NCBI RefSeq assembly: GCF_944385615.1
Contig: NZ_CALWXV010000016.1
Span: forward strand, 1-47,653
Reading direction: 5' to 3'
Length of the DNA stretch: 47,653 nucleotides
Origin: an uncultured Flavonifractor sp.
Lineage (GTDB): Bacteria > Bacillota > Clostridia > Oscillospirales > Oscillospiraceae
A program made the position numbers and the translations under genes. Of this stretch, positions 1-47,653 are shown piece by piece. Below the pieces are notes generated by a model. It made no database searches. It was not told the DNA's origin and saw nothing but the letters and a program-made list of their open reading frames with translations. Position 1 is the stretch's first letter. Every line of letters begins with the position of its first letter.

Positions 1-86
1 TTGACACCGACGATTTCAGCCATTTTAACCTGAGATAGCTTGACACTTTCCCGCAGAAACCGCAGCCTTTCTGCTACCTCTTTCAA
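1..86 (-). CDS. XRE-type helix-turn-helix regulator, N-terminus only (partial)
   Basis: Read on the minus strand from a TTG at 86, this gives about 28 residues that leave the window at position 1. They include the start of a Cro/C1-type helix-turn-helix (LRFLRESVKLSQVKMAEIVGV). The TTG is preferred over the in-frame GTG at 95 because a G-rich ribosome-binding site (96-101) lies at good distance from the TTG and would overlap the GTG. A well-spaced promoter lies upstream (114-142). Such regulators commonly repress their own promoter and control mobile-element or defence genes, but the effector half is outside the window, so the target is unknown. It probably belongs to the same accessory region as the restriction genes. 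Confidence 0.6.
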   Translation of the reverse strand, partial: MKEVAERLRFLRESVKLSQVKMAEIVGV

Positions 87-113
87 AAGATACACCCCCT
101 GTCTGTTAACTTG

Positions 114-142
114 ATTTTATCAGATAACAGGATAACATTCAA
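114..142 (-). promoter_or_regulatory. sigma-A-like promoter of the HTH gene, with overlapping palindrome
   Basis: On the minus strand a -35 TTGAAT (137-142) and a -10 TAAAAT (114-119) are separated by exactly 17 bp and lie just upstream of the TTG at 86. A perfect palindrome TTATC-A-GATAA (117-127) covers the -10 edge, and GTTATC occurs twice in direct orientation. This fits an autoregulatory operator. That role is inferred from position. Confidence 0.5.
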
Positions 143-265
143 CCCCATATCAACATAATATTGTGAGGTCAAACCAGAAAGAAATGCAGGTCTATGCGAT
201 ACAGTCCCGGAAGTCAAACATATAGGCGCGCAAGCAATGCGTGTGGATAGCCACACACAAATCCG
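143..265. other. Intergenic stretch with repeat unit, no gene seen
   Basis: No credible reading frame is visible. The right half has one copy of the 12-mer GCAAGCAATGCG (230-241), repeated 36 bp later at 266-277. It also has a short hairpin GTGTGG-ATAG-CCACAC (241-256). This is an extension of the flanking repeat at 266-389 and is not present beside the right-hand copy. Confidence 0.5.
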
Positions 266-389
266 GCAAGCAATGCGAGTGTTAATACACACTCACATTT
301 CCTGCCGTCTGCTTGTTGAGGGCAGCGCCCCCAAACCCCTTTTGATCGCAGAACTTCATTCTGCGGCTGCGCGTTCTGCGAACGCTTTT
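266..389 (-). repeat. Left flanking repeat arm (inverted copy of 10703-10815)
   Basis: Read on the minus strand, this ~124 bp segment matches the plus-strand segment 10703-10815. Shared blocks include the GCAAGCAATGCGAGT end (one end base differs further in), an ACACACTCAC block, CTTGTTG, CCCCAAACCCC, and a terminal block with GTTCTGCGAAC. The two arms face each other across the restriction island. Neither encodes a protein. They look like boundary or transfer-region repeats of a mobile element; an oriT role is possible but not shown. Confidence 0.7.
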
Positions 390-391
390 TT
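371..391 (+). terminator. Rho-independent terminator inside left arm
   Basis: Stem GCGTTC/GAACGC with loop TGC is followed at once by six T residues on the plus strand. It points into the island, towards the 3' end of hsdR, so it would stop transcription entering from the left. The right arm has the equivalent hairpin (GTGTTC/GAACAC) with a T-run on the minus strand, also facing inward. Confidence 0.6.
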
Positions 392-395
392 ATTT

Positions 396-438
396 AGAAT
401 TACCCCTATGCCACAATTCAGGACATAGGGGCAATTCT
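396..438. terminator. Long hairpin downstream of hsdR
   Basis: AGAATT-A-CCCCTATG (396-410) pairs with CATAGGGG-C-AATTCT (424-438), 14 bp around a 13-nt loop, starting 13 nt after the hsdR stop. On the minus strand no T-run follows, so it is a likely 3'-end or stabilising structure of the restriction operon transcript rather than a textbook intrinsic terminator. Confidence 0.4.
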
Positions 439-450
439 ACTGCGGTTTTC

Positions 451-3417
451 TCAATTCTGAGACGGCGTTTGATAAGGCTTTCCTTCCTTATTGTAAGTCA
501 AATTAAACACCAGATCTGACAACCATTTTTTGAAATCGGGATTATCCTGAAACTGCTTGAACAGTTCCATATTGTCAGCCATGATGCTAAAAATAACCTG
601 CTGCAAAGCACGCTCACTTTCAATACGAGCATTTTGCTTATCGGAGTTTTTCATAGCATTTTGATAGTGCTCATCCTTGGAGACCATAGCCGGAATCTCA
701 AGAATTTGACGGCGGACATTATCCGCATCATTCCAATCTATGTTGCCAAACATATCATTAAATGTTGTCAAGATGGCAGAGAGCAAATCCATCTCTGGCT
801 CTTTTTTGGCTCCAATCTGACCCGTCGGCACAGGGGCCACTTCTGCATCTTCATCCTGAAGCACAAGAGAAATACATTCCTTAGCCTCTAAGCGATAGCT
901 ATCCAGATCAATCGCCTCTAAAATCCCCTGTGTAAAATCATCCTCTGGCGGAGACGGCAGTTTCGGGATAAGCAGATTCAAGAAAATCGAGAGCTTTTCC
1001 CAATCAGGATTTCCATAAGGGAGAATAGCCCCCAGGAATCCATATGTACGCACAAAGGATTTGGCCGCACTTTTAAATTTGATTTGTCCGTCGACATCCA
1101 GTTCTTTGTATGCAGCAGCACAAGCATCCAGAATAGGATCAAGTCGATCCCGCTCGGCACCGTCGAGGTAGAGATTGACCAGTTTCTCTACATGATCCTG
1201 TGTGAATACCTGATACTCCTCCATCGCGGCAATCAGGTCATAGAGTTTATTGGGATCAGTTTCATCCGACAGCAATGTGGTGCGGTAGTACCGAGAAAAA
1301 GCCTCTACAATTGTGGCTGAATCATTGGCGAAGTCCAAAACAAAAGTATCGTGCTTCTGCGGATGAGCGCGATTGAGCCGAGAGAGCGTCTGCACGGCCT
1401 TTATGTCAGAAAGTGGCTTATCCACATACATGGTGTGCAACAGCGGTTCATCATAGCCTGTTTGGAACATATCCGCCACAATCAAGAAACGATAGGGATC
1501 TTGCTTAAATGTCTTTTGGATTTTGTTATCTGGGAATCCATTCAGCCCCGCAGAAGTCAATGCAGGCTGCTGACCGTGAAATTCCTTTTCGCCAGAAAAC
1601 GCGATGATTGCTTCATAAGGACTATGCCGAGCAGCTAAGCATCTATTGACCGCATAGTAGTATTCAATGCAACGCTCAATATTGCTGGTGATAATCATTG
1701 CTCTAGCTTTTCCACCAATTTTACCCTTGGCAATCACTTGTTCGTGAAAATGGCTGACCATCATTTCAGCTTTTTGCTCAACTGTAAAAGACTGATTTTC
1801 TACAAAGGCACGAAGCTTCTTTTGAGCTTTTTTCTTATCATAGAGTGGATCGTCCTCCACGGTCTTTTTTAAGCGATAAAAGCTGTCGATAGGTGTATAG
1901 TATTTGAGTACATCCAGGATAAAGCCCTCTTGGATTGCCTGTTTCATGGTATAGACATGGAACGGGCGATGCTTGATTTTATCTCCCTCTTGGTACGGGG
2001 TTCCGAAGGTCTCGAGGGTTTTATTCTTAGGTGTGGCAGTGAAGGCGAAGTAGCTGGCGTTTTTCAGCAGCTTGCGTCCTTCACACATGGCATTGATTTT
2101 ATCCTCATTATCCTGTTCTTCCTCAGAAGCCAACCCAGACAGGGCAAGGTTCATCTTTGCCGAGGTGCGCCCACTCTGACCGGAATGGGCCTCGTCGATA
2201 ATGATTGCGAAATGGTTATCCTTGTGCTGTGTGCCAATGTCAGAAAGGACAAATGGGAATTTCTCCACGGTGGTAATGATAATCCGTTTCCCAGCCTGAA
2301 TTGCCTTTCTCAAATCACTGGAATGTTCTGCCCACGCCACGGTGCTGCTCACCTGCATAAACTGCTTGATGTTATCCCGAATCTGCTTGTCCAGAACTAC
2401 TCGGTCTGTAACGACGATAACACTGTCCACAAGCAGCTCACCATCGTCCGATTCCAGTCCTATGAGCTGATGGGCCAGCCAAGTGATTGAGTTGGATTTT
2501 CCGGAACCGGCACTGTGCTGAATCAGATACCGCTGCCCAATACCGTTTGCCTTCACATCTGCTAGCAACCGCTCTACCACATCCAGCTGGTGGTATCGAG
2601 GAAACACCTGCGTATATGTTTTCTTTTTGGTGTCCGGATCTTCCTTTTCCACCACTTGGGCGTAGTTTTCAATAATGCGGGCCAGCTTCTGTTTGGTCAG
2701 AATGTCCTTCCAGAGATAATCGGTCATCATGCCGTTTGGATTGGGCGGATTCCCCGCTCCATCCTTATATCCCTTGTTGAACGGGAGGAACCAGCTGGCT
2801 TTTCCGTCCAGCTTGGTGCAGAACTTGATCTGCGCATCGTCAACCGCAAAATGAACCATGCAGCGTTTGAACTGAAACAGCAGTTCTTTGGAATCGCGGT
2901 CATGCTGGTACTGATAAACGGCATCGTCCACATTCTGCTTGGTGAGCTGGTTTTTCAGCTCAAATGTAATGACCGGCAGACCGTTGATAAACACGCATAG
3001 ATCCAAGGCCAGCCTTGTGGCGTCCTTGGAGTACATCAGCTGGCGGGTTACACTAAAAATATTCTGCTCGAACATCTTACGGGCGGCCACATTTTTGGCG
3101 GTGGGGGTCAAGTAGAACATGACCAAATCCACCGGATACACCTTGATTCCCTTGCGCAGGACATCTATGATTCCACGTTTGGCAATTTCACCTTGCAGAC
3201 GATTGAGAAACTGCTGCTTTTTTTGCTCACTTTTGAACACGCCCAGCTTGTCCATCGCATCGCCCTGTGTGGACTGCAAAAAGCGAAACAGGCGTGTTTC
3301 GTCAATCGCATAGTCGCGGTTATAGTCGGCATTGGTACCCTGCTCATATCCGTTGTGGTTGACCAGCCAATCCACGATTAAAGTTTCAATGCCAGATTCT
3401 TTTGTGTTGGTTGGCAT
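451..3417 (-). CDS. hsdR: Type I restriction enzyme, R subunit (HsdR)
   Basis: A 988-residue protein, normal length for HsdR, the motor and nuclease subunit that with HsdM2HsdS translocates and cuts unmodified DNA. The N-terminal nuclease domain shows the conserved core around residues 138-156, ending in FELKN. The superfamily 2 motor follows: Walker A HSAGSGKS at about 301-308, DEAH at 408-411, TATPK at about 460-464. The helicase second half and a helical C-terminus follow. It is the last gene of the operon; its ATG follows the kinase stop by 18 nt, with GAGGTGA as ribosome-binding site. No frameshift or missing catalytic motif is apparent. Base composition is clearly more AT-rich than the core genes to the right. 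Confidence 0.95.
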   Translation of the reverse strand: MPTNTKESGIETLIVDWLVNHNGYEQGTNADYNRDYAIDETRLFRFLQSTQGDAMDKLGVFKSEQKKQQFLNRLQGEIAKRGIIDVLRKGIKVYPVDLVMFYLTPTAKNVAARKMFEQNIFSVTRQLMYSKDATRLALDLCVFINGLPVITFELKNQLTKQNVDDAVYQYQHDRDSKELLFQFKRCMVHFAVDDAQIKFCTKLDGKASWFLPFNKGYKDGAGNPPNPNGMMTDYLWKDILTKQKLARIIENYAQVVEKEDPDTKKKTYTQVFPRYHQLDVVERLLADVKANGIGQRYLIQHSAGSGKSNSITWLAHQLIGLESDDGELLVDSVIVVTDRVVLDKQIRDNIKQFMQVSSTVAWAEHSSDLRKAIQAGKRIIITTVEKFPFVLSDIGTQHKDNHFAIIIDEAHSGQSGRTSAKMNLALSGLASEEEQDNEDKINAMCEGRKLLKNASYFAFTATPKNKTLETFGTPYQEGDKIKHRPFHVYTMKQAIQEGFILDVLKYYTPIDSFYRLKKTVEDDPLYDKKKAQKKLRAFVENQSFTVEQKAEMMVSHFHEQVIAKGKIGGKARAMIITSNIERCIEYYYAVNRCLAARHSPYEAIIAFSGEKEFHGQQPALTSAGLNGFPDNKIQKTFKQDPYRFLIVADMFQTGYDEPLLHTMYVDKPLSDIKAVQTLSRLNRAHPQKHDTFVLDFANDSATIVEAFSRYYRTTLLSDETDPNKLYDLIAAMEEYQVFTQDHVEKLVNLYLDGAERDRLDPILDACAAAYKELDVDGQIKFKSAAKSFVRTYGFLGAILPYGNPDWEKLSIFLNLLIPKLPSPPEDDFTQGILEAIDLDSYRLEAKECISLVLQDEDAEVAPVPTGQIGAKKEPEMDLLSAILTTFNDMFGNIDWNDADNVRRQILEIPAMVSKDEHYQNAMKNSDKQNARIESERALQQVIFSIMADNMELFKQFQDNPDFKKWLSDLVFNLTYNKEGKPYQTPSQN

Positions 3418-3435
3418 AGTGTCACCTCGTTTTGT

Positions 3436-4614
3436 TTAGAATGGTAATTCATCATCAGGAATTGCGACTGCAATTGTAGACAGTTTTGATATGATATTTT
3501 GCAGTATAAGTTCCTTCGTTTCCATGCTGTAAGACTCATACCACGTTAAAAAGGCTTTTACCGCTTCGCAGGGAATACCAACACTATTGTCATACCTGTA
3601 CGAACACGAAACCACACTGCTAATAACATCTGCATTCTTTTGGATGTACTCTTCAAAAATATTGCTTTGTAATGCCTTTTGTAATTTCTCGCTAAATGAT
3701 TCCGGCGAAGTATTAAATTGGCGTTCTGATGTGTACTGTGTCAAAGATTTGTATAAGTTATCAACAAAGGAATGATAGATCTTCTTATCTTCCTCTGAGA
3801 TATTGAGTGCCACAAACCCACGCTTGCTGATAGCTTTTCGGATTTCTTCAAAGCTGGAGTATCTATCCTCCGGTTTTTTCTGCATCATCTTATCGAGAAT
3901 GCTTTGATAAGAAAAATTCATCTCATCAGGATGCTCCGCTTCTCTCATCAGGCGATTAAGTAGCTCCGCCAAATAAAACATATCTGTCAGAGATGTATAT
4001 TCTTTGTCGTAATATTCCTGCGGTAATGTATCAGCATTGCGCCTGTTGATTTGCGAACGCAAACTATCATCAGCTTGTGTCGACTCAACAAGTTTTCCAA
4101 TTCCAAAATCAATTACTTTAACCGTACCTGACTTATCAATCATGATATTTCCTTCGCGGATGTCACGATGAATGACATGGTGTTTTTCCATATACGCAAA
4201 GGCATCGATCAACTGAACAAAAATATTATCAGGCGTCGGGTCATCGCACAAAATCGAATCAAGTTCTTCATATTCACTTAGATATTTATCGATCGTTTTT
4301 CCGTCTATAAATTCCATCAAAATATATCCTCTATAAATATTCTCATAAGCATAGTAGTTATAGATGCGGACGATATTTCTGTGATTAAGTTTATAGAGTA
4401 TTTTGATTTCATCAAGGAAGTTCTTGTAAAATTGCTCCCTTATTTCGTCATATTCTGGCTCATACTTTTTTGCAACAAAGAGTTCGTCAATATACGGATC
4501 TTTCAAAACAACGGTTTTGCCAAATGATCCGCCGCCCAGATCATTATTAACCATGATATAGTCTTTTTGTTTGACAAACTCAATAATATCTCCATTTTGC
4601 TTCTCAATGGCCAT
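3436..4614 (-). CDS. Ser/Thr protein kinase embedded in the type I RM operon
   Basis: A 392-residue Hanks-type kinase with an intact catalytic set: glycine loop LGGGSFG (26-32), ATP-anchoring Lys in VAKK (~49), Glu of helix C (~69), HRDIREGN (149-156; Asp151 catalytic, Asn156 metal; the usual Lys of HRDxKxxN is Arg), and DFG (169-171). No transmembrane helix or PASTA repeat is seen, so it is cytoplasmic and unlike PknB/PrkC. The C-terminal ~125 residues are helical, match no domain I recognise, and end in an acidic DDELPF. Its ATG overlaps the hsdS stop (TAATG), so translation is coupled to HsdS. Kinases act in other phage defences (Pgl/BREX type 2, Stk2). A role here in regulating restriction or in abortive infection is inference. 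Confidence 0.9.
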   Translation of the reverse strand: MAIEKQNGDIIEFVKQKDYIMVNNDLGGGSFGKTVVLKDPYIDELFVAKKYEPEYDEIREQFYKNFLDEIKILYKLNHRNIVRIYNYYAYENIYRGYILMEFIDGKTIDKYLSEYEELDSILCDDPTPDNIFVQLIDAFAYMEKHHVIHRDIREGNIMIDKSGTVKVIDFGIGKLVESTQADDSLRSQINRRNADTLPQEYYDKEYTSLTDMFYLAELLNRLMREAEHPDEMNFSYQSILDKMMQKKPEDRYSSFEEIRKAISKRGFVALNISEEDKKIYHSFVDNLYKSLTQYTSERQFNTSPESFSEKLQKALQSNIFEEYIQKNADVISSVVSCSYRYDNSVGIPCEAVKAFLTWYESYSMETKELILQNIISKLSTIAVAIPDDELPF

Positions 4615-5954
4615 TATTCCACCTCCATCTCGTCCTCTGGTTCTTCGGCTTCATCTGCCAGTTCCTCGACTAACTCAAAATCCGGCACATCAATGCTCCG
4701 CACATCAATCTGGCCTGTGACAACATCAGAAATCAGACGAGTACGAAGTTCATGCAACAGCTCAATTTCTCTGTTTAAGGCGTTCTCAACTGCCGAAGCC
4801 TTTTTAGCCTGAGCGTCGATATATTGCATGATTTCTTTTTGTTCCTCGATGGGCGGTACAGGAAGATAGATCGTATAGAAATCTTCTGTATAGAGCCGCC
4901 AAAATCCTTCGATAATACCACGCACTCGAACCCGCAGTTCACGTCGACACAAGGCGCTTTTCAACACCATTTCTCCAAAGGACGGAATTATTCTTTCTGT
5001 ATTTGGTATCAAAACAGTGTAGTCCGGACTGATTACTCCGAATTGTGGCGCTAATGCAAATACTCCCAGATGGGCCTTCAAACGATTTAACACCAGATCA
5101 TCTTGATAGCACAGCTTTCCGCCAGCATATGATTCCGACAGCATACGGCGCTCATCCAGTTGGGAGTCAGGAACCAAGCCGTACTTCTGGCTCATTGACA
5201 GGTGCGTTTCCATACCTTCTTTTGACCGCTCATCTCTTTCCCTAAACAGGTATTTGCAGCGAATAGCCGACCAGTGGCTGGGGATATCGCCAATCCAAGC
5301 GATATGACTGTCTTTGCAGCCAACATCACTATGTACGCCCTTTGTGATTACTTCGCAAATCAATTTTTGTTGCTGTTCTCTCAACACTTGAATCTGTTGT
5401 TTTTTTGCGGCAATTAACCGATTGATTTTAGAAGTCTGCCATTCCAGATATCGTACAATCTGATCTTGTTCCTTATGAGATGGGCATGGAACATACATAT
5501 TTCTAATATCTTTGTACCCAATCGACTGACGAACGCCTCCTCCCATGCCATAAAAAACTTTTCGGATATCGTACGCATGAAGTAAGTAGTGTAGATATGC
5601 TGAATTGCTTAATGGGCAAAGGCAAGTATATGCAGATGTTATAATCCCAGTTTCTTTTGCTAACCCTGTTCTCAAACTCGTATGATCATTTTGTAGGTCT
5701 GTTAATCTTAGTATAATATTTCCTTTACGGATGACCTGGTAATTGTTATAGTTTTCTGGCACCAATCCGGCGCTAAGATTTTTTTTGCGTATTATATTTC
5801 CATAACTCAGTGACATTACCGCAAAATCTATATTTTCCGGCTTCCTATCCTTTTGCTCTTTGGCAACTTGAGAAAGAAATTTCCATTCCCATTTTTGTGG
5901 AATTTGAGGCAACCAAAATAGCCCCGTGTCTTTATATACCTCGTATCTTCTCAT
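4614..5954 (-). CDS. hsdS: Type I restriction-modification specificity subunit (HsdS)
   Basis: A 446-residue protein with two half-repeats. Each has a target-recognition domain introduced by a WxxxIPxxW-like motif (about 14-22 and 220-228) and closed by a coiled-coil spacer (about 162-203 and 380-425). The two recognition domains differ in sequence, so the target is expected to be a bipartite asymmetric site. It guides HsdM2 and HsdR to DNA. The last ~20 residues are extremely acidic and extend beyond the usual second coiled coil. The start ATG overlaps the hsdM stop by 4 nt (ATGA), and its stop overlaps the kinase ATG. The specificity itself cannot be read from sequence. Confidence 0.93.
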   Translation of the reverse strand: MRRYEVYKDTGLFWLPQIPQKWEWKFLSQVAKEQKDRKPENIDFAVMSLSYGNIIRKKNLSAGLVPENYNNYQVIRKGNIILRLTDLQNDHTSLRTGLAKETGIITSAYTCLCPLSNSAYLHYLLHAYDIRKVFYGMGGGVRQSIGYKDIRNMYVPCPSHKEQDQIVRYLEWQTSKINRLIAAKKQQIQVLREQQQKLICEVITKGVHSDVGCKDSHIAWIGDIPSHWSAIRCKYLFRERDERSKEGMETHLSMSQKYGLVPDSQLDERRMLSESYAGGKLCYQDDLVLNRLKAHLGVFALAPQFGVISPDYTVLIPNTERIIPSFGEMVLKSALCRRELRVRVRGIIEGFWRLYTEDFYTIYLPVPPIEEQKEIMQYIDAQAKKASAVENALNREIELLHELRTRLISDVVTGQIDVRSIDVPDFELVEELADEAEEPEDEMEVE

Positions 5955-7960
5955 TGCTCAACTCCTCCAAGAATCTCCGCCAGCATACCATCAGTTTCAG
6001 ATTCCAACTTTTTGAGGTCGTTTACGATTTCCTCCATGCTACGCAACTGCACCGGCTGATAGAAATACTTGGTAAAGGACAGCTCATAACCAATCTGGGT
6101 TTTCTTTTCGTCTACCCAGGCATCCGGCGCATATGGCAACACCTCGTTTTTCATAAAGGCATCGATCCCGCCCTCATAAGTAAAGGGAATCATCTCTGTG
6201 TCCCGCAGGTCGGTATCAGGTTCTCCGTCAACGGGCTGCGCCATGGGATCTTTCTCCGTGATAAAGGGACGAATCTTTTTCAATGCGGCCGCTTTTAGCT
6301 TTGTGGCCTTGGAAAAAACCGTCCAATCATCGGTAGGGGTTCCTGCCGGGACAGAGCGGATTGCTTTCTGTACTTGCTCCAACTCCTCCGCCTTTTTGAA
6401 AGTGTCGGCAGGAATCGTTCTGTCAGGGTACACCCGCAGGCGAAGAGGGCGCTCGACAGTAATGGACCAATATCCGAATTCCCGGTTGTCAAATACACGG
6501 CTGACGGAGCTTTCTTCCATCTCCATGAAAATCCGCATGATTTCATCCCGGAGCTCCGGTGTCAGCTCGCAGTTTTTCTCGCCCATGTTTTTACGCAGCG
6601 GGGATTTCATAGCCGTGGCATCGATCAGCTGAATCTTTCCTTTGCGGCGTTCTTCTTTTTTGTTGCTCAGCACCCAGATATAAGTACCAATCCCTGTGTT
6701 ATAAAACATTTTTTCCGGCAGTGCAATTACCGCTTCCACCAGGTCACTCTCAATGAGGTAACGGCGGGCATTGCTTTCGCCGGAACCTGCATCACCGGTA
6801 AACAGAGAGGAACCGTTGTGAACTTCTGCAATGCGGCTGCCCAGAGGGGTATCCGTCTTCATCTTCGCCGCATTATTCAGCAGGAACAGCAACTGGCCAT
6901 CACTGACACGGGGGATCATGGCAAGCTGAGTGCCATCCTCCAGGTAGGCATTGAAACGGCTGTCCAGGATGTCTTTTTTGCCGCCCATCTTTTCTGCGTC
7001 CACTTTCCATGTCTTTCCGTAAGGAGGATTGGACAGCATAAAATCAAACTGTCTGGTGGCGTTACCATCCATCGACAGCGTAGAGCCATAGCTGATATGC
7101 TCTGCTTGTTTTCCGTCACCCTTCAGCAGCATATCCGCTTTGCAGATGGCATAGGTCTCCGGCTGCACTTCTTGGCCAAACAAGTGAATCGAAACCTGCT
7201 TGCCGGTTTCTTCCGCCAGTCCCAGCAGGCGATCCTGCGCCACGGTCAGCATACCACCCGTACCGCAGGCTCCATCATAGCAGGAATAGGTGGCATCCTT
7301 GATCTGGTCCTTGATAGGAACAAAAATCAAATCTGCCATCAGTTCCACCACATCACGAGGTGTGTAGTGTTCACCAGCTTCTTCGTTGTTGGCCTCGTTA
7401 AACTTGCGAATCAGTTCTTCAAAGATAGTGCCCATGGCGTGGTTATCCAGTCCCGGCAGCTTGATCTCGGTTTTGCTATCATCGGTATAAACCGGATTAG
7501 GGCTGAGGTTGATTTCCTTCGACACAAATTTTTCAATGACTGCGCCCAGAATATCGGCTTCGATCATTGTGTCAATTTGGTTTCGGAACTGGAACTTCTG
7601 CAAAATCTCCTGTACATTTGGAGAAAAACCGTCCAAGTATGCGGTGAAATCGGCTTTGAGCTGCTGTTGCTTGGCGCGGGCCGTCAGATCACGCAGACGG
7701 AAGGGAGAAGTGTTGCAAAACGCCTGTCCAGCAGCTACACACAGTGCCTCCGTTTGATTGGTAATCCCCGCAGCATCCAGTTTGGCTTTCATGTCCATAA
7801 CCTGCTGTTTCGTATCCTCCAAAACAGCATCCAGACGGCGAATCACCGTCATAGGCAAAATCACATCACGATACTTGCCACGCACATATACGTCGCGCAG
7901 ACAGTCATCAGCAATGCCCCAAATAAAGCTCACAATCTGGTTGTGAATCTGATTATCCAT
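5951..7960 (-). CDS. hsdM: Type I restriction-modification DNA methyltransferase (HsdM)
   Basis: A 669-residue N6-adenine methyltransferase subunit. An N-terminal helical HsdM domain (about 1-150) precedes the catalytic domain, with HYTPRDVV near 198-205, the SAM-binding DGACGTGG (229-236) and the catalytic NPPYG (311-315). An extended C-terminal region follows, making it longer than the typical ~500-residue HsdM. It methylates the site chosen by HsdS to protect host DNA. First structural gene of the operon, 22 nt after the XRE regulator, with a weak AAAGTAGG ribosome-binding site. All catalytic motifs look intact. Confidence 0.95.
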   Translation of the reverse strand: MDNQIHNQIVSFIWGIADDCLRDVYVRGKYRDVILPMTVIRRLDAVLEDTKQQVMDMKAKLDAAGITNQTEALCVAAGQAFCNTSPFRLRDLTARAKQQQLKADFTAYLDGFSPNVQEILQKFQFRNQIDTMIEADILGAVIEKFVSKEINLSPNPVYTDDSKTEIKLPGLDNHAMGTIFEELIRKFNEANNEEAGEHYTPRDVVELMADLIFVPIKDQIKDATYSCYDGACGTGGMLTVAQDRLLGLAEETGKQVSIHLFGQEVQPETYAICKADMLLKGDGKQAEHISYGSTLSMDGNATRQFDFMLSNPPYGKTWKVDAEKMGGKKDILDSRFNAYLEDGTQLAMIPRVSDGQLLFLLNNAAKMKTDTPLGSRIAEVHNGSSLFTGDAGSGESNARRYLIESDLVEAVIALPEKMFYNTGIGTYIWVLSNKKEERRKGKIQLIDATAMKSPLRKNMGEKNCELTPELRDEIMRIFMEMEESSVSRVFDNREFGYWSITVERPLRLRVYPDRTIPADTFKKAEELEQVQKAIRSVPAGTPTDDWTVFSKATKLKAAALKKIRPFITEKDPMAQPVDGEPDTDLRDTEMIPFTYEGGIDAFMKNEVLPYAPDAWVDEKKTQIGYELSFTKYFYQPVQLRSMEEIVNDLKKLESETDGMLAEILGGVEQ

Positions 7961-7982
7961 ATTAGCAACCTACTTTCTTTGT

Positions 7983-8675
7983 TTAGTTCTTCCTAAATTC
8001 ATCATATAGTCGCTTCGGCAATTTTCGCAGATAAGAGTTCAGTACGCCAATAGCATTTTCCATGTGGACTTGGGAAATTACATCATTCTCAACCGGAAAG
8101 TAACCATATTTGTTCATCAACAGGCGGGCTTCTTCCAATTTTTCAGCATTTCTCTCACGCCGTTTTGTTCCAAAAGCATCACTGCTCAGTGCGTACAGAT
8201 AGTACGAAAATAAGCTCTGCTTGATCTTCTCCATCACAATTTCAAACTCCATACTGGTGAGAAAATCATTTAGAATTGCCGTATCCTGCTGTGCATATAT
8301 TTTCGGATCTTCCTCACTGCTAGAATCTTCCTTGCATCGAATCAATTCTTCAATCGCCCCGTCGCACAGACCCAACTGCTCAGAAATATTGTGGTATTCC
8401 TGTTTGCGAGAGTTAGACAGTCCCAGCAGATACTCCACCGACACATCGTAAAAATCCGCAAAGGCGACCAGATACTCGATGCTCATGCTGCGGGTACGGC
8501 CATACAGAGGATGGACAGGATCGTTGATTTCATAATTTTTGAGATTTGTATGGCTGATGTTGACGCCACGCTCTGCAAGCTGCTTGGAAAGCTGTTCAAA
8601 GGACAGCTTTTTTTCTTTACGAAGATCTTCCAGCCGCTCTTTGGTCAGCGCCATCCGTGCTTCGTCATACAGCAT
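7983..8675 (-). CDS. XRE-family regulator heading the RM operon
   Basis: A 230-residue protein. Residues about 9-75 form a Cro/C1-type helix-turn-helix (LEDLRKEKKLSFEQLSKQLAERG followed by the recognition segment), then a helical C-terminal part resembling clostridial phage and element repressors. The ATG at 8675 has an AGGAGG 8 nt upstream. As first gene of the hsdM-hsdS-kinase-hsdR transcript it probably acts as the control protein, binding the palindromic GTTTA sites in the divergent region 8676-8853. Such timing control is known for RM control proteins. That this protein does it is inferred from position. Confidence 0.85.
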   Translation of the reverse strand: MLYDEARMALTKERLEDLRKEKKLSFEQLSKQLAERGVNISHTNLKNYEINDPVHPLYGRTRSMSIEYLVAFADFYDVSVEYLLGLSNSRKQEYHNISEQLGLCDGAIEELIRCKEDSSSEEDPKIYAQQDTAILNDFLTSMEFEIVMEKIKQSLFSYYLYALSSDAFGTKRRERNAEKLEEARLLMNKYGYFPVENDVISQVHMENAIGVLNSYLRKLPKRLYDEFRKN

Positions 8676-8853
8676 GAGTTTATCCTCCTATCCGTTTATA
8701 AACTATAATTTACAAACGTGCGTTTTCTGAAACCAAAATAATTTGTGGTTGATATACCGCATTCAGGCTTTTTCTGCGGTACAATTCAATTAGAGTTTAC
8801 GGTTTACGTTTATTATAAACCATAAATCTCACAAAATCAATTCTCTACATGAA
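8676..8853. promoter_or_regulatory. Divergent control region with GTTTA palindromes
   Basis: This gap separates the leftward RM operon from the rightward element genes. It contains a perfect 10-bp palindrome GTTTATAAAC (8694-8703) in the leader of the regulator gene, a dyad GTTTA-TTA-TAAAC (8808-8820), and tandem GTTTAC half-sites just before the latter (8795-8807). The symmetry and placement on both sides of the gap fit operators for the adjacent XRE protein. AT-rich -10-like sequences exist on both strands, but no promoter is clear enough to fix. Confidence 0.5.
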
Positions 8854-8867
8854 ATGGAGGAAAGCGC

Positions 8868-8993
8868 ATGGAAAAATATCTGCATATGCTGCAACCACAA
8901 AGCTGGGAGGAAAAACAATTTGTTGATTCAAATGACACCCAAGCAAAGGAGAAAAGCCAATGCGCTGATTCGAAAATCTTGCTGCAATTATGA
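8868..8993 (+). CDS. 41-residue ORF overlapping the Cys-rich gene
   Basis: An ATG at 8868 has an excellent ribosome-binding site (GGAGG at 8856-8860, 7 nt spacing) and opens a 41-codon frame ending at TGA 8991-8993, overlapping the Cys-rich protein in another frame. The peptide starts MEKYLHMLQPQSW, is hydrophilic and matches no family I know. It could be a short element protein, a translational leader coupling to the next gene, or chance. The strong start signal is the only argument for it. Confidence 0.35.
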   Translation: MEKYLHMLQPQSWEEKQFVDSNDTQAKEKSQCADSKILLQL

Positions 8994-9279
8994 CGGCGGC
9001 AATTGTATTGCGCTGGATGATGGCGAGCCTTGTGTCTGTGTACAGAGCATCTCTTATTCTCTGTGCTGCACCTGGTTCCGGGATTGGGTTCTGCCAGGTG
9101 CTCCGGCTTTACAAGCTGAAATCACCAGTCCCAAAGGATTGAAGCGATGCGCAGAATGTGGTACGCCGTTTCTGGCAAAATCCAACCGTGCCAAGTATTG
9201 TCCCGATTGTGCCCGCAAGGTACACCGCCGTCAGAAAACAGCAAGTGACAGGAAACGGAGGTTGAATACGGACAAATAG
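8932..9279 (+). CDS. Cysteine-rich VLP-domain protein (mobile-element gene)
   Basis: About 115 residues from ATG 8932 (MTPKQRRKANAL). The N-terminal half is the Cys-rich VLP domain, with CC, C, CVC and CC clusters and a W-R-D-W-V-L-P-like segment. The C-terminal half is a zinc-ribbon-like CxxC...CxxC (CAEC...CPDC) followed by a basic tail. This family is common next to RepA genes on clostridial plasmids and integrative elements; its function is not established. The frame is open back to 8854, and a TTG at 8920 has GGGAGG 9 nt upstream, so the start could be 8920. The C-terminal features suggest nucleic-acid binding, which is inference. Confidence 0.75.
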   Translation: MTPKQRRKANALIRKSCCNYDGGNCIALDDGEPCVCVQSISYSLCCTWFRDWVLPGAPALQAEITSPKGLKRCAECGTPFLAKSNRAKYCPDCARKVHRRQKTASDRKRRLNTDK

Positions 9280-9395
9280 AGCTTCTAAAAGCCGGATATA
9301 TGCTCGGTTTCCAGCCTGGCAATCATGGAGATGAATAGCAATACCCCTTATCGCTCAGAAATCACGTTCTAATTGTCCGCATGGAGGTACCTGTC

Positions 9396-9794
9396 ATGGC
9401 TACAAAACCCTTTTACATTCATCAGAAGCCACCGGCCCAAAGTTTTATACGACTGCCCAATTTTCTGTTTGAGGCACCAAGTTTTTGCTCCTTGTCAAGC
9501 GAAGCCAAACTGTTGTATGCGATGATCCTGCGTCGAACGGATTTGTCCCGCAAAAACGGATGGGCCGACGATTATGGCAAAATTTATCTGTATTACCCCA
9601 TCAACGAGGTGTGCGAGCTGCTGCACTGTGGCCGTCAAAAAGCGGTGGACACGCTGCGGGAGCTGCAATATGCAGATCTTGTATCCATCAAAAAACAGGG
9701 GTGTGGAAAACCCAACCGTATCTACCCAAAACACTATGAAGCGGTTTCGAACACCGACTTCAAGAAATCCGGTTACGGAACGCCGGAAGTCTGA
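9396..9794 (+). CDS. Truncated replication initiator RepA (N-terminal domain only)
   Basis: A 132-residue frame from ATG 9396, chosen because GGAGGT lies 7 nt upstream. The sequence (FIRLPNFLFEAPSF, SSEAKLLYAMILRRTDLSRKNGW, YYPINEVCELLHCGRQKAVDTL) is the RepA_N-type winged-helix domain of plasmid and integrative-element initiators. Full-length relatives are usually about 250 residues or more. A TGA at 9792 ends this one just after the DNA-binding domain. The protein is therefore probably inactive for replication, though the DNA-binding domain may still fold. Confidence 0.8.
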   Translation: MATKPFYIHQKPPAQSFIRLPNFLFEAPSFCSLSSEAKLLYAMILRRTDLSRKNGWADDYGKIYLYYPINEVCELLHCGRQKAVDTLRELQYADLVSIKKQGCGKPNRIYPKHYEAVSNTDFKKSGYGTPEV

Positions 9795-9977
9795 ATAATG
9801 AATTCGACAAGTACAGTAATCCGCTTTCTTGAAGTGCGAAAACCAGACGGTAGATAAAAAGAAAAAGATAAATATACCCAGTTTAATTCGATTCATTCCC
9901 TTCCTATCCGAGCTATTTTGTGCGGGCTTTTCCGGCGAAAACCCCGGAAGGGAAGGGATGGGAAAGGAGCTCTATGA
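9795..9977 (+). pseudogene. Decayed linker of RepA
   Basis: The repA frame continues past the TGA (9792) with a second in-frame TAA (9855-9857), to a TGA at 9975-9977. The stretch before that last stop (IRAILCGLFRRKPRKGRDGKG) resembles, from memory, the linker of clostridial RepA proteins. The usual C-terminal domain is gone. I read this as remnant coding sequence rather than a separate gene. From 9978 to 10113 nothing further is seen. Confidence 0.45.
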
Positions 9978-10113
9978 GAATTTTCTCAGGCTTTAAAATT
10001 ATCTGTTTCCCCTCTGTGTATGGGAACAATCTTTCGCAGCTGTGTATCGCCGGGAAGGAGTGTGAGATGGACTGAGTTGAGCCGGAAAGGTTTTGCTGTT
10101 GGGGCAATACACT

Positions 10114-10287
10114 ATGTCCAGCCAAGAAAAACGTCAAAATCCATATGAGATCGAACTGCCACAGTCCATCATTGATTCCTTCGCCCGATTCCTTGCACCT
10201 GAAATCCAGAAATTATATGCCAGCGAAGAAGGGCGGAAGGAATTGGAAACATGGAAAAAGAAGTATTCTGATAAAAGTGAGGAGTGA
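10114..10287 (+). CDS. Small hydrophilic protein of the mobile element
   Basis: 57 residues from ATG 10114 (MSSQEKRQNPYEIELPQSIIDSF), ending in a charged helix EEGRKELETWKKKYSDKSEE. An in-frame TTG at 10093 would add seven residues but has a poorly spaced ribosome-binding site. Similar small proteins occur beside recombinase and RepA genes on Firmicutes elements. I cannot assign a function. It is followed 25 nt later by a strong terminator, so it is the last gene of the rightward element transcript. Confidence 0.6.
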   Translation: MSSQEKRQNPYEIELPQSIIDSFARFLAPEIQKLYASEEGRKELETWKKKYSDKSEE

Positions 10288-10311
10288 AGTAAAGTTCAAA
10301 GATAATATGCA

Positions 10312-10348
10312 AAGGGACGCCCTATTTCGGGGCGTCCCTTTTTGTTTT
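10312..10348 (+). terminator. Rho-independent terminator after the small element gene
   Basis: Perfect 11-bp stem AAGGGACGCCC/GGGCGTCCCTT (10312-10322, 10330-10340), 7-nt loop, followed by TTTGTTTT on the plus strand. It closes the rightward unit ending with the gene at 10114-10287. Confidence 0.85.
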
Positions 10349-10702
10349 GTCGCAGTAATGAGGAGGAACGGTTTGTTCCATGGGGGCATTTCTCACACCT
10401 GAGATGGATAGGCGTTTTGCCTACCCGCTCATGTTCGGTGCGTCGCGTTTTGCGACGTACCAGTCGGAATCAGGGGTGTCCCTGTTTCACAGTACCTTTA
10501 CGGTGTAAAGGGGTGCGAAATTTGAACACCCTTTTGGAGGGATAGTACACCATAGCTATCGTCCCGAGTAAGGGGCTTCCATTTTGGAAACCCCCTTTTG
10601 GGGAAACTTATATCGCCGGATGGGATGGTATATTGCCACCTCATAAGGGTGTAACGATTCGTCACATCCCTGCAAAGGGGGCGGCGTTTTAGCGTACCCT
10701 TC
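10349..10702. other. Non-coding hairpin array between terminator and right arm
   Basis: No believable gene lies in these ~350 bp. It holds small hairpins in tandem. TAGGC-GTTTT-GCCTA (about 10409-10423) and GTCGC-GTTTT-GCGAC (about 10443-10457; extended to GTGCGTCGC/GCGACGTAC with one mismatch) share the same GTTTT loop. GGGG-C-TTCC/GGAA-A-CCCC lies near 10572-10596. Several G-runs and C-runs could pair further. The role is unknown. Confidence 0.45.
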
Positions 10703-10815
10703 AAAAGTGTTCGCAGAACACGCAGCCCCAAAATGAGTTCTGTGTTCAGTGGGGTTTGGGGCATAGTACCCAACAAGAGGAAAAGTGAGTGTGTGTTAAT
10801 ACTCGCATTGCTTGC
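10703..10815 (+). repeat. Right flanking repeat arm (inverted copy of 266-389)
   Basis: 113 bp matching the minus strand of 266-389. It runs from GTGTTCGCAGAACAC through GGGGTTTGGGG and CAACAAGAGG to GTGAGTGTGTGTTAATACTCGC and ATTGCTTGC. The GTGTTC/GAACAC hairpin with AAAA before it forms a weak inward-facing terminator on the minus strand. From 10816 to 10868 nothing is recognised. Confidence 0.7.
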
Positions 10816-10868
10816 GACGATCTATCTATTATGATTGGGCAATGAATCCCAATAGGGCATAAGCATAC

Positions 10869-10908
10869 AAAAAAACCGAGGACCAAGGTGCATAGTACCT
10901 TGGTCCTC
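10869..10908 (-). terminator. Terminator downstream of ssrA
   Basis: Perfect 12-bp stem GAGGACCAAGGT/ACCTTGGTCCTC (10878-10889, 10897-10908), 7-nt loop, followed on the minus strand by GGTTTTTTTG. It lies about 80 nt beyond the tmRNA 3' end and probably ends that transcript. The plus strand has a weaker T-rich tail, so it may work both ways. Confidence 0.8.
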
Positions 10909-10987
10909 AGTTTCTGTTTTGACATCACAGCCACACCCTTACGGCAAAGCCGCCTTTGAAAAAGTAGGTGTTCGTGTAATGTCCATC

Positions 10988-11335
10988 TGGTGGAGGCGGG
11001 GGGAGTCGAACCCCCGTCCGAAAACGCTTCCTCGGGAACTTCTCCGGGCGCAGACGGTCATTTACATTCCCTCACCCTGGCGTAGGCCGTCAAACTACAA
11101 GGCTCGGTAGCTTCATTGTTCATGGTGCGCTCAAAGCTTTGCGCACACACGTGCACCACTCGACGACGCCCCATCCCGGCTCGTGGTCCTTCCGGGCGGG
11201 ACGGCCGCTAATTAAGCAGCGGCGAGAACGACGTTATCGTTGTTCTTTAATTTATAAGTTGCCCGTTTTTAGGATGTCAGGCACATCCGCCCGCTATTCC
11301 CGCCTCTACGTCCCCGTCGAAACCAGTACGCCCCC
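10988..11335 (-). ncRNA. ssrA: tmRNA (transfer-messenger RNA)
   Basis: About 348 nt, with G1 at 11335 and an encoded 3' CCA ending at 10988. The 5' GGGGGCG pairs with 3' CGCCUCC (one G-U) to form the acceptor stem, with discriminator A then CCA. The tRNA-like 3' part contains GGTTCGACTCC. The tag frame ends at TAA (11212-11214) and reads NNDNVVLAAA after a Lys codon (11245-11247), which suits a clostridial tag with a hydrophobic AAA end recognised by ClpXP. It rescues stalled ribosomes together with SmpB, encoded just upstream. The gene's 3' end abuts the accessory island. Confidence 0.95.
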
Positions 11336-11340
11336 ATGGA

Positions 11341-11363
11341 GCGGCGCGGCTGAGCCGCGCCGC
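11341..11363. other. GC-rich hairpin in the pre-tmRNA leader
   Basis: GCGGCGCGGC-TGA-GCCGCGCCGC, a perfect 10-bp stem with a 3-nt loop, lies between the cyclophilin stop (11402) and the tmRNA 5' end. No T-run follows on the minus strand. It may be a processing signal for RNase-mediated 5' maturation or part of a weak terminator. A TATATT -10-like hexamer lies just beyond it (11371-11376). Confidence 0.45.
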
Positions 11364-11401
11364 GACAGGTAATATACTTTATTTCTGTGGGTGAGGCAGT
11401 C

Positions 11402-11923
11402 TCAGCACTTCTCCGGAGCGGGATACTCCACACCAAAGGTCTCCACGGTAACCGACTTCATCCGCTGATCCTCATAGGGCCGGTCCATCCGGTCCCGCTT
11501 GGCGCCCACAATGGCGTCGGCCACATCCATGCCCTCAATCACCTTACCGAAGGCAGCATACTCGCCGTCCAGGTGGGGGGCCTTCTCTACCATAATGAAG
11601 AACTGGCTGCCGGCAGAGTTGGGATGCATAGCCCGAGCCATGGACAACACGCCCCGGTCATGCTTCAGGTCGTTTTTCACCCCATTGTGGGAAAACTCAC
11701 CCTTGATGGAGTAGCCGGGACCGCCCATGCCGGTGCCCTCGGGGCAGCCGCCCTGAATCATAAAGCCGGGAATGACCCGGTGAAAGATCAGGCCGTTATA
11801 AAAGCCGGACTGGACCAGGCTGATAAAGTTGTTGACAGAATTGGGCGCCACCTCGGGGTAGAGCTCGGCCACCATCTTGCCGCCGTTCTCCATCTCAAAG
11901 GTCACGATAGGATTCTGAGCCAT
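11402..11923 (-). CDS. Cyclophilin-type peptidyl-prolyl cis-trans isomerase
   Basis: 173 residues, a single cyclophilin domain and nothing else. The catalytic signature is intact: FHRVIPGFMIQGG (about 48-60), the MARA segment, and GSQFFI (about 106-111). No signal peptide or lipobox is present, so it is cytoplasmic. It catalyses prolyl isomerisation during folding. The ATG at 11923 has AAGGAAGGAGA upstream. It lies 42 nt downstream of smpB on the same strand and directly upstream of ssrA, so the three may be co-transcribed. The C-terminal PAPEKC is an addition without known meaning. Confidence 0.93.
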   Translation of the reverse strand: MAQNPIVTFEMENGGKMVAELYPEVAPNSVNNFISLVQSGFYNGLIFHRVIPGFMIQGGCPEGTGMGGPGYSIKGEFSHNGVKNDLKHDRGVLSMARAMHPNSAGSQFFIMVEKAPHLDGEYAAFGKVIEGMDVADAIVGAKRDRMDRPYEDQRMKSVTVETFGVEYPAPEKC

Positions 11924-11965
11924 GTGGATCTCCTTCCTTTCTTCGGGGCATCAAATCCCCGCCGT

Positions 11966-12439
11966 TCAATAACCGCCGCGGCGGTGAGCTTTCATGGTGC
12001 GGTCCATCTCCCGCTTGGCATCTCTGGCAGCGGCGGAATCCCGCTTGTCGTAGAGCTTTTTACCCTTGGCCAGGCCGATCTCCAGCTTGACTCTGGGGCC
12101 CCGGAAGTAGATGGACAACGGAACCAGCGCGTATCCGTCCTGCTTGACCTTGGCAAACAGTTTGAAAATCTCCCGCTTATGCATCAGCAGCCGGCGGGGG
12201 CGCAGCGGGTCCTTATTAAAGATGTTACCCTTTTCATAGGGGCTGATGTGCATCCCATGGACGTGGATCTCCCCGTCCTTGATGATACAGAAGGAGTCCT
12301 TCATGTTGACATGGCCCTGGCGGATGGATTTGACCTCGGTGCCCGCCAGCTCAATGCCCGCCTCGTACTTATCCTCGATAAAATAATCGTGGTAAGCCTT
12401 GCTGTTCTTGGCGACCACTTTGACACCCTTGTGCTCCAT
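11966..12439 (-). CDS. smpB: SsrA-binding protein SmpB
   Basis: 157 residues from ATG 12439, chosen because GGGAGGTGG lies 7 nt upstream; an upstream extension to 12463 lacks a site. The OB-fold core is present: KNSKAYHDYFIEDKYEAGIELAGTEVKS in overlapping conserved blocks, GHVNMKDSF, HISPYE, RRLLMHKREI, and LVPLSIYF. The basic C-terminal tail ends KREMDRTMKAHRRGGY and mimics the anticodon end in the decoding centre. It binds the tRNA-like part of tmRNA and delivers it to stalled ribosomes. Its place next to ssrA is common in Firmicutes. Confidence 0.96.
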   Translation of the reverse strand: MEHKGVKVVAKNSKAYHDYFIEDKYEAGIELAGTEVKSIRQGHVNMKDSFCIIKDGEIHVHGMHISPYEKGNIFNKDPLRPRRLLMHKREIFKLFAKVKQDGYALVPLSIYFRGPRVKLEIGLAKGKKLYDKRDSAAARDAKREMDRTMKAHRRGGY

Positions 12440-12478
12440 TCCGCCACCTCCCAACCGGGACAAATCTTCTGAGAATAT

Positions 12479-12487
12479 ATTATACCA
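12479..12487 (-). promoter_or_regulatory. Extended -10 promoter for smpB
   Basis: On the minus strand TGGTATAAT, a perfect -10 with the TGn extension, lies 40 nt upstream of the smpB ATG. A TTGACA is only 7 bp further up and too close to serve as its -35, so this is probably an extended -10 promoter for smpB, cyclophilin and possibly ssrA. Confidence 0.55.
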
Positions 12488-12501
12488 TACCTGTCAATAG
12501 C

Positions 12502-12996
12502 TCAGCCAGGAAAATATGCCAGCAGTCCGGTAAGGGCGTCAGAGGGGAGTACCGTCCGGCCATGCTCGGCCAGACTGGCCTCCAGATGAGGCCGGTCGGT
12601 CTCGCCCCGGCCAAACTCCGACAGCCGGGCGGCGGCCTGCTCCTCCTCCACCGGCAGGGAGAGCCACCACCGCTCCCCCCACCACAGCAGGGCTGCGTCC
12701 GGCCTGGGAGTCGCCACGGCCCGGGCGGCGGCGGCCAGATCCTCCAGACTGTCAAAGGAAAACCAGCGCCGCTCCGGGGCGCGGACATGGGCAAATACCA
12801 GCACGCCGCAGGATTCTGGGTATGCCTCGATCTCGATGGCCCCCTCCAGATCCATCCCCGCCTGCCGGAAGGCGGTGCGGGTGAGCTCCAGGGCCTGCTC
12901 CAAAGTCAGACCCGCCGGGGTCAGGCCGTGCTCTTTCAGATCGGCGGGGGTGATGTACAAGGCAACGCTGGCGCTGCCGATGGGCTGGATGGTCAT
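12502..12996 (-). CDS. Hypothetical protein, possible MecA-like adaptor
   Basis: 164 residues; ATG at 12996 preceded by GAGGAGG. The first ~75 residues (ITPADLKEHGLTPAGLTLEQ, FRQAGMDLEGAIEIEAYPESCGVLVFAHV) follow the layout of the N-terminal domain of MecA/YpbH: a strand, a D-L-x-x-x-G-L segment, then a helix and an I-E-A-like strand. MecA targets proteins to ClpC. The second half is shorter and more Trp- and Ala-rich than the usual ClpC-binding domain, and total length is below the ~200+ of MecA. I regard the assignment as tentative. No other domain is seen. Divergent from the NUDIX gene. Confidence 0.5.
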   Translation of the reverse strand: MTIQPIGSASVALYITPADLKEHGLTPAGLTLEQALELTRTAFRQAGMDLEGAIEIEAYPESCGVLVFAHVRAPERRWFSFDSLEDLAAAARAVATPRPDAALLWWGERWWLSLPVEEEQAAARLSEFGRGETDRPHLEASLAEHGRTVLPSDALTGLLAYFPG

Positions 12997-13108
12997 AGGC
13001 TACCTCCTCACATGGTCACAGACGATTATACCGGCTGGGCCGGGCGGCGTATAGCTGTAATGATTGGCGGGATTGGAAAAGCTGAGGGTGGCACAGGTGC
13101 CGGGATTA

Positions 13109-13117
13109 TGATATAAT
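13109..13117 (+). promoter_or_regulatory. Extended -10 promoter for the NUDIX-wal operon
   Basis: TGATATAAT gives a perfect TATAAT (13112-13117) with a TGn extension, 36 nt before the NUDIX ATG. The -35 region (TGGCAC around 13089-13094) is weak, as expected for extended -10 promoters. No other clear promoter is seen before walR, so this may drive the whole operon. Confidence 0.5.
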
Positions 13118-13153
13118 GCTCCTATCCTATTGAAGAAAAAGGGGATATGCCGG

Positions 13154-13690
13154 ATGGAACTGTGGGAAAAGACCGTAGAGAGCCAAACGCTTTTTGAGGG
13201 CAAGATCGTCACCCTTAAGCTGGACAAGGCCCAGCTGGTCAACGGACGTGTGACCGGGCGGGAAGTGGTGGAGCACCCTGGCGGGGTGGCCATCCTGCCG
13301 CTGTTTGATGACGGTACGGTCAGCATCGTGCGTCAATTCCGCTACCCCTTCCAGGAAGTGGTTACCGAGCTGCCTGCCGGCAAGCTGGAAAAGGGGGAGG
13401 ACCACCGCCCCGCCGCCCTGCGGGAGCTGGAGGAGGAGGTGGGGGTCACCTGCGGCAAGCTGACCTATCTGGGCTGCCTGTACCTCTCCCCCGGGTTCTC
13501 CACTGAGGTACTCCATATGTATCTGGCCCAGGAGCTGAAGCAGGGAGCCTGCCACCCGGACGACGACGAATTTCTGGAGGTGGAGCGGATTCCCTTCTCC
13601 CAGCTGGCCGATCAGGTCATGTCCGGGGAGATCACAGACGCCAAGACGGTGGCCCTGGTGCTGAAGGTCAAGCAGCTGCTGGGGCTGTAA
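13154..13690 (+). CDS. NUDIX hydrolase, ADP-ribose pyrophosphatase type
   Basis: 178 residues from ATG 13154, with GGGG 9 nt upstream. The NUDIX box is complete (GKLEKGEDHRPAALRELEEE then VGV), giving the metal-binding RELEEE. The preceding HPGGVAILPL and QFRYPF, and the PGFSTEVLHMYLA segment after it, are typical of the ADP-ribose/nucleoside-diphosphate-sugar branch. It would hydrolyse ADP-ribose to AMP and ribose 5-phosphate in the cytoplasm. It is 15 nt upstream of walR on the same strand and probably co-transcribed with it, an arrangement not typical of the Bacillus wal operon. The substrate is predicted from family only. Confidence 0.9.
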   Translation: MELWEKTVESQTLFEGKIVTLKLDKAQLVNGRVTGREVVEHPGGVAILPLFDDGTVSIVRQFRYPFQEVVTELPAGKLEKGEDHRPAALRELEEEVGVTCGKLTYLGCLYLSPGFSTEVLHMYLAQELKQGACHPDDDEFLEVERIPFSQLADQVMSGEITDAKTVALVLKVKQLLGL

Positions 13691-13705
13691 GGACAGGAGG
13701 TTACC

Positions 13706-14416
13706 ATGAGCAAGCGTATTCTGATCGTGGAGGATGAGAAGAATATCGTGGACATTCTCAGCTTTAATCTGGCTAAGGATGGTTACGAAACGCTGGAGGC
13801 CTATGACGGTGAGGCGGGCTTGCAGCTGGCCCTGGAGCAGAATCCCGACCTGATCCTGCTGGATCTGATGCTGCCCAAGATGGACGGCTTTGACGTGTGC
13901 CGCAGTCTGCGCAAGGAAAACCGCAGCACGCCGGTCATCATGCTCACCGCCCGGGAGGAGGAGACTGACAAGGTCCTGGGCCTGGAGCTGGGGGCTGACG
14001 ACTACATCACCAAGCCCTTTTCCATGCGGGAGCTGCTGGCCCGGGTCAAGGCCAATATCCGCCGCAGTGAGATGGTATCCGGCGCGCCCATTCCGCCCCC
14101 CACTCCCTCGGGCAGCCGGATGGAGCTGGGCCGCATTTCCATTGACCCCGACCAGATGATGGTCTATAAGGATGGCCGGGCCCTGGATCTGACCCAGCGG
14201 GAGTATGAGCTGATTAAGTTTTTGGCTGCCCAGCCCGGCAAGGTGTTTTCCAGGGAGGCTCTGATGGAGCACGTGTGGAATTACGAGGGCTATGTGGGCG
14301 ATGTGCGGGCAGTGGATGTAGCCATCCGCCGCCTGCGGGAAAAAGTGGAGGACGACCCAGCCTCTCCCCAGTTTGTGGTGACCCGGAGAGGACTGGGGTA
14401 CTATTTCAACGCCTGA
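13706..14416 (+). CDS. walR: Response regulator WalR (OmpR/PhoB family)
   Basis: 236 residues. The receiver domain (1-120) has acidic pocket ED (9-11), phospho-acceptor Asp53 in LLDLMLP, switch Thr81 and Lys103. The winged-helix effector domain (about 135-236) ends with DVRAVDVAIRRLREKVE and GLGYYF. The partner kinase and YycH/YycI-like proteins downstream identify it as WalR, the regulator of cell-wall metabolism that is essential in many Firmicutes. Start ATG 13706 has AGGAGG 6 nt upstream. PhoP or ResD would be the alternative without the yycHI context. Confidence 0.88.
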   Translation: MSKRILIVEDEKNIVDILSFNLAKDGYETLEAYDGEAGLQLALEQNPDLILLDLMLPKMDGFDVCRSLRKENRSTPVIMLTAREEETDKVLGLELGADDYITKPFSMRELLARVKANIRRSEMVSGAPIPPPTPSGSRMELGRISIDPDQMMVYKDGRALDLTQREYELIKFLAAQPGKVFSREALMEHVWNYEGYVGDVRAVDVAIRRLREKVEDDPASPQFVVTRRGLGYYFNA

Positions 14417-14427
14417 CAGTTTCATAA

Positions 14428-14460
14428 GGGCGGGGCTCTGTCCCCGCCCATCGGTTTTTA
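14428..14460 (+). terminator. Terminator-like hairpin between walR and walK
   Basis: GGGCGGGG-CTCTGT-CCCCGCCC (14428-14449), then ATCGG and TTTTTA. The T-run begins about 5 nt after the stem, so efficiency may be partial. It would lower the amount of kinase relative to regulator. Confidence 0.5.
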
Positions 14461-14490
14461 TCTTTCAACCAGAGAGGAGTGGTCCACGGT

Positions 14491-16281
14491 ATGTTTCGCA
14501 GCCTGCACATGAAGCTCATGCTCATCATGACGCTGCTCATCATCCTGCTGATGACCGTTGTGGGCGCATTCCTCATCAACTCTGTGGCCAATTTTTATAC
14601 CCAAGACTTTTATACCCAGATGGCCGAGGCCTTTCAGGACGAGGTTTTCTGGGCCGATTTGAATACCCCCACCTCCGATGAGGAGGACGGCGCGGCCAGC
14701 ATTGCCGAAATCCTCAACGCCTATAACGGCACCCTTGGAGTAGACAACCGCAGCCGGAAGTATTATGTGCTGGACGGCACCGACGGTCACTGGCTGGCGG
14801 GCTCCGACGAGCAGGACGCCGACCAGCCTTTAGACCTGGACTCCCGCAACCTGATGCAGGTGCTGGCGGGCGCGGAAAAGGGGGACGACAGCACTCCCTC
14901 CGCCTCTTACATGGATGTGGCGGTAGCTGTTCAGCGGGGAGAACAGCGCTATATCATCTATGTCCGGGACGACGGTACCAACGCCGCCGCCCTGAACCGC
15001 GAGCTGATTACCCTGATCGTGGAGGCTCTTGGCTTTGGTCTGGTCATCTCTGTAATGCTCTCTTTCCTGCTGTCCAAAACCCTTATCACCCCCATTGAGC
15101 GGCTTACCGAGGGGGCGGAGCGGGTAGCCAACGGGGACTTTTCCCAAAAAATAGAGGTGGCCTCCCGGGATGAGATCGGTATCCTCACCGGCACCTTCAA
15201 CGACATGGCCCGCCAGCTCCACCACACCCTGGAGGAGGTGGAGAACGAGCGCAACAAGCTGGGCACTCTCTTTCTCCACATGACCGACGGCGTGGTGGCC
15301 TTTGCCCGGGACGGGGCGGTGATCCAGTCCAACCCCGCTGCCGAGGAGCTGCTGGGCATGGCCATCCCCATCGGAGGCAGCGTCAACTATGACACCCTAT
15401 TCTCCGACATCGCCCCCCTTCAGGGGGTACTGGCAGTGGAGTCCCCCGGCTATCTGGACGGGGTGCGCAATGTGGGGGGCAAAAGCCTGGAGCTGCTGCT
15501 CACCCCCTTTGACCAGGAGCGGCTGGGTGGCGTTCTGGTGGTGATCCATGACGTCACCGAGCAGCACAAAACCGAGGAAATGCGCCGGGAGTTTGTGGCC
15601 AACGTGTCCCATGAGCTGCGCACCCCCCTGACCAATATCCGTTCCTATGCGGAAACTCTGGTGGATAACGCGGGAGAGCTGCCCCCCGACACAGAAAAGA
15701 ACTTTTTGGGGGTCATTCTCAACGAGTCCGACCGGATGACCCACATCGTCCAGGACCTGCTCACGCTGTCCCGGTTCGATTCCGGCCGGTCGGAGCTGAA
15801 GCTGGCTCCCTTCTCCTTTGGGCAGGCAGTACAGGACGTGTACAACGCCATTTTGATGGAGGCCCAGCGCCACGGTCATCAGGTGGAGCTGAAGCTGCCC
15901 GATACCCTGCCGCAGATCGTGGGGGACCGGGAGCGCATTGTCCAGGTGATGATGAATATCGTCTCCAACTCCATCAAATACACCCCCGACGGCGGCCATA
16001 TCCGCATCTCTGCCGGTCAGTGGCCCGCCAAGGTGTGGATGGAGGTGGCAGATGACGGCATCGGCATCCCCAAGGAGGACAGGGGACGTATTTTTGAGCG
16101 GTTCTACCGGGTGGACAAGGCCCGCTCCCGGGAATCCGGGGGCACCGGCCTGGGGCTCTCCATCGCCAAAGAGATCATCGACCGTCACGAAGGCATCATC
16201 GAGCTGCTGGACCGTCCGGGTCCTGGCCTGACGGTGCGCATCACCCTGCTGATGGAGGGGCCGCGCCATGCAACAGAGTAA
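14491..16281 (+). CDS. walK: Sensor histidine kinase WalK
   Basis: 596 residues from ATG 14491 (GAGGAG upstream; the GTG at 14479 would overlap that site). Layout: membrane helix about 9-31, extracytoplasmic sensor about 32-170, membrane helix about 173-196, HAMP to about 248, PAS about 256-355, dimerisation domain with His374 in NVSHELRTPL, then an HATPase domain with NSIKY, DDGIGIP and GTGLGLSIAK. This is the WalK/VicK architecture with an external loop. It phosphorylates WalR. The last codons overlap the start of yycH by 14 nt. Confidence 0.9.
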   Translation: MFRSLHMKLMLIMTLLIILLMTVVGAFLINSVANFYTQDFYTQMAEAFQDEVFWADLNTPTSDEEDGAASIAEILNAYNGTLGVDNRSRKYYVLDGTDGHWLAGSDEQDADQPLDLDSRNLMQVLAGAEKGDDSTPSASYMDVAVAVQRGEQRYIIYVRDDGTNAAALNRELITLIVEALGFGLVISVMLSFLLSKTLITPIERLTEGAERVANGDFSQKIEVASRDEIGILTGTFNDMARQLHHTLEEVENERNKLGTLFLHMTDGVVAFARDGAVIQSNPAAEELLGMAIPIGGSVNYDTLFSDIAPLQGVLAVESPGYLDGVRNVGGKSLELLLTPFDQERLGGVLVVIHDVTEQHKTEEMRREFVANVSHELRTPLTNIRSYAETLVDNAGELPPDTEKNFLGVILNESDRMTHIVQDLLTLSRFDSGRSELKLAPFSFGQAVQDVYNAILMEAQRHGHQVELKLPDTLPQIVGDRERIVQVMMNIVSNSIKYTPDGGHIRISAGQWPAKVWMEVADDGIGIPKEDRGRIFERFYRVDKARSRESGGTGLGLSIAKEIIDRHEGIIELLDRPGPGLTVRITLLMEGPRHATE

Positions 16282-17620
16282 GCCCAGACGCCGCCGGAGG
16301 CGGCGCAATCAGGGAGTGGAGCGGCTCAAGACGCTACTGATCGTGTTGCTCTCCCTCTCCGCCGTCTATCTGACCGGCCTTGCTCTGATTCAGAATGAGG
16401 CGGCCTCCGGCACACAGGGACTGCTGGGGGGACTGATCTCCCTCTTCCACCCCACCCACGCCGATTCCACGCTCAGCTCTGACAGCGGCGGACAGCTTAC
16501 CGCCGCCGCCCGGCCGGTGCGCATTGCCCTGTACGACGGAGAAAACCGGTACGCCGTTCAGTACGATACCACCCAGACCGACAAGCTGTATGACAGCGTG
16601 GGAATTCTGTTGGGAGAGGCGCTGACCAGCGCCGCCCGGCCCGTCTCAGTACCGGAATCGGATTGGCGGACCGCCCTCCAGTCCCCCGGCATCTGGTTTG
16701 ACTTCCTGGGCCATATCCCGCTGGAGACCCTGAGCGCCTGGACCGGAGAAGGGAGCGGAAATACCGCCCTCACCGGCTCAGTCCGGCAGATCGCGGTGGC
16801 CCGGGTGGACGGCGAGGTGCGTCTGTACTATCATAATGAGAGCGACAGCCTGTATTATGCCTGCGAAACGGCGGTGGTCTATGAGGGCCACATGGATCAG
16901 CTGCTGTCCGGCTACGGCGGAAACGGCACATTTTTTGTCTTTGAGCTGGGGGAGGACAGCGGCTACAGCGGTCTGGACCCCTATATGCTCCTCTCCGCCG
17001 CCACTCCCACGCCAACCGTCTACCGCGCTTCCAATCCCCTGTCCAGCCTGGATGACACGCTGATTGGCACGTTGCAGCAGGCCCTCTCCTTTCAGACCTC
17101 CTACTACCCCATCCCCAACGGGATCCGCATCCGGGAGGGACAGGAGACTCTGGAGATCAGCAGCACGGGCACCGTCTCCTACAGCACGGCGGAGGGTACC
17201 GCCTCCCGCTATCCGGTTGGGAGCGAGAGCGGCTATGATGTTACAGAGATCGTAGAGGCCACCCGGAAAATGGCCGCCGATACGGTGGGCAGCTACTGCG
17301 CCGCCGCCCGGCTCTATCTGATGGCGGTGGAAAAGACCGACGACGGTCTGGAGGTCCGCTACGGCTACAGCCTGAACGGGGCGGAGGTCAGCCTCCCCGG
17401 CGGGGGATGCGCCGCCCACTTTACCATTCAGGATGGACAGATCACCGCCTTTACCCTCTGTTTCCGCCGGTATGAGGATGCCGGACAGACCAGTTTGGTC
17501 CTACAGGAGCGGATGGCGGCCGCGGCGCTGGACGCCCTCTCCCCCGAGGGTCGGGAGCTGCTGCTGTGCTACCGGGACAACGGCGGAGAGACCGTCCAGG
17601 CCGGCTGGGTTGCCAAATGA
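16268..17620 (+). CDS. yycH: YycH-like WalK regulatory protein
   Basis: 450 residues with a very basic N-terminus (KPRRRRRRRNQ), one membrane helix (about 24-43) and a large extracytoplasmic region. The single anchor, size and position directly after walK match YycH, which binds WalK in the membrane and modulates it together with YycI. Sequence identity to Bacillus YycH is not something I can measure here, so context carries most of the call. ATG 16268 has GGAGGGG 8 nt upstream and overlaps walK. It is followed 41 nt later by yycI. Confidence 0.72.
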   Translation: MQQSKPRRRRRRRNQGVERLKTLLIVLLSLSAVYLTGLALIQNEAASGTQGLLGGLISLFHPTHADSTLSSDSGGQLTAAARPVRIALYDGENRYAVQYDTTQTDKLYDSVGILLGEALTSAARPVSVPESDWRTALQSPGIWFDFLGHIPLETLSAWTGEGSGNTALTGSVRQIAVARVDGEVRLYYHNESDSLYYACETAVVYEGHMDQLLSGYGGNGTFFVFELGEDSGYSGLDPYMLLSAATPTPTVYRASNPLSSLDDTLIGTLQQALSFQTSYYPIPNGIRIREGQETLEISSTGTVSYSTAEGTASRYPVGSESGYDVTEIVEATRKMAADTVGSYCAAARLYLMAVEKTDDGLEVRYGYSLNGAEVSLPGGGCAAHFTIQDGQITAFTLCFRRYEDAGQTSLVLQERMAAAALDALSPEGRELLLCYRDNGGETVQAGWVAK

Positions 17621-17661
17621 CGCCCCTGGGGCCCCAGCGGGCATGAGACAGCGAGGTTGCT

Positions 17662-18486
17662 ATGGAATGGTCGAAACTGAAAAATGTGATCCTGCTAATG
17701 CTGCTATGTGTCAACGCCATCCTGCTCCTGCTGGTAGGCAGTCAGGCCAGAGTGAGCACCCGATATCAGGAGGAAACCAAGGAAGCAGCCCTGTCCGTGC
17801 TGGAGCAGGGGGGCATCTCCTTTCTGCTGGATGAGCTGCCCGATGACTTAACCCTGCCGGTGGTGACGGTCACCCGGGACCGGTCCAATGAGTCCGCCAT
17901 CGCCTCTGCTTTGTTGGGAGAGGTAACCCTTCAGGAACAAAACGAGGTGCGCCCCCGCTACTCCGGCCAAAACGGCACGGCGGAGTTTTCCATGAACGGC
18001 AGCTTTACCATAACCCTTCAGCCCGGTGTGTACACGCTGGACGGTCATGATTATGACAAATCCAGCCAAAGCTGTCTGAAAACCATGGGCCTTTCCGGCA
18101 CGCTGGCGGACAAGCGCCTGGACGGGTCGGAGACGGTGCTCACCTACTTTCAAAATTGGGAGGGCGCCCCGGTCTTTTCCTGTCCCGTCACCCTGCGCTG
18201 GCAGGGGGAGGACCTGATCCAAATTGAAGGTTCGCGTTTGGAGGGGACCGCCGCTTCCTCAACGGAAGAGGCGCTGCTCTCCACCTCCACCGTGCTGGTC
18301 CGCTTTCTGGCAGGGGTCAACGCCGGTGGATATGTATGCAGCCGCATCGAGGCCATGACCCCCGGCTATCTGTCCAGCAGCACCACCACCCGGCAGGTCC
18401 AGCTGACTCCGGTGTGGCGGTTTACCACCGATACCGGCGCCTATTATGTGGACGCCCTTACTGGCGACTTCACCCCGGCGGAATAG
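17662..18486 (+). CDS. yycI: YycI-like WalK regulatory protein
   Basis: 274 residues. The N-terminus MEWSKLKNVILLMLLCVNAILLLLV is the typical YycI start: a short W-S-K-x-K-N-I lead and a single membrane helix, followed by an extracytoplasmic region with repeated beta-type segments. In Bacillus YycI pairs with YycH and WalK to tune WalR output. Last gene of the operon; its 3' region carries repeat copy A (18527-18703). Confidence 0.75.
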   Translation: MEWSKLKNVILLMLLCVNAILLLLVGSQARVSTRYQEETKEAALSVLEQGGISFLLDELPDDLTLPVVTVTRDRSNESAIASALLGEVTLQEQNEVRPRYSGQNGTAEFSMNGSFTITLQPGVYTLDGHDYDKSSQSCLKTMGLSGTLADKRLDGSETVLTYFQNWEGAPVFSCPVTLRWQGEDLIQIEGSRLEGTAASSTEEALLSTSTVLVRFLAGVNAGGYVCSRIEAMTPGYLSSSTTTRQVQLTPVWRFTTDTGAYYVDALTGDFTPAE

Positions 18487-18526
18487 GACACCGCCTTACA
18501 CACAAAAAGTTCCTTTGTAAAAGTGC

Positions 18527-18703
18527 CTCGCAGAGTTCCGCCGCCCGAAGGCGGCGGAATGAAATCAAAATTTGTCATTTCCAAGGACATGCGCCTTGGA
18601 AATGACACTTCTCATGATGGATGGGGTGACAATTTCGCAAGAAATCGAACTCCATCCATCATGTAATCTTTTGTGGAAAAAGACTTACGGTCTTTTTCCA
18701 CAG
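18527..18703 (+). repeat. Four-hairpin structured repeat, copy A
   Basis: About 177 bp in the 3' region of yycI. Four hairpins in a row: H1 TTCCGCCGCC/GGCGGCGGAA (18536-18559); H2 GTCATTTCCAAGG/CCTTGGAAATGAC with loop ACATGCG (18574-18606); H3 CATGATGGATGG/CCATCCATCATG (18613-18663) enclosing an inner stem ATTTC-GCAA-GAAAT with a GNRA-type loop; H4 TGTGGAAAAAGAC/GTCTTTTTCCACA (18672-18702). The same order is found at 19919-20096 on the other strand. Several stem positions differ between copies in a way that keeps pairing. No protein is encoded. H4 may help terminate the wal transcript. Confidence 0.8.
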
Positions 18704-18707
18704 TCTT

Positions 18708-18740
18708 AAAAAGCGGGAGCGGCAAAAGCCGCTCCCGCTT
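18708..18740 (-). terminator. Terminator of hpf
   Basis: Perfect 13-bp stem AAGCGGGAGCGGC/GCCGCTCCCGCTT with loop AAAA (18711-18740). On the minus strand the stem runs into a TTTTTAAG tail. It lies 15 nt beyond the hpf stop. Confidence 0.8.
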
Positions 18741-18755
18741 GGATTTTATGCACCT

Positions 18756-19301
18756 TTAATCCTCGTCCACAATGAGTCCGTAGTCTCCATCGTTGCGCTT
18801 ATACACCACAGCAAACCGACCGTCCTGGTCGATATCCTTAAAGGCGAAGAAGGTGTGGTCTACCAGATTCATCTGGAGCACCGCCTCGTCTACCGTCATG
18901 GGCTTGATGGGGAAACGCTTGGTGCGGACAATCTTGAAGTCCTCTTCATCGGTCTCCGGCGCGAAAGAGGAGATCTCCTCCATATCCACGCTGCGGGAGA
19001 AGGCGTCCTGACGGAGGCGCTTTTCCAGCCGGCTCTTATTCTTGCGCAGCTGGCGCTCCACCGAGGAGACGGCCGCGTCGATGGTGGCAAACATATCAGA
19101 GGTGCTCTCGGCCACACGGATGATGGTGCTGCCGGAGCGGATGGTCAGCTCCACATTGTTGCGGTCCTTTTCCACGCTGAAGACGATGGCGGCCTCCGTA
19201 TCCGCCTTAAAATAACGGTCTAACTTGCCCACCTTTTTCTCGGCGTAGGCATGGACCTTGTTGGGCAGATTGATCTTCTTGTCTGTGAACACGAACTTCA
19301 T
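18756..19301 (-). CDS. hpf: Long-form ribosome hibernation promoting factor
   Basis: 181 residues from ATG 19301 (MKFVFTDKKINLPNK), with GGAG upstream. The longer frame to 19397 has no initiation signal. N-terminal domain (about 1-100) binds the 30S decoding site; the C-terminal domain (about 122-181, RTKRFPIKPMTVDEAVLQM, HTFFAFKDI) is the dimerisation domain of long HPF that joins two 70S ribosomes into 100S. Both are complete. It acts in stationary phase or stress. It has its own strong promoter (19369-19397) and terminator, so it is a single-gene unit. Confidence 0.95.
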   Translation of the reverse strand: MKFVFTDKKINLPNKVHAYAEKKVGKLDRYFKADTEAAIVFSVEKDRNNVELTIRSGSTIIRVAESTSDMFATIDAAVSSVERQLRKNKSRLEKRLRQDAFSRSVDMEEISSFAPETDEEDFKIVRTKRFPIKPMTVDEAVLQMNLVDHTFFAFKDIDQDGRFAVVYKRNDGDYGLIVDED

Positions 19302-19368
19302 CGTTTTCAACTCCTTCCACCCTCCGAGGAGGGATTGGGTCGCCGGACCGGTCCGGTTCCCTGTTCTG

Positions 19369-19397
19369 ATTATACCACGAAGTACGCAGATTGTCAC
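19369..19397 (-). promoter_or_regulatory. Promoter of hpf
   Basis: Minus strand: -35 GTGACA (19392-19397), 17-bp spacer, perfect -10 TATAAT (19369-19374), about 70 nt before the hpf ATG. It begins just after the stop of the DUF134 gene, so hpf is probably transcribed alone. Confidence 0.75.
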
Positions 19398-19400
19398 AAC

Positions 19401-19820
19401 TTATTTCAAAAAATTTTGTGAACTTTGCCCAGCGCATTTTACCCCCTCAGAAGGGGCACAGCCACCGCACCCGCAGCGCCCTCCCCCGCAGCCTCTGCGT
19501 GCGCAGTCCCGGCCTGGACAGACCTCCCCCTGCGGACACAGGGTATAATCTCCCCCGGCAATGGCCAGACGCCGTCCCTCCACCAGAGCCAGGGCCAGCT
19601 TCCGCCGGGCGGTGTCGTACACCTGCTGCACCGTGGACCGGGCCACCCCCATCTGGGCTCCACATTCCTCCTGAGTACAGCCCAGCAGGTCGATCAGCCG
19701 GATGGCCTCGTATTCCTCCACCGCCATCTCCACCGTACCGCCAGCCGTTCCCTCCAGCGGACCAAAGGCACGATGGACGGGCAGGGCACAGATACGGCGG
19801 CACTTTTTTGGTCTTGCCAT
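19401..19820 (-). CDS. DUF134 family putative DNA-binding protein
   Basis: 139 residues from ATG 19820 (MARPKKCRRI), with AGGAGGGAGG upstream. The core (VEEYEAIRLIDLLGCTQEECGAQMGVARSTVQQVYDTARRKLA in overlapping blocks) is a sigma-like helix-turn-helix of the DUF134/UPF0251 family. The C-terminus is Cys- and Gly-rich (CPQGEVCPGRDC...RCGCGGC), which suggests a metal or Fe-S site. Relatives are predicted regulators, often near nitrogenase-cofactor-type or metal proteins; the target here is unknown. It lies between the hem terminator and hpf on the minus strand. Confidence 0.85.
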   Translation of the reverse strand: MARPKKCRRICALPVHRAFGPLEGTAGGTVEMAVEEYEAIRLIDLLGCTQEECGAQMGVARSTVQQVYDTARRKLALALVEGRRLAIAGGDYTLCPQGEVCPGRDCARRGCGGGRCGCGGCAPSEGVKCAGQSSQNFLK

Positions 19821-19886
19821 GGGCCTCCCTCCTGTTCTTGCCTCCAGTGTACCAGATTCCCGGTGTCTGTCAAGAAAGGGCAAGAG

Positions 19887-19913
19887 AAAAGCCGCTGCGG
19901 ATGCAGCGGCTTT
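19887..19913 (-). terminator. Terminator of the cobalamin/heme supraoperon
   Basis: 8-bp stem GCCGCTGC/GCAGCGGC, loop GGAT (19891-19910), followed on the minus strand by TTTTCTCTTG. It lies after hemL and repeat copy B. Confidence 0.7.
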
Positions 19914-19918
19914 GAGGC

Positions 19919-20096
19919 TGCCCAAAAAGACCTGCGGTCTTTTTGGGCAAAGGGTTGCATGACGGATGGGGTTCGATTTCTTGCGAAATTGTCACCCCAT
20001 TCGTCATGAGAAGTGTCCTTTCCGAGGCGCATGTCCCCGGAAAGGACGGATTTTGATTTGATTCCGCCGCCTGCGGGCGGCGGAACTCTGCGAGAC
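19919..20096 (-). repeat. Four-hairpin structured repeat, copy B
   Basis: Minus-strand copy of the element at 18527-18703, in the 3' region of hemL and so in sense with it. H1 20062-20085, H2 20015-20047, H3 19958-20008, H4 19920-19948. Loop ACATGCG in H2 and the inner ATTTC-GCAA-GAAAT of H3 are identical to copy A. Stem changes that keep pairing: A-T to C-G in H2, T-A to C-G in the outer stem of H3, and TGTGG/CCACA to a G/C-richer GCCC/GGGC in H4. The gap 19821-20115 holds this repeat and the terminator, and no gene. Confidence 0.8.
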
Positions 20097-20115
20097 TTTT
20101 TCAACAAGCTGTGGA

Positions 20116-21396
20116 TTACAAGCTGCGAAATACTTCTTCCGCGGCATCCAGAGTGGCCTGGAGTTCTGCCTCCCCATGGGCGGCAGAGACAAACATCGCC
20201 TCGAACTGGGCGGGAGCCAGGGCCACGCCCCGCTCCAGCATCCCCTGGAAATACTTGGCGTACTTGCCCACATCGCTGCCCTTAGCGTCCACAAAGGTGG
20301 TCACCGCCGTGGGGGTAAAGAAGGGGGCCAGCAGGGAGCCGATCTGGTTGACCACCACCGGCGCGCCCGTCTTGGCAATGGCCTGCCGCAGACCGGCGGC
20401 CAGCTGCTCTCCCTTGGCCGCGATGTCGGTATACACCTCCGGGTGCTCCTTCAGATAGGTGAGCTGGGCCAGTCCGGCAGCCATGGCCACCGGGTTGCCG
20501 CTGAGGGTGCCCGCCTGATACACTGGGCCGCAGGGGGCCACCTGCTCCATCAAGGCTCGGCTGCCGCAGTAAGCTCCCACCGGCATACCGCCGCCGATGA
20601 TCTTGCCGAAGGTGACCAGATCCGCTTTGACCCCAAAATATGCTTGCGCGCCTCCCAGAGCCAACCGGAAACCGGTGATGACCTCGTCAAAGATGAGCAG
20701 GGCGCCGCTCTTGTCGCACAGCTTCCGCAGGCCTTCCAAAAATCCAGGGGCAGGGCCTACCACACCCATATTGGCGGCCACCGGCTCCACAATGATACAG
20801 GCAATCTGGCCGGACCAGGCGTCCAACAGAGCCTCCACAGAGCTGAGGTCGTTAAACTGGGCGGTAAGGGTGTGCTTTACAATGTCCTCGGGCACACCAG
20901 CGGAGGAGGGATGGCCCCCAGCCAGGGCGGAGGAACCGGCGTTCACCAACAGGCAATCGGAATGGCCGTGGTAGCACCCCTCAAACTTGATGATCTTGTC
21001 CCGCCCGGTAGCCCCCCGGGCCAGCCGGACGGCGGACATCACCGCCTCGGTGCCTGAGTTGACCATGCGTACCATCTCGATATTTGGCACCAGGTCGACC
21101 ATCAGCTGGGCAATCTCCACCTCCCGGCGGGTGGGAGCGCCGAAGGACAGGCCGTCTTTGACGGCCTTCTCTACGGCCTCCCGAATGACCGGGTGGTTGT
21201 GCCCTAAAATCATGGGGCCCCAGGAACAGACATAGTCGATGTATTGCTTGCCGTCCTCGTCCCAGATGAAGGGGCCGTCGGCTCTGGTAATAAAGCGGGG
21301 GGCCATGCCCACGGCCCGGTAGGCACGCACCGGGGAGTTGACCCCGCCGGGGAGCACCTTAATGGCCTGTTCAAAGAGTTCTTCCGAGCGTCCCAT
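20116..21396 (-). CDS. hemL: Glutamate-1-semialdehyde 2,1-aminomutase
   Basis: 426 residues, full length. A PLP enzyme of the class III aminotransferase fold; the PLP lysine is Lys265 in TFGKIIGGG. Other marks are GGVNSPVRAY near the N-terminus, NSGTEAV, and FDEVITGFR. It converts glutamate-1-semialdehyde, made by HemA, to 5-aminolevulinate in the cytoplasm. Last gene of the supraoperon. Its ATG overlaps the hemB stop (TGATG), so the two are translationally coupled. Confidence 0.97.
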   Translation of the reverse strand: MGRSEELFEQAIKVLPGGVNSPVRAYRAVGMAPRFITRADGPFIWDEDGKQYIDYVCSWGPMILGHNHPVIREAVEKAVKDGLSFGAPTRREVEIAQLMVDLVPNIEMVRMVNSGTEAVMSAVRLARGATGRDKIIKFEGCYHGHSDCLLVNAGSSALAGGHPSSAGVPEDIVKHTLTAQFNDLSSVEALLDAWSGQIACIIVEPVAANMGVVGPAPGFLEGLRKLCDKSGALLIFDEVITGFRLALGGAQAYFGVKADLVTFGKIIGGGMPVGAYCGSRALMEQVAPCGPVYQAGTLSGNPVAMAAGLAQLTYLKEHPEVYTDIAAKGEQLAAGLRQAIAKTGAPVVVNQIGSLLAPFFTPTAVTTFVDAKGSDVGKYAKYFQGMLERGVALAPAQFEAMFVSAAHGEAELQATLDAAEEVFRSL

Positions 21397-22379
21397 CAGC
21401 CGATATCCCCCTTCTGAATGGCCTGGGCCAGTTCTTTGGCGTAGTAGGTGATAAGCATATTGGCCCCCGCCCGGAACACGGACAGAGCCGACTCACACAT
21501 AATGCGGTACTCATTGATGAGCCCGGCAGCCGCTGCCGCCTTGATCATGGCATACTCGCCGGACACGGAATAGGCACACATGGGCAAATCGTAGGCGTCG
21601 GAGCACTCCCGGATCACGTCCAGGTAACTGAGGGCGGGCTTGACCATGAGGATATCCGCCCCTTCTTCCACATCCAGCGCACACTCTTTCAACGCCTCTT
21701 TCCGGTTGTGGGGGTCCATCTGGTAACCTTTCCGGTCCCCAAAGGAGGGGGCGGAGCCTGCCGCCGACCGGAAGGGGCCGTAGAAGGCGGAGGCATACTT
21801 GGCGGAGTAGGCCATGATGGGGGTGGCGGTATAGCCGTGCTCGTCCAGGATGGCCCGGATGGCGGCTACCCGGCCGTCCATCATGTCGGAGGGGGCTACC
21901 ATGTCCGCCCCGGCCTGCACATGGCTGAGGGCGGTCTTGGCCAGTACCTCCAGAGTCTTGTCGTTGTCTACCTCATGGCCGCAGAGGATGCCGCAGTGGC
22001 CGTGATCGGTATACTCGCACATACACACGTCAGTAATGACGTAAAACTCCGGGTACTTCTCCTTAATGGCCCGGATGGCCTTCTGGACCACCCCATCCTC
22101 TGCCCAGGCAGAGGAACCCACAGCGTCCTTGTGGGCGGGCAGGCCGAAGAGGATACAGTGATGCACCCCGGCGGCCAGGCACTCCTCCACCGCCAGACAC
22201 ACACTGTCCAGGCCGTAGTGGTTCTGTCCCGGCAGAGCCTCGATAGGCCGGGTCCCCTGAAGGGTCTCGTCCACAAAAATGGGGTAGATCAAACTGTCGG
22301 GGGACATACGGGTCTCCCGGCACAGGCGGCGCACCGCGTCATTGCCCCGCAGGCGGCGGGGCCGTTGGATCAATTCCAT
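21396..22379 (-). CDS. hemB: Porphobilinogen synthase (5-aminolevulinate dehydratase)
   Basis: 327 residues from ATG 22379, just after the cobA-hemD stop; the frame reaches a GTG at 22388. Schiff-base lysines Lys196 (MAYSAKYASAFYG) and Lys249 (LMVKPALSYLD) are present. Cys119, Cys121 and Cys129 in the CMCEYTDHGHCG region make it the zinc-dependent type. It condenses two 5-aminolevulinate molecules to porphobilinogen. Confidence 0.97.
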   Translation of the reverse strand: MELIQRPRRLRGNDAVRRLCRETRMSPDSLIYPIFVDETLQGTRPIEALPGQNHYGLDSVCLAVEECLAAGVHHCILFGLPAHKDAVGSSAWAEDGVVQKAIRAIKEKYPEFYVITDVCMCEYTDHGHCGILCGHEVDNDKTLEVLAKTALSHVQAGADMVAPSDMMDGRVAAIRAILDEHGYTATPIMAYSAKYASAFYGPFRSAAGSAPSFGDRKGYQMDPHNRKEALKECALDVEEGADILMVKPALSYLDVIRECSDAYDLPMCAYSVSGEYAMIKAAAAAGLINEYRIMCESALSVFRAGANMLITYYAKELAQAIQKGDIG

Positions 22380-22380
22380 A

Positions 22381-23865
22381 TTAAACACCTTCTACAATTA
22401 GTTCCACCAGCGCGTCCATGGTGGCCTCTCGGGCCACCCGTACCGGAATCCCATAGTTCCGGGCTTCGGCGGCAGTCTGAGCGCCGATGCACATGCCCAC
22501 CATGCGGGAAAAATCAGCGTCCTCCCCCACCGTGGACACAAAGCCTTTGACGGTGGAGGCGCTGGTGAAGGTGACCAGCAGCCCCGCTTGGGACTCCACC
22601 GCCTCCCGCAGCTTCTGAGAGCGGGGATTCTCATACAGGGTACGGTAGCTGGCCACGTCGTCACAGGGTATGTTACGCTTTGCCAGGGCCTCTGTCAAGG
22701 CGGGGGAGCCCTCTTCCGCGCGAAGCGCCAGCACCTTTCCGCCGGCAGGCAGGCCCGCTCCCAGATGGGCGGCGTCATACACCTCCGGCACATAGTCGGC
22801 TTTCAGTCCGTGAGCAGCCATGGCCTTAGCGGTACCAGGGCCGATGGCCGCCAGCTTTACGCTCCACAGGGCCCGGGCGTCTTTGCCATGGCCCTCCAGC
22901 CACCGCCACAGCGCCTCCACCCCGGCGGGGCTGGTAAGAACCAGCCATTCATACTCCTTCAGCCGTTCCATGGCCCCATCCACAGCGGGGCAGGGGTCCA
23001 GAGGTACCGTGGCAATGCAGGGGTACTCCCATACATCGGCCCCCAGAGCCTGCAGCCGGGCGGACAGGGTGCCGGAGCGTTCCTTGGGCCGGGTAACCAC
23101 CACCGTTTTCCCCTTCAAAGGCAGTTGATCGAACCAGTCGAACTCCTCTGCCAGAGCGCATACCTGCCCCACCACGATGACAGCAGGGCTTTCTACCTGT
23201 TTCTCCGCCGCCACGGCGGGGAGAGTGGTCAAGGTGGCGCTGATCCGCCGCTGCGCGGGGGTGGTGCCCCGCTCCACCACAGCAGCGGGGGTGTCGGGGG
23301 TCATGCCCGCCGCCAGCAGGCCGGTACAGATGGCCTCCAGAGCAGATACTCCCATCAGAAAAACCAGGGTGCCTTTCGTTCGCACCAGGGCCTCAAAGTC
23401 GATGTCCAGCTCCTTCCCCGCCCGCTGGTGGCCGGTGACGATGTGGAGAGAGGAGCAGCAATCCCTGTGGGTCACTGGGATACCGCCGTAGGCGGGGGCG
23501 GCGATGGCGGAGGTAATGCCGGGCACCTCCTCAAAGGCCACGGCGTGCTCCGCCAGCAGCTCCAGCTCCTCCCCGCCCCGGCCGAAGAGGAAGGGGTCGC
23601 CCCCCTTGAGGCGCACCACGTTTTTCCCTTCCAGAGCCTTGTCCAGCAGGATCTGGTTGATCTGCTCCTGGGGTACCGGATGGCGGGCGGCCTGCTTGCC
23701 CACGTTGATCTGTTCCGCCGTTTCCGGCATCAGGGCCAGGATAGCGGGACTCACCAGCCGGTCGTATACCACCACCTGGGCATTCTGAAGGGCCTCCAGC
23801 CCTTTGCGGGTGAGCAGGCCCGGGTCCCCGGGGCCCGCCCCCACCAGCGTCACTTTTCCCTTCAT
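22381..23865 (-). CDS. cobA-hemD: Fused uroporphyrinogen-III C-methyltransferase / uroporphyrinogen-III synthase
   Basis: 494 residues in two domains. Residues about 1-245 are a SAM-dependent methyltransferase of the CobA/SUMT type (VGAGPGDPGLLT, VVYDRLVSP, RLKGGDPFLFGRGGEE, PVTHRD), making precorrin-2 from uroporphyrinogen III. Residues about 250-494 are HemD (GKTVVVTRPKERS, TSPAGVEAL, AIGPGTA, TFTSASTVKGF), which closes hydroxymethylbilane to uroporphyrinogen III. The fusion is common in clostridia and commits uroporphyrinogen III to the sirohydrochlorin branch. The ATG overlaps the hemC stop by 4 nt. Confidence 0.96.
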   Translation of the reverse strand: MKGKVTLVGAGPGDPGLLTRKGLEALQNAQVVVYDRLVSPAILALMPETAEQINVGKQAARHPVPQEQINQILLDKALEGKNVVRLKGGDPFLFGRGGEELELLAEHAVAFEEVPGITSAIAAPAYGGIPVTHRDCCSSLHIVTGHQRAGKELDIDFEALVRTKGTLVFLMGVSALEAICTGLLAAGMTPDTPAAVVERGTTPAQRRISATLTTLPAVAAEKQVESPAVIVVGQVCALAEEFDWFDQLPLKGKTVVVTRPKERSGTLSARLQALGADVWEYPCIATVPLDPCPAVDGAMERLKEYEWLVLTSPAGVEALWRWLEGHGKDARALWSVKLAAIGPGTAKAMAAHGLKADYVPEVYDAAHLGAGLPAGGKVLALRAEEGSPALTEALAKRNIPCDDVASYRTLYENPRSQKLREAVESQAGLLVTFTSASTVKGFVSTVGEDADFSRMVGMCIGAQTAAEARNYGIPVRVAREATMDALVELIVEGV

Positions 23866-24740
23866 GCCTGCGCCTCCTTCATCTGGTCCGCCAGCTGTTC
23901 CGCCAAGGCCTCCCCCTGGTCCCGGGGGCCGGAAGTACTCTGGCGAAACACCTTTCCGGCCTCATTCACATAGAGGCCCATCAGGGTAATGGTATCCCCT
24001 TCCAGCCGGGCGTGGGCGGCAATGGGGGAGGAACAGCCTCCGTCCAGCCGTTTTACAAAGGCCCGCTCGGCAGCGGCACACAGGGTTCCTTCCCCATCCA
24101 CCACGCCGGTCAAGTAGCTGAGGTCCTCCCCGGCTCTGGTCTGGAGGGCCATAATACCCTGCCCGGCGGCGGGGATCATCTCCTCCACAGTAAAATACCG
24201 GGTGATGCGTCCCTCCAGCCCCAGCCGCTTGAGCCCGGCGGCCGCCAGCACCAGGGCGGAGAACTGCCCCTCGTCCAGTTTGCGCAGTCGGGTAAGTACA
24301 TTACCCCGCACCGGGGCCACCTTCATCTCAGGAAAAAGAGCGTTCAGCTGTACCGTCCGCCGGGCGGAGGCGCAGCCGATGGGCTTGGCCGGGTCCAGCT
24401 CCGCCACTCCCTGTGGCAGCACCAATACATCCCGTGGGTCCTCCCGTTTGGAGAAGCCCGCCAGAGGGATGGCCGGGTCCACCTCCATGGGCAGATCCTT
24501 GCAGCTGTGGACGGTCAGGTCCACCCGTCCGTCCAGCAGGGCGGCATCCAGCTCCTTGACAAAGAGGCCCTTACCCCCGATCTGGTCCAGGGTCCGGTCC
24601 AGAATTTTGTCGCCGGTGGTCTTCATGGTCACCAGCTCCAGGGTGATCTCCGGGTGCTTGGCCCGGATGGCCTCCATCACCAGCTCCGACTGGATGACAG
24701 CCAGCTTGCTCTCCCGGCTGCCCACCCGTATGATCCTCAT
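23862..24740 (-). CDS. hemC: Hydroxymethylbilane synthase (porphobilinogen deaminase)
   Basis: 292 residues from ATG 24740 (MRIIRVGSRESKLA). Cys236 in LDGGCSSP carries the dipyrromethane cofactor; Asp74 in VDLTVHSCKDLP and the Arg-rich SARR segment form the active site. It polymerises four porphobilinogens into hydroxymethylbilane. The longer frame to 25016 is out of frame with the upstream gene and unsupported. It overlaps hemA-met8 upstream and cobA-hemD downstream by 4 nt each. Confidence 0.97.
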   Translation of the reverse strand: MRIIRVGSRESKLAVIQSELVMEAIRAKHPEITLELVTMKTTGDKILDRTLDQIGGKGLFVKELDAALLDGRVDLTVHSCKDLPMEVDPAIPLAGFSKREDPRDVLVLPQGVAELDPAKPIGCASARRTVQLNALFPEMKVAPVRGNVLTRLRKLDEGQFSALVLAAAGLKRLGLEGRITRYFTVEEMIPAAGQGIMALQTRAGEDLSYLTGVVDGEGTLCAAAERAFVKRLDGGCSSPIAAHARLEGDTITLMGLYVNEAGKVFRQSTSGPRDQGEALAEQLADQMKEAQA

Positions 24741-26383
24741 TCCAATCCCTCCAGTACGGTCCGAATGGCCTTGGCAGCCCGGGCGGTGCGGGCGTGGTCG
24801 TCTCCCCGTCCGGCTACCCCGGCCACAATGTTGTCCCCGGTGCAGATGGCCGGGAAAAAGAAGGTACACTCCTCCGGGGCGTCGGCTACACTCACCGGGA
24901 TGCCCAGAGCCCGGGCCTCCTCTCCCACCGAGCGGTTGACGCTCCGGTCGTCGGTGGCGGCAACCGCCAGGGCAGCCCCCGCCAGGTCTCCAGGGACATA
25001 AGGCCGCTGCTGCCATTGTATGCCACCCTCCAGCGGTTTACACCTGGGGGCGATCACGGTGACCTCCGCCCCAAACCGGGCCAGCACCCCGGCCCGGCGG
25101 CAGGCTACCGCGCCGCCGCCAATGACAACGGCTTTTTTTCCACAAAGATCAATAAAGATAGGAAACCGGAAAGGCTTTTCCGGCGGCATGGCCCACCGGG
25201 GTTTGGCGGCGGTATGGACCTCGATCTTGGCGGCGCACCGCTCCAGATCCTCCGGGGTCAGGTTGTCCTTCAGCCCCCCGGACAGCAGGTCCACCGCCCG
25301 GCTCACCGCCAGCTCCACCAGTTCCCGTGCCTCCGGGCCCTCCAGATCGGTGGACAGCACCCGGGCGGCCACCGCCTGCTTGACCCGTTCCAGGCTGGGC
25401 AGACAGGAGCGGTAGTTCTCCCACTGGCCCAGCCGGTCCAGATATTTTTCCACAATAGCAACCGCCTCCTGTGGAATCTCCCGGCTGGTGTCCACCCCCA
25501 GGTCGTCCACATTGTAGAGGGTAAAACCGGGCAGAGTGCCCACCTGGGGCTCGATGTCCCGTGGAATGGCCAGGTCGGCCAGCACCTTGGGCGGATGGGT
25601 CAGCTCAGCCAGTTCCCAGGCGGTAACGGTATAGTGAGGGCTGGTGGTGGCGGAGAGCACCAAATCCATCCCGCCCATGGCGGAATAGCGCTCCTCATAG
25701 GGGGTGACGGAACACCCGGCGGGCACCACGGTCTCCCCGTGGTGGTAGCTGCGCAGGGTGATGGTGACGGAGCACCCCGCCTGGTGAAGCAGCGAAGCGG
25801 CCAGCCGTCCCATCTCCCCGTTTCCAATGACCATGGCCCGTTTTCCGGTGAGGCCGCCCAGCGTTTGGTCCAGCCGGTCCACGGCCGCCCGGGCCGCCGA
25901 CCGTGGCACCCCGATAAACCGTACACGGGTCTTGATCTCCTTACCGGCGGCGGCGGCGTTGCGGAACAGCGTCTCCAGCACCCCGTCCGCCGTGCCCGCC
26001 TCCCGGGCGGCGGCGGCGGCGGCTTTCACCTGCGTGACAATCTGGTCCTCCCCCCAGATCTGGGAGCGCAGTCCCCCCGCCACCTCCATCAAGTGACGGG
26101 CAGCCTTCTCTCCGCTCCGGGTGACAAAAGCGTCGGCAAAGGGGGCGTAGGGCACCCCGGCAACGGCGCACAGCAGCCGCCCCGGATCAGGCTCCGCCCC
26201 TGGCTCACAGGACAGGTAAAGCTCAGTGCGGTTGCAGGTGGACAGCAGGACGCAGCCCTCCACCCCGTCCCGGCTCCACAGGCGGCGGTCCAGCTCCAGT
26301 ACCCGGCTGCGGGTGAAGGACAGGCTCTCCCGCAGGTCGATGGGGGCCTTGTGCCAGTCCAGGCCGGTCATAACCAGATTCAC
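24737..26383 (-). CDS. hemA: Glutamyl-tRNA reductase fused to precorrin-2 dehydrogenase (HemA-Met8/SirC type)
   Basis: 548 residues from GTG 26383 (MNLVMTGLDWHKAPIDLRES), whose GTGA overlaps the cbiL stop and has AAGGGGG upstream; ATG 26371 is a weaker alternative. Residues about 1-400 are HemA: catalytic Cys50 in LSTCNRTEL, GEDQIVTQVK, NADPH site VIGNGEMG, and the C-terminal dimerisation helix. Residues about 405-548 are an NAD-binding precorrin-2 dehydrogenase (FPIFIDLCGKKAVVIGGGAVACRRA, VAATDDRSVNRSV). One polypeptide thus holds the first committed step and the oxidation of precorrin-2 to sirohydrochlorin. No separate met8/sirC is seen, which supports a real bifunctional protein. Confidence 0.93.
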   Translation of the reverse strand: MNLVMTGLDWHKAPIDLRESLSFTRSRVLELDRRLWSRDGVEGCVLLSTCNRTELYLSCEPGAEPDPGRLLCAVAGVPYAPFADAFVTRSGEKAARHLMEVAGGLRSQIWGEDQIVTQVKAAAAAAREAGTADGVLETLFRNAAAAGKEIKTRVRFIGVPRSAARAAVDRLDQTLGGLTGKRAMVIGNGEMGRLAASLLHQAGCSVTITLRSYHHGETVVPAGCSVTPYEERYSAMGGMDLVLSATTSPHYTVTAWELAELTHPPKVLADLAIPRDIEPQVGTLPGFTLYNVDDLGVDTSREIPQEAVAIVEKYLDRLGQWENYRSCLPSLERVKQAVAARVLSTDLEGPEARELVELAVSRAVDLLSGGLKDNLTPEDLERCAAKIEVHTAAKPRWAMPPEKPFRFPIFIDLCGKKAVVIGGGAVACRRAGVLARFGAEVTVIAPRCKPLEGGIQWQQRPYVPGDLAGAALAVAATDDRSVNRSVGEEARALGIPVSVADAPEECTFFFPAICTGDNIVAGVAGRGDDHARTARAAKAIRTVLEGLE

Positions 26384-27072
26384 GCCTGTTCCCCCTTCTT
26401 GACCAATACCACAGAGAAGTAGCCGCTGCCCTCCTCCAAATCGGCAAAGCGGGGGCACACCAGCTCTCCCTCCATGCCGCAGTTGGCCACCAGTGAGGCT
26501 TTGTCCAGCAGGCCATGGTGGTCCAGCGTCTCCTTCAAGGCTCCGATCTCCTTGCCCGCCTTCATAAACACCAGATTGGCGTCCAGGTCCAGGCAGTCGG
26601 TCACGTCCTTGTGGGAGGCTGGAACAATGAGCAGCCGCTCCGATTTTTCGCACAGGGCGGTCCCCAGCCGGGCGGCTACAGCGCAGAAGGAGGGCACGCC
26701 GGGGATGATTTCCGCATCATACCCCCGGGCCACCACCTTTTTGTGGAGGTAGAGGTAGGTGGAGTACACCGTAGGGTCCCCCAGGGTGATAAAGGCCACG
26801 TCCTTCCCCTGATCCAGGGCGGCGCACACCAGGTCGGCGTTACGCTCATAGGCGGCGTTCAGGGCTTCATGATCCCGCACCATGGGAGCGGCGCAGCTGA
26901 GCAGCTGCTTGCCTTCGGCCAGCTCTCCTACAATGTTGAGGGCGGTCTTCTCCCCCCGGCCAGCATCCGGCACGGCCAGCACCGCCGACTGGCGGATGAC
27001 CCGCTCGGCCTTTCTGGTGATAAGTTCCGGGTCTCCGGGGCCAACCCCCACGCCGTACAACATTCCTCTCAT
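26380..27072 (-). CDS. cbiL: Precorrin-2/cobalt-factor II C20-methyltransferase
   Basis: 230 residues of the SAM-dependent tetrapyrrole methyltransferase fold: GVGVGPGDPELIT at the N-terminus, LGDPTVYSTY near 98-107, IPGVPSF near 124. The YLYLHKKV and MKAGK segments are typical of CobI/CbiL. With a CbiK cobaltochelatase in the operon, the substrate is expected to be cobalt-factor II (anaerobic route). The ATG at 27072 has GGAGG upstream and overlaps the cbiO stop. Confidence 0.93.
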   Translation of the reverse strand: MRGMLYGVGVGPGDPELITRKAERVIRQSAVLAVPDAGRGEKTALNIVGELAEGKQLLSCAAPMVRDHEALNAAYERNADLVCAALDQGKDVAFITLGDPTVYSTYLYLHKKVVARGYDAEIIPGVPSFCAVAARLGTALCEKSERLLIVPASHKDVTDCLDLDANLVFMKAGKEIGALKETLDHHGLLDKASLVANCGMEGELVCPRFADLEEGSGYFSVVLVKKGEQA

Positions 27073-27917
27073 GGTTCTTCCTCCTTCAGCATACGCAGGA
27101 TCTCCCGCCGGGCCGCCCCGATGGTGGCGACGGACCGGTCGGCGTCCAAGCCGTCCACGTCCCGCAGCACCTCCATCAGATGGGCGATGCGGGGCAGGCG
27201 CAGATGATTGGCCCGCAGGGCCTCCGGATGGGCAAACAGCTCCTCCGGCGTACCCTGGGTCAGCACCTTTCCGCCCCCCAGCAGACAGGCATAATCACAA
27301 TATAGGGGCACGATGTCCATATCATGGGTGGCGATCAGTACCGTCATGCCCAGCTCGTCCCGCAGCTGGAGTAGCAGGCGCATGATATCGCTGACCCCCT
27401 GGGGGTCCAGCCCGGCGGTGGGCTCGTCCAGGATAAGCACCTCCGGCTCCATCACCAGCACCCCGGCGATGGCCGCCCGCTTTTTCTGCCCGTAGGACAA
27501 AGCATGGGTGGGCTTGTCCCGCAGGTGGGACACCCCAGTGCGCTCCAGAGCCTCCTCCACCCGGCGGCGGACCTCCTCCGGGGGCAGGCCCAGATTCACC
27601 CCGCCGAAGGACACGTCCCGGTACACATCAGCGGAAAAGAGCTGGTCGTCCGGGTCCTGAAAGACGATACCCACCCGTCGCCGCAGCTCGGTAAGTCCCT
27701 TTTTGTCGTAGCGTACCGGCTCTCCCCCCAGCAGCACCCGGCCGCTTTTGGGGGTAATTACTCCGTTGAGGCTGAGAAACAGGGTGGACTTGCCCGCCCC
27801 GTTGGCCCCCAGGATGCCGGTAATCTTTCCCTTCTGGGCGGCAAAGGAGACGTGGTCCAGAGCCACGGTCCCATCCTCATAGGTATAGCACAGTTCTTCC
27901 GCCTGGATGGCATTCAC
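27069..27917 (-). CDS. cbiO: Cobalt ECF transporter ATPase CbiO
   Basis: 282 residues from GTG 27917, which overlaps the cbiQ stop (GTGA). Walker A GANGAGKST, Q-loop FQDPDDQLF, signature LSYGQKKRAAIAG, Walker B VLILDEPTAGLDP and H-loop IATHD are all intact. It powers cobalt uptake with CbiM, CbiN and CbiQ. A much longer frame continues upstream to 28466 but only through cbiQ in another frame, so it is not used. Confidence 0.95.
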   Translation of the reverse strand: MNAIQAEELCYTYEDGTVALDHVSFAAQKGKITGILGANGAGKSTLFLSLNGVITPKSGRVLLGGEPVRYDKKGLTELRRRVGIVFQDPDDQLFSADVYRDVSFGGVNLGLPPEEVRRRVEEALERTGVSHLRDKPTHALSYGQKKRAAIAGVLVMEPEVLILDEPTAGLDPQGVSDIMRLLLQLRDELGMTVLIATHDMDIVPLYCDYACLLGGGKVLTQGTPEELFAHPEALRANHLRLPRIAHLMEVLRDVDGLDADRSVATIGAARREILRMLKEEEP

Positions 27918-28693
27918 GGCAGCAGCCTCCCTTCCACAAACCATACGGCCATCTGTCCCGCCGCCGCCAGGGCGGTAAGGGGGAGCAGCCCCCACCCCGG
28001 CCGGTAGGCATCCGTCAGGGTGGCAAGGCTGCCGGTGTAGCCCCGGGATTCCAGGGCGGTATAGATCCGGTCCGCCTTTCTCCAGGCCCGCAGGAACACC
28101 ATGGAGGCCAGCATCCCCAGCGAGGACACCGACCGCCGGAAGCCCTGATAGCCCAGCCGGGAGTCCTGGGCGGTACGGATATTGGCCGCCGTCTCCGACA
28201 GCACAAAAATGAAGCGGTAGATCAGCTCCATCAACTCCACCAGTAGGCGGGGCACATGGAGCTTTTCCAGCGCCATGGTCAGATCGGTGACCGGGGTATT
28301 GAGGGCCAGAAAGTACATGCACCCGATGGTACCCAGGGCCTTGCAGAAGATCCGCCCCCCCAGCCACAGCCCCCCGGCGGTAAAGCCCCACAGCCGGTCC
28401 CCCACCGGCAGGGCGGCCACCATCTCCGTGCCGGCGGGATAGCTGCCCGCCACGATGGTGATACACCCCACCGCCAGAAAGACCAGGGGAATTTTCAAAA
28501 AGTGGAGGTACACCCTGGGGGATAGGCCCCCCAGAGCGGTAACCAGCACCCCCATTCCCACCAGGGTAAACAGGCCCACCGCCACGCTGTCACAGCACAG
28601 GCAGACCACCAGCGTCACAGCCGTCAGCAGCAGCTTGGGCATGGGGGACACCCGCCGCAGGCGGGACTGATAGGCGTAGCGGTCGGTGCCCAT
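27914..28693 (-). CDS. cbiQ: Cobalt ECF transporter transmembrane protein CbiQ
   Basis: 259 residues with about five membrane helices and the cytoplasmic helix region bearing the ATPase coupling motif (ESRGYTG near 214-220, preceded by RAWRKADRIYTAL). An N-terminal DRYAYQSRLRRVSP fits CbiQ. It is the T component joining the CbiO ATPase to CbiM. The stop overlaps the cbiO GTG; cbiN ends 2 nt upstream of the start. Confidence 0.95.
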   Translation of the reverse strand: MGTDRYAYQSRLRRVSPMPKLLLTAVTLVVCLCCDSVAVGLFTLVGMGVLVTALGGLSPRVYLHFLKIPLVFLAVGCITIVAGSYPAGTEMVAALPVGDRLWGFTAGGLWLGGRIFCKALGTIGCMYFLALNTPVTDLTMALEKLHVPRLLVELMELIYRFIFVLSETAANIRTAQDSRLGYQGFRRSVSSLGMLASMVFLRAWRKADRIYTALESRGYTGSLATLTDAYRPGWGLLPLTALAAAGQMAVWFVEGRLLP

Positions 28694-28695
28694 GC

Positions 28696-28992
28696 TCAGT
28701 CCTTCCCTTCCGTTTTTCCACCCGGCTTTTTGGTGATGCGGCCCAGAACAAAGCCCACCACCCCCGCGCCGATGGCGGCCTGGAGGGCAAAGAGCAGGGA
28801 CTCCACCTCGCCGCTGGCGGGCTCCAGAATGGGCTCGAACCAGGGCTCATAGTCGGGGTTGAGCTCCATGATGGCCTCCTCCGCCTCTCCGTCCGCCCCG
28901 CCGAACTCGGCGTTGGGCAGCAGCCACAGGGGCACGGCGGCAATGACCACCACCAACAGGATCAAAATCAAATTTTTCTGCCAGACTTTCAT
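28696..28992 (-). CDS. cbiN: Cobalt transport protein CbiN
   Basis: 98 residues from ATG 28992. Two membrane helices (about 6-24 and 68-84) flank a short extracytoplasmic loop with FGGADGEAEEAI and YEPWFEPI, the classical CbiN layout. It is an auxiliary subunit that helps load cobalt into CbiM. GGAGGGGAAGG upstream. Located 13 nt after cbiM. Confidence 0.95.
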   Translation of the reverse strand: MKVWQKNLILILLVVVIAAVPLWLLPNAEFGGADGEAEEAIMELNPDYEPWFEPILEPASGEVESLLFALQAAIGAGVVGFVLGRITKKPGGKTEGKD

Positions 28993-29005
28993 ATCCTTCC
29001 CCTCC

Positions 29006-29725
29006 TTACAGCACCCGCAGCTCCTGGAGCTCGGTCCGGCTGTACTTCTCCAGCACGTTGAAGACCACCACGGTAAGCAGGCCCTCGGCAATGGCCAGGG
29101 GGATCTGGGTGACGGCAAAAATAGTGAGGAACTTCACCATGCCGCCGTTGACCACTCCCAGCTGCACCGAGGTGACCACATAGGTAAACAGGTCCCCCAG
29201 AGCGGCGGCAGCAAAGACCGACACAGCGGCGGGGGCTTTGGCCTTCCGGAGCAGCTGATAGACCAGCCAGGACACGATGGGCCCGGCAATGGCCATGGAG
29301 AAGGTGTTGGCCCCCAGGGTGGTGAGGCCGCCGTGGGCCAGCAGCAGAGCCTGGAACAGCAGCACAATGAGCCCCAGCACGGTCATTACCAGGGGCCCGA
29401 AGAGGATAGCTCCCAGGCCCACGCCGGTGGGGTGGGAGCAGGAACCGGACACCGAGGGAATCTTCAGGGCGGAGAGCACGAAGGCGAAGGCGCCGCACAT
29501 GGCCAGCAGGATCTTGGCCCGGGGGGCCTGGTCGATCTTCTTCTTGATGGCAAAGAAGCCGGCCACCAGGAAGGGGACGCATACCGCGCCCCAGCCGATG
29601 GCCCAGCCCACCGGCAGCATACCCTCGGCGATGTGCATGGCGGAGGCGCCCATGGTCAGCAGACCCAGCAGCCCCACCAGCACTGCCCCGGCCCGGACGG
29701 TTTGGTTGGCAGTCAAATGTCTCAT
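29006..29725 (-). CDS. cbiM: Cobalt ECF transporter substrate-binding subunit CbiM
   Basis: 239 residues. After an N-terminal hydrophobic segment comes [16 protein letters not shown], whose His coordinates Co(II) in CbiM once the leader is removed. [17 protein letters not shown] and [14 protein letters not shown] are further family marks. About six membrane helices. First gene after the internal cobalamin riboswitch, 45 nt from its P1 stem, so import is feedback-controlled by cobalamin. AAGGATGAG acts as ribosome-binding site. Confidence 0.96.
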
Positions 29726-29770
29726 GTTGTCTCATCCTTTCCTATCACGCGTAGGTTTGATGGTGTGGAA

Positions 29771-29939
29771 CCAGGCAAGGTTTTCCGGCTTGAGCCTCTC
29801 TGCCGCCGCGCGTCTTCCCAGGATACCCCAGTGACCTTTTTTGCCCGGCGGCTCTTCTCTTACGGCAGCGGGACTGCGCGGGAGTTGCACCCGACTTCCC
29901 TTTTCCCGGTCCTTTTTATCAAAACAGGCAGCTGCCTGG
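29771..29939 (-). promoter_or_regulatory. Cobalamin riboswitch upstream of cbiM
   Basis: Minus-strand aptamer closed by P1 CCAGGCA (29933-29939) pairing with TGCCTGG (29771-29777). Inside are the conserved GGGTGCAACTCCCGCGCAGTCCCGC core followed by TGCCGTAA, and the B12-box-like AGCCGGAAAACCTTGCC near the 3' end. It begins 16 nt after the cbiK stop, inside the operon. No terminator lies between it and the cbiM ATG, so control is likely at translation initiation. The rest of 29726-29954 holds only the leader. Confidence 0.9.
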
Positions 29940-29954
29940 AATTGGCATACAGAC

Positions 29955-30734
29955 TTAGCCCTCTTCCGCCTCTCTGGCGTGCTTGACAAAGAGGGCCTGA
30001 ACGCTTGGGAACTCTCCCAGGCCCTGGAGCACGCAGGTAACGGCGTACCCCTCCCGCTCCAGCAGGGACTTCCAGGAGTCCTCTTCCTCCCCCGCCAGGT
30101 CGTTTTTGGCGTGGTCCCCCGCCACAATCATCAGGGGCCGCAGCTCCACCTGGTCCGCTCCCAACTCTTGGATGCGGCGCACCGCCTCCCCAAAGCCGGG
30201 ATAACCCTCTACGGTGCCAATGACCACGTCCTTCCGGCCCAGGTCCCGGAACACATATTCCAGCAGGGCATAGCAGGAGTTGGCAAAGTGCTCGGTGCCA
30301 TGGCCCATATAGAGGATGGCTTTTCCCGCTGTTTGCGCGGGCAAATCAGCCAGCAGGGCCTGGGCTGCGTCCAGATAGTCCCCCGTCTCAGTGAGCAGGG
30401 GGCGGCCAAAGGCCAGCTTTTCAAACCGCTCCTCATAGGGGGCAGCCAGGGCCATCATTTTGTCGTACTCGTCCCCGTTCATGATGTGAGTGGGCTGGAC
30501 CAGCACGTCGGTATAGCCCTCCGCCGCCAGCTTTTCCAGGGCAGCGGGCACATCGTCGATCTGGGTACCCTCCCGGGCCAGCTTCCGCAGGATCATCCCG
30601 CTGGTGAAGGCCCGGCGGAGGGTCCGCTCCGGGAAGGCGGCGGCCAGGGCCCCCTCAATGGCGGCGATGGTTTTTTCCAGGGTGTCCCGGTGGCTGGTGC
30701 CAAAGGACACCGACAGAAGGGCTTTTTGTTCCAT
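29955..30734 (-). CDS. cbiK: Sirohydrochlorin cobaltochelatase CbiK
   Basis: 259 residues from ATG 30734 (GGAGG 7 nt upstream). Contains SVSFGTSHRDT at the N-terminus, QPTHIMNGDEY near 80-90, catalytic His145 in YMGHGTEH, and a second metal ligand His near 208 (VAGDHAKND). It inserts Co(II) into sirohydrochlorin, the entry to the early-cobalt pathway. No signal peptide, so it is the cytoplasmic type. Followed by the second riboswitch. Confidence 0.95.
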   Translation of the reverse strand: MEQKALLSVSFGTSHRDTLEKTIAAIEGALAAAFPERTLRRAFTSGMILRKLAREGTQIDDVPAALEKLAAEGYTDVLVQPTHIMNGDEYDKMMALAAPYEERFEKLAFGRPLLTETGDYLDAAQALLADLPAQTAGKAILYMGHGTEHFANSCYALLEYVFRDLGRKDVVIGTVEGYPGFGEAVRRIQELGADQVELRPLMIVAGDHAKNDLAGEEEDSWKSLLEREGYAVTCVLQGLGEFPSVQALFVKHAREAEEG

Positions 30735-30750
30735 GGTCGTTCCTCCTGTG

Positions 30751-31398
30751 TTACTCCCGCGCATTGTTGCTGGCCTGATACAAAAGGGCGTTGCAGATGG
30801 CGGCGGCTACATTGCTTCCCCCCTTGCGGCCCCTGGCCACAATGTGGGGGGTATCCATGGTAAGCAGCAGCTCCTTACTCTCCACCACGTTCACAAAGCC
30901 CACCGGCACGCCAATGACCAAAGCGGGCTTCAGTTTCCCTTCTTCGATCAGCTCGCAGGCCCGCACCAAGGCGGTGGGGGCGTTGCCGATAGCCAAGATC
31001 AGGGGGCCGGGCAGCTGAGCCGCCCGCTCCATAGAAACGGTGGCGCGGGTCTCCCCTCTGGCTTTGGCTTCAGCGGCCACGTCCGGGTCGGACATGAAGC
31101 ATACCGCCTTTCCCCCGAACTTCTCCAGCACCTTTTTATTGACACCGGAAAAGGCCATCTGGGTATCGGTGACGATGGTGCAGCCCCCTTTGATGGCGGC
31201 GATACCCGCCGCCACTGCGTCAGGGGAGAACACCAGATTGTCGGCGTAGTCAAAATCGGCGCTGGTGTGGATCACCCGCTTGATAACAGGCAGCTGCTCG
31301 GGGGGAAAGGTGCGCTCCCCCAGCTCCTGGCCGATGATCTCCATGCTCCGGGCCTCGATCTCGGCGGGGGCCACCCGCTGTAATTGGATTTTTTTCAT
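30751..31398 (-). CDS. cbiC: Cobalt-precorrin-8 methylmutase
   Basis: 215 residues with catalytic His44 in RVIHTSADFDY, TDTQMAFSGV near 77-87 and PTALVRACELIEEG. It moves the methyl from C11 to C12 to give cobyrinate. The gap to cobQ upstream is 3 nt and to cbiK downstream 16 nt. Confidence 0.96.
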   Translation of the reverse strand: MKKIQLQRVAPAEIEARSMEIIGQELGERTFPPEQLPVIKRVIHTSADFDYADNLVFSPDAVAAGIAAIKGGCTIVTDTQMAFSGVNKKVLEKFGGKAVCFMSDPDVAAEAKARGETRATVSMERAAQLPGPLILAIGNAPTALVRACELIEEGKLKPALVIGVPVGFVNVVESKELLLTMDTPHIVARGRKGGSNVAAAICNALLYQASNNARE

Positions 31399-31401
31399 GG
31401 G

Positions 31402-32898
31402 TTATTCCTCCCCGTTCAGGATGCGGTAAACCCGCTCCATATCCAGACTGGCCCGCAGGCCGTCCGCCAGCTTGTCATACTGCATCTGGGCATAGGCCTG
31501 CCAGTCCACGCTGGCCGCCTGGCCCTCCAGCCCCTTGGCCTTCATGAGAGCGGTAACCAGAGACTCCGCCACCCCAGCCTTGTCAAAAATCCCATGGACA
31601 TAGCAGCCCCACACGTTGCCTTGGCTCAGGCCATCGGTGTGCTGCTCTTGGGTCTGGGTGGTGAACACCACCAGAGAATCGGCGTCGCTCTGAGTACGGC
31701 CCATGTGGATCTCGTAGCCCTCAAACGCCACGCCCTGAAGGCCGCAAAATATGCCCTGGGCCTTTTGAAACACGCCGGTCACCTGGGTGCGGGTCTTTTC
31801 TCCCTGGAATACCGTCTGGGCGGGCAGCAACCCCAACCCTTGGAGGGTGCCGCCTCCCTCCACCCCATCGGGGTCGGAGACGGTATTCCCCAGCATCTGA
31901 TAGCCGCCGCAGATGCCCACCACCGCCCCGCCAGCGGCGGCGTGCTTCAGGATGGCTCCCTCCAGGCCGCTCTGCCGCAGCCACCGCAGATCGTCCATGG
32001 TGTTTTTGGTGCCGGGGAGGATAATCAGGTCGGGATGGCCCAGCTCCTTCACGCTCCCCACATAGCGGAGGGACACCTCCTCCATCCGCTCCAGAGGGTT
32101 GAAGTCGGTGAAGTTGGACAGGCGGGGCAGGCGGATGACAGCGATATCCACCAGCCCTACCCTGCCGCTCCCCGACAGGCGGGCGGACAGAGAATCCTCG
32201 TCGTCCACGTCCACATCCAGCATAGGCACCACACCCAATACCGGCTTGCCGGTGAGGGCCTCCAGCTGGGTGAGACCGGGGCGGAGGATCTCCACATCTC
32301 CCCGGAACTTGTTGATGATAAGCCCTTTGATCATGGCCTGCTCTTCGGGCTCCAGCAGCTTCACTGTGCCGTAGAGGGAGGCAAACACGCCCCCCCGGTC
32401 GATGTCGCCGCACAGCAGCACCGGGGCGTTGGCCAGGCGGGCCATGCCCATATTGACGAGATCGTCTTCCCGCAGGTTGATCTCCGCCGGGCTGCCCGCC
32501 CCCTCGATGACAATGATATCATATTCCTCCGCCAGGGCGGAGTAGGCCGCCATCACGTCGGGGATGAGATTTTTCTTATACTTGAAGTAATCTCCCGCCT
32601 TCATGGTCCCCCGGGGAATCCCGTTGACGATGACCTGAGAGCCCACGTCGCTGGTGGGCTTAAGCAAAATGGGGTTCATCCGTACATCGGGGGCCACCCC
32701 AGCGGCCTGGGCCTGCATCACCTGGGCCCGGCCCATCTCCAGCCCGTCGGGGGTGATGGCGGAGTTGAGGGCCATGTTCTGGGACTTGAAGGGGGCCACC
32801 TGATAGCCGTCCTGCCTGAAAATACGGCATAGCCCCGCCGCCAGCAGGGATTTCCCCGCGTTGGAGGCGGTGCCCTGGATCATAATCGCCTTCGCCAT
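31402..32898 (-). CDS. cobQ: Cobyric acid synthase (CbiP/CobQ)
   Basis: 498 residues from ATG 32898, overlapping the cobD stop (TGATG). The N-terminal dethiobiotin-synthetase-like domain starts [12 protein letters not shown] (ATP site) and has [11 protein letters not shown]. The C-terminal glutamine amidotransferase domain has the nucleophile Cys in [10 protein letters not shown] and His in YVHGIF. It amidates side chains b, d, e and g of adenosylcobyrinate diamide. The longer frame to 32958 lacks an initiation signal. Confidence 0.96.
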
Positions 32899-33953
32899 CA
32901 CAGCACCTCTTTCATAACGGCCAGCAGCCGCCGGTTTTCTTCTTCTGTTCGCACGCACACCCGGTACCAGTCGGGGCCCAGTCCGTGGTAATTGCCGCAG
33001 GAGCGGATCAGAATCCCCTTTCCCACCAGCCGCTCCTTCAGATCGTCCACGCCGGGCAATCGGAACAGCAGATAGTTGGCCTGTCCGGGAATGACCCTAC
33101 AGCCCAGCTTCTCCAGCCCAGCAGTCAATCCGGGCCGCTGCCCCTCGGCCAGCGCCCGGCCTTCCGCCGCCCAGTGGGGACAATCCCGCAGGGCCGCCAC
33201 ACCGGCGGCCTGGGCAGGGGTGGACACACTCCAGGGCTGGGCGCACCGGCCCATGGCCTCCCGCAATCCCTCGTCCGCCGTCAAAGCGTAGCCCAGACGC
33301 AGGCCCGCCATGGCATAGCTTTTGGTAAAGGCCCGCAGCAGCAGCAGGTTGGGATACTCCTCCAGCCAGGGGGCCAGTCCCGGCCCACCGGCGGCCAGGG
33401 GCAGAAAACACTCGTCTACCGCCAGAAGAGCCCCTGCCCTCCGGCACCGCTCCGCCGCCGCCAGCAGCAGCTCCTGGTGGATGAGCCGACCGGTGGGGTT
33501 GTTGGGTGTACAGAGAAATACCAGCTCCACGCCGGGCCCGATGGCCTCCAGAAAACCGCTGTCCAAATCAAAGTTTTGATCCGGGTCCAGTGTATAGTGG
33601 ACCATCTCACAGCCCACGCCCGTCAGCGCCTCCTCATATTCGGAAAAGGTAGGGGCGGTGACCAAAGCCTTTCGGGGCCGCAGGGCAAAGGCCAGCCGGA
33701 AAATCAGGTCGGCGGCTCCGTTGCCGCACACCACCTGGGTTTCCTTTACCCCATCGTAGGCGGCGATGGCCTGCCGCAGCGCCCGGCACAGGGGGTCCGG
33801 GTAGCGGTCGGACTGGGCCGCCGCCTCCCGGGCCGCCGCCCTCGCCGGGGCGGGCATTCCCAAAGGGTTCAGATTGGTGGAGAAGTCCAAAACCTCCCCC
33901 TTCCAGGCGGCCTGGGCGGTGAGCACATCCCCGCCATGGGTGTAGACTGGCAT
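32898..33953 (-). CDS. cobD: Threonine-phosphate decarboxylase-like aminotransferase CobD
   Basis: 351 residues from ATG 33953 (AAGGAG 7-8 nt upstream). Class I/II aminotransferase fold with YTHGGDV near the N-terminus, [19 protein letters not shown] and PLP Lys in [14 protein letters not shown]. The YTHGG and NLNP marks separate CobD from histidinol-phosphate aminotransferases. It makes (R)-1-amino-2-propanol O-phosphate for the nucleotide loop. Confidence 0.92.
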
Positions 33954-33967
33954 AATGACGCTCCTTT

Positions 33968-34945
33968 TCACGGAAACAATAAGATCATCAGCGGTACCCC
34001 GCAGAAGAGCAGCAGGGCAAAAAAGGCGGTGGCGTACAGGATGCGGCCTGAGCGCAGGATATCCAGGGGCTCAATGGGCCGCTGATCGTCCCCGATATAG
34101 GGCTTTTCCACCCGCTTGCCGAAGTAGTCGCTGGGCCCCGCCAGCCGAAGCTGGAGCGCCCCGGCGCAGGCCGCCTCGGTGTGGGCGGAGTTGGGGGACT
34201 TGTGCTTTTTCCGGTCCCGCTTGAACACACGCCAGGCGTTTTTCCCGTCGTAGCCCGCCGCCGTGCTGCCCAGGCACATAAGCACCCCGGCTACCCGGGC
34301 AGGGATGAAGTTGAGTACATCGTCCCACTTGGCCGCCGCCCGGCCAAAGTAGAGGTACTTGTCATTTTTATAGCCCACCATGGAGTCCATAGTATTGGCC
34401 GCCTTGTAGAACATCCCCAGGGGCGCTCCGCCAATAGCCATAAAAATCAGGGGGGCGATCACCCCGTCGGAGGCATTTTCCGCCACCGTCTCCACCGCCG
34501 CCCGGGTCACCCCCGCCTCGTCCAGGCGCTGGGTATCCCGGCCCACGATCATGGAGACGGCGTACCGGGCCCCCTTCAGGTCTCCAGCTTTCAGGGCGTC
34601 GTATACCTTTTTGCTCTCCGCCGCCAGGGACTTGGTGGCCAGCAGCTGATAGCACAGCACGCTCTCCACCCCCAGGGCCAGCCAGGGACTTACCAGCCAG
34701 CACCCCCACAGCAGCAGCACCGTCAGCCCGGTGGGGATGAGCAGGGTAAGCAATACCAACACCACACCGCCCGCCAGCTCTCCGCCATGGCTCTTGGGAA
34801 ACAGGCGCCGCAGCATACGTTCCAGCCCTGCGATCAAGGCCCCGATGGCCCGCACAGGATGGGGGGCCCAGTGGGGGTCTCCCAGCAGCAGGTCCAGACA
34901 GAAGCCGATGAGCAGGGCCAGCAGATGACTTGTCCACCAATTCAT
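33968..34945 (-). CDS. cbiB: Adenosylcobinamide-phosphate synthase CbiB
   Basis: 325 residues from ATG 34945, overlapping the cobC stop. Integral membrane protein: LLLGDPHWAPHPVRAIG near 20-35, SMIVGRDT, VETVAENASDGVIAPL, GAPLGMFYKAANTMDSMVGY and NFIPARV are CbiB/CobD signatures. It attaches aminopropanol phosphate to adenosylcobyrate in the membrane. Confidence 0.96.
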   Translation of the reverse strand: MNWWTSHLLALLIGFCLDLLLGDPHWAPHPVRAIGALIAGLERMLRRLFPKSHGGELAGGVVLVLLTLLIPTGLTVLLLWGCWLVSPWLALGVESVLCYQLLATKSLAAESKKVYDALKAGDLKGARYAVSMIVGRDTQRLDEAGVTRAAVETVAENASDGVIAPLIFMAIGGAPLGMFYKAANTMDSMVGYKNDKYLYFGRAAAKWDDVLNFIPARVAGVLMCLGSTAAGYDGKNAWRVFKRDRKKHKSPNSAHTEAACAGALQLRLAGPSDYFGKRVEKPYIGDDQRPIEPLDILRSGRILYATAFFALLLFCGVPLMILLFP

Positions 34946-35538
34946 CCCTTGAATTCCTCCAACACCGTCAGCTCTAATGTATCTGAATCCAGGGCCATGC
35001 GGAAGCCCCCGCAGTTGGGGCACATCCAGCCGTAATAGTCCCGCTCCGGCCGTCCGTATTTGGACAAAAGGCCCATCAGGGCTCCGCCGTGGGATACCAC
35101 CCCCACCCGCTCAAACTTCCGCGCGGCGGCGTCCTTGGCCAGCTTTTCCAGCCCAATGGAGACCCGGTCCACCACCTGTTGGGCGGTCTCCCCCACCGGC
35201 ATGGCGGCAAAATTCAAATGCGTCCCAGGCTGGCCGATCCAGGCCTGGTACAATGGGTCGTCCTTCAGCTCCTCGTGGTTCTTCCCTTCAAAGGGGCCGA
35301 AGTCGGTCTCCCGCAGCTCGTCAATGACCGTCATCTCCACGCCGGGCCACAGAAGCTCCGCCGTCTGCCTGCACCGCAGCAGGGGACTGCGGTAGATGTG
35401 CGCTACCTTGGGCAAAGTTGGCCCGACCCGTCGGGCCAATTCCTCCCCCTGGGGTGTGAGCGGCACGTCCAGGGTGCCGATAAAACGCTTCTCCAGGTTG
35501 CCCTGGGTGGTACCGTGGCGCATGAGGATCAGTTCCAT
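34942..35538 (-). CDS. cobC: Alpha-ribazole phosphatase family (histidine phosphatase)
   Basis: 198 residues from ATG 35538 (GGAGACG upstream). Histidine phosphatase superfamily: LMRHGTTQGN at the N-terminus with the phosphohistidine, YRSPLLRCRQTAE, ETDFGPFEG, and VSHGGAL with the second His. In this operon the expected substrate is alpha-ribazole 5'-phosphate or adenosylcobalamin 5'-phosphate. Sequence alone does not exclude other phosphoesters. Confidence 0.88.
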   Translation of the reverse strand: MELILMRHGTTQGNLEKRFIGTLDVPLTPQGEELARRVGPTLPKVAHIYRSPLLRCRQTAELLWPGVEMTVIDELRETDFGPFEGKNHEELKDDPLYQAWIGQPGTHLNFAAMPVGETAQQVVDRVSIGLEKLAKDAAARKFERVGVVSHGGALMGLLSKYGRPERDYYGWMCPNCGGFRMALDSDTLELTVLEEFKG

Positions 35539-35885
35539 GGCGCGTCTCCTTTCAGGGTCATGGGCAGGCCGCAAAAGATGCGCTCCACCCGCTCTGCCCG
35601 CTTTGCCAGCCGGCAGCACAGCCGGCCCACCTGCTCCCGCCAGGCCCGCTGGGACGGGTCCACCGGCACCACGCCGCAGCCCACCTCGTCACAGATCAAG
35701 ATAAGCTCCGGGTTGACGGCCAGCAGCCCCTCCTCGTCCAGGTCGGGCCAATCCTCCACCCCGTCAAAAATGGGCTTATGCTTGGCCTCCTCCGGGGTGC
35801 GGGCCACCTGGTCAGGGGTATATCCGGTTTTGCGCAGCACATAGTCCAGCTTACCCTGGCCCGCGCCGCCAATGATGAGCATCAT
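35529..35885 (-). CDS. Short CobU-like protein
   Basis: 118 residues, against ~175-190 for CobU. It keeps a P-loop GGAGQGK (6-12) and the late CobU block CDEVGCGVVPVDPSQRAWREQVGRL in overlapping parts, ending GLPMTLKG. The segment that in CobU carries the guanylated His (RHR) and the middle strands is missing. Both ends overlap neighbours (cobS by 4 nt, cobC by 10 nt) and the frame is clean, so it is under selection rather than a wreck. It may help CobU or act as a kinase only. Function not established. Confidence 0.7.
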   Translation of the reverse strand: MMLIIGGAGQGKLDYVLRKTGYTPDQVARTPEEAKHKPIFDGVEDWPDLDEEGLLAVNPELILICDEVGCGVVPVDPSQRAWREQVGRLCCRLAKRAERVERIFCGLPMTLKGDAPWN

Positions 35886-36649
35886 AACAGCACCTCGATC
35901 TTCTGGGCCAGCATTACGGCCAGCACCATACCCAGCTCACACAGCTGGAGGAAAAAGCCCGCCAAGTCTCCGGTGACCCCTCCAAACTGCTTTTTTGCCG
36001 TGATCACATAATAGAGGCACACCAGGGCGGCTCCTGCCAGGGCGGCCCCGCCGGTCCACAGGTCCAGCACCAGCGCCCCGACTCCGCAGGCTGCCACCCA
36101 CAGAATCAGGAACACTCTTGCTTTCAGCGTGTCCATCGGTCCGGTGAAGGTAGCCAGCAGCCCGGTCCCTCGGGCGTTGGGCAGGGTGACGGCAAACAAA
36201 CCGGACAGACTGCGGGACAAAGCGGGCCCCAGGGCCAGCACCAGGGCGGAACGGGGCGTCACCGCCGCCTCACACCAGCAGGAGAAAAACACCAGCAGAT
36301 AGAGGGCGCAGCAGATGATGGCAAAGGCCCCGGTGTGGGAGTCCTTTAAAATTTCCAGCTTCCTCTCCCGGCTTTGGTGGGAAGACAAAGCGTCGCAGGT
36401 GTCACAGAAGCCGTCCAGGTGGATGCCGCCGCTGAGGGCGATGGGGATGAGCAACGCAAAGGCGGCAAACAGGATCTTGCCAATGCCCAGCGCCCCAGCC
36501 AGGGCCATCCAGCCCCACAGCACCGCCCCGATGACCACCCCTACCAGGGGAAACCAGCACAGCGCCCAGGACAGGGCTTTCTTCTCCCAGTCCACCCGGG
36601 GCATAGGCAGCTTGGAGTACATGGCAAAGGCTATGATAAGACTTTTCAC
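35882..36649 (-). CDS. cobS: Adenosylcobinamide-GDP ribazoletransferase (cobalamin synthase) CobS
   Basis: 255 residues from GTG 36649, overlapping the cobU stop (GTGA). Start KSLIIAFAMYSKLPMPRVDW, then GGIHLDGFCDTCDAL (metal site), DSHTGAF and GLLATF; several membrane helices. It joins alpha-ribazole to adenosylcobinamide-GDP at the membrane. Confidence 0.96.
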   Translation of the reverse strand: MKSLIIAFAMYSKLPMPRVDWEKKALSWALCWFPLVGVVIGAVLWGWMALAGALGIGKILFAAFALLIPIALSGGIHLDGFCDTCDALSSHQSRERKLEILKDSHTGAFAIICCALYLLVFFSCWCEAAVTPRSALVLALGPALSRSLSGLFAVTLPNARGTGLLATFTGPMDTLKARVFLILWVAACGVGALVLDLWTGGAALAGAALVCLYYVITAKKQFGGVTGDLAGFFLQLCELGMVLAVMLAQKIEVLL

Positions 36650-37167
36650 ACACTCGCTCCCTTCCACGCCACGGGAATCCCGCACACCACCTCGTAGACC
36701 TGATCGGCCCTGGCGGCAATCGCCCGATTCAGCCGGGCCAGCACCGACAGGTACTCCAACGTCACCGGGTCGTAGTCCATGCCGTCGGAAAAGAGCTCGT
36801 TGGTCACCACCACCAGCAGCTCGGCCTGTTCCGCCGCCCGGCAAATCCCCGAGAGCACCCGGTCAAAGGCTCCTTCTGCCCCGTCCGGGGAAAAATACTC
36901 GTTGGCGGTCAGGTTGGACAGATCCTCCAACAGCACCGCGGTATGGGGGGGCAGGGTCACTTCTGCCAGAGCGGTGGGACATTCCACCGTGTCAAAGCCC
37001 TTCCCCAAGCGCATCTGCCGGTGGCGCTCTACCCGGCGGACGCTCTCCGCGTCCCACACCCGCATGGTAGCCAGATAGATCCGTTTCTCCAGCCCCGAGG
37101 CGGTCACCAGGGACTCGGCAAACTCCGACTTGCCGCTGCCCGACCCGCCGGACACCAGAATCAGCAT
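36646..37167 (-). CDS. cobU: Adenosylcobinamide kinase / adenosylcobinamide-phosphate guanylyltransferase CobU
   Basis: 173 residues from ATG 37167. P-loop GGSGSGKSEFAE (7-18), IYLATMRVWDAE, guanylated His in VERHRQMR, LLEDLSNLTANEYF, VTNELFSDGMDYDPVT, and end VYEVVCGIPVAWKG. Full-length, in contrast to the short paralogue two genes downstream. It phosphorylates adenosylcobinamide and adds GMP. Confidence 0.93.
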   Translation of the reverse strand: MLILVSGGSGSGKSEFAESLVTASGLEKRIYLATMRVWDAESVRRVERHRQMRLGKGFDTVECPTALAEVTLPPHTAVLLEDLSNLTANEYFSPDGAEGAFDRVLSGICRAAEQAELLVVVTNELFSDGMDYDPVTLEYLSVLARLNRAIAARADQVYEVVCGIPVAWKGASV

Positions 37168-37196
37168 GGCTTTTCCCTCTTTTTTGATTCCAAATA

Positions 37197-37346
37197 GTGC
37201 GGAGCAGGACATGCGCCTGCGCAGCACACCTTAACTTGTGGCCGCTGCGGCCACAACCGCCTTTGCCGTGCAAAGGCGAGGAGGGTATCAAAATCGGTTT
37301 CCTTGGGAACCGATTTTGTATCCAGGGGGGAAGAATTCCCCCTTGG
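37197..37346. repeat. Structured intergenic element with five hairpins
   Basis: The gap between cobT and cobU holds five consecutive hairpins: 37197-37227 (loop ACATGCG, as in H2 of the 18.5 and 20.0 kb repeats), 37236-37256 TTGTGGCCG/CGGCCACAA, 37259-37277 GCCTTTGC/GCAAAGGC, 37289-37318 CAAAATCGGTT/AACCGATTTTG, and 37322-37346 CCAGGGGGGAA/TTCCCCCTTGG. No T-run follows on the minus strand, so transcription probably continues into cobU. The element may be a processing or stability determinant splitting the operon. Confidence 0.6.
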
Positions 37347-37348
37347 AG

Positions 37349-38407
37349 TTACATTAACGGCTCATAGGCGTCAATATCCGCCGCCTCAAAGGTGGTCATT
37401 TCCCGGTACACCGCCAGCCCCATGTCCAGCAGGGGCATCACCGCCACCGCACCGGTGCCCTCGCCCAGCCGCATCCCGGCATAGAGGAAGGGCTCCAGCC
37501 CCAGCTCGGTCAGCACCAGCTTACTGGCCGGCTCGTCGGAGGCGTGGGACCCCAGCATATAGTCTTTGCAGGCAGGACACAGCCGGGCGGCGATGAGGGC
37601 GGCCACCGAAGAGATAAAGCCGTCCACCAGCACTGGCACATGGCACGCAGCGCCCCCCAGGAACACGCCTGCCAGCCCCGCCAGGTCCAGGCCTCCCACC
37701 TTGCTTACCACGTCCAGGGGATCGTTGGGGTCGGGCTGATTGCGTTCAATACCCTGCTGAATGGCTTTGATCTTCCGCTGTAATCCTTCGCTGGACAGCC
37801 CCGCGCCCCGGCCGGTCATGACCTCCGGTTCCTGGTTCAGAAACACCGAAGCTACCGCGGAGGAAGTGGTGGTGTTGCCGATACCCATCTCGCCGGTGCC
37901 CAGCAGCTTTACCCCGCCAGCGCACAGGTCTTGGGCAATTTCCACCCCGGTGAGTACCGCCCGCCGGGCCTCCTCCCGGGTCATGGCGGGACCCTGGGTG
38001 AAATCAGCAGTCCCCCGGCGGATATGCCGCTGGAGAATCCGCTCCCCCGTAAGCGGTCTGGCCGTGCCGATATCCACCGGCACCACCTCCACTCCGGCGG
38101 ACCGGGCCATGGCGCACACACTGGTATCTCCGGTGGACATATTCTCCGCCACAATGGCGGTGACCTCCTGGCCGGTCTGGGTGACCCCCTGAGCCACCAC
38201 CCCGTTGTCGGCGCACATCACCACCACCGCTCGCTTGGAGAGGTCCACATTGGGGGTGCCGGTTATGGCCGCGATCCGGATCACCGCGTTTTCCAGCGCC
38301 CCCAGACTGCCCAGGGGCTTGGCAATGGAATCCCAGCGGGCCTTGGCTGCCGCCGCCGCTTTCTGGTCAGCGGGGGTAATGGAACGTACCACTTCTTCCA
38401 GTGTCAT
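37349..38407 (-). CDS. cobT: Nicotinate-nucleotide-dimethylbenzimidazole phosphoribosyltransferase
   Basis: 352 residues from ATG 38407, overlapping the cbiA stop by 4 nt. Family marks: KPLGSLGALE, VMCADNGVVAQGVT, GEMGIGNTTTSSA, GRGAGL, DPLDVVSKVGGLDLAGL, and the catalytic Glu in RLGEGTGAV. It activates the lower-ligand base to its alpha-ribotide. The base used cannot be told from sequence. Confidence 0.96.
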   Translation of the reverse strand: MTLEEVVRSITPADQKAAAAAKARWDSIAKPLGSLGALENAVIRIAAITGTPNVDLSKRAVVVMCADNGVVAQGVTQTGQEVTAIVAENMSTGDTSVCAMARSAGVEVVPVDIGTARPLTGERILQRHIRRGTADFTQGPAMTREEARRAVLTGVEIAQDLCAGGVKLLGTGEMGIGNTTTSSAVASVFLNQEPEVMTGRGAGLSSEGLQRKIKAIQQGIERNQPDPNDPLDVVSKVGGLDLAGLAGVFLGGAACHVPVLVDGFISSVAALIAARLCPACKDYMLGSHASDEPASKLVLTELGLEPFLYAGMRLGEGTGAVAVMPLLDMGLAVYREMTTFEAADIDAYEPLM

Positions 38408-39774
38408 AAGGATGCCTCCCGATAGCGGCGGGCCGCCGCCACAAAATTGCGGGCCAGCTCCGGCCTGGCCCAGAAATGGAAATGGGGAAATCCGGCGTAC
38501 AGCGTGGGGGTATGGAAGGCGCACTCCCACCCCCGGTCGCTCTGGGGTTTGCGGGCGGAAAAGTCCCCGCCGGGGGTGCTGCTGTCCCAGTAGTGGAACT
38601 CATGGGCGGGGAAAGACTCCCCCGCCTTGCATAACAGGCCGTCAGTTTTCGCCGTCAAGGTAATGTATCCGAACCGGCCCAGCTTGCCGGTGTTGTGGGC
38701 CTGGCCGGAAAAGGCCCCCACCATGTGCCAGTCATACCGGCCATCGGCATCCCCCAGGTGGCGGTGCAGGTAGAGAAAGCCGCCGCACTCGGCCACTGTG
38801 GGCAAGCCATGTCGGATTTTCTCGTGGATCTCCTTCATCAGCATGTGGTTGTTCGCCAGCTCTTTGGCAAACAGTTCTGGGTAGCCGCCGCCCAGGTAGA
38901 GCCCGCAGGTCCCTTCCGGCAGGGCGTTATCCTCCAGAGGGGAGAAGGCCACCAGCCTGGCCCCCATTTGCTCCAGCAGCTCCAAACCGTCGGCATAATA
39001 GAAGCAAAAGGCCTTGTCCCTGGCAACAGCAATGACCGGCTCTCCTTCCACCGGAGCGGGCAGAGAGATGGGCGGCGCTTCCAAAGCGGGCGCTTCCGCC
39101 GCCAGGGCCAGCAGGCCCTCCAGATCCATGGTCTGTTCCGCCTGGGCCGCCAGCTTGTGCAGCTTTTCCTTTAAGCCCGCCACCTCTCCGGCAGTGACCA
39201 GCCCTAAATGGCGGCTCTCCAGGGCGCAGCTGGGCAGATTGGGCAGATAACCGTATACGGTGAGCCCAGTCTCCCCCTCGATACATTCCTTCAGCCGGGG
39301 ATAGAGCATGGGGGACACCCGGTTCAAAACCACCCCCCGGATTTGGCTGTCCGGGCGGAAGGTTTTCATCCCCTGTACCACCGCCGCCAAAGTGAGGGCG
39401 CTCCCCCGACCATCCACCACCAGCACCGCGGGGGTGCAGGTAGCCTTGGCCAGGTGGTAGGCGCTGGCCTCATGGCTCATGGCAATCCCATCATAGTAGC
39501 CCATGACCCCTTCGATGAGAGCCAGGCCAGCGCCCACACTGTTTCGTTCCAGCAAATAGCGGGTCTTGTCCTCCCCCAGGAAAAACAGATCCAGGTTGCG
39601 GCTTTTGGCCCCGATGATCTCACTGTGAAACATGGGGTCGATGTAATCAGGGCCGCACTTGAAGGCCACCGGCTCCAGATGCCGGTCCACCAGCGCCTGA
39701 AGGATGGCGCAGGTAACGGTGGTTTTTCCACCCCCGCTGGCGGGGGCGCACAGCAGCAGCCGGGGGGCGCTCAT
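38404..39774 (-). CDS. cbiA: Cobyrinate a,c-diamide synthase
   Basis: 456 residues from ATG 39774, overlapping the cbiET stop by 4 nt. The N-terminal ATP domain begins LLLCAPASGGGKTT and has KCGPDYIDPMFH and EGVMGYYDG. The C-terminal amidotransferase domain has LYLGGGYPELFA, nucleophile Cys in VAECGGFLYL and HEFHYW. It amidates cobyrinate at a and c using glutamine and ATP. Confidence 0.95.
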   Translation of the reverse strand: MSAPRLLLCAPASGGGKTTVTCAILQALVDRHLEPVAFKCGPDYIDPMFHSEIIGAKSRNLDLFFLGEDKTRYLLERNSVGAGLALIEGVMGYYDGIAMSHEASAYHLAKATCTPAVLVVDGRGSALTLAAVVQGMKTFRPDSQIRGVVLNRVSPMLYPRLKECIEGETGLTVYGYLPNLPSCALESRHLGLVTAGEVAGLKEKLHKLAAQAEQTMDLEGLLALAAEAPALEAPPISLPAPVEGEPVIAVARDKAFCFYYADGLELLEQMGARLVAFSPLEDNALPEGTCGLYLGGGYPELFAKELANNHMLMKEIHEKIRHGLPTVAECGGFLYLHRHLGDADGRYDWHMVGAFSGQAHNTGKLGRFGYITLTAKTDGLLCKAGESFPAHEFHYWDSSTPGGDFSARKPQSDRGWECAFHTPTLYAGFPHFHFWARPELARNFVAAARRYREASL

Positions 39775-40964
39775 ACCCGCCCCTCCCCGGAGAAAATCCA
39801 CACCGGATTCTGGGCGTCCATCAGGTGATACCGCCCCGCAGAGCGGGTGCGGGTGGCGGACACCTGCACCATGTCGGCCCCCTCCAGAGGGGCAAAGAGC
39901 CGGGCGGCCTCGGCCACCGTCTCCAGCGTCACGGCGGTACACACCACCCGGGCAGCGGGATTTTTACGGAAGATCACGTTTAAAATCTCCTCCAGCTCCC
40001 CGGAGGTGCCGCCCAGAAAGACCCGGTTCGGGGCGGGCAGGTCCTGAAGGGCCTCCGGTGCTGTCCCCGCCACCACATGCAGGTTGGAGGCATGGAACCG
40101 GGCCTTGTTCTCCTCCAGCAGAGCCAAGGCCTCCTGCTTTTTCTCCACCGCAAAGACCTGTCCGGCGGGACAGGCCAGGGCGCACTCCACCGACACCGAG
40201 CCGGTGCCCGCCCCCACGTCCCACACCACATGATCCTCCTCCAGCCGCAGCTTGGACAGGGCCAGGGTGCGCACCTCTTCCTTGGTCATGGGGACCTCTC
40301 CCCGGAGAAAAGCCTCATCGGGCAGGCCGGGAAAGTTGAAGGGCCGTACCACCGGGTCGGGGTTTTCCGCCAATAACACCGACAGATCGGCAAAGGACCC
40401 CTGGGCCAGCTCCGCTGCTGTACCGGTAACGATGCGCTCATCTTCATAGCTCAGCCGCTCCCCCACCGAGAGCTTCACCCCGCCCAGCCCTCGCCTGGTC
40501 AATTCCTGACAGATATCCTCCACCCGTGTGGCTCCGCCGGTAAGGGCAAAGGTACGGGCGTTGCGCTGGATCTCCCCCACCACATTATGGCTGCGGCCAT
40601 GGGCGCTGACCAGCTTCACGTCCTGCCAGTTGGTGTGGAGCCGGGCACAGAAATAGCTGAGGGAGGAGATACCGGGGACGGTAATCACCTCATGGTCCCC
40701 CAGCAGGGTCCACAGCTTGTGGGCTCCGCTATAAAACCCGGTGTCTCCCGACAGAAGCACTCCAATGGTGCCCTCCCGCTGCTTGTCGATGTACTCGGCG
40801 ATATCCGCCCCGGCGATGAGGGGCACACAGGTGTGGCTCTCCTGAAACCGCTCCAACAGCCGGGGAGCCCCCACCAGGGCGGTACACTCCTTGATCGCCT
40901 CCAGCGCCCACAAAGTCATGGTCTCCGGGGCCCCCATGCCGATGCCAATGAGATAGACTTTCAT
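39771..40964 (-). CDS. cbiET: Fused cobalt-precorrin-7 C5-methyltransferase / precorrin-6B C15-methyltransferase (CbiE-CbiT)
   Basis: 397 residues. Residues about 1-205 are CbiE (YLIGIGMGAPETMT, LLSGDTGFYS, VPGISSLSYF). Residues about 215-397 are CbiT (PMTKEEVRTLALSKLRL, VWDVGAGTGSVSVE, FLGGTSGELEEIL), which methylates C15 and removes the acetate side-chain carboxyl. The same fusion is CobL in aerobic producers and is common in clostridia. Confidence 0.95.
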   Translation of the reverse strand: MKVYLIGIGMGAPETMTLWALEAIKECTALVGAPRLLERFQESHTCVPLIAGADIAEYIDKQREGTIGVLLSGDTGFYSGAHKLWTLLGDHEVITVPGISSLSYFCARLHTNWQDVKLVSAHGRSHNVVGEIQRNARTFALTGGATRVEDICQELTRRGLGGVKLSVGERLSYEDERIVTGTAAELAQGSFADLSVLLAENPDPVVRPFNFPGLPDEAFLRGEVPMTKEEVRTLALSKLRLEEDHVVWDVGAGTGSVSVECALACPAGQVFAVEKKQEALALLEENKARFHASNLHVVAGTAPEALQDLPAPNRVFLGGTSGELEEILNVIFRKNPAARVVCTAVTLETVAEAARLFAPLEGADMVQVSATRTRSAGRYHLMDAQNPVWIFSGEGRV

Positions 40965-41713
40965 CCGTTTGCCTCCCGTTCCAGCCGTTCCTTCAGCCCC
41001 TCCAGGGTCAGCCCTGTCTCCCGCCGGGGCCGCTCCACCACCAGCAGGGTGCAGCCCACCGCCTTTGCGGCCTCCGCTTTTTCCCGAAACCCGCCGTAGC
41101 CGCCGGTATCCTTGGTGACCAACACCTGGATGTCATATTGTTCCATGGTGGCCTGATTCATGGCCCGGGTGAAGGGACCCTGCATACAGAGGATGTTTTT
41201 GGGCAAAAAGCCCAAGTCCAGGCACCGCCCCAGAGAGTCCAGAGTGGGCAGCACCCGTGGATAGCATCGCTCCACCAGGCCGGGCCGGGCAAAGGCATCT
41301 AGTTCCTTGCTGCCGGTGGTGAGTAAGATATGCCCCGGCAGCTCTTCCAGTAAATCGGCGGCCCGGGCCATGCTGTCGGCCTTGAGACAGCCCTCCTCCC
41401 CGTCGGACTGCCGCAGCAGGCGGTGATAGGGTAGCCCTGCCACAGCGGCGGCGGCCTGAATGTTGTCGGTGACGGCCACCGCATAGGGGTGGGTGGCGTC
41501 CACCACACAGGCAAAGGGACGGGAGGCCATCAGCTCCTCCATCTCCTCCTGGGTGAGCCGCCGGGCGGAGAGGACAATATTAGGGTGGTCTGGAACCAAG
41601 GCCGCTCCATAGTCGGTGGCCACGCATAAGGTGACCTTCCAGCCCCCCTCCGCCAGCCACTGGGCCAGCTCCCGGCCCTCGGCGGTGCCGCCGAAGAGCA
41701 AAATATCCTTCAT
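40961..41713 (-). CDS. cbiJ: Cobalt-precorrin-6A reductase
   Basis: 250 residues with nucleotide-binding start ILLFGGTAEGRELA, CVVDATHPYAV, and LVTKDTGGYGGFREK near 193-207, all typical of CbiJ/CobK. It reduces the macrocycle of cobalt-precorrin-6A with a nicotinamide cofactor. The ATG is 4 nt after the cbiH stop. Confidence 0.95.
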   Translation of the reverse strand: MKDILLFGGTAEGRELAQWLAEGGWKVTLCVATDYGAALVPDHPNIVLSARRLTQEEMEELMASRPFACVVDATHPYAVAVTDNIQAAAAVAGLPYHRLLRQSDGEEGCLKADSMARAADLLEELPGHILLTTGSKELDAFARPGLVERCYPRVLPTLDSLGRCLDLGFLPKNILCMQGPFTRAMNQATMEQYDIQVLVTKDTGGYGGFREKAEAAKAVGCTLLVVERPRRETGLTLEGLKERLEREANG

Positions 41714-41717
41714 AGGG

Positions 41718-42452
41718 TCAGTTCTCCCGCTGGAGATAGCCCCGGGGGGTGACCATTTTCCCGTTCAAAATCTTGGTCTGGCTGTTGCCGATAAACACGG
41801 TGGTAAACATATCCACCGGGGCCTCCCCCAGCTGTCCCAGGGTGTAGAGAGTCCCTGTCTCTCCCTCTCGCCCGATGTTGCGGACAGTACCGCACACGGT
41901 TTCGGGGCTCTTGTCCCGGAGCAGGATGTCACAGGCCCGCTTCAGGTAGTCGGGGCGGCTCTTGCTGGCCGGGTTGTAGAGGCAGATGACAAAATCCGCC
42001 TGGGCGGCGGCGGTCAGCCGCTTTTCAATCTTATCCCAGGGGGTGAGCAGGTCGGACAGGGAGATCACCGCAAAGTCGTGGGTAAGAGGGGCCCCCAGCA
42101 CAGCCGCGCCGCCGCAGGCGGCGGTGATGCCGGGGATCACCTCAATCTCAATAGGGTCATATTCCTGGGCCACCTCATAGATGAGTCCCGCCATGCCGTA
42201 CACCCCGGAATCGCCGGAGCATACCATGGCCACGTTTTTCCCGGCCAGAGCGGCCTCCACGGCGGCCCGGCAGCGGTCCACCTCCCGGCGCATCCCGGTG
42301 GACAGCACCTCTTTTTCGGGAAAATCCGGCTTGACCAGGTCGATATAGGCGGTATAGCCCACCAGCAGGTCACATTCCTCCAGGGCCGCTCTGGCCCGGC
42401 CCGTCAAATCTACTCCCCCGCCGGGGCCCAGTCCAATCACCGTTACTTTCAT
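41718..42452 (-). CDS. cbiH: Cobalt-factor III C17-methyltransferase
   Basis: 244 residues. SAM methyltransferase start VTVIGLGPGG, then LLVGYTAYIDLV, VCSGDSGVYGMAGL, IPGITAACGGAAVLGAPLTHDF in overlapping parts, LYNPASKSR and the end KMVTPRGY, all marks of CobJ/CbiH. It methylates C17 with ring contraction. The start overlaps the cbiG stop (ATGA). Confidence 0.96.
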   Translation of the reverse strand: MKVTVIGLGPGGGVDLTGRARAALEECDLLVGYTAYIDLVKPDFPEKEVLSTGMRREVDRCRAAVEAALAGKNVAMVCSGDSGVYGMAGLIYEVAQEYDPIEIEVIPGITAACGGAAVLGAPLTHDFAVISLSDLLTPWDKIEKRLTAAAQADFVICLYNPASKSRPDYLKRACDILLRDKSPETVCGTVRNIGREGETGTLYTLGQLGEAPVDMFTTVFIGNSQTKILNGKMVTPRGYLQREN

Positions 42453-43438
42453 GGTATCTTCCTTCCTGCCACCGCCACGGTGACGCCGTTTTTCGCCTGT
42501 TTACGCACCAGGAGCATTCCCCCGGCCCGTACCGCCGCCCGCTCGCACACATTGTCTACCCCGGTGATCTCCCGTACAAAGGCCGACGGGGTAAAGTCCC
42601 CCTCCGCCTTTGCCAGCTCCTCCGCCGAAAAAACAGTGAGCGGCAAATCATGGGCTTGGCAAAAGGCCAGCAGGCCCGGTTCCTTTTCTTTCAAATCAAT
42701 GGTGGCTATCTGCTCCACCCCACGGGGCTCATAGCCGGTGAGGGCGGCTTCCACCGCCGCCTGAATGGCCTCCATTGGGGTCCCTTTCCGGCAGCCCACA
42801 CCCAAAATCAGCCCCTTGGGGCACAGCCGCAGGGTACGGGGAAAGGGGCCCCCTCCGGTTTTCCAGGTAACCCATACACCCAGTTCCGCCCGGCTTTCAG
42901 TCAATCCGACGGGACAGGAGTGGTTAAAGTCACTGGTAAAGCCCACCGGCTTCCCCTCCAGCAGGGCAGCGGAAACCTCCTTGGCCAGGACCCGGTCGGT
43001 GATAACCATATCCTGTTCCCTGGCCCACACGTCCACGGCAAAGAGGCCGTTGACGTCGGTGGCAGTGGATACCGCCGCCTGACCGCCGGTAAGGGCGGCC
43101 ACCTGTAGGGCCAATGCATTGGCGCCCCCCACATGGCCGGACAGCAGGGGAATCACAAACCGCCCACCCTCGTCTACGCTCACCACGGCGGGGTCGGTAA
43201 ATTTATCCTTGATATGGGGAGCGATGGCCCGGACAGCAATGCCCGCCGCCCCGATAAAAAGAAGGCTGTCCGCCTGTTCCCAGGCCCAGGCCGTCCAGGC
43301 CGTCAGACTGTCATAGGCCTGCGCCCCTACTTCACCAGCAAACCGGGCAGGCACATGGAGGGTAGCCCCCAGGGCATCGGCCAAACGCCGCCCCAGCGCC
43401 GCCCCCCGGCGGGTAAAGGCGATGACCGCCGCTGTCAC
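42449..43438 (-). CDS. cbiG: Cobalt-precorrin-5A hydrolase CbiG
   Basis: 329 residues from GTG 43438, overlapping the cbiF stop. An N-terminal domain (LLFIGAAGIAVRAIAPHIKDK, VVSVDEGGRFVIPLLSGHVGGAN in overlapping parts, TATDVNGLFAVD), a variable linker, and the C-terminal CobE-like domain (LGVGCRKGTP, FTPSAFVREITGVDNVCERAA). It opens the delta-lactone and releases acetaldehyde, a step only in the anaerobic pathway. Confidence 0.95.
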   Translation of the reverse strand: MTAAVIAFTRRGAALGRRLADALGATLHVPARFAGEVGAQAYDSLTAWTAWAWEQADSLLFIGAAGIAVRAIAPHIKDKFTDPAVVSVDEGGRFVIPLLSGHVGGANALALQVAALTGGQAAVSTATDVNGLFAVDVWAREQDMVITDRVLAKEVSAALLEGKPVGFTSDFNHSCPVGLTESRAELGVWVTWKTGGGPFPRTLRLCPKGLILGVGCRKGTPMEAIQAAVEAALTGYEPRGVEQIATIDLKEKEPGLLAFCQAHDLPLTVFSAEELAKAEGDFTPSAFVREITGVDNVCERAAVRAGGMLLVRKQAKNGVTVAVAGRKIP

Positions 43439-44190
43439 TGGCTGGCCTCCCGGAATTCATGGGTAAAGGTGGGGTCATACAGCTTGGAGCGTTGGTAATC
43501 GTCCCCCAGGAAATGCCCTATGGTGATGAGAGCCGTCTTGGTAACCTTGTTCTCTCTGGCGGTTTTGGCCAAAGTGGACACGGTGCAGCGGTATACCTTC
43601 TCCTCCGGCCAGGTGGCCTTATACACGATGGCCGCGGGGGTGTTCGGGGCATATCCTCCCGCCATCAGCTCCTCCTCCACCTGCTCCAGCAGACCGGTGG
43701 ACAGGAAAAGCACCATGGTGCAGCCGTGGCTGGCCATCTTCCTCAGCTGCTCCCCTTCAGGCACCGGAGTGCGGCCTGCCATGCGGGTGATAATGACCGA
43801 CTGGGACACGTCGGGGAGGGTGTACTCCGCGCACAGGGCGGCGGCGGCCCCCGAGAAGGAGGACACACCAGGGGTCACGTCATAGGAAATGCCCAGCTTG
43901 TCCAGCTCATCCATCTGCTCCCGGTGGGCGCCGTACAGCGATGGGTCGCCGGTGTGGAGCCGGACGGTGACGCCGCCCTTCTCCTCCGTGTCCTTCATCA
44001 CTGCAATGACCTCTTCCAGGGTCATTTTGGCGCTGTCATACACCTGACAGCCCTCTTTCTTATAGTCCAGCAGGGCGGGATTCACCAGGGACCCGGCATA
44101 GATGATGACATCCGTCTCCCCCAGCAACCGAGCACCCCGAACGGTAATAAGATCGGCCCCGCCGGGGCCCGCACCGATGAAATGTACCAT
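43435..44190 (-). CDS. cbiF: Cobalt-precorrin-4 C11-methyltransferase
   Basis: 251 residues from ATG 44190 (MVHFIGAGPGGADL), with GGAG 8 nt upstream; a TTG at 44196 is in frame but poorer. Marks: VIIYAGSLVNPALL, RLHTGDPSLYGA, YDVTPGVSSFSGAAAAL and SVIITRMAGRTPVPEGE in overlapping parts. It methylates C11 of cobalt-precorrin-4. Confidence 0.96.
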   Translation of the reverse strand: MVHFIGAGPGGADLITVRGARLLGETDVIIYAGSLVNPALLDYKKEGCQVYDSAKMTLEEVIAVMKDTEEKGGVTVRLHTGDPSLYGAHREQMDELDKLGISYDVTPGVSSFSGAAAALCAEYTLPDVSQSVIITRMAGRTPVPEGEQLRKMASHGCTMVLFLSTGLLEQVEEELMAGGYAPNTPAAIVYKATWPEEKVYRCTVSTLAKTARENKVTKTALITIGHFLGDDYQRSKLYDPTFTHEFREASQ

Positions 44191-44192
44191 AG

Positions 44193-45332
44193 TCAAATCT
44201 CCTGTCTGTATCCATGACGGGCCAACAGGTTATCTGCCGCCGCCGTTTTTCCCAAAATACCGTACTGGTTGGAGAAAAATACCGCTCCAATCTCCATCGA
44301 GCCCGCCCTGTGCCTGAGCTGCTCCTCCAGGGCCTGGGCGATGGAGGCCATCACCGGTTCCAGCAGCCCGGCCTTCTGTAATAGGGCCACGCCCGCATCG
44401 GTGGTGGGGCTATCAAAGAGGGCCCGCAGCAAGTTTCTGTCTCCCCCCGCCAGTGCGGCGTGGGCGGTAAGAGTCTCCCGCCGGCCGTCGGCCACCTTGG
44501 AATGGGTGTTCATGCTCCCTGCCGCCACCTTGATGAGCTTGCCCAGATGGCCCACCAGCAGCAGAGAGGAAAAGCCCAGCCCCACCGCGTGGTCAATGGC
44601 GTGACCAATATAGTTGCTGCAAGTGCACCGGTCCTTCAACTCCAGCCCCAGGGTCTCCTGGGCAAAGGTATCTCCATAGTTGCCGGGGGTCACCAGCAGG
44701 TCTTTCACCCCGGCGGCTTTGGCCATATCCTGCTCCAGGTAGAGGGAGTCGATGAGAGCGGCCTCGCTCATGGGCCGGACAATGCCGCTGGTACCCAGGA
44801 TGGAAATGCCCCCCTCAATGCCCAGCCGGGGATTGAAGGTGCGTTCCGCCAAAGCCTCCCCCTCCGGCACCGAGATGGTGATGGTCAGCCCGCCGGTATA
44901 GCCCGCCTGAGCCGCCTCCCGCTCCGCCTGCTCCAAAATCATCCGCCGGGGGGTGGAATTGATGGCGGCCGCCCCCACCGACTGGTCCAGGCCGGGCCGG
45001 GTCACCCGGCCCACACCGGCGCCGCCGTCGATGGTAACGCCGGGGCTATCGGTCCGTTCCGCCTTGGCACAGATCAGCGTACCGTCGGTCACATCCGGGT
45101 CGTCTCCGCCGTCCTTTCGCACCCCGCAGCAGGCCCAGCCCGGGCCAGCAGCGTGGTCCAGCAGCTCGGCCTCCACCTCAATCCCCGCCGGGGTACGCAC
45201 CCGGACGGCGGGGAGCCGCTCCCCCGTCAGCAGCAGCCGGACCGCCCCGGCTGTGGCGGCGGCAGCGCAGGTACCGGTGGTGTAGCCGCAGCGCAGCTGC
45301 CGGTTCCCCACCGGGATATACACTTCCAGCAC
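44193..45332 (-). CDS. cbiD: Cobalt-precorrin-5B C1-methyltransferase CbiD
   Basis: 379 residues from GTG 45332, chosen because a GGGGGG ribosome-binding site lies about 8 nt upstream and the family motif LRCGYTTGTCAAAA follows soon after. Other marks: RVTRPGLDQSVG, GISILGTSGIVRPMSE and LLVGHLGKLIKVAAGSMNTHSK in overlapping parts. Frames further upstream run through the riboswitch terminator and are not coding. First gene of the supraoperon. Confidence 0.95.
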   Translation of the reverse strand: MLEVYIPVGNRQLRCGYTTGTCAAAATAGAVRLLLTGERLPAVRVRTPAGIEVEAELLDHAAGPGWACCGVRKDGGDDPDVTDGTLICAKAERTDSPGVTIDGGAGVGRVTRPGLDQSVGAAAINSTPRRMILEQAEREAAQAGYTGGLTITISVPEGEALAERTFNPRLGIEGGISILGTSGIVRPMSEAALIDSLYLEQDMAKAAGVKDLLVTPGNYGDTFAQETLGLELKDRCTCSNYIGHAIDHAVGLGFSSLLLVGHLGKLIKVAAGSMNTHSKVADGRRETLTAHAALAGGDRNLLRALFDSPTTDAGVALLQKAGLLEPVMASIAQALEEQLRHRAGSMEIGAVFFSNQYGILGKTAAADNLLARHGYRQEI

Positions 45333-45353
45333 CGGACCGCCCCCCTTTCCGTC

Positions 45354-45388
45354 AAAAAAGGCCCTCCCCAAATGGGGAGGGCCTTTTT
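45354..45388 (-). terminator. Riboswitch expression-platform terminator
   Basis: Perfect 10-bp stem GGCCCTCCCC/GGGGAGGGCC (45360-45369, 45374-45383), 4-nt loop, followed on the minus strand by six T. It lies between the cobalamin aptamer and the cbiD start, so cobalamin binding is expected to end transcription here. Confidence 0.85.
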
Positions 45389-45435
45389 CCGCCGAAAAAA
45401 TGCCGCACCTCTCCACCTCAGAGTTACGCAAAACT

Positions 45436-45601
45436 GTATCCCTGCAGCGGGTTTCCTGGCTCGCGCTTCGTCCGCCGGCGCACCTTCTCAGCCCACAGGC
45501 CAATGGTTTTTCGCGCCCTTGTCCGCGCTTACAGTAGAGGTAAGACTGCGCCGGATTTCCACCGGCTTCCCCTGAAGCGGCAATGCCGCAGCTGCGGATA
45601 C
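45436..45601 (-). promoter_or_regulatory. Cobalamin riboswitch upstream of cbiD
   Basis: Aptamer closed by P1 GTATCC (45596-45601) with GGATAC (45436-45441), extended by GCAGC/GCTGC. It contains GGGAAGCCGGTGGAAATCCGGC, then GCAGTC...ACTGTAAG, and the B12-box-like GAGCCAGGAAACCCGC near the 3' end. Followed by an intrinsic terminator, it acts by transcription attenuation. The gap 45333-45658 holds this leader, the terminator and the promoter. Confidence 0.92.
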
Positions 45602-45617
45602 CATTTGATTCTTTGCC

Positions 45618-45646
45618 ATTATATCAGGGGTTGGCAAAAAAGTAAA
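45618..45646 (-). promoter_or_regulatory. Promoter of the cobalamin supraoperon
   Basis: Minus strand: -35 TTTACT (45641-45646), 17-bp spacer, perfect -10 TATAAT (45618-45623), about 17 nt before the riboswitch P1. Only this promoter is clear for the whole 25 kb. Confidence 0.65.
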
Positions 45647-45658
45647 GGTAATTTCTTG

Positions 45659-46117
45659 TCAGAGCCGTGCATCAGCAACCCTTCTCATCATGACGAAATT
45701 AGTCAATTTGACCCCATGGCGCTCCACCTGCTGTTCCCGCACCGCCTGCCAGCCCCGCCGTTCCAAAAAGGTCCGGGCGGTGAGGGAAGCGTGGGTCAGT
45801 GTTGCGCCTGGGAGCGCGTCCAGCAGCGTAGTGGCGATCCCCCGGCCCTGATAGTCTCTGTGGACATACAGCCGGTCCAGATAGCCGTCCTGCCTCAAAT
45901 CCGCAAAGCCCACGATCACCCCGTCCCACTCCGCCACCAGGGTGGTGTGTGCCTGAAAGGAGAGGTCCCAGGCCGCCAGATCCACCTGGCCGTCGGCCCA
46001 GGCGTCCAACTGCTCAGGGGTGTAATCTCTGTGGCATACCCCATGTACCGTCTGATAAAACAGCTCCGCCAGGACGGGGCAGTCCTCTGGACGGTAGGGG
46101 CGCAGGACCGGCCTCAC
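45659..46117 (-). CDS. GNAT family N-acetyltransferase
   Basis: 152 residues from GTG 46117, overlapping the stop of the P-type ATPase (GTGA) with GAGGAGG upstream. Acetyl-CoA-binding motif A is YVHRDYQGRGIATTLLDAL (about 84-102). LRPYRPEDCPVLAELF at the start and FLERRGWQAVREQ near the end complete the fold. The acceptor is unknown; it resembles small-molecule acetyltransferases of the YjaB type. Coupling to the ATPase may be only positional. Confidence 0.88.
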   Translation of the reverse strand: MRPVLRPYRPEDCPVLAELFYQTVHGVCHRDYTPEQLDAWADGQVDLAAWDLSFQAHTTLVAEWDGVIVGFADLRQDGYLDRLYVHRDYQGRGIATTLLDALPGATLTHASLTARTFLERRGWQAVREQQVERHGVKLTNFVMMRRVADARL

Positions 46118-47653
46118 CGGCGCCTCCTCATGCGGCGAGCCTTATCCCATAGCAGAGCGCCAGCCTGGCAGATCTTCAGCAGCACGCTCATCACCGGATA
46201 GGCCAGGCACAGGAACACCAGCAACACCAGCAGGGACTGAAGGGTCAGAGGACTCAGGCCAAAGCTGCCGCCAAACCACAGGATAGCCACCAACGAGGAG
46301 CCGGTCATGGCTCCCATCAGCACCCGCCGCTTCCAGTCAAAGGGTTTGCACACCTGATAGAGAACCAGCAGACCCACCGTCACCAGCAGGATGGTGGACA
46401 TGGTGGACAGCTCGTCGGTGGTAAAGCCAAAGACCAGGTAAAAGGCTTCCAGCCCCAGCACCACCACCAGATCGGTCAGGCCGCCGGGCAGAGCGGCCCG
46501 GAACACATTGGTGAGGAATTTGCCCTTGACCAGGGCATGGTTGGGCTCCAGGGCCAGGAAGAGAGAAGGAACCCCGATGGTGACGGCGCTGAGGAAGGAA
46601 ATTTGCAGCGGGGTCACCGGATAGGGGAAGGTGGCAAACAGGGAGAGAATGGACAAAAAGAAGGAAAAAATGTTTTTGACCAGATAGAGGGCGGCGGCCC
46701 GCTGGATGTTGTTGATGACCCGCCGGCCCTCGGCCACCACTTTGGGCATGGCGGCAAAGTCGGAGTTGAGGAGCACCAGCTGGGCGGCATGGCAGGCGGC
46801 ATCCGAGCCGGAGGCCATGGCGATGCCGCAGTCGGCGTCCTTCAGAGCCAGTACGTCATTGACGCCGTCGCCGGTCATGGCCACGGTGTGGCCTCCCCGC
46901 TGGAGGGCCCGCACCAGCCTGCGCTTTTGGTCGGGGGTGACCCGGCCGAAGACAGTGTAGGTCCGTACCGCCCGGTCCATATCGGCGTCGGTCTGAAGGG
47001 TGGCGGCGTCCACATAGCGTTCCGCCCCTTGGATACCCGCCTGACGGGCCACCTCGGCCACCGTCACCGGGTTATCGCCGGAGATGACCTTGACGGCCAC
47101 CTTCTGCTCAGCAAAGTACCGGAAGGTCTTGGGGGCGGACTCCCGCACACGGTTGGACAGCAGCACCAGAGCCATGGGGCATACCCGCCGGGGGTCCAGC
47201 CCCTTCTGGTCGGGCACCCCCTCATATTCCGCCGCCAGCAGCACCCGGTAGCCCTTGGCCGACCAGGGGTCTACCGCTTCCTTCAGATCGCTGTACCGGG
47301 GCCCCATGATAAACTCAGGGGCCCCCACCACATAGGCCCCGTGGCCGGGAAATACGGCGGCGCTCCACTTGGTGGCGGAGGTAAAGGGGATGGTCTGCTG
47401 GGCGTGCCAGGACGATTTGCCATGGAACTTTTTCTGCATGGCCCGGGCGGTGTCGTTGTCGGCCTCAACCGCCTGATAAAAGGCGTTCAAAATTTCCGTG
47501 ATCTCGGTCTCGGCGTACTTTTCCTCGTCCAGATACACCACCTCGCCCACCTCCATGCGGGGCTCGGTGATGGTGCCCGTCTTGTCCACACACAGCACGT
47601 CCACCCGGGCCAGGGTCTCGATGCAGTTCATATCCTGGGCCAGCACCTTGCCC
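46114..47653 (-). CDS. P-type ATPase, cation-translocating (partial, N-terminus off the window)
   Basis: The visible 513 residues start in the middle of the protein and run to the stop. Phosphorylation motif DKTGTIT lies about 23 residues in. The nucleotide domain has KGYRVLLAAEY; the hinge has VISGDNPVTVAEVA and MTGDGVNDVLALKDADCGIAM. Six C-terminal membrane helices follow. The N-terminal actuator domain and first helices are outside the window. It belongs to the broad cation-pump group like CtpE-type calcium/metal ATPases; the ion cannot be told because the transport helices seen lack a diagnostic metal motif. Confidence 0.9.
   Translation of the reverse strand, partial: GKVLAQDMNCIETLARVDVLCVDKTGTITEPRMEVGEVVYLDEEKYAETEITEILNAFYQAVEADNDTARAMQKKFHGKSSWHAQQTIPFTSATKWSAAVFPGHGAYVVGAPEFIMGPRYSDLKEAVDPWSAKGYRVLLAAEYEGVPDQKGLDPRRVCPMALVLLSNRVRESAPKTFRYFAEQKVAVKVISGDNPVTVAEVARQAGIQGAERYVDAATLQTDADMDRAVRTYTVFGRVTPDQKRRLVRALQRGGHTVAMTGDGVNDVLALKDADCGIAMASGSDAACHAAQLVLLNSDFAAMPKVVAEGRRVINNIQRAAALYLVKNIFSFFLSILSLFATFPYPVTPLQISFLSAVTIGVPSLFLALEPNHALVKGKFLTNVFRAALPGGLTDLVVVLGLEAFYLVFGFTTDELSTMSTILLVTVGLLVLYQVCKPFDWKRRVLMGAMTGSSLVAILWFGGSFGLSPLTLQSLLVLLVFLCLAYPVMSVLLKICQAGALLWDKARRMRRRR

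Follow-up and report, generated by a model that had tools for sequence, protein, structure and literature searches.

A protein kinase with an SSB-like C-terminal tip between hsdS and hsdR of a type I restriction-modification operon: a candidate defence cargo

A type I operon with a kinase between hsdS and hsdR

The window, that is the whole stretch of 47,653 nucleotides analysed from an uncultured Flavonifractor sp., holds a five-gene operon and neighbouring elements as follows.

451..3417, minus strand: hsdR, type I restriction and translocase subunit, 988 aa (Pfam HSDR_N, SWI2_SNF2, T1R_D3-like)
3436..4614, minus strand: Ser/Thr-type protein kinase, 392 aa (Pfam Pkinase, 108.7 bits against a cut-off of 31.7, and catalytic residues)
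3439..3456, minus strand: SSB-like tip DDELPF, kinase residues 387-392 (sequence match to the SSB C-terminus, SSB-Ct)
3475..3795, minus strand: C-terminal domain of the kinase, roughly residues 274-380 (conserved, matching no known family; a low-confidence model shows it as helical)
4614..5954, minus strand: hsdS, specificity subunit, 446 aa (Pfam Methylase_S, two stretches; PADLOC Specificity_I, 281 bits)
5951..7960, minus strand: hsdM, type I N6-adenine methyltransferase subunit, 669 aa (Pfam N6_Mtase 179.8 bits, HsdM_N 89.2 bits; PADLOC MTase_I 827.5 bits)
7983..8675, minus strand: XRE-type HTH regulator, 230 aa, first gene of the operon (HTH_19/HTH_31 weak, below the Pfam cut-off; RstR-like in NCBIfam, below cut-off)
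8696-8708 and 8813-8825: copies of TTATAAACYATAA, possible operator sites (consensus match only)
8812..8840, minus strand: promoter-like site TTGATT-17-TATAAT, the best one upstream of the XRE gene (consensus match only)
10988..11335, minus strand: tmRNA gene (ssrA), adjoining the low-GC island in which the operon lies (Rfam RF00023, 159.2 bits)

The order XRE regulator, hsdM, hsdS, kinase, hsdR, all on the minus strand, is the one described in the first-pass annotation, and both junctions that it had reported around the kinase were read in the sequence: the hsdS stop and the kinase start overlap as TAATG (...GGAGGTGGAATAATGG), with a Shine-Dalgarno-like GGAGGTGG immediately 5' of the start, and 18 nt separate the kinase from hsdR, whose ATG is preceded by GAGGTGA. 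A 4-nt overlap joins hsdM and hsdS, and 22 nt lie between the end of the XRE gene and hsdM. The range given in that annotation, 3436-8675, omits hsdR, though hsdR figures in its description. Matches above the Pfam cut-offs (N6_Mtase, HsdM_N, Methylase_S, HSDR_N, T1R_D3-like) identify hsdMSR as a type I restriction-modification operon, the curated NCBIfam cut-offs being missed by both hsdR (TIGR00348, 217 versus 284.6) and hsdM (TIGR00497, 97.7 versus 242.8). Promoter-like sites were found at near-chance frequency (17 versus 15.0 expected over positions 200-9000), as were terminator-like sites (12 versus 8.7).

The kinase and its C-terminal tip

The kinase carries the features of the Pkinase superfamily (Gly-loop, VAIK Lys, helix-C Glu, HRD and DFG), and residues K49, E69, H149-R150-D151, N156 and D169-F170-G171 are all present and invariant in 10/10 homologues. 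Ser/Thr kinases usually carry HRDxK; the catalytic loop here is HRDIR, with an Arg (R153) at the usual Lys position in all ten homologues, so that the initial statement of a kinase with every catalytic residue holds for the residues listed but needs amending at this one. As also stated there, no membrane helix was found (19-residue Kyte-Doolittle mean, maximum 1.23). Membership in MADS was rejected for the kinase (MAD6, 72.8 bits versus an NCBIfam cut-off of 460), and seven window proteins scanned for MAD1-8 partners gave weak mad2, mad5 and mad6 matches only, ranking as generic methyltransferase, HsdS and kinase similarity. BREX type 2 (PglW, 17.8 bits versus an NCBIfam cut-off of 990) and the PASTA kinases (PknB/Stk1, 96 bits versus 450, with neither a membrane helix nor a PASTA match) were rejected as well.

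The C-terminal region of about 118 residues is conserved across homologues, and the earlier view of it as an unrecognised domain stands: scanning of 10 members yielded no convincing Pfam match (best single-member E 0.0012), and no convincing match was found among PDB sequences (best E 0.71). It is predicted to be helical at low confidence, the AlphaFold2 model of the whole kinase being poor (mean pLDDT 42, from an alignment of 6 rows). The Pro and Phe of the terminal tip account for two of the nine invariant columns of this region.

This tip, which the first-pass annotation had missed, is in our view the most informative feature of the protein. The tail of SSB serves as an address that recruits many replication and repair proteins. 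In E. coli, SSB-Ct is DDDIPF and is bound by primase and PriA, as stated in the part of the source consulted (PMC5872125); RecG, RecO and RecJ are also described as partners. The ten distinct homologues of the kinase, 32-70% identical pairwise, all end in acidic-[L/I/V/Y]-P-F-COOH (10/10; [DE]-[LIVY]-P-F), preceded by a linker that varies in length and sequence, and would thus be assigned to the SSB-Ct type, i.e. acidic-hydrophobic-Pro-Phe at the extreme C-terminus. An SSB protein as such was rejected for the kinase, there being no SSB domain among its Pfam matches. Nine DNA matches to [DE]-[FLIMV]-P-F followed by a TRR stop were found in the own genome (89.55% complete), four of which end an ORF of at least 40 aa, namely three SSBs and the kinase and no others; a comparison of SSB with the PDB confirmed its SSB identity. 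Among 331 distinct long ORFs in the loci retrieved, counted with an overlap filter that left the SSB genes themselves out, 10 end in [DE]-[LIVMYF]-P-F and all 10 are the kinases. No SSB-tipped kinase was described among the matches listed from the open-licence literature on SSB-Ct in connection with kinases, mimicry or defence against phages, as far as the excerpts of these texts go.

The tip was compared with the C-terminus of the host's housekeeping SSB, defined as the ssb beside rpsF and/or rpsR in the same genome as the kinase, in 7 of the 11 host genomes (hosts of L021, L022, L024 and L025 lay outside the test); two low-scoring SSB-family matches, judged not to be ordinary SSBs, were excluded (G000 C33, 56.8 bits, frame ending GVEC; G212 C7, 64.3 bits, frame ending NEEQ). 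Position -3 was identical between the kinase and its host SSB in 7/7 genomes (L, L, L, L, I, V, Y), with a permutation P of 24/5040 = 0.0048 for a position chosen post hoc, after data inspection, in seven genomes of which four carry the common residue L. When the LPF paralogue of G321 took the place of its housekeeping SSB in the test, agreement was 6/7 (P = 0.024), and position -4 agreed in 5/7 genomes, which is not significant (P = 0.29). Close relatives, 63-70% identical, carry different residues at position -3 (L in L022, I in L023, Y in L026). The codons differ in 7/7 kinase/SSB pairs, which speaks against a recent gene conversion from ssb as the source of the tip; an old conversion may have occurred.

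Kinases of the AGC type have a C-terminal hydrophobic motif that docks in the kinase N-lobe, and in PKA-like kinases a C-terminal Phe tail docks in cis. The terminal Phe could accordingly be an intramolecular element of this kind, resembling SSB by chance, a reading which agrees with the stronger conservation of the kinase part (mean column entropy 1.17) than of the C-terminal part (1.67). It is nevertheless considered improbable, since the complete acidic-hydrophobic-Pro-Phe signature is that of SSB, the linker before it is variable, and an internal contact would not be expected to make residue -3 track the housekeeping SSB of each host. The sequence itself shows that the kinase core is intact, that the C-terminal domain is conserved and that the tip has the sequence of the SSB tip and matches the host SSB.

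Distribution of the family and status of the kinase in the operon

The kinase family is rare and patchy (3/391, 3/394 and 4/398 genomes, own genome counted), so far observed in Bacillota, and comprises 10 distinct homologues at 11 loci. Generic kinase matches, present in 57/60 genomes at E 1e-10, were not counted as family because, leaving aside the full-length gene of the window itself, those listed reach no further than query residue 302 and mostly stop before residue 190; G092 and G265 were rejected for the same kind of coverage (17-270 and 17-274 only). Searches in 59 and 43 genomes returned the centre genomes only, and a further one returned just G212 and G321 again, none yielding a new member. 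No kinase relative was found among 376 pattern-matching stretches in viral contigs, which also gave no HsdR patterns, or in plasmids at 1e-20; 14 phage records matched at 22.6-33.1% identity, the query coverage staying below 80% in each.

Homologues that share the C-terminal domain lie directly after an AlwI-type restriction-modification operon or directly after a bSEFIR gene; others lie near PDC-S06 and hsdM genes, and some stand alone. A recognised defence gene directly adjoins the kinase in 4/11 loci, two of which are one shared locus, and lies within a few kb in two more. In the remaining five no defence gene was recognised nearby, so that the kinase may have a role outside defence: the tip, matched as it is to the host SSB, might act as a decoy that competes with SSB for its partners and directly obstructs what they do, or the protein might be a housekeeping kinase whose substrates in normally growing cells are SSB or SSB partners. 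Such a role appears quite unlikely, the patchy distribution, the repeated adjacency to defence genes and the two kinase clades that cut across host kinship (inner tree branches mostly weak, 2/7 starred) fitting cargo better. The kinase family most likely acts in defence.

Within the operon, the kinase is co-directional with its neighbours and translationally coupled, as had been claimed, but the further claim that it is not a later insertion is not supported: S and R are directly joined in close hsdR relatives (G650, G044 and a Niallia plasmid), the GC content of the kinase is low (0.366, versus 0.501 for hsdM and 0.466 for hsdR), and homologues lie by other defence systems or alone. Among eight related operons examined, nothing lies between hsdS and hsdR in five, while the slot of the other three contains CBASS, DarTG or an unknown ORF. 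The proposed genome search for hsdM-hsdS-kinase-hsdR neighbourhoods took the arrangement beyond one genome, to a Gemmiger contig, but the order hsdS-kinase-hsdR was found in just 2/11 homologue loci, the window and this contig; since the two are 97.6% identical over 4.9 kb, they represent one horizontally moving version and not a widely conserved order. The kinase gene lies between hsdS and hsdR, is missing from related operons and also occurs elsewhere, which are the properties of an embedded accessory gene. An integral type I subunit is ruled out by the homologue contexts and the empty slots in relatives, and the kinase is, from these comparisons, classed as portable cargo.

These same observations bear on the possibility that the kinase regulates the type I enzyme by phosphorylating HsdS or HsdR (switching restriction on or off, or alleviating it), the tip bringing it to repair sites where restriction has to be eased. 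Tight coupling within the operon would suit such a regulator, and type I enzymes are regulated after translation by ClpXP, according to the part of the source consulted (PMC12255303); on the other hand, homologues occur with an AlwI type II system, beside bSEFIR or alone, with hsdR not adjoining, close hsdMSR relatives have no kinase, and the base composition of the kinase differs. Regulation of restriction is consequently held to be unlikely.

Proposed role and comparison with known systems

The explanation towards which we lean, by a little, is that of a defence kinase, carried as cargo, which docks in the manner of SSB onto the partner proteins of SSB and would arrest infected cells when this hub is disturbed. 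Through its tip the kinase would bind SSB-Ct pockets on proteins of replication and repair, whether from host or phage (e.g. PriA, RecO, RecJ, RecG, primase), and would thereby be placed at the sites where SSB-coated DNA is processed. The hub might then be disturbed by phage replication, by breaks from restriction or by phage takeover, and the kinase be switched on, the trigger being a guess; the active kinase might phosphorylate hub proteins or a general target, the substrate likewise being a guess, and bring replication or growth to a halt as a second defence line. The kinase would be expressed with the operon under one XRE regulator as cargo of the hsdS-hsdR slot, like PrrC and DarTG2, and would not be a subunit required for type I restriction. 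The back-up role suggested earlier, or one as a guard, is plausible.

The host-matched tip suggests an undescribed route for a defence kinase into the replication and repair hub. We regard as evenly balanced the broader proposal of an undescribed defence-kinase family that targets the SSB interactome through a copy of the SSB tail evolving with the SSB of each host, and would act as a hub guard passed between unrelated defence systems. If true, a mobile defence kinase with a host-matched SSB address would offer a new way for phosphorylation to be tied to what happens at replicating DNA; type I operons would then be interchangeable carriers for second-line defences.

The hsdS-hsdR gap is already known as a cargo slot: according to the excerpted sources, DarTG2 sits in it (PMC12255303), as do TgvAB and one other case (PMC11411939), and the gene for PrrC likewise lies within a type I operon (PMC3874165). 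For a kinase in this slot, no account was found among the matches listed from the open-licence literature on kinases, abortive infection, MADS or embedded cargo with restriction-modification, within the excerpts available. The RRDM island of enteropathogenic E. coli (RptR-hsdM-hsdS-DarTG2-hsdR-M48) likewise combines a small regulator at the front, a type I operon and an accessory defence module in the hsdS-hsdR gap in one island; its cargo, however, is the DarT/DarG toxin-antitoxin pair, its RptR is a 9-kDa alpha-helical repressor unlike the XRE protein of the window, and the excerpt mentions no SSB-like tip (PMC12255303). EcoprrI/PrrC is similar as a latent accessory effector inside a type I operon that provides a second line of defence, PrrC differing in being a tRNA anticodon nuclease held by the type I enzyme and no kinase, with no SSB tip mentioned in the excerpts (PMC3874165, PMC12707154). 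The V. cholerae TgvAB are independent defence genes inside a type I operon as well, but encode a GmrSD-like type IV restriction system, as given in the excerpt (PMC11411939).

MAD6 of MADS, the top PADLOC match to the kinase (102.6 bits over residues 22-184), PglW of BREX type 2, PD-T4-6 and Stk2 have a Ser/Thr-type kinase domain in common with it; in a profile comparison covering the first three, the best matches fall within the kinase core, as do the best stretches of the PD-T4-6 matches (up to 101.9 bits). The tip shares with SSB-Ct the acidic residues, the hydrophobic residue, the Pro and the C-terminal Phe, together with the residue -3 of the host SSB, but here ends a protein kinase without an SSB domain. 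SSB or ssDNA-protein complexes are triggers of other defence systems, and the kinase would resemble AbpAB, Retron-Eco8, Hachiman, ShosTA, Nhi and Hna in responding to the SSB-ssDNA state inside infected cells; these are activated, according to the excerpted source, by phage SSB or DNA-protein complexes, whereas here the kinase itself bears the SSB tip (PMC10732053).

Operon layout, the kinase core and its homologues

The gene order and junctions of the first-pass annotation were borne out, and the expected domains are present in every restriction-modification gene of the operon.

Genes of the operon in the window
7983-8675, minus strand: XRE gene
5951-7960, minus strand: hsdM
4614-5954, minus strand: hsdS
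3436-4614, minus strand: kinase gene
451-3417, minus strand: hsdR

The hsdS stop and the kinase start share one A (TAATG), with GGAGGTGG directly upstream, and 18 nt separate the kinase stop from the hsdR start. Between 200 and 9000, promoter-like matches were near chance (17 against 15.0 expected) and the only minus-strand terminator-like match (3284-3301) lies within hsdR, consistent with one operon beginning at the XRE gene. Two copies of TTATAAACYATAA are found 5' of this gene (window 8696-8708 and 8813-8825) and could be its operators.

The operon belongs to an island of low GC (per-kb values about 0.37-0.51, versus 0.63 for window 12000-47653), which ssrA (window 10988-11335) adjoins and which has two further genes:

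8854-9279: Cys_rich_VLP gene
9381-9794: RepA_N gene

The presence of these genes in a low-GC island beside ssrA is suggestive of an integrative element. An inverted repeat, imperfect at 77% over 124 columns (window 266-389 and 10703-10815), lies near both island ends, one arm downstream of hsdR and the other beside ssrA.

The kinase had been credited with every catalytic residue. Its core is intact in all but one respect: Ser/Thr kinases usually have Lys in the catalytic loop (HRDxK), but this position is Arg in 10/10 homologues.

4156-4170: catalytic loop of the kinase, HRDIR

When each species was represented by one genome, a scan recovered the whole protein, including the conserved C-terminal domain, at five loci (L021-L025). 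L021, a Gemmiger contig, is 97.6% identical to the window in nucleotides over 4.9 kb, and the kinases of L022-L025 are more diverged (54-63% identity with the window's kinase across the aligned part). Whole-genome searches, each including the window's own genome (G000), found full-length members in 3/391 genomes of the class (G000, G321, G212), 3/394 of the order (G000, G321, G684) and 4/398 of the phylum (G000, G926, G1079, G1163); three further genome searches gave no new kinase members. G926 is the genome of L023, as locus L033 falls within L023. Overall, 10 distinct kinases were obtained, L021 not being entered separately, with pairwise identities of 32-70% and a tree of two deep clades whose inner branching is largely unresolved.

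The kinase as cargo of the type I operon

The gap between hsdS and hsdR was surveyed in eight hsdR relatives, from 4/13 other genomes (the three most similar relatives and one at 38% identity) and 4/750 plasmid records. It is empty in five of the eight (genomes G650 and G044, and plasmids of Niallia, Sphaerotilus and Serratia). In the other three, the gap is filled by a CBASS (CD-NTase, Cap15) plus CHAT and DUF6119 genes in genome G595 (L074 5564-10716), by DarT, macro-domain, AAA_21 and DUF4276 genes in a Meiothermus plasmid (L077 5390-8998) and by an unknown 252-aa ORF in genome G618. Comparable cases have been described, namely EcoprrI with its embedded PrrC (PMC3874165, PMC12707154), the RRDM island with DarTG2 between hsdS and hsdR (PMC12255303) and TgvAB as a further type I operon cargo (PMC11411939). 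Moreover, GC and GC3 of the kinase gene (0.366 and 0.384) deviate from those of hsdM (0.501 and 0.576) and hsdR (0.466 and 0.534), with hsdS intermediate (0.424 and 0.403). Given this variable content in relatives, the published cases and the deviating composition, we conclude on sequence grounds that the kinase is cargo of the type I operon.

In G650 and G044, the two most similar hsdR relatives among the 13 genomes, a HamA-type (Hachiman) gene lies directly 3' of hsdR.

L072 2543-6232: HamA-type gene after hsdR, helicase gene next
L073 1687-2616: HamA-type gene after hsdR

The first-pass annotation had proposed searching genomes for hsdM-hsdS-kinase-hsdR neighbourhoods with the C-terminal domain; the hsdS-kinase-hsdR order recurs in L021, but the other 9/11 loci differ in context, the kinase thus being portable. 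In L025 it follows two D12 adenine methyltransferases and an AlwI-type endonuclease after 30 nt, and in G321 (L036) it lies 67 nt past a bSEFIR gene on the same strand. L023 has a PDC-S06/AAA_13 gene, a short ORF, a transposase-like ORF (by eye) and the kinase, with a truncated-looking hsdM start 0.8 kb beyond, and L040 has an Eco57I/MmeI-like methylase about 4.5 kb upstream, three ORFs intervening (two IS21-like by eye). No defence gene was recognised beside the kinase in L022, L024, L037, L038 and L039, where only some neighbours in L022, L024, L037 and L038 were scanned and the others judged by eye. A defence gene thus directly adjoins the kinase in 4/11 loci (two being one shared locus; three kinds), lies within a few kb in a further two and is not recognised nearby in five. 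Past hsdR, L021 has a further HTH-like gene and one resembling serine recombinases (by eye; 4779-6694), and the window's contig ends in the corresponding stretch.

Match of the kinase tip to the host SSB

The window's kinase ends in IPDDELPF. SSB is described as contacting its partners via its six C-terminal residues (DDDIPF in E. coli), whose terminal Phe carboxylate and acidic residues are read by a basic pocket (PMC5872125). This SSB-like tip, [DE]-[LIVY]-P-F, ends 10/10 homologues behind a linker of varying length and sequence. The pattern GANNTNCCNTTYTRR, which leaves out Tyr at residue -3 (the one before Pro-Phe), has 9 DNA matches in the window's genome (89.55% complete): two are TGG, three do not end an ORF of at least 40 aa, and four are three SSBs and the kinase. 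Among 331 distinct ORFs of at least 100 aa from the loci retrieved, [DE]-[LIVMYF]-P-F ends ten, all kinases; some of the 331 are perhaps not genes, and keeping the longer of overlapping ORFs removed the SSB genes of some loci.

Tips were compared in 7 host genomes, the housekeeping ssb being the gene adjoining rpsF and/or rpsR (neighbours identified by eye from translations).

Tips of the kinase and of the housekeeping SSB, by genome
G000: kinase DDELPF; SSB DGELPF
G684: kinase DDELPF; SSB DGELPF
G212: kinase DDDLPF; SSB EDDLPF
G1079: kinase DDDLPF; SSB DDDLPF
G926: kinase EPEIPF; SSB DEDIPF
G1163: kinase DVEVPF; SSB DIDVPF
G321: kinase EPDYPF; SSB DDGYPF

Residue -3 is the same in both proteins in 7/7 genomes (P = 24/5040 = 0.0048, in a small test designed once the pattern had been noticed), and residue -4 in 5/7 (P = 0.29). 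G321 has two extra SSBs in seemingly mobile elements (ends NDLPF and NDMPL), and with its LPF paralogue alone the -3 match is 6/7 (P = 0.024); G1079 has a phage-like SSB ending in DDDIPW. The housekeeping SSB of G321 (L093 1498-1959) has an uncommon GYPF tip, and the same genome's kinase ends in YPF.

The tip codons of kinase and ssb differ in each of the 7 pairs, so that the two resemble each other at the amino-acid level and the kinase tip was not recently copied from the end of ssb. Common descent of the kinases would not readily explain the match either, since the unusual -3 residues I, V and Y lie on separate end branches of the tree, and the window's kinase shares a clade with the Syntrophomonas and G321 kinases, while that of G684, a genome of the same order as the window's, falls in the other clade. 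At sequence level, the tip is thus matched to its host among the 7 genomes tested.

A possible role at the SSB hub

The tip would bind SSB partners, through which the kinase may watch or act on replication and repair sites, its activation then blocking the phage or the cell. As the relevant DNA would arise from HsdR cuts as well as phage replication, the kinase would be a natural back-up to restriction, the least certain step of this scheme. Several known defence systems are described as activated by SSB or ssDNA-protein complexes (PMC10732053), which makes the SSB hub a plausible cue for the kinase.
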